Shown piece after piece: positions 1 through 40,957 of a stretch of 40,957 bases of DNA. Position 1 is the stretch's first letter. Each line of letters starts with the position of its first letter. The position numbers were made by a program, and so were the translations under genes. The stretch lies in the NCBI GenBank assembly GCA_030625085.1, contig DAOURK010000027.1, forward strand, positions 1 to 40,957, in the 5' to 3' direction. The notes under the pieces were generated by a model, which was given only the letters and a program-made list of their open reading frames with translations, did not search any database and was not told the origin of the DNA. Source of the stretch: Pseudomonadota bacterium (GTDB taxonomy: Bacteria; SZUA-182; DTGQ01).

Positions 1-867
1 CAATACATGGCCCGCCAAAATTTCTTCCAGATTATGTTTCTTCCGGAAAACAGAGCGCAGTAGCTCTGCCTCTTCTCGAATTACCGGCTCTTCCGGTAAT
101 ACATCAAGCCCTACCGCCGCTACCTTGCCCTCTGCCAGAGCGTTTAATAAGGCATGAGTGTCGATAATGCACCCTCGGGCAGTGTTGATCAACACTACAC
201 CTTTTTTCATCACAGCAAACTCTTTATGTGAAATAAGATGATAGGTTTCCTTCATAGCCGGAACATGTAAGGTGATAATATCGGAACGAGAGAGGAGTTT
301 GTTAAGATCAACATATCTGAATCCCATAGTGAAGGCAAAATCTTCTTGAGGGTTTACATCATAGGCTAATATGTCCATGCCGAACCCTTTAGCAATTCTG
401 ATGACGCATTGCCCGATGCGACCTGTGCCGACAATCCCTATAGTTTTACCAAGAAGGTCAAAGCCCCGCAGGCCTTGCATAGTAAAATCTCCCCTTCGGG
501 TTCGATTGATAGCCTTAGTCAGATTGTGGCTGATGGTAAGCAGCAGACCAAATACATGCTCGGCCACAGTACATTCCCCATAGAAAGGTACATTACATAC
601 CATAATACCATTTGACTTACAATAATCGATATCAATATGATTGAATCCTGTCGAGCGAGTGGCAATCAACTTTAAAAGAGGAAAGTTCTTTAAGGTTTCG
701 GCGCTGAGCTGGGAGTAGATAAAGCTCGAAATGACTTCAGCATCTATGTGTTGAACTTTGGTATCTGTTGTTAATGGCCTGTCTACAAAGATCAAATCAT
801 GACCAGCTTTAAGATCGCGGAACTTTTCACGCTCCCAACGTTCAATTTCATAAATCACTATTTTCAT
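1..867 (-). CDS. D-isomer-specific 2-hydroxyacid dehydrogenase (D-lactate dehydrogenase-like), 3' end outside window
   Basis: NAD-dependent oxidoreductase that interconverts a 2-keto acid and a D-2-hydroxy acid, most likely pyruvate and D-lactate in the cytoplasm. Read from ATG 867 the frame stays open for 289 codons to the window edge, so the last part is missing (the family usually has about 330 residues). Visible signatures: TRSTGFNHID in the substrate domain, the Rossmann loop GIVGTGRIG at about residue 144, the NTARG strand-loop carrying the substrate Arg, and AVGLDVLPEEP carrying the catalytic-dyad Glu. The catalytic His would lie beyond the edge. The divergent neighbour is hsp20, 450 bp away. 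Family is secure. Substrate is inferred from overall resemblance to fermentative D-LDH; other hydroxyacids are possible. Confidence 0.88.
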   Translation of the reverse strand, partial: MKIVIYEIERWEREKFRDLKAGHDLIFVDRPLTTDTKVQHIDAEVISSFIYSQLSAETLKNFPLLKLIATRSTGFNHIDIDYCKSNGIMVCNVPFYGECTVAEHVFGLLLTISHNLTKAINRTRRGDFTMQGLRGFDLLGKTIGIVGTGRIGQCVIRIAKGFGMDILAYDVNPQEDFAFTMGFRYVDLNKLLSRSDIITLHVPAMKETYHLISHKEFAVMKKGVVLINTARGCIIDTHALLNALAEGKVAAVGLDVLPEEPVIREEAELLRSVFRKKHNLEEILAGHVL

Positions 868-1313
868 CTAATGATTCCCCTTCCGCCATAGCTATTCTTT
901 TAGCCCTTTCCCCCACGTTCATCAGTTAGATGCGCTCTTCTTTCCTTTTATTAAATTGCTTATTCTTTCAAAATCCTATTCTTATCTTTGCTAAATCGGT
1001 TATTTTGAAAAAAAAAACGATTTAAGGCTAGGGCAAAATTTCACGCCATATCCGACAATATATTTTTTCCCGGCGAATAGCCCCGGCCACAAATTATGAA
1101 TTAGTAGATAGATCAATTTGTTAACGCTCTTTTTCGCTCAGAAGCTTTACAAAAAACCTCATATACTGATTATTCGAAATTATAAGAACAATCCTCTACA
1201 TAGCAATAAAAAAAATGTGTAAGTGAAAAAAAGGAAAAATTACGAAGAGACACTATACATGGATAAACGTATTATTTTGAACCATGATAATGTAATTCAA
1301 TAATTAAATTATA
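868..1313. other. AT-rich divergent intergenic region between the dehydrogenase and hsp20
   Basis: No ORF with coding character was seen. It must hold the promoters of both divergent genes, but I could not place a convincing -35/-10 pair. A short inverted pair TAAATCG/CGATTTA lies near 990-1024. A TATAAT at 1310-1315 overlaps the start of the hsp20 leader and is too close to the start codon to serve as its -10 box. Confidence 0.4.
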
Positions 1314-1325
1314 ATGGAGAATAAC

Positions 1326-1796
1326 ATGGCTAAAGAATTAACACGTCACGGTCGAGGATATTTAATGAGTCCACGATCCATATTCCCTTCTTTTTTTTCA
1401 GAAGAGATGGATAGAATGAGCAGACTATTTAATGATTTTTTAGGACGAGAAAGAGGAACAACTGCTTCAATATGGGACCCACCCATGGATGTGTTGGAGA
1501 CAGAAAATAATATTGTAGTTAAGGCAGAATTACCTGGTATTGACCCAAAAGCATTGGATATATCAATATCGGGTGATATGCTCACTCTCAAAGGTGAAAA
1601 AAAGGCGGATAAAGAAGAAAAGAGTGAATATTATTATTGTTGTGAACGTATGTCAGGTGAATTCAGTCGCAGCATAACCCTACCTTCCAGAGTAGATAAA
1701 GATAAAATTGACGCCAGTTATAGTAATGGAATATTGAAGATAGAGATGCAGAAAATACCCGAAGCCAAGAGTAAAAAAATTACTGTGAAATCGTAA
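1326..1796 (+). CDS. hsp20: Hsp20 / alpha-crystallin family small heat-shock protein
   Basis: ATP-independent holdase that binds unfolding proteins in the cytoplasm. The 156-residue product has a variable N-terminal arm, an alpha-crystallin domain starting around IWDPPMDVLETE and including the VKAELPGID and GILKIEMQK strands, and a short C-terminal tail. I chose ATG 1326 because GGAGA at 1316-1320 sits five bases ahead of it. The upstream in-frame ATG at 1314 overlaps that Shine-Dalgarno sequence and has none of its own. A strong hairpin terminator follows immediately and is shared with convergent zwf. The tyrosine/cysteine run YYYCCE in the middle of the domain is unusual. No clear CIRCE or ROSE-like element was seen upstream. 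Confidence 0.93.
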   Translation: MAKELTRHGRGYLMSPRSIFPSFFSEEMDRMSRLFNDFLGRERGTTASIWDPPMDVLETENNIVVKAELPGIDPKALDISISGDMLTLKGEKKADKEEKSEYYYCCERMSGEFSRSITLPSRVDKDKIDASYSNGILKIEMQKIPEAKSKKITVKS

Positions 1797-1853
1797 TAAA
1801 AAAAGGGCCTGAAAATGATTGGATAGTCAAACACTTTTCAGGCCTTTTTTTTA
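1797..1853. terminator. Bidirectional rho-independent terminator between hsp20 and zwf
   Basis: Ten-bp stem GGCCTGAAAA (1806-1815) / TTTTCAGGCC (1835-1844) with a 19-nt loop, followed by eight T on the plus strand. On the minus strand the stem is followed by a T-rich run as well. The two genes converge on it, so it can serve both. Confidence 0.9.
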
Positions 1854-1867
1854 TTTACAATTAATTA

Positions 1868-3418
1868 TTACCAGGTTTGCCATATGCGGCCATCTCTTTT
1901 TATTAATTCATCCGCATCCTTTGGGCCCCAGCTTCCCGCAGAATAATTAGGGAAATTTAGTGCAGGTATGCTCTCCCACCGTTCAATAATTGGATCTACT
2001 ACCGCCCACATGGCTTCAATTCCGTCCTGGCGGGCGAAAATCGTCAAATCCCCCTTCATACAGTCTGTCAAAACCTTTTCATAAGGGGGATGGCGGGTTA
2101 TCTTGAAGGAATCCTCATAATTAAAATTCATAGTCACCCCGTATAGTTTATTGGTCCCTTCAGGGTGTTTGACACTAAAGCGCAAGAATATTTCTTCATC
2201 AGGTTGAATGCCCAGGACTAATCGATTGGGCTCTAAGATATCACAGGCGCGGCCAAACAACCGCAAAGGGGGCTGTTTGAATTGTATAACAATTTCAGTA
2301 ATTCGCTTGGCTAATCGCTTCCCTGTGCGGATATAGAAAGGGACCCCTGCCCAGCGCCAATTATCAATATGGAATTTGGCTGCAAAGAAGGTCGGAGTAT
2401 TGGAATCAGGAGAAACATATTCTTCTTCTCGATATCCGGGTACATTTCTCTCATTGATCTTTCCGGGGCCATATTGCCCTCGTACAGTAAAGGCATCAAG
2501 GTATTCATCATCCATTGCCCTCATGGTATGAAGTATCTTGATCTTTTCATCACGTATAAAATCAGCTCCAAAGCCCACCGGCGGCTCCATGGCCACCAAG
2601 GCTATCAGTTGCATGATATGGTTTTGAACAATATCTCTTACCACTCCTGCCGTCTCATAAAAAGGGCCGCGATGCCCCACACCTATATCTTCGGCTACAG
2701 TAATTTGAACATGATCAATATACCGCCTGTTCCAGAGCGGCTCAAAGATGCTGTTGGAAAAACGAAAGAAAATGATATTCTGAACCGTGTCCTTGGCCAG
2801 ATAATGATCAATGCGAAAAATCTGCTTTTCATCAAAGGCTTGGGCAACAATATTATTGAGCTTTGTAGCCGAAGCTCTATCACTGCCAAAGGGTTTTTCC
2901 ATAATGATTCTGGTAGTAAAGGTTTCCCGGCACAAATGATAATGAGCTAATTTCCCTATAATTATTGGCCCTACCGCAGGAGGGACCGCCAAATAATAGA
3001 TTACCTCTTTTGTATTGTCCTCGGTAGGGGTGGTAATTTCCTGGATACGATTACACAGCACTTCATACTTGGCATCATCTGTAAAATCAGAGGATAAATA
3101 AAACAGGTGCCGGCAAAATCCTTCCCAAAGACTTTCATCTAATGTTTCTTGGGAGAATTGAGCAAAGGCATCTTTAGCCAGTTTGCGGTATTCCTCATCA
3201 GACATGGACGGCAAGCCAAAGCCTAAGATCGAAAAGGCGCTAGGAAGTTTTTTTTCATGATATAGGTGATACAATGCCGGTAAAAGCTTTCTTTGACTTA
3301 AATCTCCTGCACCGCCAAAGATAACCATGGTGAAGGGTTTTATGGTAAATTCTTCTACAGGGATATCACAGGTTTGTAAAAATCGGCTATGCACCTGGGG
3401 GGAGATATATTCTTCCAT
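1868..3418 (-). CDS. zwf: Glucose-6-phosphate 1-dehydrogenase
   Basis: Cytoplasmic enzyme oxidising glucose 6-phosphate to 6-phosphogluconolactone with NAD(P)+, the entry to the oxidative pentose phosphate pathway. The product has 516 residues from the second of two adjacent ATGs, in line with the family (about 480-520). The dinucleotide loop GGAGDL is at 35-40, followed by [10 protein letters not shown]. The active-site signature RIDHYLAK is at 202-209 (the usual sequence is RIDHYLGK). [15 protein letters not shown] lies in the C-terminal domain. The second ATG (3418) is preferred because AGGAG lies six bases upstream of it but only three from the first. The gene stands alone, with no gnd or pgl beside it. 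Confidence 0.97.
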
Positions 3419-3422
3419 CATC

Positions 3423-3458
3423 TACTCCTTCATTTACTCCTTCATTTACTCCTTTATC
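3423..3458 (-). repeat. Three tandem 12-bp units that repeat the zwf Shine-Dalgarno sequence
   Basis: Reading the minus strand toward zwf, the unit GGAGTAAATGAA occurs three times with period 12 (the outermost copy has two changes). The last GGAG is the ribosome-binding site of zwf. The other two repeat the GGAG, and two of the units contain an ATG. This may come from slippage, or it may give stacked ribosome-entry sites. Confidence 0.75.
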
Positions 3459-3747
3459 TTCTCTTTATCTAATCCTTACTTTTCAAAGCTTAAAGCTTAA
3501 AGCTTAAAATATTGCTTTTTTTTCAATAGTGCTTTTTGACCTATTGTTCTCCTATTTTCTATTCTAAGAATGACCTCTCATGACATATTTTAAAAAGAAT
3601 GTTCTCTTCTTTTTATATCTAACTCTTGAATTGAATAAATTAAAATACAGGAAATTTTTGAGCTCTATATCATGAAATATAATTTCGTAATTTTATGAAA
3701 ATAATCTTTACATCTCTGATTCAGATATCTTATTTATATGAAAATAA

Positions 3748-3852
3748 TCTTTATGGTTCGAGGCAGATGCAGAAATTAAATTGCTTGACTACTCAAGCTA
3801 TAGCTATCAGCAGTTTTTAGAAAAATATGTTATCAAGGGTAAGCTGATTTAG
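3748..3852 (+). pseudogene. 3' remnant of a lost plus-strand gene
   Basis: A 34-codon open stretch without a start codon, containing EIKLLDYSSYSYQQFLEKY and ending in TAG at 3850. A typical hairpin-plus-T-run terminator follows 12 bases later, as expected for a genuine gene end. Composition looks protein-like, but I do not recognise the family. Upstream the frame is closed by TAA, and the 15-bp direct repeat TGAAAATAATCTTTA (near 3697 and 3739) sits at the presumed breakpoint. Confidence 0.4.
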
Positions 3853-3863
3853 GTTGGAGTTGG

Positions 3864-3892
3864 GCCCCAGAAAAAGTAGATGGGGCTTTTTT
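3864..3892 (+). terminator. Rho-independent terminator behind the gene remnant
   Basis: Stem GCCCCA (3864-3869) / TGGGGC (3881-3886), then six T. On the plus strand it lies directly after the 3748-3852 remnant. It is also just downstream of msrB on the opposite strand, but in that direction it has no T run. Confidence 0.65.
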
Positions 3893-3909
3893 CCGGGTAG
3901 TATTACTAA

Positions 3910-4446
3910 TCAAATCACCTTGGCCTCACTAAATTTGAGAGCAACTGAATTTATGCAATATCGTTTATAGGTAGGCGAAGGGCCGTCATCGAATACATGT
4001 CCAAGATGGGCCGCGCACCTGCTGCATAAGACCTCTGTCCGCGTAGTCAAAAATCCTTTGTCCGGAGCAATTTGAATATTCTCTGCAGCAATCGGTTCCC
4101 AAAAACTTGGCCACCCGGTTCCTGAATCAAATTTGGTCGCTGAACTGAATAAGTCATTGCCGCAACACACACATTGATAAATGCCTTTTTCCTTATTATC
4201 GGAATATTCTCCTGAAAATGCTTTTTCAGTGCCTTTTTCCCTGGTGATATGAAACTGTACAGGAGATAAAATTTTCTTCCATTCTTCTTTTGTTTTATAG
4301 GTTTTATCAACCATTTCAAATACCCCCTTCCTGGCATTAAAAACAGTAATTTTGCCCCTTTCACCACGGCATTCCTGAGTGAAGGCAAAAATTAAGGGAA
4401 AGAATATCACAAATAGTACGTTTGCTTTATGTAAGCAATTTTTCAT
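3910..4446 (-). CDS. msrB: Exported peptide-methionine (R)-S-oxide reductase MsrB
   Basis: Reduces the R epimer of methionine sulfoxide in oxidised proteins. Of its 178 residues, the first ~28 look like a signal peptide (basic start, then [12 protein letters not shown]), so this copy probably acts outside the cytoplasmic membrane. The Cys before RGE does not match a standard lipobox. The core is complete: zinc pairs C92/C95 and C141/C144, the GTGWPSFW loop at 109-116, [14 protein letters not shown], and the catalytic Cys164 in [10 protein letters not shown] start at the internal Met45 would give a cytosolic ~134-residue MsrB, but the hydrophobic leader argues for the longer form. It stands alone with no msrA nearby. 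The Shine-Dalgarno sequence is weak. Confidence 0.95.
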
Positions 4447-4621
4447 TTTTTCAATACCTTGATTTTCGCTCTATGATTCAAAATAATAGCTCTTAAATCC
4501 ACTATAGCACATGCTGGGCACTTTTCAACGATAAAAATACGTCTGTAAATTTCACCTTTTCATCAGAAAAAATGCGCTTATCCTGTGTATTTTCCCGAAA
4601 AGGAATGAAAAAAAAGATAAA

Positions 4622-4710
4622 GTTCTTAATGTGACACAAGAGTTACATAATAAAGGCAGTTGGGTGGGTGAACTGGTGGGGGTAAAAAAAATGCAGAAGA
4701 ATTACTGAAG
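4622..4710 (+). pseudogene. PAS-domain end fragment, out of frame with the kinase that follows
   Basis: The frame reads through ELHNKGSWVGELVGVKK, which resembles the end of a PAS sensor domain (the usual pattern is a GSW-GE-..-KKDG turn). It then meets a run of eight A at 4684-4691. Beyond that run the kinase frame starts with AEELLKMEKLEAVGVLAGG, the normal PAS-to-HisKA linker. A TGA at 4669 closes the kinase frame upstream. The PAS piece therefore belongs to the kinase gene but is separated from it by an indel, and nothing further 5' looks like sensor sequence. Confidence 0.6.
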
Positions 4711-5829
4711 ATGGAAAAGCTTGAAGCTGTCGGTGTTTTAGCTGGTGGCATTGCCCATGACTTCAATAATTTGTTAACCGCAATTCTTGGTAATTTATCT
4801 CTGGCAGAACTGCATGTAAAACAGAATGATAAGTCGTATGAGTACCTGATGAGGGTAAAAAATGCATCTCAACACGCAGGCAAATTAACGCAACAATTAC
4901 TAACCTTTTCTAAAGGTGGGGCCCCCATCAAGGAAACTGCTTCAGTCTCGGAATTAATAGAGGAGACAGCAACCTTTGCCTTGCGAGGTTCCAAACTAAA
5001 ATGTGAATACTCTATTCCGGATAATCTTTGGTTGTTGGAAATCGATAAAGGACAGATTAGTCAGGTCATTCATAATTTAATTATAAATGCTGATCATGCC
5101 ATGCCTAATGGTGGAATAATTAAAATAGACGTTAAAAATGTAACTATTGGAAAACATGATATCTTACCATTGGAAGAGGGAAAATATTTAAAGATCTCTG
5201 TGAAAGATAAGGGAGTAGGTATACCCAAGGATTATCTTTCTAAGGTATTTGATCCTTATTTCACTACCAAAGAAAACGGAAGCGGTTTAGGACTGGCAAC
5301 CTGCTTTTCTATCATCAAGAAACATAGAGGGCATATTACTGTAGAGTCTGAGCAAGGAAATGGAACAACGTTCCACATCTATCTTCCTGCATCTGAAAAA
5401 GAGCTTTTTGAAGTGAAGGAGATCAAAGAGGAAAGGTCTTACTTGGGTCATGGGAAAATCTTATTTATGGATGATGAAGAGGAGGTTATTAATACAGCCA
5501 TAGAGATGCTGACTCAGCTTGGGTATAAAGTTGTAGCTGCTAAAAACGGCACCGAAGCCATTGAACTTTACAAAAAAGCGAATGAAACAGGAGATCCCTT
5601 TGAGGCAGTTATACTGGATTTAACTATCGCAGGAGATATGGGAGGCAAAGAAGCTGTTAAAAGGCTTCATGAAATAGATCCTAATATAAAGGCCATTGTG
5701 TCATCAGGTTATTCAAATAATCCTATCATGGCCGAATATAAACAATGCGGTTTTAAGGGTGTAGTTGCTAAACCATATGAAATTCAGGGGCTGAGCGAAG
5801 TATTATATAAATTGTTAAATGGGAAGTAA
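4711..5829 (+). CDS. 5'-truncated hybrid histidine kinase with C-terminal receiver domain
   Basis: The 372-residue product holds a HisKA/HATPase_c transmitter plus a receiver domain and has lost its sensor part. The phosphorylated His16 sits in GGIAHDFNNLLTAI. The N box is HNLIINADHAMPNGG, the G1 box is DKGVGIP, the F box is FDPYFTT and the G2 box is GSGLGLA. The receiver starts near residue 248 with acidic residues MDDEEE, a phospho-acceptor Asp303 in VILDLTI and the Lys of VAKPYE. ATG 4711 is the first in-frame start, but the native start was probably far upstream. The preceding PAS fragment is in another frame across an A8 tract. Expression as a free transmitter-receiver is possible, yet a decaying pseudogene is equally likely. 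Confidence 0.75.
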   Translation: MEKLEAVGVLAGGIAHDFNNLLTAILGNLSLAELHVKQNDKSYEYLMRVKNASQHAGKLTQQLLTFSKGGAPIKETASVSELIEETATFALRGSKLKCEYSIPDNLWLLEIDKGQISQVIHNLIINADHAMPNGGIIKIDVKNVTIGKHDILPLEEGKYLKISVKDKGVGIPKDYLSKVFDPYFTTKENGSGLGLATCFSIIKKHRGHITVESEQGNGTTFHIYLPASEKELFEVKEIKEERSYLGHGKILFMDDEEEVINTAIEMLTQLGYKVVAAKNGTEAIELYKKANETGDPFEAVILDLTIAGDMGGKEAVKRLHEIDPNIKAIVSSGYSNNPIMAEYKQCGFKGVVAKPYEIQGLSEVLYKLLNGK

Positions 5830-5830
5830 A

Positions 5831-5962
5831 GACCTCCAGGCTGCCAATCCGATTGCCATTTAAAATAATGGCAGCGCCTTGTTTCCAAATAGTCTCCTTG
5901 AACCTGCCGGTTTTAAATATTTGGCCCTTCATGGTAATTCGGGCGTAAGTGATTTCCGGATA
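5831..5962 (-). pseudogene. Fragment of a second, oppositely oriented sensor kinase (pre-HisKA sensor segment)
   Basis: The minus strand reads YPEITYARITMKGQIFKTG and continues RFKETIWKQGAAIILNGNRIGSLEV. This is close to a segment I know from many delta-proteobacterial PAS histidine kinases (ARI..DG..F.T.NF.ET.W.Q.ADI..HG...G..EV). It is open for 44 codons, has no start, is preceded by a stop, and abuts the end of the plus-strand kinase gene. It is a shard left by rearrangement. Confidence 0.5.
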
Positions 5963-6028
5963 CTTTATCTTTAGACTTTATCTATTTCGGAAAATGATAT
6001 TAATTCAAACGACTCCGGGAACTGCTTT

Positions 6029-7030
6029 TTAGATGGTTCTCTCTCTATAGCTGTGCAGCACTTTCATGTAATTGGCTCTCTCAAAAGCAGCCGGCTCTGC
6101 CACGGACCTTTGGCTCATACTTCCTTTTAACTCGGAAATAGAAGCGTATTCCTTTCGCTCCAACCAATTTCTTATACCGCCTAGAATTGTATTAAGATAA
6201 GAGATGCCGTTTTGTAAAATAGCAGAGCAGAGCATAGTGACATCCGCACCTGCCATCAACATTTTCAAAGCATCTTCCGCTGTATGAATACCGCTTCCGG
6301 CTGCCAGACTACTTGAAATATGCCCATAGAGGATGGCAATCCATCTCAGCGGCAGCCGTATCTCATCAGAAGAGCTCAATACTAATTTCGGTACTACTTC
6401 CAGGGTTTCCAAATTAAAATCCGGTTGGTAAAATCGATTAAATAATACCAGCCCGTCTGCGCCGGCTTCAGCTAATTTGTAGGCCATGGAAGCCATAGAA
6501 CTAAAATAAGGGCTCAATTTCATGGCTACAGGAATTCCAACCGCTTTCTTAACTGTTTTCAAGATAGTTAGATAAATGTTTTCAACCTCGACCCCGGTAA
6601 AATGAATGTCCGTGGGTATATAATAGATATTCAACTCTAGAGCATCAGCTCCGGCTTCCACTATTTTTGAAGCATAGTGTAACCACCCTCCGGCAGTTAC
6701 TCCATTCAGACTGGCTATGATAGGGATATCCACTGCTTCCTTGGCCTTGCGTATATGCTCCAGATATTCTTCCGGTTCCAGGTGGTATTTTTCCGGTTCC
6801 GGAAAATAAGAAAGAGCTTCAGGATACCATTCTGCATGTTGGGTTGTGTAATAATGCAATTCCAGGGCCTCAAAGTTAATCTGCTCTTCAAAGAGAGAAT
6901 GAAGAACTATAGCCGAAGCTCCGGCATCTTCCAAAGCTTTTATTTTACTTATATCAGCAGACAAAGGAGAAGATGAAGGAACCAGAGGATTTTTGAGAAG
7001 TAATCCCATATAATTTGTCGATAGATCCAT
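6029..7030 (-). CDS. Dihydroorotate dehydrogenase-like flavoprotein (PyrD-related, probably not the biosynthetic enzyme)
   Basis: A 333-residue TIM-barrel protein of the FMN-binding PyrD superfamily. The N-terminus MDLSTNYMGLLLKNPLVPSSSPL is typical of the group annotated as dihydroorotate dehydrogenase-like. Further landmarks are ASLNGVTAGGW, ALELNIYYIPTD and the phosphate-binding half MLMAGADVTMLCSAI. In true class 1 DHODs the strand after ELN carries SCPN and a catalytic Cys/Ser loop. Here it is IYYIPTD, so orotate synthesis is doubtful and the substrate is unknown. From general knowledge, proteins of this group often occur in genomes near nifJ-type pyruvate:ferredoxin oxidoreductases; here nifJ is 30 kb away. 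It may share an operon with pfpI upstream (83 bp gap). Confidence 0.85.
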   Translation of the reverse strand: MDLSTNYMGLLLKNPLVPSSSPLSADISKIKALEDAGASAIVLHSLFEEQINFEALELHYYTTQHAEWYPEALSYFPEPEKYHLEPEEYLEHIRKAKEAVDIPIIASLNGVTAGGWLHYASKIVEAGADALELNIYYIPTDIHFTGVEVENIYLTILKTVKKAVGIPVAMKLSPYFSSMASMAYKLAEAGADGLVLFNRFYQPDFNLETLEVVPKLVLSSSDEIRLPLRWIAILYGHISSSLAAGSGIHTAEDALKMLMAGADVTMLCSAILQNGISYLNTILGGIRNWLERKEYASISELKGSMSQRSVAEPAAFERANYMKVLHSYRERTI

Positions 7031-7113
7031 AATTGTTTCCCTTTCAAATCTATCTCAGCCAATAGGGCTTTTTTATTTGTATTCAACCTTACCAAATAGG
7101 CTAACGTCCTTTA

Positions 7114-7623
7114 TTATTTTAATTTTTTTAGACTTACTTCAATAAACTTTGGTATATCATGTGGACCACGGCTAGAGATCAAATTTATATCCTCCACAAC
7201 TTCTTGATCAATATATTCCGCTCCTGCATTTTTAATATCTTGAATAATGGATTTCCAGCCTGTAATTTTGCGTCCTTTAAGGACTTGTGCGGTAATGAGA
7301 AGTTGTGCTGCATGGCAGATGGCAAACACCGGCTTTCCACTTTTGAGAAACTCCCCGGCAAACTGCACTGCATTTTTATTTACCCTTAAACGATCAGGAG
7401 AGTACCCTCCAGGAATTAAAAGAGCATCAAAATCATTTACCGATACATCTTTTACTGCTTTATCAATATTAACCGGGGTTTGCTCTTTTTTCCCTTTAAC
7501 TATTTTGCCTTTTTCCAATCCAATATGAATTAGTTCATGACCAGCTTCCTTAAAGGCTTTTGCCGGCTCAGTATATTCTTCATCTTCAAACATATCTGTT
7601 ATAATAATGGCAATTTTACTCAT
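7114..7623 (-). CDS. PfpI/DJ-1 superfamily protein (class I glutamine amidotransferase-like)
   Basis: A 169-residue single-domain protein of the YhbO/PfpI type, linked in related bacteria to stress resistance through protease, deglycase or glyoxalase-like activity. The nucleophile elbow AICHAAQLL contains Cys103 with His104. The upstream acidic residue is in the DMFEDEEYTEP loop, and ALLIPGGYSPD is also conserved. Length matches the family. It precedes the PyrD-like gene on the same strand. Which reaction it catalyses cannot be told from sequence alone. Confidence 0.9.
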   Translation of the reverse strand: MSKIAIIITDMFEDEEYTEPAKAFKEAGHELIHIGLEKGKIVKGKKEQTPVNIDKAVKDVSVNDFDALLIPGGYSPDRLRVNKNAVQFAGEFLKSGKPVFAICHAAQLLITAQVLKGRKITGWKSIIQDIKNAGAEYIDQEVVEDINLISSRGPHDIPKFIEVSLKKLK

Positions 7624-7680
7624 ATTTCGTCCCCTTTTTCTGGATCTTAAAGCCCATCAAATGCCTATCGGTGATTCTTG

Positions 7681-7938
7681 CTAAAAAAAACGATCTGCAA
7701 CTAGGTGGCTGTCCGAAAACTGATCAAAGTTGTCATTTCGAGCGTAGAGAGAAATTTTATCGTATTGAAAATAAAAAACTTTTAGATTTCTCCCTTTGGT
7801 CGAAATGACAGAAAGGGGCTTTCTCGGACAGCCTCCTAGGTGGCGTATGTAAATTATTTCAATTTTGGCTCCTGCAATTTTTATATTTTTTAAAGATTGA
7901 ATAAGAGATGGTAGTGATCCAAAAACATCAACTTTCAA
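7681..7938 (-). pseudogene. Tiny ORF split by a miniature element
   Basis: Translation starts at TTG 7938 (AGGAG lies 12-16 bases upstream) and gives KVDVFGSLPSLIQSLKNI and IIYIRHL, then runs into the 7704-7836 element (GGCPRKPLSVISTKGRNLK is element-derived) and leaves it with VADRFF. Removing the element and one TA restores IIYIRHLVADRFF and a stop, a 40-codon ORF. It directly follows the 7941-8153 ORF on the same strand. I do not recognise the product, and the original ORF may itself be a remnant. Confidence 0.35.
7704..7836. mobile_element. 133-bp MITE-like element with TA target-site duplication
   Basis: The terminal inverted repeats are GGTGGCTGTCCGA at the left and the complement of GGAGGCTGTCCGA at the right, flanked by TA on both sides (7702-7703 and 7837-7838). 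This fits Tc1/mariner/IS630-type target choice. Inside is a second inverted pair, GTCATTTCGA / TCGAAATGAC, so the whole element can fold as one long hairpin. It has no coding capacity. A half copy with the same end lies at 36734. Confidence 0.8.
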
Positions 7939-7940
7939 TA

Positions 7941-8153
7941 TTATTTTTTCTCCTGACTTTTTAATTCATCAAATATATGAAGGATTACCGAAAAAAGATA
8001 AGTACAAATTAATTCAGGAGGTATAATCATTGATATGATAATACCAATGCTTATTGCCATTGGAAATTTAAGGTCAGAGACAACTCTTTTGCCAAGGGCG
8101 TTCAGAAGAAATATTAAAAAATTTGTGTTTCCCCTCACTTTCCTCTTTATCAC
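7941..8153 (-). CDS. Possible small membrane-associated protein of unknown function
   Basis: A 70-codon ORF from GTG 8153 (AAGG a few bases ahead), or a shorter one from GTG 8136. It has a hydrophobic stretch FPMAISIGIIISMIIPPELI and a charged tail DELKSQEKK. Its stop region carries the AGGAG that would serve the TTG-start ORF at 7938, which suggests a small minus-strand pair. It overlaps the N-terminal codons of the nucleotidase on the other strand, so both cannot be right in full. No family recognised. Confidence 0.3.
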   Translation of the reverse strand: MIKRKVRGNTNFLIFLLNALGKRVVSDLKFPMAISIGIIISMIIPPELICTYLFSVILHIFDELKSQEKK

Positions 8154-9888
8154 TCTTACCTTCGCCTGTAGTCCAATTCACTATTACTCATCAGACAAAA
8201 AGGCCTCTCCTTCTCATTTAGTTGTTCTCCATACTAATGATACTCATGGACATCCGCTGAAATTTTTCCATTATCCCGCACCAGATGTTGGGGGGCTTCC
8301 TGCAAGAGCTACCCTGGTTGAGCATATAAGGAGAGAAAATGACAATGTCTTACTATTAGACGCTGGAGATCTCAACACCGGCCTGGCGGAATCAAATCTT
8401 TTTAAGGCTAAACCAGACCTGATAGGATACAATTATATTGGCTATGATGCCATGGTTTTAGGAAATCATGAATTTGATAATCCACCCGCTGTCTTGAAAA
8501 AGCAGATGGAGTTCGCTCATTTTCCCTTCCTCTCCGCCAATGTAAAAACAAAAGATGGGGAATACTTAGCTGAGCCTTATATCATTAAAGAATTTGATGA
8601 TTTTATAGTGGCCATCTTTGGCCTTACCACCAAAGAAACGGAAATAATCGGGGACCCTGAGCACATAAAAGATATTGTCTTTGAAGATGAAATTAAGGTG
8701 GCTAACAGGCTGGTGCCGGAATTACAAAAAAAGGCTGATATCATTATCGCCCTTGTTCATATGGGCATTTATGAATCTTCAGAAAGGGGCTCACAAAGAT
8801 TGGCTTCAAAAGTAAGTGGTATTGATCTCATCATTGATGGACATACTCATACGATGCTTGAGCGGCCGGTTTTTGTAGAAACTCCCGATTCAGATCATCC
8901 AACGGCAATAGTTCAGGCCTGGCAATGGGGGCTTGTGCTTGGAAGAGTTGATCTGTGGATTAAAAATAAAAAGATTATTGATATCACCTTTGAGGCTATA
9001 CCTATTAATCTTAAAAAAGTGGAAGAAGAATCGGGCGGCACCCAAATATATCAATTTCTAGGTGAACCAATTAATGAAGATGACGCACTCTTATCACTGC
9101 TGCAACCATATAAAGAGAAAGCTGAAGAAGTATTATCAGAAACGATAGGTCATTCTGAAGGGATGTTTGATAATACATACACCAGGGAGAGGGAAACTGC
9201 GCTCGGAGATATCATAGCTGATTCTATGCTGTGGTATACAAAAAATTCAGGGACTGATTTTGCGATTCTAAACGGAGGAGGCATAAAGACAGATCTTCAA
9301 GAGGGACCAGTTACCAGAAAAATAGTCTATGAGTTGCTCCCTTTTGATAATTCACTGGTTGTGGTAACTTTACGCGGCACTGATGTTCAAGCCCTTTTTG
9401 CTCACATAGCCGGTATATCACAAGGCGAAGGGGCTTTCCCTCAAATATCGGAAGGCTTATATTTTACCATAAACCGCAGAGCGAAAAAATGTGAACATAT
9501 TTTCATACATGGGCATCCTCTTGATCCAAAAAAAAATTATAAAATTGTTACGAATTCCTATTTATCCAAAGGTGGAGACGGCTATAAAATATTCTTAAAG
9601 GCTATCGATACCTATGATACCTCTGTTTTTCAACAGGAAGCTTTCATTGAATATATTGCCCATCTTGGAGGGAGCATTAAACCTCAAGTAAAAGGAAGAA
9701 TACGCATTACCTGCGGCAATCAGCACAGCACCCTGGCATCGGAAAAACTGACTTCACGTTTTTTGCCAAACAGCAATATTCCGCTGATGGTCGGAACCAA
9801 TCATTCTTGCACCCGCGTGAGCAGTTTCAGTGTAAGCAGTTCTTTCTCATTCAAGTCGCACCCGTCTTTAAAAAAATTCTTGCCGTGA
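8035..9888 (+). CDS. 5'-nucleotidase / UshA-like metallophosphoesterase, exported, with an acquired C-terminal tail
   Basis: Hydrolyses nucleotides or related phosphate esters outside the cytoplasm. After the export segment FVFPLTFLFITLTFAC comes the metallophosphatase domain with its metal-ligand motifs HTNDTHGH, DAGDLN, GNHEFD, LVHMG and DGHTHT. The 5_nucleotid_C domain follows, with LGDIIADSM, NGGGIKTDL, LPFDNSLVV and SKGGDGYKI. The Cys could be a lipoprotein site but the lipobox is poor. ATG 8035 has AGGAGGT 12 bases upstream; the first ~20 codons lack signal-peptide character and the true start is uncertain. Family proteins normally end around KGRIRI, reached here at about residue 560. 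The last ~55 residues are encoded by sequence antisense to a broken AlbA_2-type gene and are probably not native. Confidence 0.88.
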   Translation: MIIPMLIAIGNLRSETTLLPRAFRRNIKKFVFPLTFLFITLTFACSPIHYYSSDKKASPSHLVVLHTNDTHGHPLKFFHYPAPDVGGLPARATLVEHIRRENDNVLLLDAGDLNTGLAESNLFKAKPDLIGYNYIGYDAMVLGNHEFDNPPAVLKKQMEFAHFPFLSANVKTKDGEYLAEPYIIKEFDDFIVAIFGLTTKETEIIGDPEHIKDIVFEDEIKVANRLVPELQKKADIIIALVHMGIYESSERGSQRLASKVSGIDLIIDGHTHTMLERPVFVETPDSDHPTAIVQAWQWGLVLGRVDLWIKNKKIIDITFEAIPINLKKVEEESGGTQIYQFLGEPINEDDALLSLLQPYKEKAEEVLSETIGHSEGMFDNTYTRERETALGDIIADSMLWYTKNSGTDFAILNGGGIKTDLQEGPVTRKIVYELLPFDNSLVVVTLRGTDVQALFAHIAGISQGEGAFPQISEGLYFTINRRAKKCEHIFIHGHPLDPKKNYKIVTNSYLSKGGDGYKIFLKAIDTYDTSVFQQEAFIEYIAHLGGSIKPQVKGRIRITCGNQHSTLASEKLTSRFLPNSNIPLMVGTNHSCTRVSSFSVSSSFSFKSHPSLKKFLP

Positions 9889-9989
9889 TGTCAAGTGAAT
9901 CCTCAGTCAAATCAGGTAGGGGCAATTCGTCAAAAACAGTCCCGGCAGCAGAGCGTTTTAACTCTTCGATAAGCACCCGGCCTGCCTTT
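9723..9989 (-). pseudogene. Fragment of an AlbA_2 (Schlafen-like ATP-binding) transcriptional-regulator-type protein
   Basis: The minus strand reads AGRVLIEELKRSAAGTVFDE then LPLPDLTEDSLD. After a one-base shift it continues LNEKELLTLKLLTRVQE, and past a TGA it reads LVPTISGILLFGKKREVSF. This order (ELxRxAxxxSFDExPxPxL ... LTxxGxLLFGK) is characteristic of AlbA_2-domain proteins. At least one frameshift and one stop break it, and both ends are missing. It is fused upstream to the cas1 scrap, so the junction is a recombination scar. Confidence 0.6.
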
Positions 9990-10070
9990 CTGATAGTAAC
10001 CAAGATATGGGTCAAACCCCAAACCATCAAGAAGGGAGGAAATTTTATTAAAAATCATTGTATAGCTTAA
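9990..10070 (-). pseudogene. cas1: Internal fragment of cas1 (CRISPR integrase)
   Basis: Twenty-seven codons read LSYTMIFNKISSLLDGLGFD followed by PYLGYYQ. The combination of an NxxxSYxxxxNxI-type helix and GLDPYLGYxH is a hallmark of Cas1. Nothing else of the ~320-residue protein is present: downstream the frame passes into the AlbA_2 fragment, upstream into the csx3-like remnant. It lies on the same strand as, and downstream of, the Csm operon, where an adaptation module could once have been. No cas2 was seen. Confidence 0.65.
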
Positions 10071-10331
10071 GGAAAGAAGGGCATTTGCCGAATAGCTGCT
10101 TCTACATTATTGATCCTGGCTTTCAGGGTGTTGATTTCAGGCTGTAAGTCAATTTCCCGGCCTTGCCGTGCAGGGCATGGGTCACGGCTAAATAGTGCCA
10201 CACAGGGGCTTTGCGGTTAGAATAACCTCATTGCCCTCTCCTGCCCTATCCAAGGCTTTATTGATATAATGGGGCAAATCAGCCAATTTAGCATTGTTAC
10301 TAAAAAACCCGGAAAGATCAATGGTAATCAT
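10067..10331 (-). pseudogene. Frameshifted csx3-like gene (probable cyclic oligoadenylate ring nuclease)
   Basis: ATG 10331 overlaps the TGA of the TM-CARF gene (ATGA), which indicates translational coupling. The first frame gives MITIDLSGFF... to EVILT and soon stops. Shifting by one base near 10213 continues KAPVWHYLAVTHALHGKAGK LTYS. The blocks 'sGKAPVWlY' plus 'HALHGKA..l.Y' match the Csx3 family, a ring nuclease that degrades cA4 in type III systems. A second shift is needed to reach the tail INTLKARINNVEAAIRQMPF, which does not look like Csx3. The gene is therefore broken in at least two places unless the assembly is wrong. Csx3 assignment rests on my recall of the motif, not on a search. 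Confidence 0.6.
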
Positions 10332-11269
10332 ATGCCTAATCCTTTAGTGTCCGAGGATGATAAAACAACATCATAACTGATGACCTTCCAGGGATCATTG
10401 GTTTGAACATATTGGGCTTTTATCTTCAGATTAAAGGTCATGGCCGCCCCCACTATGCTGGTTGGCTTCTGCCCGCCGGTAATATCAACCATAATATCCC
10501 TTTCTGAAAATCCCTTCCTTGCAGATTCTTGAAGCAACCTATCCATGGCTGATACTATTTCATCAAAATCCTCAAAATTATATCCTTGGAAATGGGTAAT
10601 ATCAGTTGCAGGGGATAATGGGATAAGGCGGCTGGTATGTTCTGATTTTTTGGCCAATAGGTAGAAGTTCTTCCCTTGAAGCTGCCGGTATTGTGTGCAA
10701 ATAGTAGAAAAATGGTTGATTTGGGAAATAGACTTTTTTGAGCAGATAATGGTCACTGTTTTTAAAGTATCCTCTTTTGAATGGTCCTTCTCCAAATGAT
10801 GCGCTATGGCCCGAAGCGGCATCTCCCACTGCCACCAAAAATTTTTTGCGTCTTTTCTTTTAAGGGATTCAATCTGCTGAATATCCTGATGAATATCCTC
10901 TGAAAGGGTTATCCATTCAGGAACACCCCCGGTTTTTCCTAAATCAGGGGGAAGATTTGAGAGAAACAATACCAGGTGCTTTCTTTTGTCTGTGGCCTGT
11001 TTTAGTCTCCTGGTGCGGGGAGGAAAGAATTCTCTTCTATTCCTGATGAGCAAATAAACCATAATTGTAAAAAAAAGGACATAGCCAAACCGCAATGGCG
11101 AAAAGCGCCCCCATTCACCGGTTATCCAAGCATCACCAGCCAGCCACACATCAATAGTGGCCATAATGGCCTCTGCAGCAAAATTAACACTGAGGGCAGT
11201 AAGCGCGGCAATAAGCCACGGCCGCCATTCGCGTAAGTTTAGCCGTCTACTTTTTCTCTTTTTGTTCAC
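10328..11269 (-). CDS. Membrane-anchored CARF-domain protein (TM-CARF, candidate type III CRISPR effector)
   Basis: From GTG 11269 the protein has 313 residues. After a very basic start (KKRKSRR) come two predicted membrane helices, at about 17-39 (WLIAALTALSVNFAAEAIMA) and 60-78 (FGYVLFFTIMVYLLI). A cytoplasmic CARF domain follows from about residue 97 (HLVLFLSNLP) with the ligand-loop motif VDITGGQKP at about 261-269. No nuclease motif was found. Known TM-CARF proteins such as Cam1 bind cyclic tetra-adenylate and disturb the membrane, so I infer a similar abortive-infection role. The longer open frame reaching 11395 lies inside the upstream CARF gene and is unlikely to be used. With GTG the two genes overlap by 23 bp. 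Confidence 0.8.
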   Translation of the reverse strand: MNKKRKSRRLNLREWRPWLIAALTALSVNFAAEAIMATIDVWLAGDAWITGEWGRFSPLRFGYVLFFTIMVYLLIRNRREFFPPRTRRLKQATDKRKHLVLFLSNLPPDLGKTGGVPEWITLSEDIHQDIQQIESLKRKDAKNFWWQWEMPLRAIAHHLEKDHSKEDTLKTVTIICSKKSISQINHFSTICTQYRQLQGKNFYLLAKKSEHTSRLIPLSPATDITHFQGYNFEDFDEIVSAMDRLLQESARKGFSERDIMVDITGGQKPTSIVGAAMTFNLKIKAQYVQTNDPWKVISYDVVLSSSDTKGLGI

Positions 11270-12209
11270 GGCGCTTCTTTTTTCGGCTTTTCGGCTTTCG
11301 CCAAACAACTTCAAAGGGGCTGGGTTGTTCTGTAAATTCCTCTGTTTTCTCCCAATGAAGTAAAGCCTTAAACAGGGGGGACTGAATGTGCTCAAGAATT
11401 TTCAGGCCGTATTCGGATAGTTCATTCTTGTGGCCGTCACGCACAATTTCACGCCCATCCATGCGGTTGAGATACCTTATTTTAAAATCCTGCAGGTCAA
11501 GATCATTAAATGAACTCACTTTTTTCAGTCTGCTCAAGCATTCTATATCTTCACACCACTCTTTTTTTTCAGCAAGAGTTTCTAAAACCTTATAATGGCT
11601 TGCGTCAAAATTTGTTTTCACAAAGGGGATTTCTCTCCAATCAAAAATTGTATTATCTAGGCTTGGCGGCTGAAGATAGTTACCATAATCTTCAACATCC
11701 GATAAAAACGTATAGTAAAGCCTGGCAATTCTTCCGCTTAAAAAAGCCACTTCCAGTAAGGCTGTATTGAGAATATTAGTGCCCCCGGTAAGATTGGCCC
11801 AGATATGTTTTCCCGCGTTTTGATGTGATAAATTCAATACAACCTCGGCAATTTTTTTAAAACAATCATTGTAATCATTGGGATTAACAACACATACTGA
11901 AAGGTCCCCTTTCTCAGGGATAATATCAATGAGTTCCTTTTCAATAAATTTTTTGGCCGCGGTAATTACATTGTAGTTTTCCCAGGGAGGGCCTGATTCG
12001 TTTATAGTTCCATATTGATTATTATGGCACTCTTTAACAGATGCAGCCCCATCAAATATTTCAAAGGATGTAAAGAGGATAACCGACTCAATAATGGAGC
12101 CCTTAACATCCGAAAAGGCCGCATTATCCTTATTATGCTTAAGATAAGATAAAGCCGAGGTTACTGCACCCGGCCTTTTCCCGATAGAAGCAAGATGAAC
12201 AACCCCCAT
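11247..12209 (-). CDS. CARF-domain protein with C-terminal winged-helix-like region
   Basis: A 320-residue protein with start ATG 12209, chosen because AAAGGTGA lies six bases upstream; a GTG nine bases earlier is the alternative. The N-terminal half is a CARF domain: GVVHLASIGKRPGAV at the start and the ligand loop HIWANLTGGTN at 135-145. The C-terminal half includes LNRMDGREIVRDG ... ELSEYGLKILEH, the spacing of a winged helix-turn-helix. The last 20 residues are very basic. It may be a cyclic-oligoadenylate-responsive regulator of the CRISPR locus (Csa3-like in layout), or another effector. No HEPN RxxxxH motif was seen. It lies immediately downstream of the array and overlaps the TM-CARF gene. 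Confidence 0.8.
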   Translation of the reverse strand: MGVVHLASIGKRPGAVTSALSYLKHNKDNAAFSDVKGSIIESVILFTSFEIFDGAASVKECHNNQYGTINESGPPWENYNVITAAKKFIEKELIDIIPEKGDLSVCVVNPNDYNDCFKKIAEVVLNLSHQNAGKHIWANLTGGTNILNTALLEVAFLSGRIARLYYTFLSDVEDYGNYLQPPSLDNTIFDWREIPFVKTNFDASHYKVLETLAEKKEWCEDIECLSRLKKVSSFNDLDLQDFKIRYLNRMDGREIVRDGHKNELSEYGLKILEHIQSPLFKALLHWEKTEEFTEQPSPFEVVWRKPKSRKKKRREQKEKK

Positions 12210-12234
12210 TAATATCACCTTTCAGTTTGTTCAT

Positions 12235-12271
12235 AACCTAAAAAATTTTTCATCAAGTCTTTTTGTTGAAA
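12235..12271 (-). repeat. Degenerate fossil CRISPR repeat at the trailer end
   Basis: TTCATCAAGTCT at 12249-12260 matches the core of the CRISPR repeat. Aligning on it gives a 37-bp segment with about 20 matches to consensus. The gap to the first good repeat is 38 bp, exactly a spacer length. This makes it a 21st, decayed repeat rather than chance. Confidence 0.6.
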
Positions 12272-12309
12272 ACCAACACTTTTGCAAGCCATTCGTTTTG
12301 ACTGTCGAA

Positions 12310-13811
12310 GCCGCAATCCCTTATTCATCAGGTCTCTGTTTCCGACAGTATAAGAAAGATCCTAAACTAGCTGTTCAAGTAGCTAAAGCGTCTCAATCCC
12401 TTATTCATCAGGTCTCTGTTTTCGATTTTTGTTTTTAGCCTTTTTCTAACCATCCAATATGCAATAGAGTCTCAATCCCTTATTAATCAGGTCTCTGTTT
12501 CCGACTTATAAGGAAATTTACTCTTCGCAACCAACGCTGTTTGAGGTCGCAATCCCTTATTCATCAGGTCTCTGTTTCCTACTATACTTGTTGGTCCTTA
12601 TGGCTGTATGCCGACCAAGATGTCGCAATCCCTTATTCATCAAGTCTATGTTCCCGACATTTCCTCATGATTGTGTAATGACAGCCATGCATGGGCCTCA
12701 ATCCCTTATTCATCAGGTCTCTGTTTCCGACGAAAAATAATGAGATTGTCATCATATTTTAAAATTTACGTCGCAATCCCTTATTCATCAGGTCTCTGTT
12801 TCCGACTTTTATAAAAATAGATGCTGTGACTTGAGGCGAGAAATTATTGAGTCGCAATCCCTTATTCATCAGGTCTCTGTTTCCGACGCTTTACTTGAAG
12901 CATTGGTAAAAGAAGTTTGGCAGTGAGTCGCAATCCCTTATTCATCAGGTCTCTGTTTCCGACTTTCAAGAAATATATGAAAGCGCAATGAAAGGATGCC
13001 ATCATTCGTCGCAATCCCTTATTCATCAGGTCTCTGTTTCCGATCCATTATTACGATCGATCAGAACATTGGTTTGCTAATCTGTCTCAATCCCTTATTC
13101 ATCAGGTCTCTGTTTCCGACGGCAAAACCGATGACGTTCCGGTCGGAGATGTTTTGTATCAGACGTCGCAATCCCTTATTCATCAGGTCTCTGTTTTCGA
13201 CTTAATAGACTATGACTATGTTAAGAACGCAATTCGGTGAGTCGCAATCCCTTATTCATCAGGTCTCTGTTTCTGACAAAATCGGAATTATGGTTTTTAA
13301 AGGTCTCGGTTATTACGTGTCTCAATCCCATATTCATCAGGTCTCTGTTTCCGACAAACTTCTTTCAGCCCGCATGGATGTTGCTGAGACCAAGTCGCAA
13401 TCCCTTATTCATCAGGTCTCTGTTTCTGACATACACGCTCGATCAAACCAAATTAATCGATTCGCAAATTAAAGTCGCAATCCCTTATTCATCAGGTCTC
13501 TGTTTCTGACACTTGATTTACTAATCATTAAAATAAAAGGTTCTGAGGTCGCAATCCCTTATTCATCAGGTCTCTGTTTCTGACTGCAAAGACTGTCCTG
13601 GTCGTCTTCTTTTGGGTAAGCAAGGAGTCGCAATCCCTTATTCATCAGGTCTCTGTTTCTGACTCCGTAATTGTCAATATAAAATTAATCCGCATATCCA
13701 CGTCGCAATCCCTTATTCATCAGGTCTCTGTTTCTGACAGTAAAAGAAAGAAAACATAGAGGATTTATGATTGAGTCGCAATCCCTTATTCATCAGGTCT
13801 CTGTTTCTGAC
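12310..13811 (-). CRISPR. CRISPR array, 20 repeats of 37 bp and 19 spacers (36-44 bp)
   Basis: On the plus strand the repeat begins GTCGCAATCCC, has core TTATTCATCAGGTCTCTG and ends TTTCCGAC; the ends GTCG/CGAC are complementary. Repeat starts: 12310, 12390, 12469, 12546, 12622, 12695, 12770, 12851, 12927, 13008, 13084, 13165, 13241, 13319, 13394, 13474, 13548, 13627, 13702, 13775. I infer transcription from the minus strand. There the repeat ends GGGATTGCGAC, parallel to the usual ...GGGATTGAAAC, giving the 8-nt crRNA handle ATTGCGAC. The degenerate copies (4, 5, 6) lie at the low-coordinate end, as expected for the trailer. The cas genes are also on this strand. Repeats 13 and 15-20 read TTCTGAC instead of TTCCGAC. 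Small ORFs through the array are not genes. Confidence 0.99.
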
Positions 13812-14147
13812 AGCCGCCTTTTTTGGAGCAATAAATACAGGCAGTTAGATATGCATTTTCTGTAACCTATCTTTTTTGATCCCATAACGTTCATTTTTCT
13901 TCTCTTGATTTTTATTTGAAAGCCAATTTTTGCTAATAAAAACATATGGTTCCAATTTTTCTGTAACCACCCCCCTTTTTCGGATTTTTTTTATTTTCGT
14001 TTATAAGCTAAATAATATAAATATTTTCTATTTTGATTATGCATCCTTGCCAATAGCTAATTTTATAATACTATACTACATATTAATCGAAAAAAATATA
14101 CGTAAATTTTCATATATCTCCTTTCGGCATACTTTCTGAATAATTTT
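13812..14147 (-). promoter_or_regulatory. AT-rich CRISPR leader between csm5 and the array
   Basis: 336 bp of AT-rich DNA next to the most uniform end of the array, the expected leader position for minus-strand transcription. The 12-mer TTTTCTGTAACC occurs twice, at 13856-13867 and 13957-13968, 101 bp apart. A minus-strand TATAGTATTATAAAAT near 14054-14070 could hold a -10 box, but no clear -35 was found. Confidence 0.65.
14063..14113 (-). other. Start of a truncated gene or short leader peptide (16 codons) behind csm5
   Basis: AAAGGAG (minus strand, complement of 14118-14124) lies four bases before ATG 14113. The frame MKIYVYFFRLICSIVL then stops. A strong ribosome-binding site with so short an ORF, 34 bp after csm5, suggests the 5' end of a lost operon member cut off when the leader-array was joined, or a leader peptide. 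It is too short to assign. Confidence 0.3.
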
Positions 14148-15380
14148 TCAACCAGCTTCAATCTTCACCCAGCCAAGCAAGGTTACCGGGTTCTCTTGTG
14201 CATCAATTGCAATCCTTCTTGTTTTGGGAAATTTTTCAGGATTAATGTTCACTCTCGGCTTCAATAGTTTTACCCCACAGGGTATGGTTTCCTCATATAA
14301 TTGGCTGTCATCAAGTAACATTTTTAAATTTATGGTTGTTCCAAGAAAACCCTGTCCCGCGCCCAAGCGAAGGAGTGGCGCTGAAGGTTGATTTTCCCTC
14401 TCCAGGCGATCTATTTCGCCGAGTATTTGACTGTTGCCGCTAAAATATTTTTTTTCCTCCTGCAGTAAATCCTTTGCTCTCTGAAAACATGCCCTTAAAA
14501 TTCTGCCCTCGGAAAGCCAATCCTCCTTTTCTTTTAATTTCAATACATCTAAAGAAAAATTATTCAAGGTTGAAAGCTGAAACTGAAATTTTGTATCGGG
14601 CTTTATGGCCTCTAACCACATTTTCGTGTTCCGCCTGGTGCCGAGGGCCTTGGTAAGCTCTATTTTTAAACAGCCGGACTCTTTAGCACAGGTGTCGCCA
14701 ATAGTAACAAATTTTAAAAGATCACATTTGGCATCCTTTTCTTTTCCCCTGAGGAGATTTCGCTCTAAGCCCTTTTCTTCCTGTGGGCCTGCCATTTTTT
14801 TAAATTGCTTTTTCTTTTCTTTAAAGTCCAGCTCCTTACTATTCAGGGTTGACTTCAATTCAAGGTAGGCTGATTGAAGCATCTTGTATTCTTGATCCTC
14901 TTGGAGCATATCATGGAGAATTGAGGTGCGCAGGGCGCCTTTTATCTCAGAGCCGGGTATATAGGGCCGCTTCTGTATGTCCTTAAGATGGGTTTTGAAG
15001 CCGTCACGCCGTAGCCTGCAAGTACAATCAATTTGGTAGGCGGAACATTTCTGGGCAAAGTGTGCAGGGTCTTGTCGCAGTTTATTTTCGATGAACCAGC
15101 CGAGGGAAAGTTTCCCCTCTTCAAAGGATTTTTGTCTGAATAATTCGGGATTGTGTTTTCCGGCCCTTTTGGTTTGGGCAATTTCTTCTTCGATTTGGGC
15201 TGCATCGCGTAGGATTTGATTTATCCATTGCATATAATAATCCCTCTGAAGGGGGGTGAGCAGGCGAAAAAATTTACTCATATGAAGAACAGTAAGCACA
15301 TGGCCGTCTACAATATAGGAGAGGGGTTTTAGACTCTCCCCATTTCCAATGTGGACAGGGGTTAGGGTTTTTAATTTCAT
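14148..15380 (-). CDS. csm5: Csm5, type III-A RAMP subunit capping the Csm filament
   Basis: A 410-residue RAMP protein that caps the 3' side of the crRNA in the Csm complex. Visible Csm5 landmarks are LTPVHIGNGESL at residues 5-16, RPYIPGSEIKGALRTSIL, and the C-terminal glycine-rich loop LRLGAGQGFLGTT. The middle is long and rich in Lys/Glu (about 185-225), which is variable in this family. It starts two bases after the csm4 stop and is the last gene of the csm run. Confidence 0.93.
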   Translation of the reverse strand: MKLKTLTPVHIGNGESLKPLSYIVDGHVLTVLHMSKFFRLLTPLQRDYYMQWINQILRDAAQIEEEIAQTKRAGKHNPELFRQKSFEEGKLSLGWFIENKLRQDPAHFAQKCSAYQIDCTCRLRRDGFKTHLKDIQKRPYIPGSEIKGALRTSILHDMLQEDQEYKMLQSAYLELKSTLNSKELDFKEKKKQFKKMAGPQEEKGLERNLLRGKEKDAKCDLLKFVTIGDTCAKESGCLKIELTKALGTRRNTKMWLEAIKPDTKFQFQLSTLNNFSLDVLKLKEKEDWLSEGRILRACFQRAKDLLQEEKKYFSGNSQILGEIDRLERENQPSAPLLRLGAGQGFLGTTINLKMLLDDSQLYEETIPCGVKLLKPRVNINPEKFPKTRRIAIDAQENPVTLLGWVKIEAG

Positions 15381-15382
15381 TT

Positions 15383-16525
15383 TCAGTCTCCAATCCTGGC
15401 CATTACCGGCAGGGCTAAGCCGTTTCTGTAAATTTTCTCATGTGCCGGGGCTGTCCCGGTATATTCTACCGGCTCAATCCGGCCATAACATTCTTTCTCT
15501 TCCCGCAAAGGGAAGACCGAGCCTTCAGCGAACATACGCAAAAGAGTATTGGAGATGAATTTTCCTTGTGCGGCGTGCATAACTTCACGTCTCGGCCTTT
15601 GATTTAAAAGGGTCCATGCAGCAGCAGCGCCCTCACACACTATTCTTTCCTTATCTTTCGGAAACCAGCGGGATAGTATGATGAAGGAATCAGGTTCTTT
15701 TGCTTTAGGAAGCTGATAAGGTTTATCATCACAGATAATCATAAAATGTCCCTTGCCGGAGGTCCTCTCTCCCCCTATTCCTGTATCTTCAAGGTAGCGA
15801 AAAAGGGGCTTTAAAAAATCAATATTATCTGTTTTCACTAAGAACCAAAGTCCACCGCCGGGTCTGGTGAAGAGTATTTCGTCATTATAGTAAAGGAGCC
15901 CTTCAGCAGCGCTGCCGGATAATCTGTCAACCTGCGTGTGTAAAACATCAGTCTTTGTCCAAAGGCAGGGCATCTTTTGATCAGGGTCAATCTTTTCGCG
16001 CTCGGCTAAGGAAATTAAGCTGTCGCCCATCTGCTCAATATCATTTTCCATAATCCCTTTCGTCTTTAGCCGCCCATATAAATCCTTTGGGCCAATGGTC
16101 CCTTCGACTATTCCTCGAAATATGGCTTCCGATACATAGGCAATTTTTTTTAACTCCTTTACTCTTCCGCAAATAAAAACCATTTGCCGCTTAAACGCCG
16201 GGCTTTTTCTGTCTGAGGAAACTTCGCCTGCCTGATGAATTGCCAACTGCTGAATAGCATCGCTGTTTAATTCCGGCATCAGGGGCTTGGGGTAAAATCT
16301 AATGCACCGGCCCTCCTCATGCCAACAAGGGAAGGCCGAGCTGAGAACAAACGGCGGCGGGCCATTCTGTTTATCGCCTTCAACAAATTCGGCCAGGACC
16401 TTCTTTAGTTCCTCTCTGCCGTAAACATGTCTGATGGCCCAACACAATGCGCCAAAAAGGGTGTCCGAGGCAGGCCAGGAAATAAGAGAGGATAATGGTT
16501 TCAGGTGAACTGCATAGGTTCGCAT
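15383..16525 (-). CDS. csm4: Csm4, type III-A RAMP subunit holding the crRNA 5' handle
   Basis: A 380-residue product from ATG 16525 (MRTYAVHLKPLSSLI...). In known complexes Csm4 binds Cas10 and the 5' handle of the crRNA. The N-terminal ferredoxin-like fold shows SWPASDTLFGALCWAI, equivalent to the conserved 'ssdtLfgal' segment, and the glycine-rich loop GIGGERTSGKGHF lies near the middle. AAGGAG stands 11 bases before the chosen ATG; the ATG eight codons earlier lies on top of that site. It overlaps the csm3 end by 25 bp, so the two are translationally linked. Confidence 0.92.
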   Translation of the reverse strand: MRTYAVHLKPLSSLISWPASDTLFGALCWAIRHVYGREELKKVLAEFVEGDKQNGPPPFVLSSAFPCWHEEGRCIRFYPKPLMPELNSDAIQQLAIHQAGEVSSDRKSPAFKRQMVFICGRVKELKKIAYVSEAIFRGIVEGTIGPKDLYGRLKTKGIMENDIEQMGDSLISLAEREKIDPDQKMPCLWTKTDVLHTQVDRLSGSAAEGLLYYNDEILFTRPGGGLWFLVKTDNIDFLKPLFRYLEDTGIGGERTSGKGHFMIICDDKPYQLPKAKEPDSFIILSRWFPKDKERIVCEGAAAAWTLLNQRPRREVMHAAQGKFISNTLLRMFAEGSVFPLREEKECYGRIEPVEYTGTAPAHEKIYRNGLALPVMARIGD

Positions 16526-17397
16526 TTTTCTATTATCTCCTTTACACAACCAAGGCCGGCAATAGTTGTAACGATCTCATCCTTTTCCTGCTCAGGTTTT
16601 TTCCCTGTTCGATAATATTCGATCGAGCGAAACTCCACCTCTTCCACCTGAAATTTTATCCGGCCGCTGCCCCTTGTGCCTGATCCACCCAAAGCGCTGT
16701 CCTCAAGAAGGTGCATGGCTGAAAAAAGGTTTTGGAGCAAGGCCCTATCCTGATTGCGGTAAATATCAAAAATGATCTCAAAGGAAAAGATTGAGCCTGC
16801 CGGAACTCTCTCCATGGTCCTCGGGTTTGCTTCGGAGGTTACCCTGTCTATGGAGTTTTCTGTTTTTAGCTCAGTATAGATATTCTCCCCCATCCAGTTT
16901 TGCCATTTCCAAAGAGTGGTGTCTTTGGGAGGTTTGTTCGGATTTTCAATTCCCGTGGGGAAGGCATCCCTCACCGTCAGCCGCGTAGGAGCGCCCCCGG
17001 CTGAGGCGCCGAACATACAACAGATTGGACAAGTGCTTATAAACTCTTTGAGCTTTTTGTCTTTTTCCTCCTGCCTTTTATTATTATCAAAGGACTCAGA
17101 CTCAAGGCTCTTTTCGAAATCTTTCATTTCCTTACTATTTTCGCAGGAATGGGCGGGAAATTTCTTCTTATCATCTCTATCAGGAAAGACCAGATTTAAC
17201 TGCCATTCCGACAAATGTCTGAGTTTTCCCTTCAGAGACGACCCCGGTATGTAAGGAATAGTGGTAAGAGGGTCCCGGATGACAATATTATCAACCCCGC
17301 CAATTTCCACACCTTCCTGTGTCCCGCCAATATGTAAACCGGATTCACAGATAATTTTCCCTTTTATCAGATACTTGCCCTGCAATTGAAGATCCAT
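16501..17397 (-). CDS. csm3: Csm3, backbone RNase of the type III-A complex
   Basis: A 298-residue RAMP subunit that forms the filament backbone and cuts target RNA at 6-nt intervals. The catalytic Asp is present as Asp36 in EIGGVDNIVIRDP (equivalent to D33 of studied Csm3), followed by TTIPYIPGSSLKGKLRHL. CPICCMFG is the zinc-binding segment with two adjacent Cys, and GGSGTRGSGRIKF is the C-terminal glycine loop. Its ATG shares one base with the csm2 stop (TAATG). Slow target cleavage is expected to be intact, which limits the duration of cOA signalling. Confidence 0.95.
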   Translation of the reverse strand: MDLQLQGKYLIKGKIICESGLHIGGTQEGVEIGGVDNIVIRDPLTTIPYIPGSSLKGKLRHLSEWQLNLVFPDRDDKKKFPAHSCENSKEMKDFEKSLESESFDNNKRQEEKDKKLKEFISTCPICCMFGASAGGAPTRLTVRDAFPTGIENPNKPPKDTTLWKWQNWMGENIYTELKTENSIDRVTSEANPRTMERVPAGSIFSFEIIFDIYRNQDRALLQNLFSAMHLLEDSALGGSGTRGSGRIKFQVEEVEFRSIEYYRTGKKPEQEKDEIVTTIAGLGCVKEIIEKCEPMQFT

Positions 17398-17849
17398 TAG
17401 ACATTTCCTCCCTCTTTTTCCTTTTCCCTATATTTATAGTAAGCAAGAAGGGCAGTTAAAAAATTTATCAGTGTTTTCAAGTCTCCCACAGTGTTAAGTC
17501 GCTGAGGATCAAGGCACAAACACATAAGCTCGTAAAATTTTTGGGGGATTAATTTTCTGCCGCGGGCATAGGCAAGATCGGGTAAATAGAGAAATATGGC
17601 GTCCCTGGTTTTTTTATCAAGCTCTGCCTCTTCACCCTTGCCACCCTCCATTCTTTCTTTTTCCTTGAGGGTATGGAAAAATTTTCGCAATTGGGTTACC
17701 TTCATCTCCTTTTTTTTTAAAAACTGTGAGGCAAGTTCATCCGCCACCTGCCCCCTTGCGGCAAATTGAGCGGGAGATAAAAGCACACTGAGGGGTTTTG
17801 GTTGTTTTAAAACAGCAATTATTGTATCTTTATTCAGTTCTTCTCCCAA
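17397..17849 (-). CDS. csm2: Csm2, small helical subunit of the type III-A complex
   Basis: A 150-residue, largely alpha-helical protein forming the inner filament along the crRNA-target duplex. The helix TQLRKFFHTLKEKERM and the segment IFLYLPDLAYARGRKLIP...FYELMCLCL match the family pattern. The start is a TTG at 17849, supported by AAGGAG nine bases upstream within the last codons of cas10. The out-of-frame ATG nearby would not give this protein. The gap to cas10 is six bases. Confidence 0.9.
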   Translation of the reverse strand: MGEELNKDTIIAVLKQPKPLSVLLSPAQFAARGQVADELASQFLKKKEMKVTQLRKFFHTLKEKERMEGGKGEEAELDKKTRDAIFLYLPDLAYARGRKLIPQKFYELMCLCLDPQRLNTVGDLKTLINFLTALLAYYKYREKEKEGGNV

Positions 17850-17855
17850 AGGTCA

Positions 17856-20438
17856 TCACTCCTTTCTTGTGATAAGGCTTATATAGGATACTGGTATTTT
17901 CATCTTTTTTCTTTTTATTATGGAAAAGGCTGTTGTTTGTAAATAGCCCCTGGCCTTTTCATCTTTTACTCTCCTGACCAGGGCGTATAGAAAATGCGGC
18001 ACCCACATGATATTGCCTTTCTTTTCAAAGTATTTGTCAAGCAGGCCCAGATAATAAACAAATCCTTTTGGTACTGGCTTTTCCCCGGTTTCAACATACT
18101 CTTGAAGGGTATGGGTAAAATCCAGTACCTCGTTAAAAGAAGGTGTCCCCGGTCTGCCTCCCCAGGGAAGGGTCTCCCCAAATAAAGTAATTCGGTCCTT
18201 GGCCTTTGGTTCCCCTTGATTCCCTCGCCCTTGGTCATTACCCTGTTTCCTGTCATTATCCTGTTTTGATTTCTCCAATTCCTCAGAGACCAGATGGGCA
18301 AACCTGTGAATGGGGAAATGCGGTCGCACAAAGAGAATGCCCGCTGACAGCGTTACATTCGGATTGTGGCAGGTAAATGATCGAAAATCCTCATAAATCC
18401 TGTTGGCCAGTTTAATGGTTTGGTCCCAGGGGCCGATAATGAAAAGATCATCACCACCGGAATAAACAATATAAAAAAGGCTCACGACTATGCCCTTCAG
18501 CTCCTCCGGTGCCTGATTTTCATCCCACTTATGGGTAAGGTCCCGGCAAAGAAAATTCAGCCATCCATTAAAGAACATTTCAAAATTGCCGCTCAAGGTG
18601 GCCAGACGTGAAATAGAGCATTGATCAAGCCCTAAACTAAAGAGTAAGCCAAGATAATCAACATCCATTTTCAGCACGCCAAGATACTTTGCTCCCGTGC
18701 TCAGGGCAGCCATTTGTTCAAATTCCAAAACGTCGCCTTTTTTGGTCGGTTGATCTGAGGAGGAATTTTTTGGCCAATCTTTACAAGCCAAAGGGGCGGC
18801 ATTTCCAAAAAATTTAAAACCAAAGGAAATAGGTTGTTCAGCTAAATTTTCCTCAATAAAATCAAGCCCGGCCTCTTTTCCTTCTTCTTTTCCTTTTTCA
18901 TTTTCAGGATTGATTCGATACAAACAGCATCTTGCATTCATCTTTTTGGAAAGCATCAGCTTTACATCATTTTTATCCTGAAGGGCGACTGTAAGGTTGC
19001 TAAATTTTTCAAAAGAAATGGTAAAGCCGGGGATGTTTTGGACAGGGCCATAGATAAAAGAAAGGTACTTTTTTTTGGGCAGATAGCGGCCAATGTCCCG
19101 GTGAATAGTGCAGACTACGCACATCGGCTCATAGGCTTGGATGGCCGCAATGCGGCAGGAAGGACACATATCCGCTATTTTTTCCGTTGCTTTAAAGAAA
19201 TCGTCCCGGCCCATGAGCCCGGCAAATTTACGAGCTTTTTTCTCAAGGAGACTATCTTCTGCTTTCCTATAAACAGAGCTGAAATCAAAGAAATCAGCAG
19301 GAGCGATCTCAAGACAAATTGTTTGAATGCTCAATTCTCCCTTAAAATTTTTAAAAAGCCAGGTATCAACTTCTTTTTGCAAAAGGTTTATTCTTTCTTG
19401 AATTTTTGGGGTCTTTGGCAATAAAAGATCAAACCTGCCCCCGGCGCTGAAAAGAATATTGGTAATGGGCATGTTTAACTCTTTGGCCATCCAATCGGCA
19501 ATCACCTCTGTGAGCAATGAAAGATAGAAGGACCGGCCCCGCAATCTTTTTGAAGTGCCTTTGGTGTCTCCCCTTGGGCTGGTAATGCTATAGATGAATT
19601 TTTGTATCCCGGCTATATCAGCCCGAAGAAAAAGAAATAAGGGGTTTGGCCGAAGGGATGAGTCGGTTGGGGCCCTCTTGCTTTCAGATGATTTATCTTT
19701 ATTTTCTCCTTCATGGGTTTCATGTTGCTGTAAAGAACTGACTAAATCAGCCAGTTGGGTATTGGAAAATTCCTTTTCGGTAAAGGCTGCAAGACATGCT
19801 GCTATGGCGCAGGTAACCTTGGTATGATCGAACAGGGATACGTCCGGCGATGTGCGATTAAATTCTCCTTTTTCCCATGGGGTGGCGGAAGGCATCAGGC
19901 TTCCCATTTCCTTGAGAATAAAATATAGGGTGGTAAAATCATGCTCTTGGAAGGGCGCCAACCTATTGGCTTTTTCAACAAAATGCCGCCGGATATTGTC
20001 ATATTCACCTTTTTTAACCTGCCCTGATGAATCTTGGGGTTGAGGAAACAGGGCTTCTTTGTTAATCTGCAAAGTGCCCGGTTTATAATACCCTGCCTCT
20101 CCCTTTTCCCTTATTAATTGTAATCTTGAAGTAATGGCCGACAGGGCAGCTCCATTGGCTGTAATATGGGGATGTTCTACATACCTGTCCCCCGCAGTGG
20201 CCAAAGTATCGGCAAGATAGAGGATACTTTGGGCTCGGCCGGATGGACTATCAAGGATGCCGGCAATAAGATCCGCTATGGCGGCTGTATCGGAAGGGCC
20301 AAATAATGACGTAAAGGAGGAGAGGAAATTTCCCCTAAACTCTCTTTGTCGGGCAAAGTACCCCTCTTCCTCTCTAAGGGATATCTTGCCTATATCATGC
20401 AGCAAGGCTGCCAGCATAATGATTTGTGTAAAATCCAT
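17856..20438 (-). CDS. cas10: Cas10/Csm1, signature HD-nuclease and cyclic oligoadenylate synthase
   Basis: An 860-residue large subunit. The HD nuclease motif is His14-Asp15 in LLHDIGK (ssDNase). A zinc-ribbon is formed by C425-x2-C428 and C440-x2-C443. The first Palm lies before it (RADIAGIQKFIYSIT). The second Palm has the intact cyclase motif GGDD at 661-664 (YSGGDDLFI). Both the ssDNase and the ATP-to-cOA activity are therefore predicted to work, which fits the two CARF proteins downstream. ATG 20438 is preferred over an earlier in-frame Met because AAGGGGG lies about ten bases ahead and the HD motif then sits at the usual distance from the N-terminus. The C-terminal half contains a low-complexity Gln/Asn/Gly linker around 730. 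Confidence 0.96.
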   Translation of the reverse strand: MDFTQIIMLAALLHDIGKISLREEEGYFARQREFRGNFLSSFTSLFGPSDTAAIADLIAGILDSPSGRAQSILYLADTLATAGDRYVEHPHITANGAALSAITSRLQLIREKGEAGYYKPGTLQINKEALFPQPQDSSGQVKKGEYDNIRRHFVEKANRLAPFQEHDFTTLYFILKEMGSLMPSATPWEKGEFNRTSPDVSLFDHTKVTCAIAACLAAFTEKEFSNTQLADLVSSLQQHETHEGENKDKSSESKRAPTDSSLRPNPLFLFLRADIAGIQKFIYSITSPRGDTKGTSKRLRGRSFYLSLLTEVIADWMAKELNMPITNILFSAGGRFDLLLPKTPKIQERINLLQKEVDTWLFKNFKGELSIQTICLEIAPADFFDFSSVYRKAEDSLLEKKARKFAGLMGRDDFFKATEKIADMCPSCRIAAIQAYEPMCVVCTIHRDIGRYLPKKKYLSFIYGPVQNIPGFTISFEKFSNLTVALQDKNDVKLMLSKKMNARCCLYRINPENEKGKEEGKEAGLDFIEENLAEQPISFGFKFFGNAAPLACKDWPKNSSSDQPTKKGDVLEFEQMAALSTGAKYLGVLKMDVDYLGLLFSLGLDQCSISRLATLSGNFEMFFNGWLNFLCRDLTHKWDENQAPEELKGIVVSLFYIVYSGGDDLFIIGPWDQTIKLANRIYEDFRSFTCHNPNVTLSAGILFVRPHFPIHRFAHLVSEELEKSKQDNDRKQGNDQGRGNQGEPKAKDRITLFGETLPWGGRPGTPSFNEVLDFTHTLQEYVETGEKPVPKGFVYYLGLLDKYFEKKGNIMWVPHFLYALVRRVKDEKARGYLQTTAFSIIKRKKMKIPVSYISLITRKE

Positions 20439-20538
20439 TGTTTTATTCCCCCTTATTTGGTCCCTGCATAAATAATAAAATAACAATTCCTGCTATAGAT
20501 TTTCAGATATCATCAACTCATCAGCTTACCAGCTTACT

Positions 20539-21498
20539 TTATGTAACTTCGTACTTCCCCAACCCGAAACTGCTCCCTTTGCCAATATGCACAAATTCCC
20601 CCAGCCGGATATATGGCCAAAAGGGTTTAAGGTCCCCTTGAAAGCGTGCTTCTCCAATAAACCCGCCCATTTTCATACGCGAACCCTGCCTGGTGGAATA
20701 CCGCTCCCAATCATTCCAAAAAAGTTTGCGGAATACAGTTTTAATTTGTTTTGCCTCCTCAATGAGGGTCTTAAACCCTTTATTGTCGAGCTTTTCTCCA
20801 CAATGAAAATAAGAAAGCAAAGAGATGCGGCGCAATAAGTTTCTAAAGAAGATGTGAAATTCAATATTCTTGATCAGTTTGTTTTCATATTTAATTCTGG
20901 TTGGGGTAAGAAAGTTTAAGCAAATCTCTTTTGGACTTTGATCATCAACTATATCCTGCCATACAATAGGGTAAGCGGAATCAGCCAGGGTTTTATTCTC
21001 TCCCTGATAAATGACCTTTTTTATGGGGCCGGCTTTTGACGCGCAATTTCCAGGCATTTCCTCGATTACTCTAAGCAGTTGATATTTCCCCTTACCTTTG
21101 CCAAGCCCATGGCGACCAAGTTCTTCAAAGGTATAAATAAAGTAGGGGAGATAATCCACTGCCCTTCCGATAAGCACCAAACCAAAAGAGAGTTCTTCTT
21201 CATTTTGATAGGCCCTCTGCGTTTCCAGCGGCGGCTCAATAATGAAGGGATGTGGGGCGGCGGTATATTTTCGCATCATCAGCGCCTCTTTTGGTATTGG
21301 TGTCTCAAAGACCCAGGAATACACGCACTGCTGCCGCAAGGAGCAACTCGTGCATTGACTGCTTTTGGTCACACACATTATGCGCCGGAAGGTATGGCCG
21401 AAACCGCCTCGCAAGGCAAAGCCTTTATAGGCGGGGAGAAGAAGAGTGGTTTCTCCTTTAATAAAAAATAGAAATCTTGAAAAGAAAAATGTACGCAT
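20539..21498 (-). CDS. cas6: Cas6, CRISPR repeat endoribonuclease
   Basis: A 319-residue RAMP-fold RNase that cuts the pre-crRNA within each repeat, leaving the 8-nt handle used by Csm. A Cys cluster CVTKSSQCTSCSLRQQC around residues 42-58, common in this Cas6 branch, is followed by FEELGRHGLGKGKGKYQLL and the C-terminal glycine-rich loop HIGKGSSFGLGKYEV. It is the first gene of the minus-strand locus; 100 bp separate it from cas10. No good Shine-Dalgarno sequence was seen at ATG 21498. Confidence 0.92.
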   Translation of the reverse strand: MRTFFFSRFLFFIKGETTLLLPAYKGFALRGGFGHTFRRIMCVTKSSQCTSCSLRQQCVYSWVFETPIPKEALMMRKYTAAPHPFIIEPPLETQRAYQNEEELSFGLVLIGRAVDYLPYFIYTFEELGRHGLGKGKGKYQLLRVIEEMPGNCASKAGPIKKVIYQGENKTLADSAYPIVWQDIVDDQSPKEICLNFLTPTRIKYENKLIKNIEFHIFFRNLLRRISLLSYFHCGEKLDNKGFKTLIEEAKQIKTVFRKLFWNDWERYSTRQGSRMKMGGFIGEARFQGDLKPFWPYIRLGEFVHIGKGSSFGLGKYEVT

Positions 21499-21853
21499 TT
21501 TATCGCCTATTCTTTTCCAAGGATTAGCCAGTGGAGATGGATTTATGACAAATTCACTATTAGAGTAATATTAATATGAAATTCAATTCTTTTCAAGAAA
21601 TAAGTTTCATTTTGAATAACAAAAGATTATTTATCCAAATTTGCTGTTATTTATGCCGATTTCATGCCGAGAAGATCGAGAAGCCGAGAAGCAATTATCC
21701 TTGACGAATTAAAATATTGCCTTTAAACATAGTCAGTATGATTAAGGGTATCGATTATGATAAGTGGCTGCAACCCGGCATTAAAAAAATGAAAATCCCT
21801 GGTAATATAAATTTATTTTGAATTTTTATCAAAATCAGATAAAATATTGTATT
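21499..21853. other. Divergent intergenic region between cas6 and the Rpn-type gene
   Basis: Probably holds the promoter of the cas operon (minus) and that of the Rpn gene (plus). A plus-strand TTGACG at about 21701 is the only good -35-like hexamer; its -10 partner is poor. No palindromic operator or further gene was recognised. Confidence 0.35.
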
Positions 21854-22801
21854 ATGAGTAAAGAAAACTTTTTCCATGATCATGGTTACAAGTATCTCTT
21901 TTCCAATCCAACCTTAGTGCGATATCTGATCACCACCTTTGTAAAAGAGGATTGGGTAAAAGATATCGACTTTACCAGGATGGAAAAACTTGATAAGGAA
22001 TTTATAGGCGAGGAATACGATCGAAGAGAATCGGATATTATCTATAAGGTAAGCTTTCAGGGAAAAGAAGCTTATATATTCTTGCTGATAGAGTTTCAAT
22101 CCGAGGTGGATCGATTTATGGCTTTGCGGGTTTTGCACTATATTTGCAAATTTTATCTTGATTTATTGGAGCTTCATAAATATAAGATACTTCCTCCTGT
22201 TTTTCCGGTTGTGCTTTATAATGGGAATGAGAGGTGGTCGGCGCCTGTTGAAATAGAGAACCTTATTGAAAATGTTAAGGGTTTAGAGGGGTATGTTCCG
22301 AAATTTAAGTATTGTAAAATAGCTGAAAATGAATATTCAAAACAGGAGTTGGAGAAGGTAAAAAATTTGATATCAGCCCTGTTTTATATTGAAAACAGCT
22401 CGGCTGAAGAGATTCAAAAGGCCCTTGGCCAGATTGTTGATATTATAGCAAGTGAGCAAGACAAATCTGCGGTTAAAAGATTTATTATCTGGTTTAAGAA
22501 CCTGGCCGAGAGAAAGCAATTAAAAGGTGAACAGGGCGAAGATTATACTTTTTATAATCCATTGGAGGTGAAAAATATGTTATCGGCAACCTTGGATAAA
22601 ATAAGAGAAGAGGGAAGAAAAGAAGGAAGAAAAGAGGAAGTTATTGGCCTTTTGAAAATATATCTTTTGGCTCGTTTTACTGAGGCGCCGGAGGAAATTA
22701 TGGAGGCGTTGAGGATGAGGGAAAGTATTCAAGAATTAGAAAGCTTGGCTACGAAAATTTATCAATGTCAAAGCCTGGAAGAAATAACCAAGGTTTTATA
22801 A
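21854..22801 (+). CDS. Rpn family recombination-promoting nuclease / putative transposase (PD-(D/E)XK)
   Basis: A 315-residue protein of the PF04754-type family, known in E. coli RpnA-E to nick DNA and raise RecA-independent recombination. It starts KENFFHDHGYKYLFSNP, the usual beginning, so ATG 21854 is preferred over the ATG 12 codons earlier. The nuclease core shows RRESDIIYKVSFQGKEAYIF and LLIEFQSEVD (the acidic D and E-x-Q residues). The tail has REEGRKEGRKEE, a charged helix frequent in this family. A terminator follows after a MITE-like insertion. It stands next to the CRISPR locus and may mark mobile-element history rather than a function in immunity. Confidence 0.88.
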   Translation: MSKENFFHDHGYKYLFSNPTLVRYLITTFVKEDWVKDIDFTRMEKLDKEFIGEEYDRRESDIIYKVSFQGKEAYIFLLIEFQSEVDRFMALRVLHYICKFYLDLLELHKYKILPPVFPVVLYNGNERWSAPVEIENLIENVKGLEGYVPKFKYCKIAENEYSKQELEKVKNLISALFYIENSSAEEIQKALGQIVDIIASEQDKSAVKRFIIWFKNLAERKQLKGEQGEDYTFYNPLEVKNMLSATLDKIREEGRKEGRKEEVIGLLKIYLLARFTEAPEEIMEALRMRESIQELESLATKIYQCQSLEEITKVL

Positions 22802-22816
22802 TCAAACCTTCTATAG

Positions 22817-22909
22817 TTTTTCAGATAATTAATTACTATTTTTTATTGTCGCAATCCTTTTAAAATTGAGGATTTTGAGAGAATATTTTTGTAATTAATT
22901 ATCTGAACG
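22817..22909. mobile_element. 93-bp miniature element with 17-bp inverted repeats
   Basis: TTCAGATAATTAATTAC (22820-22836) is matched perfectly in inverse at 22891-22907, and the direct repeat TCTATAG flanks the element on both sides (22810-22816, 22910-22916), like a 7-bp target duplication. It has no coding capacity. Similar end motifs (TATAGATTTTCAGATA) occur near 20490 and 36629. Confidence 0.7.
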
Positions 22910-22983
22910 TCTATAGTCGGCCTAAAACTATGATCGGTAAAGATTGCCAATCAATACCTGCTGCTTATCCCTCCTTTTTACAT

Positions 22984-23032
22984 CACCTTAGCGGCTCTGT
23001 AGATGTTCCTCATCTAAGGTGTCCTTTTTTTT
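22984..23032 (+). terminator. Probable rho-independent terminator after the Rpn gene
   Basis: Stem CACCTTAG (22984-22991) / CTAAGGTG (23014-23021) with a 22-nt loop, then CC and eight to nine T on the plus strand. It lies between the convergent Rpn and ParB-like genes. Confidence 0.7.
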
Positions 23033-23039
23033 AGGGCTC

Positions 23040-23357
23040 CTAATGGGCAGGATCTGCCATCGGGCAATCAATAAAGATAACTCTTGGCAATTTAAAAAAA
23101 AATTTGCTTAAAAATGATCGAAGCCATTCAGTGCCGGAGGCTGCGGACCAGCGATGGATGCCGTCCAAGATTAAGGCGGCTTCTCTTTTCCCATCATTGT
23201 CAGCCGGGTAATTAAAAACTCTTTGAATCTTAATGGGCGGAAACTTTGCTCCTGCCCTGAGGGCCTCTATATACGCCTTAACCGTCTCTTCGTTCTTTCC
23301 TCCCCCAGGATAAATAAAGGGCGCCCAGGTTAAATCAGCAATGTTTACTTCCATCAT
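23040..23357 (-). CDS. ParB N-terminal-like domain protein, short or C-terminally truncated
   Basis: A 105-residue product. NIADLTWAPFIYPGGGKNEE, VKAYIEALRAGAKFPPI and LILDGIHRWSAA follow the ParB/Srx fold, where the GxHR motif binds nucleotide (CTP in true ParB). The DNA-binding helix-turn-helix and dimer domains of ParB are absent, and the last ~30 residues (FKLPRVIFIDCPMADPAH) look unlike the family, so the 3' half is probably lost. Two adjacent ATGs (23357, 23354) are possible; neither has a good Shine-Dalgarno sequence. Four tandem palindromes lie 158-296 bp upstream. Confidence 0.6.
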   Translation of the reverse strand: MMEVNIADLTWAPFIYPGGGKNEETVKAYIEALRAGAKFPPIKIQRVFNYPADNDGKREAALILDGIHRWSAASGTEWLRSFLSKFFFKLPRVIFIDCPMADPAH

Positions 23358-23514
23358 ATCAGTTTTATATCCATATAAAAAAACTCACCCATATCATTTT
23401 TCATTGCTTACTCTGTTTACTCTCAATGGGCTCAGTAGCTTATCAGCCTGCCGCTATAATAACCGGATTTAATTTTTTTTCTATGAGAAAGGTGATCTAA
23501 ATGATTTAATGCAA

Positions 23515-23653
23515 TTTTATAACGCGCGTTATAAGTGGAGAAGCCTAATCCGATTTTATGACGCGCGCGTCATAAGCAGAGAAGTCTAAGCCGGTTTTGT
23601 GACTCGAGTCACAAGTGGAGAACAGTAATCCTGTTTTGTGACCCGGTGCACAA
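23515..23653. repeat. Four tandem ~40-bp units, each built on an 18-20-bp palindrome with co-varying arms
   Basis: Palindromes: TTATAACGCGCGTTATAA (23517-23534), TTATGACGCGCGCGTCATAA (23556-23575), TTGTGACTCGAGTCACAA (23597-23614), and imperfect TTGTGACCCGGTGCACAA (23636-23653). The first three are perfect although their arms differ from one another. Linkers are related (GTGGAGAAGCCTAATCCGA, GCAGAGAAGTCTAAGCCGG, GTGGAGAACAGTAATCCTG). Centres are 40, 40 and 39 bp apart, close to four helical turns. The function is unknown; see findings. Confidence 0.85.
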
Positions 23654-24076
23654 TGAATATACTTACCACTATCTGCGACCGTATGCTTTAAATAGTAAGC
23701 CAAGTCATTGCCGGCATTACTGGCGCCTCCTCAATGAGCAAAAATCTAAAATCAGCAGTTTATGACAATTCCATCAATAATAGGGGGAGACCCTTGTATT
23801 GAATTGTCTGCCCGATAGAGAAACTAACCATAGTCTTTACCTTGGAGAAAAACACAGAGTACGGTAAGCCGAAAACCTATTCTCAATAACATAAATATAG
23901 AAGGCAGCCTTTTAGAAGGTCTTGCCATCGATCTGGAGCCGGTTTTTAGGGAATAAAATCACTACCGTCTCGCTCATGCCATTTGAATTCGATAAGATAA
24001 GATAAGATAAGGTATATCAACAGATTAAGGGTCAGGCCAGTAATATTATTATCAATTATCCTAATACAGAAGTTGG
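23654..24076. other. Non-coding stretch with a short GATAA tandem repeat
   Basis: No ORF with convincing coding character was seen in these 423 bp. The pentamer GATAA is repeated four times at 23991-24010. Short open pieces (for example around AIDLEPVF near 23930) resemble coding scraps but could not be assigned. Confidence 0.35.
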
Positions 24077-24140
24077 CATTTGGGGATTTAGGCAATATTG
24101 CCTAAATCCCCAAATGAAAAAAAGGGGACAGTCCCCTTTT
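24077..24140. repeat. 40-bp perfect palindrome followed by a second REP-like hairpin
   Basis: CATTTGGGGATTTAGGCAAT (24077-24096) is followed directly by its exact reverse complement (24097-24116). Just after it, AAAAGGGGAC-A-GTCCCCTTTT (24120-24140) forms a second perfect stem with a one-base centre. The GGGGACAGTCCCC core resembles REP-type extragenic hairpins, which are often moved by TnpA-REP transposases. It lies 37 bp before the truncated HU gene. Confidence 0.85.
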
Positions 24141-24176
24141 CCCCTACATATTTCTCAATCCAAATAAGGAGCTATA

Positions 24177-24422
24177 ATGACCAAAGAAGAAATCATCAAA
24201 GCCATCTGGAATGAATTGCCCAATCTCACTATTAATGAATCACGGAAAATATACGAGACCAATATGAATTTGATAAAAGGCCGGCTTTCGAAAGGTGAAG
24301 ATATTGAATTGAGAGGATTCGGGAGCTTCAAGATCAGGGAAAAGAATGAAATAATGGGAAATTTTTTAATGATATCTACTCAGTATTTGCCTATAATGTT
24401 ATTCGGGTGGTTGGCCATTTAG
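24177..24422 (+). pseudogene. Truncated HU/IHF-family DNA-binding protein
   Basis: AAGGAG lies five bases before ATG 24177. Residues 1-57 follow the family closely (MTKEEIIKAIWNELPNLT, then RLSKGEDIELRGFGSFKIRE). Right after KNE the sequence changes to NFLMISTQYLPIMLFGWLAI, which is not HU. The expected arm with GRNPxTG and the DNA-bending proline is missing. The 3' third was replaced by unrelated DNA, so it is unlikely to bend DNA normally. Confidence 0.75.
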
Positions 24423-24550
24423 TAAAACGATGAAGGGTTGAACATAGTGATACCCGGAGTTTTATTAATTGACTCAACCACCTCGCTTCTCTTTTTAAAA
24501 ACTTGATCATCGAGTATCAGCTTTTCAAGCTTAACGTATAATTCATTCAT
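24419..24550 (-). CDS. Possible 43-residue small protein, no family recognised
   Basis: ORF from ATG 24550 reading MNELYVKLEKLILDDQVFKK and ending TMFNPSSFY. Charged/helical N-terminus. AAAGGA lies about 20 bases upstream, nearer to a four-codon ORF that starts 10 bases before. It overlaps the 3' end of the broken HU gene on the other strand and could belong to the DNA that truncated HU. Low certainty. Confidence 0.25.
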   Translation of the reverse strand: MNELYVKLEKLILDDQVFKKRSEVVESINKTPGITMFNPSSFY

Positions 24551-24772
24551 TACTCATTAAAACAATCCTTTAATATCAATCTGGCACATAAATTACATAA
24601 AAAATTGACAATTAAACCATGTATATGCTTAAATTTTCACTTAAATTAAAAGCTAATTTGACCGAATTTTTCTAATAAATCTGCCGATATTGGTATTGAT
24701 ATTAATATATACCGAAACTAAAAATTGCTAAAAATTTTTAGATAAAGATACTGAATAAATTGGAGATTTGTA

Positions 24773-26296
24773 ATGAATCATAATGATCAAATACAAAAGT
24801 GGGCAACTATAATAGTAGCTGGAATTGGTCTTATAACTTTAATTGCGGGGGCAATTTGGGTTAACATTAAGATAATGGATAACATAGGAGATAATGTTAC
24901 AACTAATGTGCGAACGGAGCTTGATAGAGGCTTCAAGAAGATGGATAACATGGTAAATAATGTTACAGCTAATGTGCGAACGGAGCTTGATAGAGGCTTA
25001 AAGAGGATACATGAAGATATGCGAGCGGAGCTTGATAGAGGCTTAAAGAGGATACATGAAGATATGCTAGCGGTCCTCGACAAGAGAAATAAAGAGATGC
25101 TAGCGAACCTCGACAAGAGAAATGAAGAGATGCTAGCAGAGCAAAATAGAAACTTCGATAGGATAAATGGAGGCTTGGCAAGAATCACTGAAAATGAAAG
25201 AAGATCTAATACCTTATTTAATGCCCATTGTTCATGTATATTAAGTGATATAGAATATGACCTAACCGCGCTAATGGAGGATTTCTCGTCGCGTTTGCCT
25301 GATCCTGAATCATTAGACCAATTGCAGAAGTATTATAGAATTGTAGAGCAGATGCTCAGACTTATTAATATTGAGTACACATCGGAAAGGTGTAAGTTCC
25401 AGATTTTTTCTAATATCTTCCAAATTATGAAAAGTGTAAAGCTTTTAAAAGACGATTTGGATAGACTGGATCTACTACCTCCAATAGATCGAGATAAAAA
25501 AATTACGTCTGTTATAAATCATTGGGAAAATATGAATATCTCTTTGCTCCTAGAATCCAATGATCAAGATTTTATTAATAAGGTAAACGCATGGCGCTTT
25601 AATGCAATGGGGGTTCTATATTTATTGAAATATAGAAAGACAAAACCCAGAGATACTGATATCTTTAAATTAGCTATAGCTAGATTTATTGAGGCAAAGA
25701 ATGCTAATCCTCGTTACTCTCGGCCACATTGTATGCTCGCAGTGGCTAATTCATACAAGTTTAAGCGATCCCTTGAAAAATTTAAAGAAGATCCAAATGA
25801 TGAGAATGTCAAAAAAGAATTGGAGAATTATTTGATAAATGGCCGTGACGTTCTTGAAGGTTGTAGAATGGCATCGACTGATCGTGCTCTTAGCACTTTT
25901 TTTAATCTAAGAGCTAACTTTTATATATTAGAATCAGAATTATATAAACCAAATGATCCAAATAAGGTATTATCATTCCTTAATGATGCCCAGCTCGAAA
26001 TTGAAAAAGTAGAGAACCATGCACAAATTCATCCCGTTATATATATAACAAAGGCGCAAATTCTATGTCATATGTTAGATATCAGGAAGGTTATAGAACA
26101 ATTAGATGTTAAAAAAAAAGAGGATTGGCGTGATGAAATCCTAAGATTAGTTAGCTTTGCGCATGGAGCTGACTTTAAATTCGAAACAAAAAATAAAAAA
26201 GAATTTTTTAAAAAATACCCATTTTTCAGTTATCTCGACAAATTAGGTATTCCATATGGGGAAAGTCTTCTCAGCAAAGCAGGAATCCAAACCTAG
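24773..26296 (+). CDS. Membrane-anchored coiled-coil protein with C-terminal helical-repeat (TPR-like) region, function unknown
   Basis: 507 residues, with GGAG seven bases before the ATG. One membrane helix at about 11-31 (TIIVAGIGLITLIAGAIWV) is followed by a coiled coil to about residue 140 made of short repeats. ELDRGLKRIHEDM occurs twice, with a third variant ELDRGFKKMDNM. LDKRNKEML / LDKRNEEML form a second type. The DNA of these repeats is nearly identical, which indicates recent expansion. From about 240 the sequence is all-helical with TPR-like segments (ARFIEAKNANPRYSRPHCML). The protein probably exposes the helical part to the cytoplasm on a stalk. No enzyme motif was seen. It could be a scaffold or a defence-associated sensor; I cannot say which. 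Confidence 0.75.
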   Translation: MNHNDQIQKWATIIVAGIGLITLIAGAIWVNIKIMDNIGDNVTTNVRTELDRGFKKMDNMVNNVTANVRTELDRGLKRIHEDMRAELDRGLKRIHEDMLAVLDKRNKEMLANLDKRNEEMLAEQNRNFDRINGGLARITENERRSNTLFNAHCSCILSDIEYDLTALMEDFSSRLPDPESLDQLQKYYRIVEQMLRLINIEYTSERCKFQIFSNIFQIMKSVKLLKDDLDRLDLLPPIDRDKKITSVINHWENMNISLLLESNDQDFINKVNAWRFNAMGVLYLLKYRKTKPRDTDIFKLAIARFIEAKNANPRYSRPHCMLAVANSYKFKRSLEKFKEDPNDENVKKELENYLINGRDVLEGCRMASTDRALSTFFNLRANFYILESELYKPNDPNKVLSFLNDAQLEIEKVENHAQIHPVIYITKAQILCHMLDIRKVIEQLDVKKKEDWRDEILRLVSFAHGADFKFETKNKKEFFKKYPFFSYLDKLGIPYGESLLSKAGIQT

Positions 26297-26514
26297 TGGA
26301 TTGCCCGCGCCAAGTTATAATTTATAGTTATTATTTTTCGGCTTTTCTATTAATATCAGTCTCTCGCCTTCTCACCCTTAAAAGCAAATGGTTATCAGTC
26401 TATCGCTAGATGATGTGAAAATTTTGCTATATTACAAAAATATATTTATAATAAGTTATGACTCAGTTAGTAAAAAATATGTTTTGTGATCTTTAAAAGA
26501 GGGAGTGAAAAATA

Positions 26515-26832
26515 ATGACTACGCTTGAAAAAATTAAACGATTGGAAGAATACCTATCTATGGGAAGTTCTACCGTTGACCCAGTGATAGACATTGCCCT
26601 AGATAAATTGCTAAAACGTGAGATTACACGCATGAGTGAACTCAAAACACGCTTGACCGATCAACTTAAAGAATTCGAAAAAAAGTATTCCTTAAGCTCT
26701 CCGGAGTTTTATGCTCGCTATGAAAGTGGACAAATGGGTGATGAAATGGACTTTGTTGAATGGGCTGCCACTGTAGAAATGTTGACAAATGCAGAAAAAC
26801 AGATGGCCTTATTACCGAAAGAAATTAATTAA
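26515..26832 (+). CDS. Antitoxin-like small protein of a broken toxin-antitoxin pair
   Basis: 105 residues, predicted helical, preceded by GAGGGAG nine bases upstream. The tail motif EFYARYESGQMGDEMDFVEW is the pattern I associate with small proteins encoded beside DUF6516-type toxins. Directly after its stop, in the same frame, lies the C-terminal end of such a toxin, supporting the assignment. The toxin part being gone, this is probably an orphan antitoxin. Confidence 0.6.
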   Translation: MTTLEKIKRLEEYLSMGSSTVDPVIDIALDKLLKREITRMSELKTRLTDQLKEFEKKYSLSSPEFYARYESGQMGDEMDFVEWAATVEMLTNAEKQMALLPKEIN

Positions 26833-26997
26833 GGAAAAATACTATCCCGTTGGGATAATGCACCCCACCATCAAGAGCTACGCAGTTCACCACATCATGT
26901 TCATTTAAAAAATGGCACGGTACAGGAAGTTATGAATGTGCCAAACATCTTATTTATTATTGAAAAAATTGAGTCTTTTTTGAATAAGGGACAATGA
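26833..26997 (+). pseudogene. C-terminal remnant of a DUF6516-like toxin
   Basis: After the TAA of the antitoxin the same frame continues for 54 codons: ILSRWDNAPHHQELRSSPHH, VHLKNGTVQEVM and ILFIIEKIESFL before TGA 26995. The 'RWDNAPHHxEL..sPHHvHl' block is typical of the C-terminal half of these proteins. There is no start codon and no N-terminal half, so a deletion has joined the antitoxin end to the toxin end. Confidence 0.6.
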
Positions 26998-27014
26998 GCA
27001 TGAAAGCATACCTT

Positions 27015-28910
27015 TTATAAATCTTCCAAATTCTCCCAGCGTTGATAGGCCACCCCTAATTCATGTTCCAGGGCTTTTAATCTGTCTTGGGCCCTGACGA
27101 TTTCGCCGCTGTCTTGTTTATAAAACGCAGGTTCAGCCATAGTTTGATAGAATTGTCGCTGCTCCGCCTCCAGGGCCTCGATATGTTGAGGCAGGGCCTC
27201 AAGTTCTCTTTTTTCTTTGAAGCTCAGCTTGCGGGGTCGCTGCTGCTGTGCATCTGATTTTGGTGTCTTGGTCACTGTTTTTTTTATCTTGGAGGGTGTA
27301 TCCGGTTTTCGTTGGCGCAGCCAATCATCATAGCCCCCGATATATTCGCCGACCCTACCCTCCCCTTCCAACGCCAAGGTGCTGGTCACCACATTATTAA
27401 TAAAAGCACGATCGTGACTGACTAAAAGGAGTGTGCCCGGATAGTCCACGAGTAATCCTTCCAGAAGCTCAAGGGTCTCGACATCCAGATCATTGGTGGG
27501 CTCGTCCATAACCAGCACATTTGATGGCTTGACAAAAAGCTTGGCTAAGAGCAAGCAGTTACGTTCTCCGCCTGAAAGAATGCTTACGGGAGTGCGGGCC
27601 CGTTCCGGGGAAAAAAGAAAATCTTGCAGATAGCCGATAACGTGCTTCTGCTTGCCGTTAATACTGATCATATCACTTCCCTCGGCAATATTGTCCATCA
27701 CTGACTTTTCTTCATCCAATTGGGCACGGAGTTGGTCGAAATAGGCCACCTTGAGGTTTGTGCCCAAGTGCACCCCCCCTTTTTCCGGAAGCAGTTCGCC
27801 CAACAGGACACGTAAGAGAGTGGTCTTCCCCGAACCATTGGGGCCTATAATACCCACCTTGTCGCCGCGAATAATGGTGGTTGAAAAATCGCGGATAATC
27901 AAGCGGTCATCATAACGATAACTCACCCCTTTGGCCTTGATAACCAGTTTCCCTGAGCGTTCGGCCTCCTGGCCGGGCATCCGTGCCATGCCGGTAAGTT
28001 CTCTGCGTGTACGCCGTTCTTCACGCATTTTTACCAAGGCCTGTACCCGCCCTTCATTGCGAGTGCGCCGTGCCTTAATACCTTGCCGAACCCAATCCTC
28101 CTCTTGAGCTAATTTTTTATCAAACAAAGCCCTTTGCGCAGCCTCTGTCTCCAAGGCAGCTTGTTTTCGTTTAAGAAAATTATCATAATTGCACGACCAG
28201 TTGGATAGTTTTCCACGATCAAGCTCAATTATTCGTGTGGCCATTTTCCGCATAAACATCCGGTCATGGGTGACAAAGAGCAATGTTCCGCCATAGCCTG
28301 GCAAAAATTTCTCCAGCCAACCGATGGCTTTGATGTCTAAGTGGTTTGTGGGTTCGTCCAAAAGCAAAATATCCGGATCAATGACTAGCCCCCTGGCCAG
28401 TAATACCCGACGCTTAAGACCAGCGGAGAGATTTCCGAATACGGCCTCAGGGTCCAATTTCATATAGGAAATCACTTTTTTAACTTGCTGAAGGGCTTGC
28501 CGGCTTCCTTCATCTATATCCATTATATCCATGGTCTCTTGGATAAGATCTCGGCTGCCCGACAAAGCATTTTCGCCCTCAGAAGCAGAACAGCCGCACA
28601 TCTGGTGATATTCGGCCACAGGTCGGCTGTGTTTTCCCAATCCGCCAACTACTACGTCAAAAACCGTACCCCTCAATCCTTGCGGTACTTCTTGAGGTAG
28701 AAAGGCAATTCGCAGCCCCTGTTGGCGTATAATAACGCCTTCATCAGGGGACATGTCACCATTTATCAACTTCAATAAGGTTGATTTGCCGACCCCGTTT
28801 CGGCCTAGAAGACAAACTCGTTCGCCACCTTCGATCTGTAAATTCACCTGCTCAAGCAATAATGGGCCTCCAAAACCCATGCTCACCTTATGCATACTTA
28901 ACAGTGCCAT
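27015..28910 (-). CDS. uup: ABC-F ATPase, Uup type
   Basis: 631 residues from ATG 28910 (AAAGG seven bases upstream; the longer frame adds 19 residues that do not fit). Two ABC cassettes without membrane domains: Walker A LLGRNGVGKSTLLKL and GIIGPNGSGKTTLL, ABC signatures NLSAGLKRR and ILSGGERN, Walker B ILLLDEPTNHLD and VLVMDEPTNDLD. The C-terminal coiled coil (EKRELEALPQHIEALEAEQ) marks the Uup branch, linked in E. coli to ribosome function and precise transposon excision. A lone gene, with the broken toxin-antitoxin pair downstream. Confidence 0.95.
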   Translation of the reverse strand: MALLSMHKVSMGFGGPLLLEQVNLQIEGGERVCLLGRNGVGKSTLLKLINGDMSPDEGVIIRQQGLRIAFLPQEVPQGLRGTVFDVVVGGLGKHSRPVAEYHQMCGCSASEGENALSGSRDLIQETMDIMDIDEGSRQALQQVKKVISYMKLDPEAVFGNLSAGLKRRVLLARGLVIDPDILLLDEPTNHLDIKAIGWLEKFLPGYGGTLLFVTHDRMFMRKMATRIIELDRGKLSNWSCNYDNFLKRKQAALETEAAQRALFDKKLAQEEDWVRQGIKARRTRNEGRVQALVKMREERRTRRELTGMARMPGQEAERSGKLVIKAKGVSYRYDDRLIIRDFSTTIIRGDKVGIIGPNGSGKTTLLRVLLGELLPEKGGVHLGTNLKVAYFDQLRAQLDEEKSVMDNIAEGSDMISINGKQKHVIGYLQDFLFSPERARTPVSILSGGERNCLLLAKLFVKPSNVLVMDEPTNDLDVETLELLEGLLVDYPGTLLLVSHDRAFINNVVTSTLALEGEGRVGEYIGGYDDWLRQRKPDTPSKIKKTVTKTPKSDAQQQRPRKLSFKEKRELEALPQHIEALEAEQRQFYQTMAEPAFYKQDSGEIVRAQDRLKALEHELGVAYQRWENLEDL

Positions 28911-29307
28911 GAATAACCTTTTCTTAAAATAAAAAAATTCTACCGAGCCAGGACAAGACGAAAGCAAAAGAATCTTTATATTTCTGCTGAAAAAAACTTC
29001 CAGCTATAATCCTGATTAATCTTTCCATACACATTGTTTATATCCTCAATAAATAATAAATTTGTTTCTTTCTTCCTTTATTATATAACAAAATGGTTAA
29101 TGTGGGATAATGTTTCCTCTACCAATTCAAAAATGCACCAAATTTGGAGATTTGATTTAAGATATAACCTGATGGCATTTAATATTTTAAACAAAAATCG
29201 GAATAAATAAAAGGGCAAACATATATTTGGCGCCTGGTTTGGCGGGTATGGATGCTGGTTTGGTTTTCCAGCTAAATATGGTAATGGTTGAAAGGCATGA
29301 TGGCTCT
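28911..29307. other. Intergenic region between uup and the hydrogenase operon end
   Basis: AT-rich, no gene seen. Contains the uup promoter on the minus strand (not pinpointed). Near 29247-29274 a weak GCTGG/CCAGC stem could end the hydrogenase transcript, but it has no T run. Confidence 0.35.
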
Positions 29308-30581
29308 TTAGTGCACTGAACAGGAAAAACAGGGATCATAGGCCCGAATCAATTGTTCGCACTTTAAGCGCAGCTCTGCCGGCTTATCATGGGAAGAATA
29401 GTGCTCGGCCAACAATCGAATATCCTTTTCTATTTGGCAAAATTATGGGAGGTTGGCGTAACTAAGTTGGCTTTTTCGACCACCCCGTGACTATTTAAAG
29501 CATAGCTGTGCATGAGTATACCCCGGGGCGCCTCGGTAATGGCTATTCCCTCTCCCGGCCGGATTGCCGCTTCAGGTTTTTCTTGGTAAGGGGAAATTTC
29601 TGAAAGCAAACGAATACATTCGAGCATCCCATTATAGATCTCCAATGATTGAGCCACATTGTTATAAAAGGGATTATGCTCCGGTATGCCAAAATTTACC
29701 TCTTGAGCCAATTTTTTGGTCTGCTCATGAAACTGATCAAATTTACAATTAACCCTGGCTAAAGCACCAACCATAAAGGTCCCTCTCCCTTTGAGGAAGG
29801 ATTTTTTAGCATATGCATATTCTTCTTGCTGTTCCTGAAAAACCTGAGGATAATCATGAATTTCCAAATCCAGCCCTTGCGAGGAAACGAGACGCCCCTC
29901 ATTAAGAGCATATTCTTCATCGGTTCGTAGAGCAACAAATTCACTATTTCCATACAGCTTGGGATAGGGTAACCGGCTAATCAAATGAACCGTCTCGCAG
30001 GCCATGGGGAGTACCTTCTCAATTTCCTCAGCCAGTGAAAGCAGGCTTTCTCTGGAAGGGATTCGGGTAAAGCCGCCAACTACCATGGAAATAGGATTTA
30101 GGGCCCGGCCTCCAATCATTTCCCCTACCCTATTCATGGCTTTCTTCATTTGTAAAAAATTTTCCTTTTCCTTTTTAAACTGAGCCGTCATGTTCAGGAA
30201 TCCTGAATATCCAAAATAGTCGGGCAAGACCAACATGTAAAGATGGATGATGTGACTGGATACTATCTGAGATAAGCACATTAATCGTCGCAACAGCTTA
30301 GTCTGCGGACTGGGAATTACACCCATGGCGTCTTCCACTGCCTGGAGGGTGGTGGTCATATGGGATATGGGGCATATGCCACAAATCCGGGCCACAATAT
30401 CCCCCACTTCATCGTATTTCCTTCCCACCAAAAACCCTTCGAAAAACCGAGGCGGCTCAAAAATTTTGAGTTTTATTTCCTCAACATTTTCATGGCCCAC
30501 CTTCACCACCAACGAGGTTTCCCCTTCAACCCGAGCCAGATAATCAATATAAATAGTTTGATGTTTAGGTTTTTGATCCAT
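29308..30581 (-). pseudogene. hydA: [NiFe]-hydrogenase large (alpha) subunit, group 3b type, frameshifted near the C-terminus
   Basis: Carries the Ni-Fe site of a cytosolic NAD(P)-linked hydrogenase. From ATG 30581 (AAAGGAG nine bases upstream; overlaps hydD by 17 bp) it reads MDQKPKHQTIYIDYLARVEG. The N-terminal Ni ligands are RICGICPISH, Cys67 and Cys70. The frame stops at TAG 29430 after TSHNFAK. One base later the other frame continues EKDIRLLAEHYSSHDKPAEL up to RAYDPCFSCSVH and a proper stop at 29308, which is exactly the expected C-terminal Ni-binding end (DPCxxC...H). A single missing A in GCCAAATAG would explain it. Real mutation or assembly error cannot be separated here. As written, the product lacks two nickel ligands and would be inactive. 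Confidence 0.88.
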
Positions 30582-31350
30582 ACAGCTCTGCTCCTTTTCG
30601 AAATTCCGATTTTGGTGATCCGTATTGGGTAAATTTACGATAAATATCATCGGGCGACAGTCCGATTTTTTCAAACAATTGAGCCAGTGCCGGAGCATTG
30701 GCATCTTCCATAGGTCCCCAGCAAGCATAACAAGGCCGGCCATAGGAAGGACATAGGGCCCCGCAACCAGCGTTGGTAACCGGCCCCATACAAGGTTCTT
30801 TGTAAGCCACTAAAACACAGAGATTCCCCTTTAATTTGCATTCAACACAGACCGAATAATTGAAAAAATTGGGTTGTTTACCTATCAGGAGTGAAGTAAC
30901 CGCTTCCACCAAATCTGCCTCACCCATGGGGCACCCCTTGATGCACCCATCCACCCGGACATATTCATCTATCGGGTGAGCTTTCATGGAATGTATGGGC
31001 GCTATTTGCTGATAAACCCTCTGCTCTATCTCAAGTTCCGAGGTGGAATTTTTGATGGCCGGAATACCTCCATTAACTGCGCAAGAGCCGATAGGAAGCA
31101 AAAATTTGGCAGCCTGACGAACCTTTTTCAATTGGTCTGCCTGCTCCGCTTGTGTTATAGCCCCGTCGATCAGCACGATATCAAAAGGACCTTCCTCTTT
31201 TCCATTACTATCTCCCATTTGAAAATAGACGATTTCCAAGTTTTGAAAAATTTCCAAAATATGTTTTTGAAAATAGATCAATTGAAATTCACAGCCCGCA
31301 CAGCAGGTATATTTAAAAACTCCCAGCCGAAATTTTCTTTTTTCCATCAT
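30565..31350 (-). CDS. hydD: [NiFe]-hydrogenase small (delta) subunit, group 3b type
   Basis: About 261 residues from ATG 31350 with GAGG eight bases upstream; the longer frame upstream runs into repeat DNA (31394-31550). It relays electrons from the Ni-Fe site through iron-sulfur clusters. Proximal-cluster ligands are in YTCCAGCEFQL, GSCAVNGGIP and KGCPM. A second Cys-rich block CVECKLKGNLC ... GCGALCPSYGRPCYACWGP supplies the other clusters. It lacks a twin-arginine signal, so the enzyme is cytoplasmic. Gene order beta-gamma-delta-alpha equals that of the archaeal sulfhydrogenase I hydBGDA. Confidence 0.92.
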   Translation of the reverse strand: MMEKRKFRLGVFKYTCCAGCEFQLIYFQKHILEIFQNLEIVYFQMGDSNGKEEGPFDIVLIDGAITQAEQADQLKKVRQAAKFLLPIGSCAVNGGIPAIKNSTSELEIEQRVYQQIAPIHSMKAHPIDEYVRVDGCIKGCPMGEADLVEAVTSLLIGKQPNFFNYSVCVECKLKGNLCVLVAYKEPCMGPVTNAGCGALCPSYGRPCYACWGPMEDANAPALAQLFEKIGLSPDDIYRKFTQYGSPKSEFRKGAELYGSKT

Positions 31351-31393
31351 TCGCTTTGCCTCATCTTTACCTCTTCTTAATCTATAAAAGATA

Positions 31394-31550
31394 GTCTCGT
31401 AAAAAGTCGTTTTTGGTAAATTTGTCATTTCGACCTCAGGGAGAAATCTTATATTTTTCAGCATGTTGTGTAATAAAGATTTCTCACAGGAGTTTACAGT
31501 GAACTTAGTGAATCTGTTCGAAATGACACGTTGATGAGACTTTTTACGAG
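31394..31550. repeat. Palindromic repeat, copy A, inserted between hydG and hydD
   Basis: Ends CTCGTAAAAAGTC (31396-31408) and its exact inverse GACTTTTTACGAG (31538-31550). The inner pair is GTCATTTCGA / TCGAAATGAC. The interior is nearly identical, in inverted orientation, to copy B at 34818-34975. Non-coding. It separates hydG from hydD by about 200 bp where the operon genes otherwise touch or overlap. Confidence 0.85.
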
Positions 31551-31554
31551 TTCA

Positions 31555-32382
31555 TCATAAAAGAGTATCTGCAAATCGAGAAATATCCGAGTACTGAAAA
31601 ACCGGTCCATCTTGACACACAAATTTAGCCCCGATTTGACAATGACCGCAGTGTCCTGTACCGCAACGCATCCTCCTTTCTAATGAAACATAAATTTGAT
31701 CCCCTGCGTACCCCTGAAATAAAAGATTTCGAGCTACAAAACGCATCATAATCTCCGGACCACAAAGAAAGGCCAGAGTATTTCGATAATCCAATTCTAA
31801 CTTTTCCAAAAACCGGGTCACTAATCCCACCTGAAGTCTTAACGAAGATTCTTTGTTATATTGATCCACGCAATAGATAGTTTCTATATCATCCCGTGCC
31901 TGCCAATCGGCTAAATCTTTTGCAAAAACCATATCATCCGTTGTTCTGGCCCCATACACTAAAACCACGTCCCTTATTCTATTTCTGTTTTCCAAGCAAT
32001 AAAAAAGAAAGGACCTCAGAGGCGCCAGACCTATACCCCCGGCTACAATCAACAGATCCTTGCCTATAATTTCCTCAATGGGCCATCCTCGACCAAAAGG
32101 CCCACGGAATAATACTCTGCGGCCAATCTCAAGCCTTTCTAAAAATCGAGTTACATTCCCTACACCGGCTATGGTATGAGTGAATTGATTACTCCCTGGT
32201 ATAGCCAAAGAGCTAAAGGAAATCGCCGCCTCCCCTACCCCGGGCAAACCGATCATATTAAATTGTCCGGGTGAAAACCGGAAAATTTTACTCTCAACAC
32301 AGGTGAATAGATAGGATTTGATAGCGGCCGTTTCCATTTGAATATCCAAAACTTGAGCCATTTGGTAATCTATACTATCCAT
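31555..32382 (-). CDS. hydG: Hydrogenase gamma subunit, FAD/NAD(P)-binding reductase
   Basis: A 275-residue ferredoxin-NADP+ reductase-like subunit passing electrons between the iron-sulfur chain and NAD(P). FAD-binding part: RFSPGQFNMIGLPGVGEAAI. Nucleotide-binding part: LLIVAGGIGLAPLRSFLFY. The C-terminal cluster motif RRMRCGTGHCGHC ... CQDGPVF binds [2Fe-2S], as in related dehydrogenase subunits. ATG 32382 overlaps the hydB stop by eight bases and is preferred; a GTG at 32403 is an alternative. The copy-A repeat begins four bases after its stop. Confidence 0.93.
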   Translation of the reverse strand: MDSIDYQMAQVLDIQMETAAIKSYLFTCVESKIFRFSPGQFNMIGLPGVGEAAISFSSLAIPGSNQFTHTIAGVGNVTRFLERLEIGRRVLFRGPFGRGWPIEEIIGKDLLIVAGGIGLAPLRSFLFYCLENRNRIRDVVLVYGARTTDDMVFAKDLADWQARDDIETIYCVDQYNKESSLRLQVGLVTRFLEKLELDYRNTLAFLCGPEIMMRFVARNLLFQGYAGDQIYVSLERRMRCGTGHCGHCQIGAKFVCQDGPVFQYSDISRFADTLL

Positions 32383-33460
32383 TCTCAAATTGTTGCGCCT
32401 CACTCATTCTGATTGTCTTGTTTTGCTCGGTGACCATAATTTCTTTAGCTATTTCTGTAAGGTCAATTCCGGTAGGACACCAAGTCATACAACGACCGCA
32501 TCCGATACAGCCGAAACAGCCAAATTGCTCAACCCAGGTAGCCAATTTATGGGTTACAAATTGCCGCAAGCGGGCCATCCGGGTAAAGCGAAAGTTTCCT
32601 CCATGCACCTGGGCAAAATGCAACTCCTGGCAAGAATCCCAATACCTTTTTCGCTCATAATGAATAAGATCAAAGCCAATCTCATCCTTTTGGTTATAGC
32701 AAAAACAAGTTGGACAGACCATGGTGCAATTGGTGCAACCTAAACATAGCTCCTCAGCCGTTCGTTTCCATACCGGATGATTTTGATTCCGCAAAATGAT
32801 ATCCACTAAATGGGTAGTATCAATCTTTTTTTTGAATTGGTTTTCTACTTTACGGCCAATCTCTTGTTTTTTTTTAAAATCGCTCTCTGTAGCCCTTTGA
32901 AGTTTTAAGGGTAAGATAAATTTTTCAGCTCGCTCACCCAATAGTTCAATCAAATACCTGTCCCCAAAATCCGTAAGTAAAAAATCGTACCCCTCTTTTG
33001 GTTCAAACAAAGGTCCGGTACCCATTGAGGCGCAGAAACAATTAGGACACACCCCTGTGCAGTGAATCCCCATTATTACTGTAGCTTCTCGCCACATCCG
33101 GTAATTTCGATCCTGAAATCCCTTCTTTAAAAAGACCTTATCAAGCACCAGTATGGCATGAAGGTCACAAGAATGCACTCCTACCAGGATTTGTGGAGCC
33201 GCTTTGCCCAAAGGCTCAATTTCAAAACCTTCCGGTGTCTTTCGAAAGGCGCAGATTTTTTCCTCCGGATGGTAAATAAATTTCCTTGGCCCCAGCATAG
33301 TGGTGTCATAGTTCAGGGCCAGGTCCCTTACTGATTGAATCTCGGCAAATGTGTAAAACCCATTCTCCTCAATAGGCCCAATAAGTCTAAACTCCTGGTG
33401 TAGTACCTCCAGCCAGGGGGAAAATTGATCCTTTTCAATTAAAAAGGCATCAGTATACAT
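32375..33460 (-). CDS. hydB: Hydrogenase beta subunit, 4Fe-4S electron-transfer protein
   Basis: 361 residues. Carries two ferredoxin-type clusters: CLGCTNCTMVCPTC and CFGCIGCGRCMTWCP, with an extra Cys-rich segment GIHCTGVCPNCFCASMG typical of this HydB/AsrA-related family. First gene of the operon. Together with gamma it makes the diaphorase half of a group 3b enzyme, which can couple H2 and NADPH or reduce polysulfide to sulfide. The choice between these cannot be read from sequence. The double-GAF gene ends 100 bp upstream. Confidence 0.93.
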   Translation of the reverse strand: MYTDAFLIEKDQFSPWLEVLHQEFRLIGPIEENGFYTFAEIQSVRDLALNYDTTMLGPRKFIYHPEEKICAFRKTPEGFEIEPLGKAAPQILVGVHSCDLHAILVLDKVFLKKGFQDRNYRMWREATVIMGIHCTGVCPNCFCASMGTGPLFEPKEGYDFLLTDFGDRYLIELLGERAEKFILPLKLQRATESDFKKKQEIGRKVENQFKKKIDTTHLVDIILRNQNHPVWKRTAEELCLGCTNCTMVCPTCFCYNQKDEIGFDLIHYERKRYWDSCQELHFAQVHGGNFRFTRMARLRQFVTHKLATWVEQFGCFGCIGCGRCMTWCPTGIDLTEIAKEIMVTEQNKTIRMSEAQQFENG

Positions 33461-33560
33461 GCTAATCCAATTTTATGCGCATATTAAGTTATTCGCCTTC
33501 ATCTGCGCTCCTGTATTTATTTGCGTTTATCTCTTTTTAAATATTACATTTATCTGCGGC

Positions 33561-34613
33561 TCATATTTTCGGTGGTCTTTTTCCCCAATCATACCACTGC
33601 CACACATCCTGAGTCAGATCTTCATAGTCCCGTTTAAGGTGATTGAATAAACGGGCATTCTCAATAGCAATACCGCTAAAGTCCGAAAGAAGCTCTATTA
33701 ACTCCAAATCCTCGGGGAAAAATTTTCTGGGGTGATCCATGTATATCCGCAGATTACCTATGCATTTTCCGCGAACTATCAGAGGGGTACAGAGAATAGC
33801 CCTAATTCCCGCCTTCTTCAGGTGCTCCGGATATTGTACTGCCTTGCTTCGGCTGACATCCGGAATAATCACCATATGCTCCAGACATTCCTTGATAGAT
33901 TTTTCAGCCAACACCGGCCCTTTCGCCAAAAATTGATCACTCAGACCATACGTTGCTTTGACCTCCAGAGTCCTTTTAGGACCGCTCAATAAAAGAATCG
34001 AAGACCCTTTTGCGCCATTCAATTGGGTGGCCTTGACCACAATTATGTGCAATATCTCTTTAAGATCAAGACGAGAGGTTATCGCTTTACCAATCTGTGA
34101 CAAGACGCGCAAGTTTTGATAAAGTTTGGCATTTCCCAGAACTAACCCTCCCTGACTGGATAGGGTAGTAACATAGCTGATCTCCTCTGCGCTAAATTGA
34201 TGTACTTTACGGCTGAACAGCCACAAAACACCAATAACGCGATCCTTAGATTTAAGGGGAGCACTCAATATGGAGCGAATCCCCTCTGATTCAGCCAATT
34301 TTCGATAAGAAGTATTTTTCAGCGCATCAGCAATTATTATCATTTTCCCTTTCATTACCTCTTGATCCATCGGACTATCCACCAATCGAATGGGCCCCTG
34401 ATTTATATACGCATCTGAAAGATTTTTGACGGCAACAACCGTCATAGTCTGTAAAAGAGGGTCGTGAAGGTGAATAGCCGAAGCCTTCACATCCAAACAT
34501 CGGCCTATATTGTCCAAAATAGTCTGCAAGGCCTCATTGAAGTCAAGCGTGCAAGAGATCTCACCACATCTTCGACAACAATCATCTCGATATTTGGTTT
34601 CCAACTTTTGCAT
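33561..34613 (-). CDS. Double-GAF-domain sensory protein
   Basis: 350 residues with two GAF domains, at about 22-160 (ALQTILDNIGRCLDVKASAI ... ILSAPLKSKDRVIGVLWLF) and 183-330 (LKEILHIIVVKATQLNGAKG ... ILCTPLIVRGKCIGNLRIY). No kinase, cyclase or HTH output domain follows. The N-terminus has CCRRCGEISC, a possible metal- or redox-binding cluster. It sits just ahead of hydB on the same strand, so it may sense a redox or nucleotide signal for the hydrogenase; this is inference from position only. Confidence 0.85.
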   Translation of the reverse strand: MQKLETKYRDDCCRRCGEISCTLDFNEALQTILDNIGRCLDVKASAIHLHDPLLQTMTVVAVKNLSDAYINQGPIRLVDSPMDQEVMKGKMIIIADALKNTSYRKLAESEGIRSILSAPLKSKDRVIGVLWLFSRKVHQFSAEEISYVTTLSSQGGLVLGNAKLYQNLRVLSQIGKAITSRLDLKEILHIIVVKATQLNGAKGSSILLLSGPKRTLEVKATYGLSDQFLAKGPVLAEKSIKECLEHMVIIPDVSRSKAVQYPEHLKKAGIRAILCTPLIVRGKCIGNLRIYMDHPRKFFPEDLELIELLSDFSGIAIENARLFNHLKRDYEDLTQDVWQWYDWGKRPPKI

Positions 34614-34817
34614 AATTTTCCCTTTTCTCGATCAAAACTAAAATTTTTGGCTTCCCACGATCTTGTCTTTTTTCCCTCCGCTCCTTTTACCTACCCTTAA
34701 CCGGCGGAAGAGAAGAGTTAGCTCTAATGTAAATTCACCCCTAATAAAAAATATCTTAATTCTCGGGAGATATAAAAAATTATTATGACAGGAAAATATG
34801 AAAATCAATAATTGATG
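34614..34817. other. Upstream region of the GAF-hydrogenase operon
   Basis: Likely contains the promoter (minus strand) of the GAF-hyd gene run. AT-rich, no ORF. A convincing promoter pair was not found. Confidence 0.3.
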
Positions 34818-34975
34818 GTCTCGTAAAAAATCTCATCTAAATGTCATTTCGAACAGATTCACTAAGTTCACTGTAAACTCCTGTGAGAAATCTTTATCGC
34901 ATAACATGCTGAAAAACATAAGATTTCTCCCTGAGGTCGAAATGACAAATTTACCAAAAAGGACTTTTTACGAAT
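34818..34975. repeat. Palindromic repeat, copy B, upstream of the GAF-hydrogenase run
   Basis: Same family as copy A, opposite orientation. The ends CTCGTAAAAAATC (34820-34832) and GACTTTTTACGA (34962-34973) are inverted repeats. The interior shares long identical runs with copy A, such as AACAGATTCACTAAGTTCAC. The two copies bracket GAF, hydB and hydG as inverted repeats. Confidence 0.85.
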
Positions 34976-34995
34976 GCATCTTATTTGGTATCCTA

Positions 34996-35387
34996 AAAAA
35001 TGAAATCTTTTTAAACGCATCTACTCTAAACCTGAGGAGGTATTCTTAGGAAATTGAACAGCAAAGCAAATATCGCTCCCTGTATCACCCAGCCAATCAG
35101 GCATACACCTACAGCGCGCCAGGAGCTTTTGTAATCCAAAGCCTGACGCACGGCAATAATCATAGCTACTAACATATAGACAGCAGCCACAAAATTTACA
35201 AGTATCGATAGCCCCGGGATAATTCCAAGTACCCGAATAAGACCTGGGGAACTGGAAAAGCCAATAGTGCGCAATAGTTCCCCAAGGTCGGAATGTGTTT
35301 GAGGCTCCGGTAGTATCCGAGTACCGATGATATACGTCAACCAAGCCCAGATATACCAACTAATAAGAGCACCAATGGTTATAATTA
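34996..35387. repeat. 392-bp duplicated block, original copy
   Basis: Matches 40432-40823 without gaps (constant offset 5436) and with roughly eight substitutions, about 98% identity. It covers the last two thirds of the YIP1 gene and 30 bp beyond its stop. This copy is the source because the gene here is complete. Confidence 0.95.
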
Positions 35388-35592
35388 CTACACTAATAAC
35401 CCATTGGCTAAAGGTTCCCTGACCGCTGATCAAAATTTCCCCGATACTTCCGATGCCTGCAGCGATGCTGGAAAGAACGACCACCAGCATGGCCTGGCGC
35501 ATCGCCCCCTTGTCAGCCTCCACCTCTTCATAAAGATGGATATCCAATTTGGCAGCCCGAATTATCCGGCCTTTCAGTTGATTCCAATCCAT
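35026..35592 (-). CDS. YIP1-family integral membrane protein
   Basis: 188 residues with about five hydrophobic helices (for example MLVVVLSSIAAGIGSIGEIL, VISVVIITIGALISWYIWAW, LIGWVIQGAIFALLFNFL) after a polar N-terminus DWNQLKGRIIRAAKLD. Bacterial YIP1 proteins have no settled function. It follows the coiled-coil gene by 30 bp on the same strand, so the two are probably cotranscribed. Its 3' part is duplicated behind nifJ. Confidence 0.85.
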   Translation of the reverse strand: MDWNQLKGRIIRAAKLDIHLYEEVEADKGAMRQAMLVVVLSSIAAGIGSIGEILISGQGTFSQWVISVVIITIGALISWYIWAWLTYIIGTRILPEPQTHSDLGELLRTIGFSSSPGLIRVLGIIPGLSILVNFVAAVYMLVAMIIAVRQALDYKSSWRAVGVCLIGWVIQGAIFALLFNFLRIPPQV

Positions 35593-35622
35593 AATAAACT
35601 CCTTAATAACTCCCTACTATCC

Positions 35623-36441
35623 TCACTTTATACTACCAGTATGAAGTTTTTGACTTACTGTTTCTCGTTTTTCTTTGAGTTCTTCAATTTTGATAGTGAT
35701 TTTTGACTTGGCCTCCTCACTTGCTTTGGCTGCTTTTACCTCCAATTCCTTTATTTCATCTTGCATCATCTGAAGATTATATTCGAATGTGGAAAATAAT
35801 CTTTGATTCGCCTCTTTCTGTTTGGTCTTTATCTCATCAATTTTCGAGGTGATCTTTCTCTTGATTTCCTCAGTAGCTGTTGCAGCTTTTTCCTCCAATT
35901 GCTTGGTCTCAGCTTCCATCTCTTCAATATTTGCTTCGAGAAGAGATTGGAGCCTCTGGTTTCCCTCACTGAGCTTATTTTTTAATGCATCAATATTATG
36001 AGAAATCTTCGTCTTCGCCTCCCCTATGGCTGTTGCCGCCCGCGTTTTCAATTGCTCAATCTCTGCTTTTATCTCATTACTTTTAGATTCAAGACTGGAT
36101 TGTAGCTTCAGATAGGTTTCATCTCGTCTAGCCTTTAGCTCGTCAATTTTAGTAGCTATTTTTGATTTGGTTTCCTCAGTTGCAATGGCAGCCTCTGATT
36201 TGAGCTTTTCAATCTGCTCCTTAGTCTCTTTTATATGTAACTCTAACGTCGAATGTAATTTTTGATATGCTTCCTCCTGCTGGTGTTTCAGTTCCTCAAT
36301 TTTACTAGAAATTTTTATTTTGGTTTCTTCGCCGGCAGAGGATGCCTTAGCTTGCAAATCCTTTATTTGCATCTTGAAGGTATTAATTTTAGATTCAAAT
36401 TGATTCCATAATTCTTTTACTTTTTCTTTTAGAGTGCTCAT
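35623..36441 (-). CDS. Coiled-coil protein made of five ~47-residue repeats, possible stress-related protein
   Basis: 272 residues, almost entirely helical, rich in Lys/Glu/Ala. The unit I-x2-L-x2-KA-x3-EE-x-K-x-KI-x2-KI-x-ELK-x9-L-x-S-x-LE recurs five times with period about 47. Examples are EETKIKISSKIEELK, EETKSKIATKIDELK, EEIKRKITSKIDEIK and EEAKSKITIKIEELK. No signal peptide or membrane segment. It resembles cyanobacterial sll1863-type stress proteins and apolipoprotein-like repeats in style only. Probably in an operon with the YIP1 protein, perhaps at the membrane. Confidence 0.75.
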   Translation of the reverse strand: MSTLKEKVKELWNQFESKINTFKMQIKDLQAKASSAGEETKIKISSKIEELKHQQEEAYQKLHSTLELHIKETKEQIEKLKSEAAIATEETKSKIATKIDELKARRDETYLKLQSSLESKSNEIKAEIEQLKTRAATAIGEAKTKISHNIDALKNKLSEGNQRLQSLLEANIEEMEAETKQLEEKAATATEEIKRKITSKIDEIKTKQKEANQRLFSTFEYNLQMMQDEIKELEVKAAKASEEAKSKITIKIEELKEKRETVSQKLHTGSIK

Positions 36442-36630
36442 GAATATATCCTTCCTTTCATACTTTCATACAATTCATAAAATGTGGCTTAATAGCAAAC
36501 ATTATTTACCACCTTAACTTTTAATCCCATTCTTTTCGTAAAATTCTGACAACATTTACTACAAGAAAATCCAAGGTGTATGACAATAGTGGTCTGCCAG
36601 CAATCGAATACATTAGAGCATCCCATTATA
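36442..36630. other. Intergenic region upstream of the coiled-coil gene
   Basis: Promoter region of the coiled-coil/YIP1 pair on the minus strand; no gene seen. The 18-mer GAATACATTAGAGCATCCC near 36606 partly echoes hydA coding sequence around 29607 and may be a short stray duplication. Confidence 0.3.
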
Positions 36631-36731
36631 TAGATTTTCAGATATTAAATTTCATACTGTAGCGCAAGGGCTAAAGCCCTGCGCCACTTTTGATTGAATA
36701 TCGATTATGAAATTATTTTTCTAAAAATCTA
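36631..36731. repeat. ~101-bp imperfect inverted-repeat element with a GC-rich central hairpin
   Basis: TAGATTTTCAGATATTAAAT at the left is an imperfect inverse of ATTATTTTTCTAAAAATCTA at the right. The centre is AGCGCAAGGGCT-AA-AGCCCTGCGCC (36661-36685). Its outer end motif resembles those at 20490 and 22811. Confidence 0.65.
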
Positions 36732-36733
36732 TA

Positions 36734-36825
36734 GGAGGCTGTCCGAAAATTCGTCAACCTTGGCATTTCGAGCACACTCACTATGTTCAGTGTAACCTCT
36801 GCGAGAAATCTTATCGTGTTGTCTT
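36734..36825. mobile_element. Half copy of the TA-flanked MITE-like element
   Basis: Starts with TA then GGAGGCTGTCCGA, the same terminal repeat as the 7704-7836 element, and contains GGCATTTCGAGC and GAGAAATCTTATCG. The matching right end is absent. It inserted at the edge of the 36631-36731 repeat and now lies directly upstream of nifJ. Confidence 0.7.
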
Positions 36826-36870
36826 TATTAAATAAGAATAATTTTTTCTTAAACCCGATAAATAATCACT

Positions 36871-39800
36871 ATGATTATTATTGACGGAAATGAGGCTGCG
36901 GCCACTATAGCGTATCAAACAAATGAGGTGATTGCCATCTACCCCATTACACCCTCTTCGTCCATGGGAGAATGGGCTGATGCTTGGGCTGATGCCGGGA
37001 AGATTAATATTTGGGGTGCAGTTCCCACTGTATGTGAGCTGCAAAGTGAGGGAGGGGCCTCCGGCGCAGTACACGGTGCTCTCCAATCAGGGGCCCTGAC
37101 TACTACCTTTACCGCCTCCCAGGGACTATTACTGATGATCCCCAATATGTATAAAATAGCCGGAGAATTAACCCCCACCGTATTTCATGTATCTGCTCGT
37201 TCTGTGGCCACCCACGCGCTTTCTATTTTTGGAGACCACAGCGATGTTATGGCCACCCGGTCTACCGGTTTTGCCCTGCTGGCCTCTAATTCTGTTCAAG
37301 AGGTCCCGGATCTGGCTCTGATTGCCCAGGCCGCAACATTAAAAGCCAGGGTACCTTTCTTACATTTTTTTGATGGATTTCGCGTTTCTCACGAATTAGC
37401 CAAAATCGAACTACTTACTCGTGAACAGATGCGCACTATGATTGATGATACCCTGGTAATGGGCTTCCGCAGCCGGGCCCTGACCCCGGATAATCCCTTC
37501 ATCCGAGGCACCGCCCAAAATCCTGATGTATTTTTCCAAAGCCGTGAAGCAGTAAATCCCTTCTATAGTGGCTGTCCGAATATTGTGCAAAAAACCATGG
37601 ATCAATTCGCCAATCTGATAGGAAGACGCTACCACTTGTTCGATTATCATGGCGCTTTGGATGCCGAGCGGGTCATTGTCTTGATGGGCTCTGGGGCTGA
37701 AACAGCTCAAGAAACGGTTGATTACTTGATAGATAAGGGTGAAAAGGTCGGTTTAATCAAAGTACGCCTTTTTCGGCCCTTTTCAATCAGACATTTTATT
37801 TCCGCCCTTCCGGCTTCAGTGAAAACTGTTGCTGTGCTGGATAGGACCAAAGAGCCGGGGAGCCCAGGCGAGCCGCTCTATCTCGATGTGGTAGCGGCTA
37901 TCCACGAAGCTGAGGCTGAAGGTTTGGCCTCTTTCTCTTCCTCACCAAAAATAATAGGTGGAAGATATGGTCTTTCTTCTAAAGAATTTACCCCGGCTAT
38001 GGTCAATGGGGTTTTTGCCGAAATGAAAAAAATCAAATCGAAAAATCACTTTACCCTGGGAATAATTGATGATGTGAGCCATACCAGTATTGATTATGAT
38101 CCTTCTTTCACCACGGAAAGCAAGGAGGCAGTCAGGGCGATTTTTTTCGGTCTGGGTGCAGACGGTACGGTGGGAGCCAATAAAAATACCGTCAAGATTA
38201 TTGGTGAAGAAACGCAAAATTTCGCCCACGGGTATTTTGTTTATGATTCCAAGAAAGCCGGCGCAGTCACTACGTCTCATCTTCGCTTTGGGAAAAAACA
38301 GATTCACTCTCCCTATCTGATCAATAAGGCCGGTTTCATTGCCTGCCATCAATCGGTTTTTCTCGAGCGATACGATATGCTCAAGGCCGCTGAAGAAGGC
38401 TCTACCTTTTTATTAAACAGTCCGGCTGAGCCTGATAAAGTTTGGGATACTCTCCCCCGCTCGGCACAGAGACAATTAATTAAAAAAAAGATGACCTTTT
38501 ATGCTATAGATGCTTATCGGGTGGCCAAAGAACTGGTGTTGGGGACCCGCATTAATACCATCATGCAAACCTGTTTTTTTGCTATCTCAGGGATTCTGCC
38601 CAGAGAAGAAGCCATAGTAAAAATTAAGGAAACAATCCAAAAAACCTATGGGAAAAAGGGAGAGCATATCGTGCAGATTAATTTTCAGGCGGTAGATCAA
38701 GCTCTGTCCAACCTGCATCAGATACCTGTACCAGTTGAGGTTACCGGCAATATGGAACGAAAGCCGACCGTTTCAGAAAAGGCACCGGAGTTTGTCCGGA
38801 ATATTACCGCCAAAATGATGGCCGGCCTGGGAGATACATTGCCGGTTAGCGCTCTGCCCGTTGATGGGACCTTTCCTTCGGGCACCACTCAGTGGGAAAA
38901 ACGCAATATTGCTCTTGAAATTCCGGTCTGGGACCCCGAGGTTTGTATTCAGTGCAATAAATGTAATTTTGTTTGCCCTCACGCAACCATTCGATCCAAA
39001 GTCTTCGATCCTCAATACTTGGCCCAGGCTCCTCCATCGTTTAAATCTATAGACTATAGAGGAAAAGAATTCCCAGGCCTGCGATTTACCGTCCAGGTGG
39101 CCCCCGAGGATTGCACCGGATGCGGGCTTTGCGTGCAGGCCTGTCCGGCCAAAAATAAAAAGGAAACGGGATTGAAGGCCATTAACCTTCATCCGCAATT
39201 GCCTCTCAGGGAGAGGGAGCGAGAGAATTACGAATTCTTTTTAAATCTTCCCGATCCTGATCGAAAAAAGATTAATCCGGGCACAGTGAAAGGCTCCCAA
39301 TTCCTTCCCCCCCTGTTTGAATATTCCGGTGCCTGTGCCGGATGTGGGGAAACCCCATATCTTAAGCTGCTCAGCCAATTGTTCGGCGACCGTGCGGTTA
39401 TTGCCAATGCCACCGGCTGTTCCTCTATTTATGGAGGGAATTTACCCACAACTCCCTGGGCCAAAAACAAGGAAGGCAAAGGGCCGGCCTGGTCAAACTC
39501 TTTGTTTGAAGATAATGCTGAATTCGCTTTAGGCATGCGCCTGGCCATTGACCAGCACAGTCGGCAAGCCGGGGAATTATTGGTGAGGCTAAGCGGCAAA
39601 GTGGGAGAGGAGTTGGCTTCGGCTATTTTAGAGGCCAAACAGAGTAATGATTCCGAAATCTGCGAACAGCGAAAGCGGGTAGAGATATTAAAAAACAAAC
39701 TAAAGTCCTTTCAATCTCAGGAAGCTAAGCACCTGTCAGGCCTGGCCGATTATCTGGTCAAAAAAAGTGTCTGGGCCGTCGGAGGAGATGGCTGGGCCTA

Positions 39801-40410
39801 CGACATAGGCTATGGGGGCTTAGATCATGTGTTGGCTTCCAATAGAAATGTCAATGCCTTAGTGCTGGACACTGAGGTCTATTCAAATACAGGAGGGCAG
39901 ATGTCCAAAGCCACCCCCAGGGCAGCGGTAGCTAAATTTGCCGCTGGTGGAAAGCCCTTACCCAAAAAGGACCTGGCCATGATGGCCATTACCTACGGCT
40001 ATATTTATGTAGCGAAGGTAGCCTTTGGGGCCAACGATCAGCAAACAGTCAAAGCCTTCATTGAAGCGGAAAGTTACGATGGGCCCTCTTTGATTATTGC
40101 TTACAGCCATTGCATTGCCCACGGGATTAACACCGGACTCGCCTTAACCAACCAGAAGGCTGCCGTAGACAGCGGTTATTGGAATCTGTTCCGCTTTAAT
40201 CCCGATCAGCTTAAAGAAGAGAAAAGCCCTTTGATCCTTGACTCCAAGCCGCCCAGTATCCCACTGGAGGAATATGCTTACCTTGAAAACCGCTATAAGA
40301 TGTTAACCAAGACTAAACCCCAGGAGGCCAAACGGTTATTGGAGCTGGCCCAAAATGATGTCAAACGCCGTTTTCAGCTCTATCAGCAAATAGCGCAATT
40401 TAAGTATTGA
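36871..40410 (+). CDS. nifJ: Pyruvate:ferredoxin (flavodoxin) oxidoreductase
   Basis: 1179 residues, the full-length single-chain form. Oxidises pyruvate with CoA to acetyl-CoA and CO2, reducing ferredoxin or flavodoxin; central to anaerobic metabolism. The N-terminal domain begins IIDGNEAAATIAYQTNEVIA and includes AIYPITPSSSMGEWAD. Two 4Fe-4S clusters are at 692 (CIQCNKCNFVCP) and 748 (CTGCGLCVQACP). The proximal cluster/TPP domain has GACAGCGETPY, and the TPP-binding signature GGDGWAYDIG is at 971. All expected parts are present. The ATG at 36871 has no clear Shine-Dalgarno sequence, and its upstream DNA consists of two repeat elements, so expression signals may have been altered. Confidence 0.97.
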   Translation: MIIIDGNEAAATIAYQTNEVIAIYPITPSSSMGEWADAWADAGKINIWGAVPTVCELQSEGGASGAVHGALQSGALTTTFTASQGLLLMIPNMYKIAGELTPTVFHVSARSVATHALSIFGDHSDVMATRSTGFALLASNSVQEVPDLALIAQAATLKARVPFLHFFDGFRVSHELAKIELLTREQMRTMIDDTLVMGFRSRALTPDNPFIRGTAQNPDVFFQSREAVNPFYSGCPNIVQKTMDQFANLIGRRYHLFDYHGALDAERVIVLMGSGAETAQETVDYLIDKGEKVGLIKVRLFRPFSIRHFISALPASVKTVAVLDRTKEPGSPGEPLYLDVVAAIHEAEAEGLASFSSSPKIIGGRYGLSSKEFTPAMVNGVFAEMKKIKSKNHFTLGIIDDVSHTSIDYDPSFTTESKEAVRAIFFGLGADGTVGANKNTVKIIGEETQNFAHGYFVYDSKKAGAVTTSHLRFGKKQIHSPYLINKAGFIACHQSVFLERYDMLKAAEEGSTFLLNSPAEPDKVWDTLPRSAQRQLIKKKMTFYAIDAYRVAKELVLGTRINTIMQTCFFAISGILPREEAIVKIKETIQKTYGKKGEHIVQINFQAVDQALSNLHQIPVPVEVTGNMERKPTVSEKAPEFVRNITAKMMAGLGDTLPVSALPVDGTFPSGTTQWEKRNIALEIPVWDPEVCIQCNKCNFVCPHATIRSKVFDPQYLAQAPPSFKSIDYRGKEFPGLRFTVQVAPEDCTGCGLCVQACPAKNKKETGLKAINLHPQLPLRERERENYEFFLNLPDPDRKKINPGTVKGSQFLPPLFEYSGACAGCGETPYLKLLSQLFGDRAVIANATGCSSIYGGNLPTTPWAKNKEGKGPAWSNSLFEDNAEFALGMRLAIDQHSRQAGELLVRLSGKVGEELASAILEAKQSNDSEICEQRKRVEILKNKLKSFQSQEAKHLSGLADYLVKKSVWAVGGDGWAYDIGYGGLDHVLASNRNVNALVLDTEVYSNTGGQMSKATPRAAVAKFAAGGKPLPKKDLAMMAITYGYIYVAKVAFGANDQQTVKAFIEAESYDGPSLIIAYSHCIAHGINTGLALTNQKAAVDSGYWNLFRFNPDQLKEEKSPLILDSKPPSIPLEEYAYLENRYKMLTKTKPQEAKRLLELAQNDVKRRFQLYQQIAQFKY

Positions 40411-40431
40411 CGGCTATACTTGCGAATATGT

Positions 40432-40823
40432 AAAAATGAAATCTTTTTAAACGCATCTACTCTAAACCTGAGGGGGTATTCTTAGCAAGTTGAACAGCAA
40501 AGCAAGTATCGCTCCCTGTATCACCCAGCCAATCAGGCATACACCTACAGCGCGCCAGGAGCTTTTGTAATCCAAAGCCTGACGCACTGCAATAATCATA
40601 GCTACTAACATATAGACAGCAGCCACAAAATTTACAAGTATCGATAGCCCCGGGATAATTCCAAGTACCCGAATAAGGCCTGGGGAACTGGAAAAGCCAA
40701 TAGTCCGCAATAGTTCCCCAAGGTCGGAATGTGTTTGCGGCTCCGGTAGTATCCGAGTACCGATGATATACGTCAACCAAGCCCAGATATACCAACTAAT
40801 AAGAGCACCAATGGTTATAATTA
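40432..40823 (-). pseudogene. Duplicated 3' part of the YIP1 gene, 5'-truncated
   Basis: About 98% identical to 34996-35387 with no gaps. It encodes the last ~120 residues of the YIP1 protein ending LLRIPPQV at 40462. At 40823 homology stops abruptly and unrelated sequence follows (frame continues QVFVGSYILLPMALGSM in reverse order only as chance coding). The N-terminal helices are missing, so it is a non-functional copy. It starts 22 bp after the nifJ stop. Confidence 0.9.
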
Positions 40824-40957
40824 GTGCCTGAACGAAAACCCCCGAATATATAAGCAGGGGCATGGCCAACCCCGACAATTTTTTTTAAATTTACCCGGAG
40901 AGGCTCCCGTGAGTCAAAATTTTCCCAACAACTAGACGTTATTAGCTATTTTTTGTA
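40824..40957. other. Unidentified sequence at the duplication breakpoint
   Basis: Contains ACCCCCGAATATATAAGCAGGGG, a GC-ended short hairpin, and an eight-T run. It could be the edge of an insertion sequence whose body lies outside the window. No gene can be supported. Confidence 0.3.

Follow-up and report, generated by a model that had tools for sequence, protein, structure and literature searches.

How does a type III-A CRISPR-Cas locus respond to infection when it carries a Cas10 expected to make cyclic oligoadenylates (cOA), no Csm6/Csx1 nuclease and, in its place, two overlapping CARF genes? The question is raised by a 40,957-nucleotide stretch of DNA (hereafter, the window; contig DAOURK010000027.1 of assembly GCA_030625085.1, Pseudomonadota bacterium), for which an earlier note, made from the sequence alone, had proposed that a soluble and a membrane CARF protein act as a paired system. 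Here, we report a computational analysis of both genes, their neighbours and their relatives in other genomes.

Gene content of the type III-A locus

In transcription order, the minus strand carries cas6 (20539..21498; Pfam CRISPR_Cas6, E value 1.6e-22; PADLOC Cas6, 3.4e-108), cas10/csm1 (17856..20486; TIGR02578, 7.8e-157, above the curated cut-off), csm2 (17397..17849; Pfam Csm2_III-A, 1.5e-14), csm3 (16501..17397; TIGR02582, 2.8e-60, above cut-off), csm4 (15383..16549; TIGR01903, 6e-46, above cut-off), csm5 (14148..15380; TIGR01899, 2e-32, above cut-off), a CRISPR array, the soluble CARF gene and the membrane CARF gene (TM-CARF). The array (12310..13811; 20 repeats of 37 nt, GTCGGAAACAGAGACCTGATGAATAAGGGATTGCGAC, detected by repeat scan) lies between csm5 and the CARF genes. 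With cas10/csm1, csm2 to csm5, cas6 and an array all present, the locus is assigned to type III-A. Cas10 has both an HD motif (LLHDIGK) and GGDD, so both DNase and cyclase activity are expected; judged by motif, it is expected to be able to make cOA.

The earlier note's description of an intact GGDD Cas10 in a III-A locus lacking Csm6/Csx1 held up. No CARF-HEPN gene and no HEPN domain with RxxxxH was found in the locus, and PADLOC CARF-HEPN models aligned to the CARF regions alone of the two proteins, never to the HEPN part. Across the whole genome, the Csm6/Csx1 model matched these two CARF regions and one further, marginal sequence (E value, 0.0135). A HEPN domain was also sought in the tail of either CARF protein, and none was found.

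Other features of the window were recorded in passing. A Rpn/YhgA-like PD-(D/E)xK recombination-promoting nuclease gene adjoins cas6 (21818-22801, plus strand; Pfam, 4.3e-28). A perfect 20-bp palindrome (24077-24116) lies shortly upstream of a 507-aa open reading frame (24773-26296, plus strand), the 5' part of which contains degenerate tandem repeats of 33 to 66 nt. Direct repeats of 300 nt (34996-35295 and 40432-40731; 98% identical, 5.4 kb apart) and inverted repeats of 170 nt (31388-31557 and 34813-34982; 91%) are likely the ends of mobile elements.

The two CARF proteins and the broken csx3

Both overlapping reading frames that the earlier note had placed at 10328-12209 are there, and both are CARF genes by PADLOC profiles; Pfam and NCBIfam CARF models score both proteins only under their cut-offs. 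Against the sister-genus orthologs, protein identity is 83 to 86% and dN/dS is 0.17 (soluble CARF) and 0.15 (TM-CARF), so the open reading frames are not chance; both genes are intact and under purifying selection.

The soluble, CARF3-type protein (11247..12209, minus strand; 320 aa) starts at the ATG at 12209, as had been noted; this codon is preceded by a ribosome-site-like AAAGGTGAT and is also the start of the ortholog in the sister genus. A promoter scan around the gene start gave nothing beyond chance. Its PADLOC matches are CARF3--CARF (1.1e-18), CARF3--CARF_TM (3.7e-14) and Csa3 (4.6e-5); weak matches to G-alpha proteins in a PDB profile search were taken as chance. Motif II (NLTGGTN here) is TGGTN or TGGPN across the family, and motif I is ASIG, without GTS. 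CARF ring nucleases require GTS and a motif-II Lys (PMC10018336), and with GTS missing and N in place of Lys, ring nuclease activity was disfavoured. Since the catalytic motifs are missing, the protein is probably a sensor and not an off-switch; the most likely role, read from sequence, is that of a cOA sensor acting through its tail as a regulator.

That tail (residues ~200-290) had been described as winged-helix-like, a description that survives in part. The tail aligns across four family members and has a dN/dS of 0.11, making it a genuine conserved part of the protein, and the family alignment shows a conserved wing-like pattern. A Pfam search of the tail alone returned no HTH family, and the structure prediction for the protein (two-sequence alignment; pLDDT, 38) was unusable. 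A winged helix is plausible but unproven.

TM-CARF (10328..11269, minus strand; 313 aa) most likely starts at the GTG at 11269, because the sister-genus ortholog has an ATG at the same residue; from this start, the overlap with the soluble CARF gene is 23 nt, versus 148 nt for the mechanically called frame. TM-CARF is a member of a known PADLOC class, "CARF, 2 TMs" (CARF8_TM), with scores of 4.9e-30 (TM+CARF), 1.3e-24 (CARF8_TM) and 2.6e-23 ("CARF, 2 TMs"). The two membrane helices and the VDITGGQKP loop of the earlier account were located at residues 19-37 (TM1) and 57-75 (TM2) by hydropathy, with model helices at 2-43 and 58-76, and at residues 261-269, respectively. Basic residues precede TM1 and follow TM2, so both the N and C ends should be cytoplasmic.

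The AlphaFold2 model of TM-CARF (alignment of 8 sequences; pLDDT, 75) resembles Cam1, in agreement with the proposal of a Cam1-like membrane effector without a nuclease motif. The six best PDB matches by Foldseek were all Cam1, the cA4-bound form included (best E value, 2.7e-5; TM-score on the target, up to 0.66); by sequence alone, the match to Cam1 is weak (E value, 0.018). Cam1 contacts its ligand through Y180, T183 and K160, and its pore position 17 tolerates D, N or S (PMC10808066). By profile alignment, Y180 corresponds to Y287 (11/11 homologs) and T183 to T290 (10/11), and K160 and the invariant K268 of TM-CARF share the TGG loop, offset by one residue. Position 29, in TM1, a possible counterpart of Cam1 D17, is N here and N, S or D in 9/11 homologs. 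TM-CARF is a predicted, Cam1-like membrane effector.

Downstream, a csx3/crn3 ring nuclease gene (10138..10331, minus strand) and a Cas1 remnant (9990..10137, minus strand; ALSLSYTMIFNKISSLLDGLGFDPYLGYYQKGRPG...) were identified; the earlier inventory, accurate for the CARF pair, had overlooked both (~10331-9990). The csx3 start overlaps the TM-CARF stop by ATGA. An intact frame of ~80 aa is missing: the gene is frameshifted after about residue 42 (residues 1-42 in frame 1, residues 38-65 in a shifted frame) and ends at about residue 65 of 79, the last ~14 residues being absent. The two pieces match the PADLOC Csx3-fusion model (3.9e-9 and 4.6e-8) and are 69% and 68% identical to the intact ortholog, and DNA alignment places the lesion. 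The Cas1 remnant (Pfam Cas_Cas1, 2.3e-5, above cut-off; PADLOC Cas1, 1.3e-6) is a scrap with no intact frame. The locus contains no reverse transcriptase, and no second csx3 copy was found elsewhere in the window genome. The csx3 lesion is known from one draft assembly and could partly be sequencing error, although the scrap of Cas1 and the absence of the csx3 3' end speak against error alone. Both the ring nuclease and the adaptation genes have been lost from the window locus.

The sister-genus locus (G003; JAUWIR010000313.1) runs from the array through soluble CARF, an insert of 1.2 kb, TM-CARF and intact Csx3 (79 aa) to reverse transcriptase. The soluble CARF protein there is 12 residues shorter, and both CARF frames are still open despite the insert, which (L009:1438-2700) encodes two small minus-strand open reading frames (106 and 85 aa) with the appearance of a toxin-antitoxin pair. 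Further along (L009:4749-4785, plus strand), the reverse transcriptase frame enters a degenerate CRISPR repeat copy (5/37 mismatches), which suggests recombination with an array. This draft genome yielded no full-length III-A Cas10 (best score, 46.8 bits), so co-occurrence of the pair with a GGDD Cas10 is confirmed in the window alone; the genome does contain a separate Csx1 and further traces of type III.

Distribution of the two genes and competing explanations

Both CARF genes were found together in the window genome and in one sister genus only. Outside the window's family, the soluble CARF gene is present in 0/11 genomes with TM-CARF, and TM-CARF in 0/2 genomes with soluble CARF; most of these genomes are drafts, so single absences are weak, but the overall pattern is not. 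A genome-contig scan identified further TM-CARF loci in a Brocadiaceae metagenome-assembled genome (MAG), two deltaproteobacterial MAGs, and Aquificaceae, Acidobacteriota and Leptospirillum MAGs, and whole-genome searches found no soluble CARF in any of these six MAGs. For the scan, motif variants were added to the alignment by hand to guide the search patterns; since every locus was then verified by tblastn using the window protein, the additions touch the reach of the scan, not the identity of the hits. Among 395 genomes of the phylum of one of these MAGs (that of locus L012), six carry TM-CARF (E value, <1e-15; one, G011, already counted) and two carry soluble CARF (G237 and G151), never together. 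A class-level search around G151 returned G151 itself only, and plasmid tblastn and viral-contig scans returned no relatives of either protein. When the profiles of the two CARF families were compared, only a short stretch at the TGG motif aligned, without significance (probability, 3.5%). Obligate pairing was rejected on the whole-genome searches, and the paired system envisaged in the earlier note was not supported, as the two genes are dissociated elsewhere. The two genes do occur as a pair, but so far within one small lineage, and both proteins, as that note had required, are CARF proteins found near type III loci and come from known families.

Each gene has usual neighbours of its own. 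Csx3 directly follows TM-CARF in six loci (the window, where it is broken, L010, L011, L012, L013 and L033), hosted by the window genome, the sister genus, the Brocadiaceae MAG and three genomes of the deltaproteobacterial group. All five loci with intact Csx3 have a reverse transcriptase downstream, and on contigs that extend far enough (e.g., L033) Cas1 comes next; in L035, Csx3 and RT-Cas1 share the locus with TM-CARF without being adjacent. The Cas10 of the Brocadiaceae locus (L011) is III-D-like (Cas10d, 2.9e-42), so the TM-CARF/Csx3 cassette crosses subtypes. A repeat in the same locus (L011:11435-11471, plus strand) differs from the window CRISPR repeat by at most 6 mismatches, which is consistent with joint transfer of cassette and array. 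More distant TM-CARF genes adjoin a Csx1-HEPN gene (L014) or a CARF-only gene (L032), and in L016 the neighbours, named by their sequences, appear to be a DUF1874-like ring nuclease and a Card1-like protein. The CARF-only protein, encoded just upstream of TM-CARF in a III-B-like locus (L032:9060-9671, plus strand), is related to 2-TM CARF models. Soluble CARF3 genes occur in III-A loci, directly after csm5 in G237 and one gene away, and frameshifted, in G151; the G151 locus also encodes an APE2256-like CARF protein with a winged-helix-like tail, upstream of cas10 (L024:16815-17630, minus strand). With such separate neighbours, the window locus looks like two joined modules.

The reading that we prefer, at a probability of about 0.62, is that module shuffling joined a Cam1-like, cA4-gated membrane effector to a III-A CARF sensor and that the ring nuclease was lost. 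One module would be TM-CARF, normally in a cassette with Csx3 and RT/Cas1; the other would be the CARF3 sensor with its winged-helix-like tail, encoded shortly after csm5 in III-A loci. Upon target binding, Cas10 would make cA4, which the cytoplasmic CARF dimer of TM-CARF, anchored in the inner membrane, would bind; the helices would then open a small pore, the infected cell would depolarise and growth would stop, as with Cam1. The soluble CARF protein may read the same signal and act via its tail. With csx3 dead and the adaptation genes gone, the membrane effector would work without its usual off-switch. The favoured ligand is cA4, because this is the substrate cut by Csx3/Crn3, the usual partner (PMC12409355); conservation of the putative ligand-contacting residues points the same way. 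Within this account, the families and the dissociation of the pair are given with high confidence, the tail and its function with less.

A true two-part system, in which both proteins bind the same messenger and touch and the soluble CARF controls TM-CARF or its transcription, would explain the 23-nt gene overlap and the retention of both genes in two genera at high identity and low dN/dS, and TM-CARF also lies beside another CARF gene in L014 and L032. The adjoining CARF families vary from locus to locus, however, neither gene predicts the other outside the family, and in the sister genus the two genes are 1.2 kb apart and both open, with the soluble CARF shortened; we regard such a system as unlikely. 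Less probable again is a functional unit of soluble winged-helix sensor and two-helix pore that replaces control by Csx3, with one pulse of cA4 both opening the pore and reprogramming transcription, so that depolarisation would be hard to reverse in a lineage without the ring nuclease. A touch more doubtful still is that the soluble CARF is itself a replacement off-switch, a Crn1-like CARF ring nuclease that makes Csx3 dispensable: the sole locus seen with a broken Csx3 does carry the gene, and the Crn1 protein Sso1393 is a CARF-wHTH protein (PMC8699464), but motifs I and II of the soluble CARF differ from those of ring nucleases as described above, and the sister genus has soluble CARF alongside an intact Csx3. 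We give least weight to an accessory arm that has been decaying since the loss of adaptation and Csx3, with the CARF genes as relics. The frameshifted Csx3, the scrap of Cas1 and the missing reverse transcriptase are what such decay would leave; set against it are the intact CARF frames, Cas10 HD and GGDD motifs and csm genes, and the dN/dS of 0.15-0.17, though this is an average over all of the divergence between the two genera.

No new class of system is revealed, and loss of the cassette's Csx3/Cas1 end tells more about the locus than the pairing does. That TM-CARF is repeatedly linked to Csx3 and RT/Cas1 in III-A, III-D-like and other backgrounds predicts a cA4 ligand and shows a cassette of sensor-effector and off-switch moving among type III subtypes. 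A lineage that has kept the effector and lost the ring nuclease would be a natural test of the purpose of the off-switch.

Comparison with known systems

The proposed architecture of the soluble CARF protein is that of Csa3, a CARF-wHTH regulator (PMC8699464 and PMC8844856), and neither has the motif-II Lys of ring nucleases. Assignment to Csa3 was nevertheless rejected: profile scores are far under cut-off (TIGR01884, 16.9 bits versus 60.2; Csa3_N, 19 versus 27), motif II has N versus Arg98 in Csa3, and linkage is to III-A versus I-A. Crn3/Csx3 adjoins TM-CARF as a frameshifted and truncated remnant here and as an intact gene in relatives.

TM-CARF shares two N-terminal TM helices and a C-terminal CARF domain with the PADLOC models CARF8--CARF_TM, "CARF, 2 TMs" and "TM+CARF" (PDLC01947, PDLC01168 and PDLC01053); the strong profile matches span most of the protein, and no clear difference was found. 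Two-helix CARF membrane proteins, except for the divergent Cap1, appear to be without experimental characterisation in the literature consulted. Cap1, from a P. terrae type III-A locus (PMC12642688), likewise has two TM helices, a cOA-binding domain and a Csx3-like ring nuclease in its locus. It differs in its divergent CARF-like fold and C-terminal DUF4579, whereas TM-CARF ends after a canonical-looking CARF domain and has no Pfam match to DUF4579.

Closest in predicted structure is Cam1 of Nitrosococcus halophilus (PMC10808066; PDB 8T64-8T66), also a membrane-anchored CARF protein without a nuclease. The putative equivalents of Y180 and T183 are conserved in TM-CARF, and Cam1-type proteins, too, often accompany other CARF effectors (PMC10808066). 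Cam1 has one TM helix and 206 aa versus two helices and 313 aa here; because Cam1 has a single helix, TM-CARF is predicted, from sequence and model, to work like Cam1 rather than to be Cam1.

Follow-up and report, generated by a model that had tools for sequence, protein, structure and literature searches.

A tandem palindrome array from a dispersed, probably REP-like DNA repeat family with paired changes between arms

Introduction

Four short palindromes stand in tandem in the stretch of DNA analysed here (the window, 40,957 nt), and their sequences differ from unit to unit while three of them remain perfectly symmetric, which raises the question of what keeps the two arms matched as they change. 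Changes that occur in pairs are commonly taken to prove the presence of a functional RNA stem that evolves slowly via G.U intermediates. Here, paired changes without intermediates are found in dozens of copies within one genome, outpace the surrounding DNA and lie partly in coding sequence. The maintenance of perfect stems, be it by selection, template switching or exchange, thereby becomes countable and testable, and a palindromic repeat family is described in a poorly sampled bacterial phylum.

Results

The array and its surroundings

The elements of the array are as follows (palindromes have no strand):

23517–23534, palindrome 1, TTATAACGCGCGTTATAA, perfect, 18 bp
23535–23555, + strand, linker 1, GTGGAGAAGCCTAATCCGATT, a variant of the genome-wide flank (GTGTAGTATTT... 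/ ...TAATCCAATT)
23556–23575, palindrome 2, TTATGACGCGCGCGTCATAA, perfect, 20 bp, with an extra, symmetric CG
23576–23596, + strand, linker 2, GCAGAGAAGTCTAAGCCGGTT
23597–23614, palindrome 3, TTGTGACTCGAGTCACAA, perfect, 18 bp
23615–23635, + strand, linker 3, GTGGAGAACAGTAATCCTGTT
23636–23653, palindrome 4, TTGTGACCCGGTGCACAA, imperfect, end of the array

As the initial annotation had reported, four tandem units are present; they occupy 23517–23653 at 39–40 bp from centre to centre (40, 40 and 39 bp), with linkers of 21 bp each. Its statement that the units stay palindromic holds for the first three and fails for the fourth, in which two bases of the right arm are altered. About 0.16 perfect 18-bp palindromes would be expected by chance over the whole 41-kb window; those found are the array's own and one at 24088–24105. 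At 24076–24136, a second long palindrome, GGGGATTTAGGCAATATTGCCTAAATCCCC, is followed by GGGGACAGTCCCC and is REP-like.

The array had been placed upstream of a ParB-N-like gene. No such gene lies immediately downstream: the ORFs there are an IHF/HU-like ORF of 81 aa and an ORF of 507 aa with no Pfam or NCBIfam match, and it is elsewhere in the genome that ParB-HTH gene fragments adjoin many other copies. The IHF/HU-like ORF (24177–24422) matches its family over the first two thirds only, then diverges, and is probably truncated or frameshifted. On the other side, a 48-nt imperfect inverted repeat with a 10-nt spacer (22811–22916) lies directly downstream of an Rpn-type nuclease gene (21818–22801). 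The window also holds a CRISPR array of at least 17 repeats with a period of about 76 bp (12309–13813) and type III genes (Cas10/Csm1, Cas6); this array and its genes (17856–21498) lie 2–11 kb upstream of the palindromes, to which the CRISPR repeat is unrelated. The palindrome array itself was rejected as a CRISPR array, since its palindromes vary, its linkers are similar and the window's genuine CRISPR array is elsewhere.

Copies are dispersed over the genome

The genome is a draft in 247 contigs, and the counts given here come from pattern and profile searches and from fetched stretches. The pattern TTRTRACNCGNGTYAYAA had 40 exact sites in the 4.94-Mb genome, compared with none for its reversed control, and 39 of the 40 were symmetric, though the pattern permits asymmetry. 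By profile, the family comprises about 60–70 copies in this genome. A sequence-only model, designed without any reward for arm pairing and with E-values that are rough, located some 70 distinct places, and an ungapped profile applied to the fetched stretches gave 62 copies in this genome, with 3 more in the genome of a sister and 1 in a different phylum.

Some 35–40 contigs carry sites, which lie between genes, within gene fragments and beside insertion sequences, a distribution at odds with the proposed centromere- or operator-like array. Some copies stand alone and others form clusters of two to five members, with a spacing of 28–59 bp where neighbours are intact; this range, together with the many single copies, argues against the idea that dimers line up on one helical face. 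On the strand that carries GTAG, GTGTAG follows the palindrome at a distance of 2 nt; the units of the window have GTGGAG or GCAGAG in its place.

The strict pattern was absent from the 59 other genomes of the relatives search, and the sister genome (G002) has one copy by a broader pattern and three by the model. A search of some 85,000 species, each represented by one genome, returned one pattern match, in a deltaproteobacterial groundwater metagenome-assembled genome (MAG) that is unrelated to the source genome and holds a few copies. A viral origin was rejected, as the viral pattern matches (L049, L151) are asymmetric chance matches; the exact CCGG-type palindrome had no viral match and none in phages. 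A plasmid origin was likewise rejected, the plasmid matches being only 25 bp long and at chance level. An Rfam search returned nothing relevant to the palindromes, and predicted promoter and terminator sites were at the level of shuffled sequence, with no terminator in the array. The central CGCGCG resembles telomere-resolvase sites; this reading was rejected, because cleavage at every site could not be reconciled with dozens of intact copies in the chromosome.

The two arms change together

In an alignment of 58 distinct copies, the half-site TTnTnACnCG is fixed and three pairs are variable (3/16, 5/14 and 8/11). The mirrored arm changes described in the initial annotation, and the enrichment of compensatory changes, were borne out over dozens of copies: the covariation score is 0.321, as compared with 0.104 ± 0.011 in shuffles, of which 0 of 500 reached the observed value, and 0.002–0.09 in controls with a slid register. 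Standard pairs make up 94.1% of pair cells (83.2 ± 0.8 when shuffled; at most 49% in slid registers), and two-sided changes number 62 versus 16.4 ± 3.2 in shuffles. All four Watson–Crick states occur at pair 8/11 (CG 23, TA 13, AT 10, GC 7, other 5), three at 5/14 (A, G or T at pair 5) and two at 3/16, while the remaining six pairs hardly covary. At the three variable pairs, one-arm intermediates are almost absent, with G.T in only 2 cells among the 58 sequences.

Because G.U intermediates are almost absent, the constraint on the palindrome looks to be at the DNA level, not at the RNA level. Of the claim that selection acts on symmetry rather than on sequence, pairwise constraint at three positions is upheld and the RNA-hairpin part is not. 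Were the units transcribed regulatory or processing elements, the somewhat better folding of the array RNA compared with shuffles (z = -2.9) would be accounted for, but pair 8/11 would then close a 2-nt loop, which is impossible in RNA, the scarcity of G.U pairs contrasts with REPs (PMC3733652), and there is neither an Rfam family nor a terminator in the array. We consider RNA hairpins very improbable.

A further possibility is that a dimeric protein binds the palindromes as duplex DNA, either as operators or as parS/NBS-like sites; the ParB-HTH protein whose gene fragments carry palindromes would be a candidate. A dyad symmetry with a CG centre resembles parS- and Noc-type sites, and the flanking fragments have ParB-HTH homology (HTH_ParB E = 2.4e-4, narrowly missing the Pfam cut-off). 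However, the arms match although pair 8 accepts four bases; a dimer that ignores which base stands at pair 8 should tolerate asymmetry, and a double-stranded site of that kind would not require matched arms. A fixed site of the parS/Noc type was rejected on the four bases at pair 8 and A, G or T at pair 5. The spread over contigs, the many single copies and the irregular spacing also speak against this explanation, as does the finding that the gene copies recovered are fragments, and we regard it as improbable. This leaves either a hairpin or cruciform formed by the DNA, or copying between arms or between copies.

Variable pairs change faster than the flanks

The effect of shared ancestry was removed by joining copies with aligned flanks (>=55 bp, <=16% divergent) in a spanning forest of 52 comparisons, some edges of which are based on flanks of only 55–85 bp. 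Complementary double changes numbered 46, against 1.2 expected at the flank rate, whereas single changes were fewer than expected (36 versus 73). The doubles fall at pairs 8 (22), 5 (14), 3 (9) and 6 (1), and nowhere else. Differences affect about 33% of sites in the variable pairs and 7.6% in the flanks, so that the former change about four times faster.

Two copies on one contig (C44:35953 and C44:38951) have 2 mismatches in a common flank of 85 bp, yet their palindromes differ at two pairs in both arms; several copies at 2–5% flank divergence similarly differ at two pairs simultaneously. Conversely, no paired change was seen in copies with long near-identical flanks (divergence of at most about 3%), namely C19/C29, C68/C142, and C205 with its homologue in G002, where the pairs are identical apart from one single decay. 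These few cases suggest that rewriting of the palindrome may accompany dispersal or exchange and not time. Free decay in homologous loci had been named as the observation that would count against constraint on the palindromes, and it is seen in part: in the sister homologue, two palindromes are intact and one has a decayed arm, and single decays are present among copies within this genome too.

Many copies lie in frame within gene fragments

Many copies are found in frame inside decayed HTH_ParB/DNA-methylase gene fragments, flanked as AAATACTACAC-palindrome-AATTGGATTAT, where they read L-[IMV]-T-R-V-[IT]-K (C66, C95, C145, C111, C215 and others); C66, for instance, reads ...SHYITIAKNLNTT-LMTRVIK-LDYCSARELAKLPQNKQ.... 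The fragments' methylase match has E = 5.4e-13. About 20 fragments of this HTH gene occur in the genome, many of them interrupted or truncated. With the translations of fragments C95 and C66 joined as a query, for searching only, no match at E <= 0.001 was obtained in the phylum's other eight genomes, and none was found in plasmids, phages or viral contigs.

A homologous fragment in the deltaproteobacterial MAG (68% DNA identity) has another perfect palindrome, GGTAACGCGCGTTACC, in these very codons. Two divergent gene copies (C97 and C100) have an imperfect palindrome, TTATGCGGCGCGGCATAA, encoding other residues, and the same number of codons. Since the protein has no extra length at that place when the perfect palindrome is missing, the palindrome looks native to the HTH gene and not inserted, and the tandem units, those of the window included, look to be derived from that gene.

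In this frame, two of the three variable pairs (5/14 and 8/11) join third codon positions to third codon positions. Pair 2/17 does so too, yet is nearly invariant. These observations bear on the main rival explanation, in which mutation bias would suffice: an inert relic of the HTH gene would undergo template switching from arm to arm during replication, single mutations would thereby become paired, and the fixed positions would reflect coding constraint in the source gene. The in-frame reading and the third-third position of the freest pairs fit this scheme, as does the imperfect version in the divergent copies C97 and C100, and published work shows that template switching can generate perfect stems and keep them perfect (PMC8794818). 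On the other hand, non-coding copies also vary only at pairs 3, 5 and 8, while under template switching alone all pairs would be expected to covary once a copy is non-coding, and the near invariance of pair 2/17 also speaks against this explanation. Moreover, differences at two pairs between copies with 2–5% flank divergence would be too fast for mutation followed by correction. We therefore view template switching on coding relics as possible but unlikely.

Palindromes at breakpoints and beside mobile elements

The ends of gene fragments often coincide with the palindrome, and a difference of 191 bp from the sister genome stops at the edge of a palindrome. With regard to a possible MITE nature of the repeats, the copies have differing flanks, and none of the loci offered a clean empty site. 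An IS or MITE with the end CATTTCGTTATGATAG lies inside a palindrome in two of its three copies, and beside one in the third; at C45 and C135, this end splits the palindrome after the seventh base. The elements concerned are:

L140, near 4264, IS/MITE with end CATTTCGTTATGATAG
L138, near 248, IS/MITE with end CATTTCGTTATGATAG
L027, near 1177, IS/MITE with end CATTTCGTTATGATAG
L159, 2269–3834, IS91-like element, terminal hairpin CGCCCGAAGGGCG, GTTC end
L160, 2028–3594, IS91-like element, 89% identical to the L159 copy, same terminal hairpin and end

No transposase or recombinase was tied to the palindrome repeats, in an analysis whose genome-wide transposase search covered the Y2 type, and the Y1-type (PF01797) transposase motif was absent from the fetched copy flanks. 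IS91-family genes adjoin palindromes at two sites, as would be expected if the palindromes were terminal hairpins of IS91-like or other rolling-circle transposons. Comparison of the two IS91-like copies, however, defines the end as GTCCGCCCGAAGGGCGC...GTTC with a hairpin of its own that differs from the palindrome; the latter has no constant position relative to the element end and belongs to the flanking target DNA at just one of the two copies. This reading is largely refuted. An integron attC site was also rejected, as the half-site here is TTRTRAC and not the RYYYAAC/GTTRRRY core.

Discussion

We propose, with a probability of about 0.58, that the four units are a local tandem cluster within a scattered, gene-derived, REP-like family of palindromic DNA repeats, kept symmetric through hairpin copying or whole-palindrome exchange. 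A short segment of an HTH_ParB/DNA-methylase gene would be the source of the units, or would have evolved together with them, and the palindrome would act at the DNA level, as a hairpin or cruciform. On this view, every new or rewritten copy starts out with a complete, symmetric palindrome: one arm may serve as template for the other (hairpin or template-switch copying), or the entire palindrome may be swapped with another copy (by conversion, or by hairpin insertion). Single changes would later make the copies decay. A putative protein may recognize the fixed half-site, and the six other pairs would therefore lack covariation. Alternatively, restriction of change to pairs 3, 5 and 8 could stem from coding-sequence ancestry instead of recognition.

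The repeats resemble REP/BIME/RAYT systems (TnpAREP; GTAG- or CGTC-tagged) in being short, perfect or near-perfect palindromes, dispersed as single copies or short tandem clusters that lie mainly between genes and at times within them. They fall within the definition of dispersed palindromic repeats of 20–50 nt, at a copy number that is moderate, and low for REPs. They differ in that no GTAG stands immediately 5' of the hairpin, the GTAG being on the wrong side for a canonical REP, and in that three hypervariable pairs change faster than the flanks, with no associated transposase found in the fetched flanks. G.T pairing, frequent in REP stems (PMC3733652), is near absent here (2 cells at the three variable pairs in 58 sequences). 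REP stems are recognized by structure plus some bases (PMC8266576, PMC3733652).

Rickettsia palindromic elements also lie in frame within genes; unlike those, the present repeats do not appear to add length to the host gene, C97 and C100 having an equal codon count. The mitochondrial repetitive hairpin-forming and double hairpin elements (PMC2800124) are likewise mobile-looking, dispersed hairpin repeats with no known mobiliser, but they belong to other genomes, and the apparent coding origin and restricted covarying pairs are particular to this family. Stems maintained by template switching (PMC8794818) share the perfect pairing and the apparently simultaneous compensatory changes; here, however, the changes are confined to three pairs, are faster than in the flanks and affect many dispersed copies.

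As a variant of the proposed rewriting, a DNA-level process might replace whole palindromes as cassettes, yielding hypervariable, always symmetric tags within the fixed frame TTnTnACnCG, which would leave differing perfect palindromes between almost identical flanks. This diversification or hairpin-exchange system, possibly driven by defence, we hold to be doubtful. The possible defence pressure is raised because a decayed CRISPR-like array in the deltaproteobacterial MAG carries palindromes of this family in its intervals. That array lies at a contig end (JACRCK010000117.1; L046/L150, 1–361) and a type I-C CRISPR repeat served for comparison. Its repeat-like motifs recur every 63–69 bp; of the five intervals, three hold perfect family palindromes and a fourth holds a near-perfect one.
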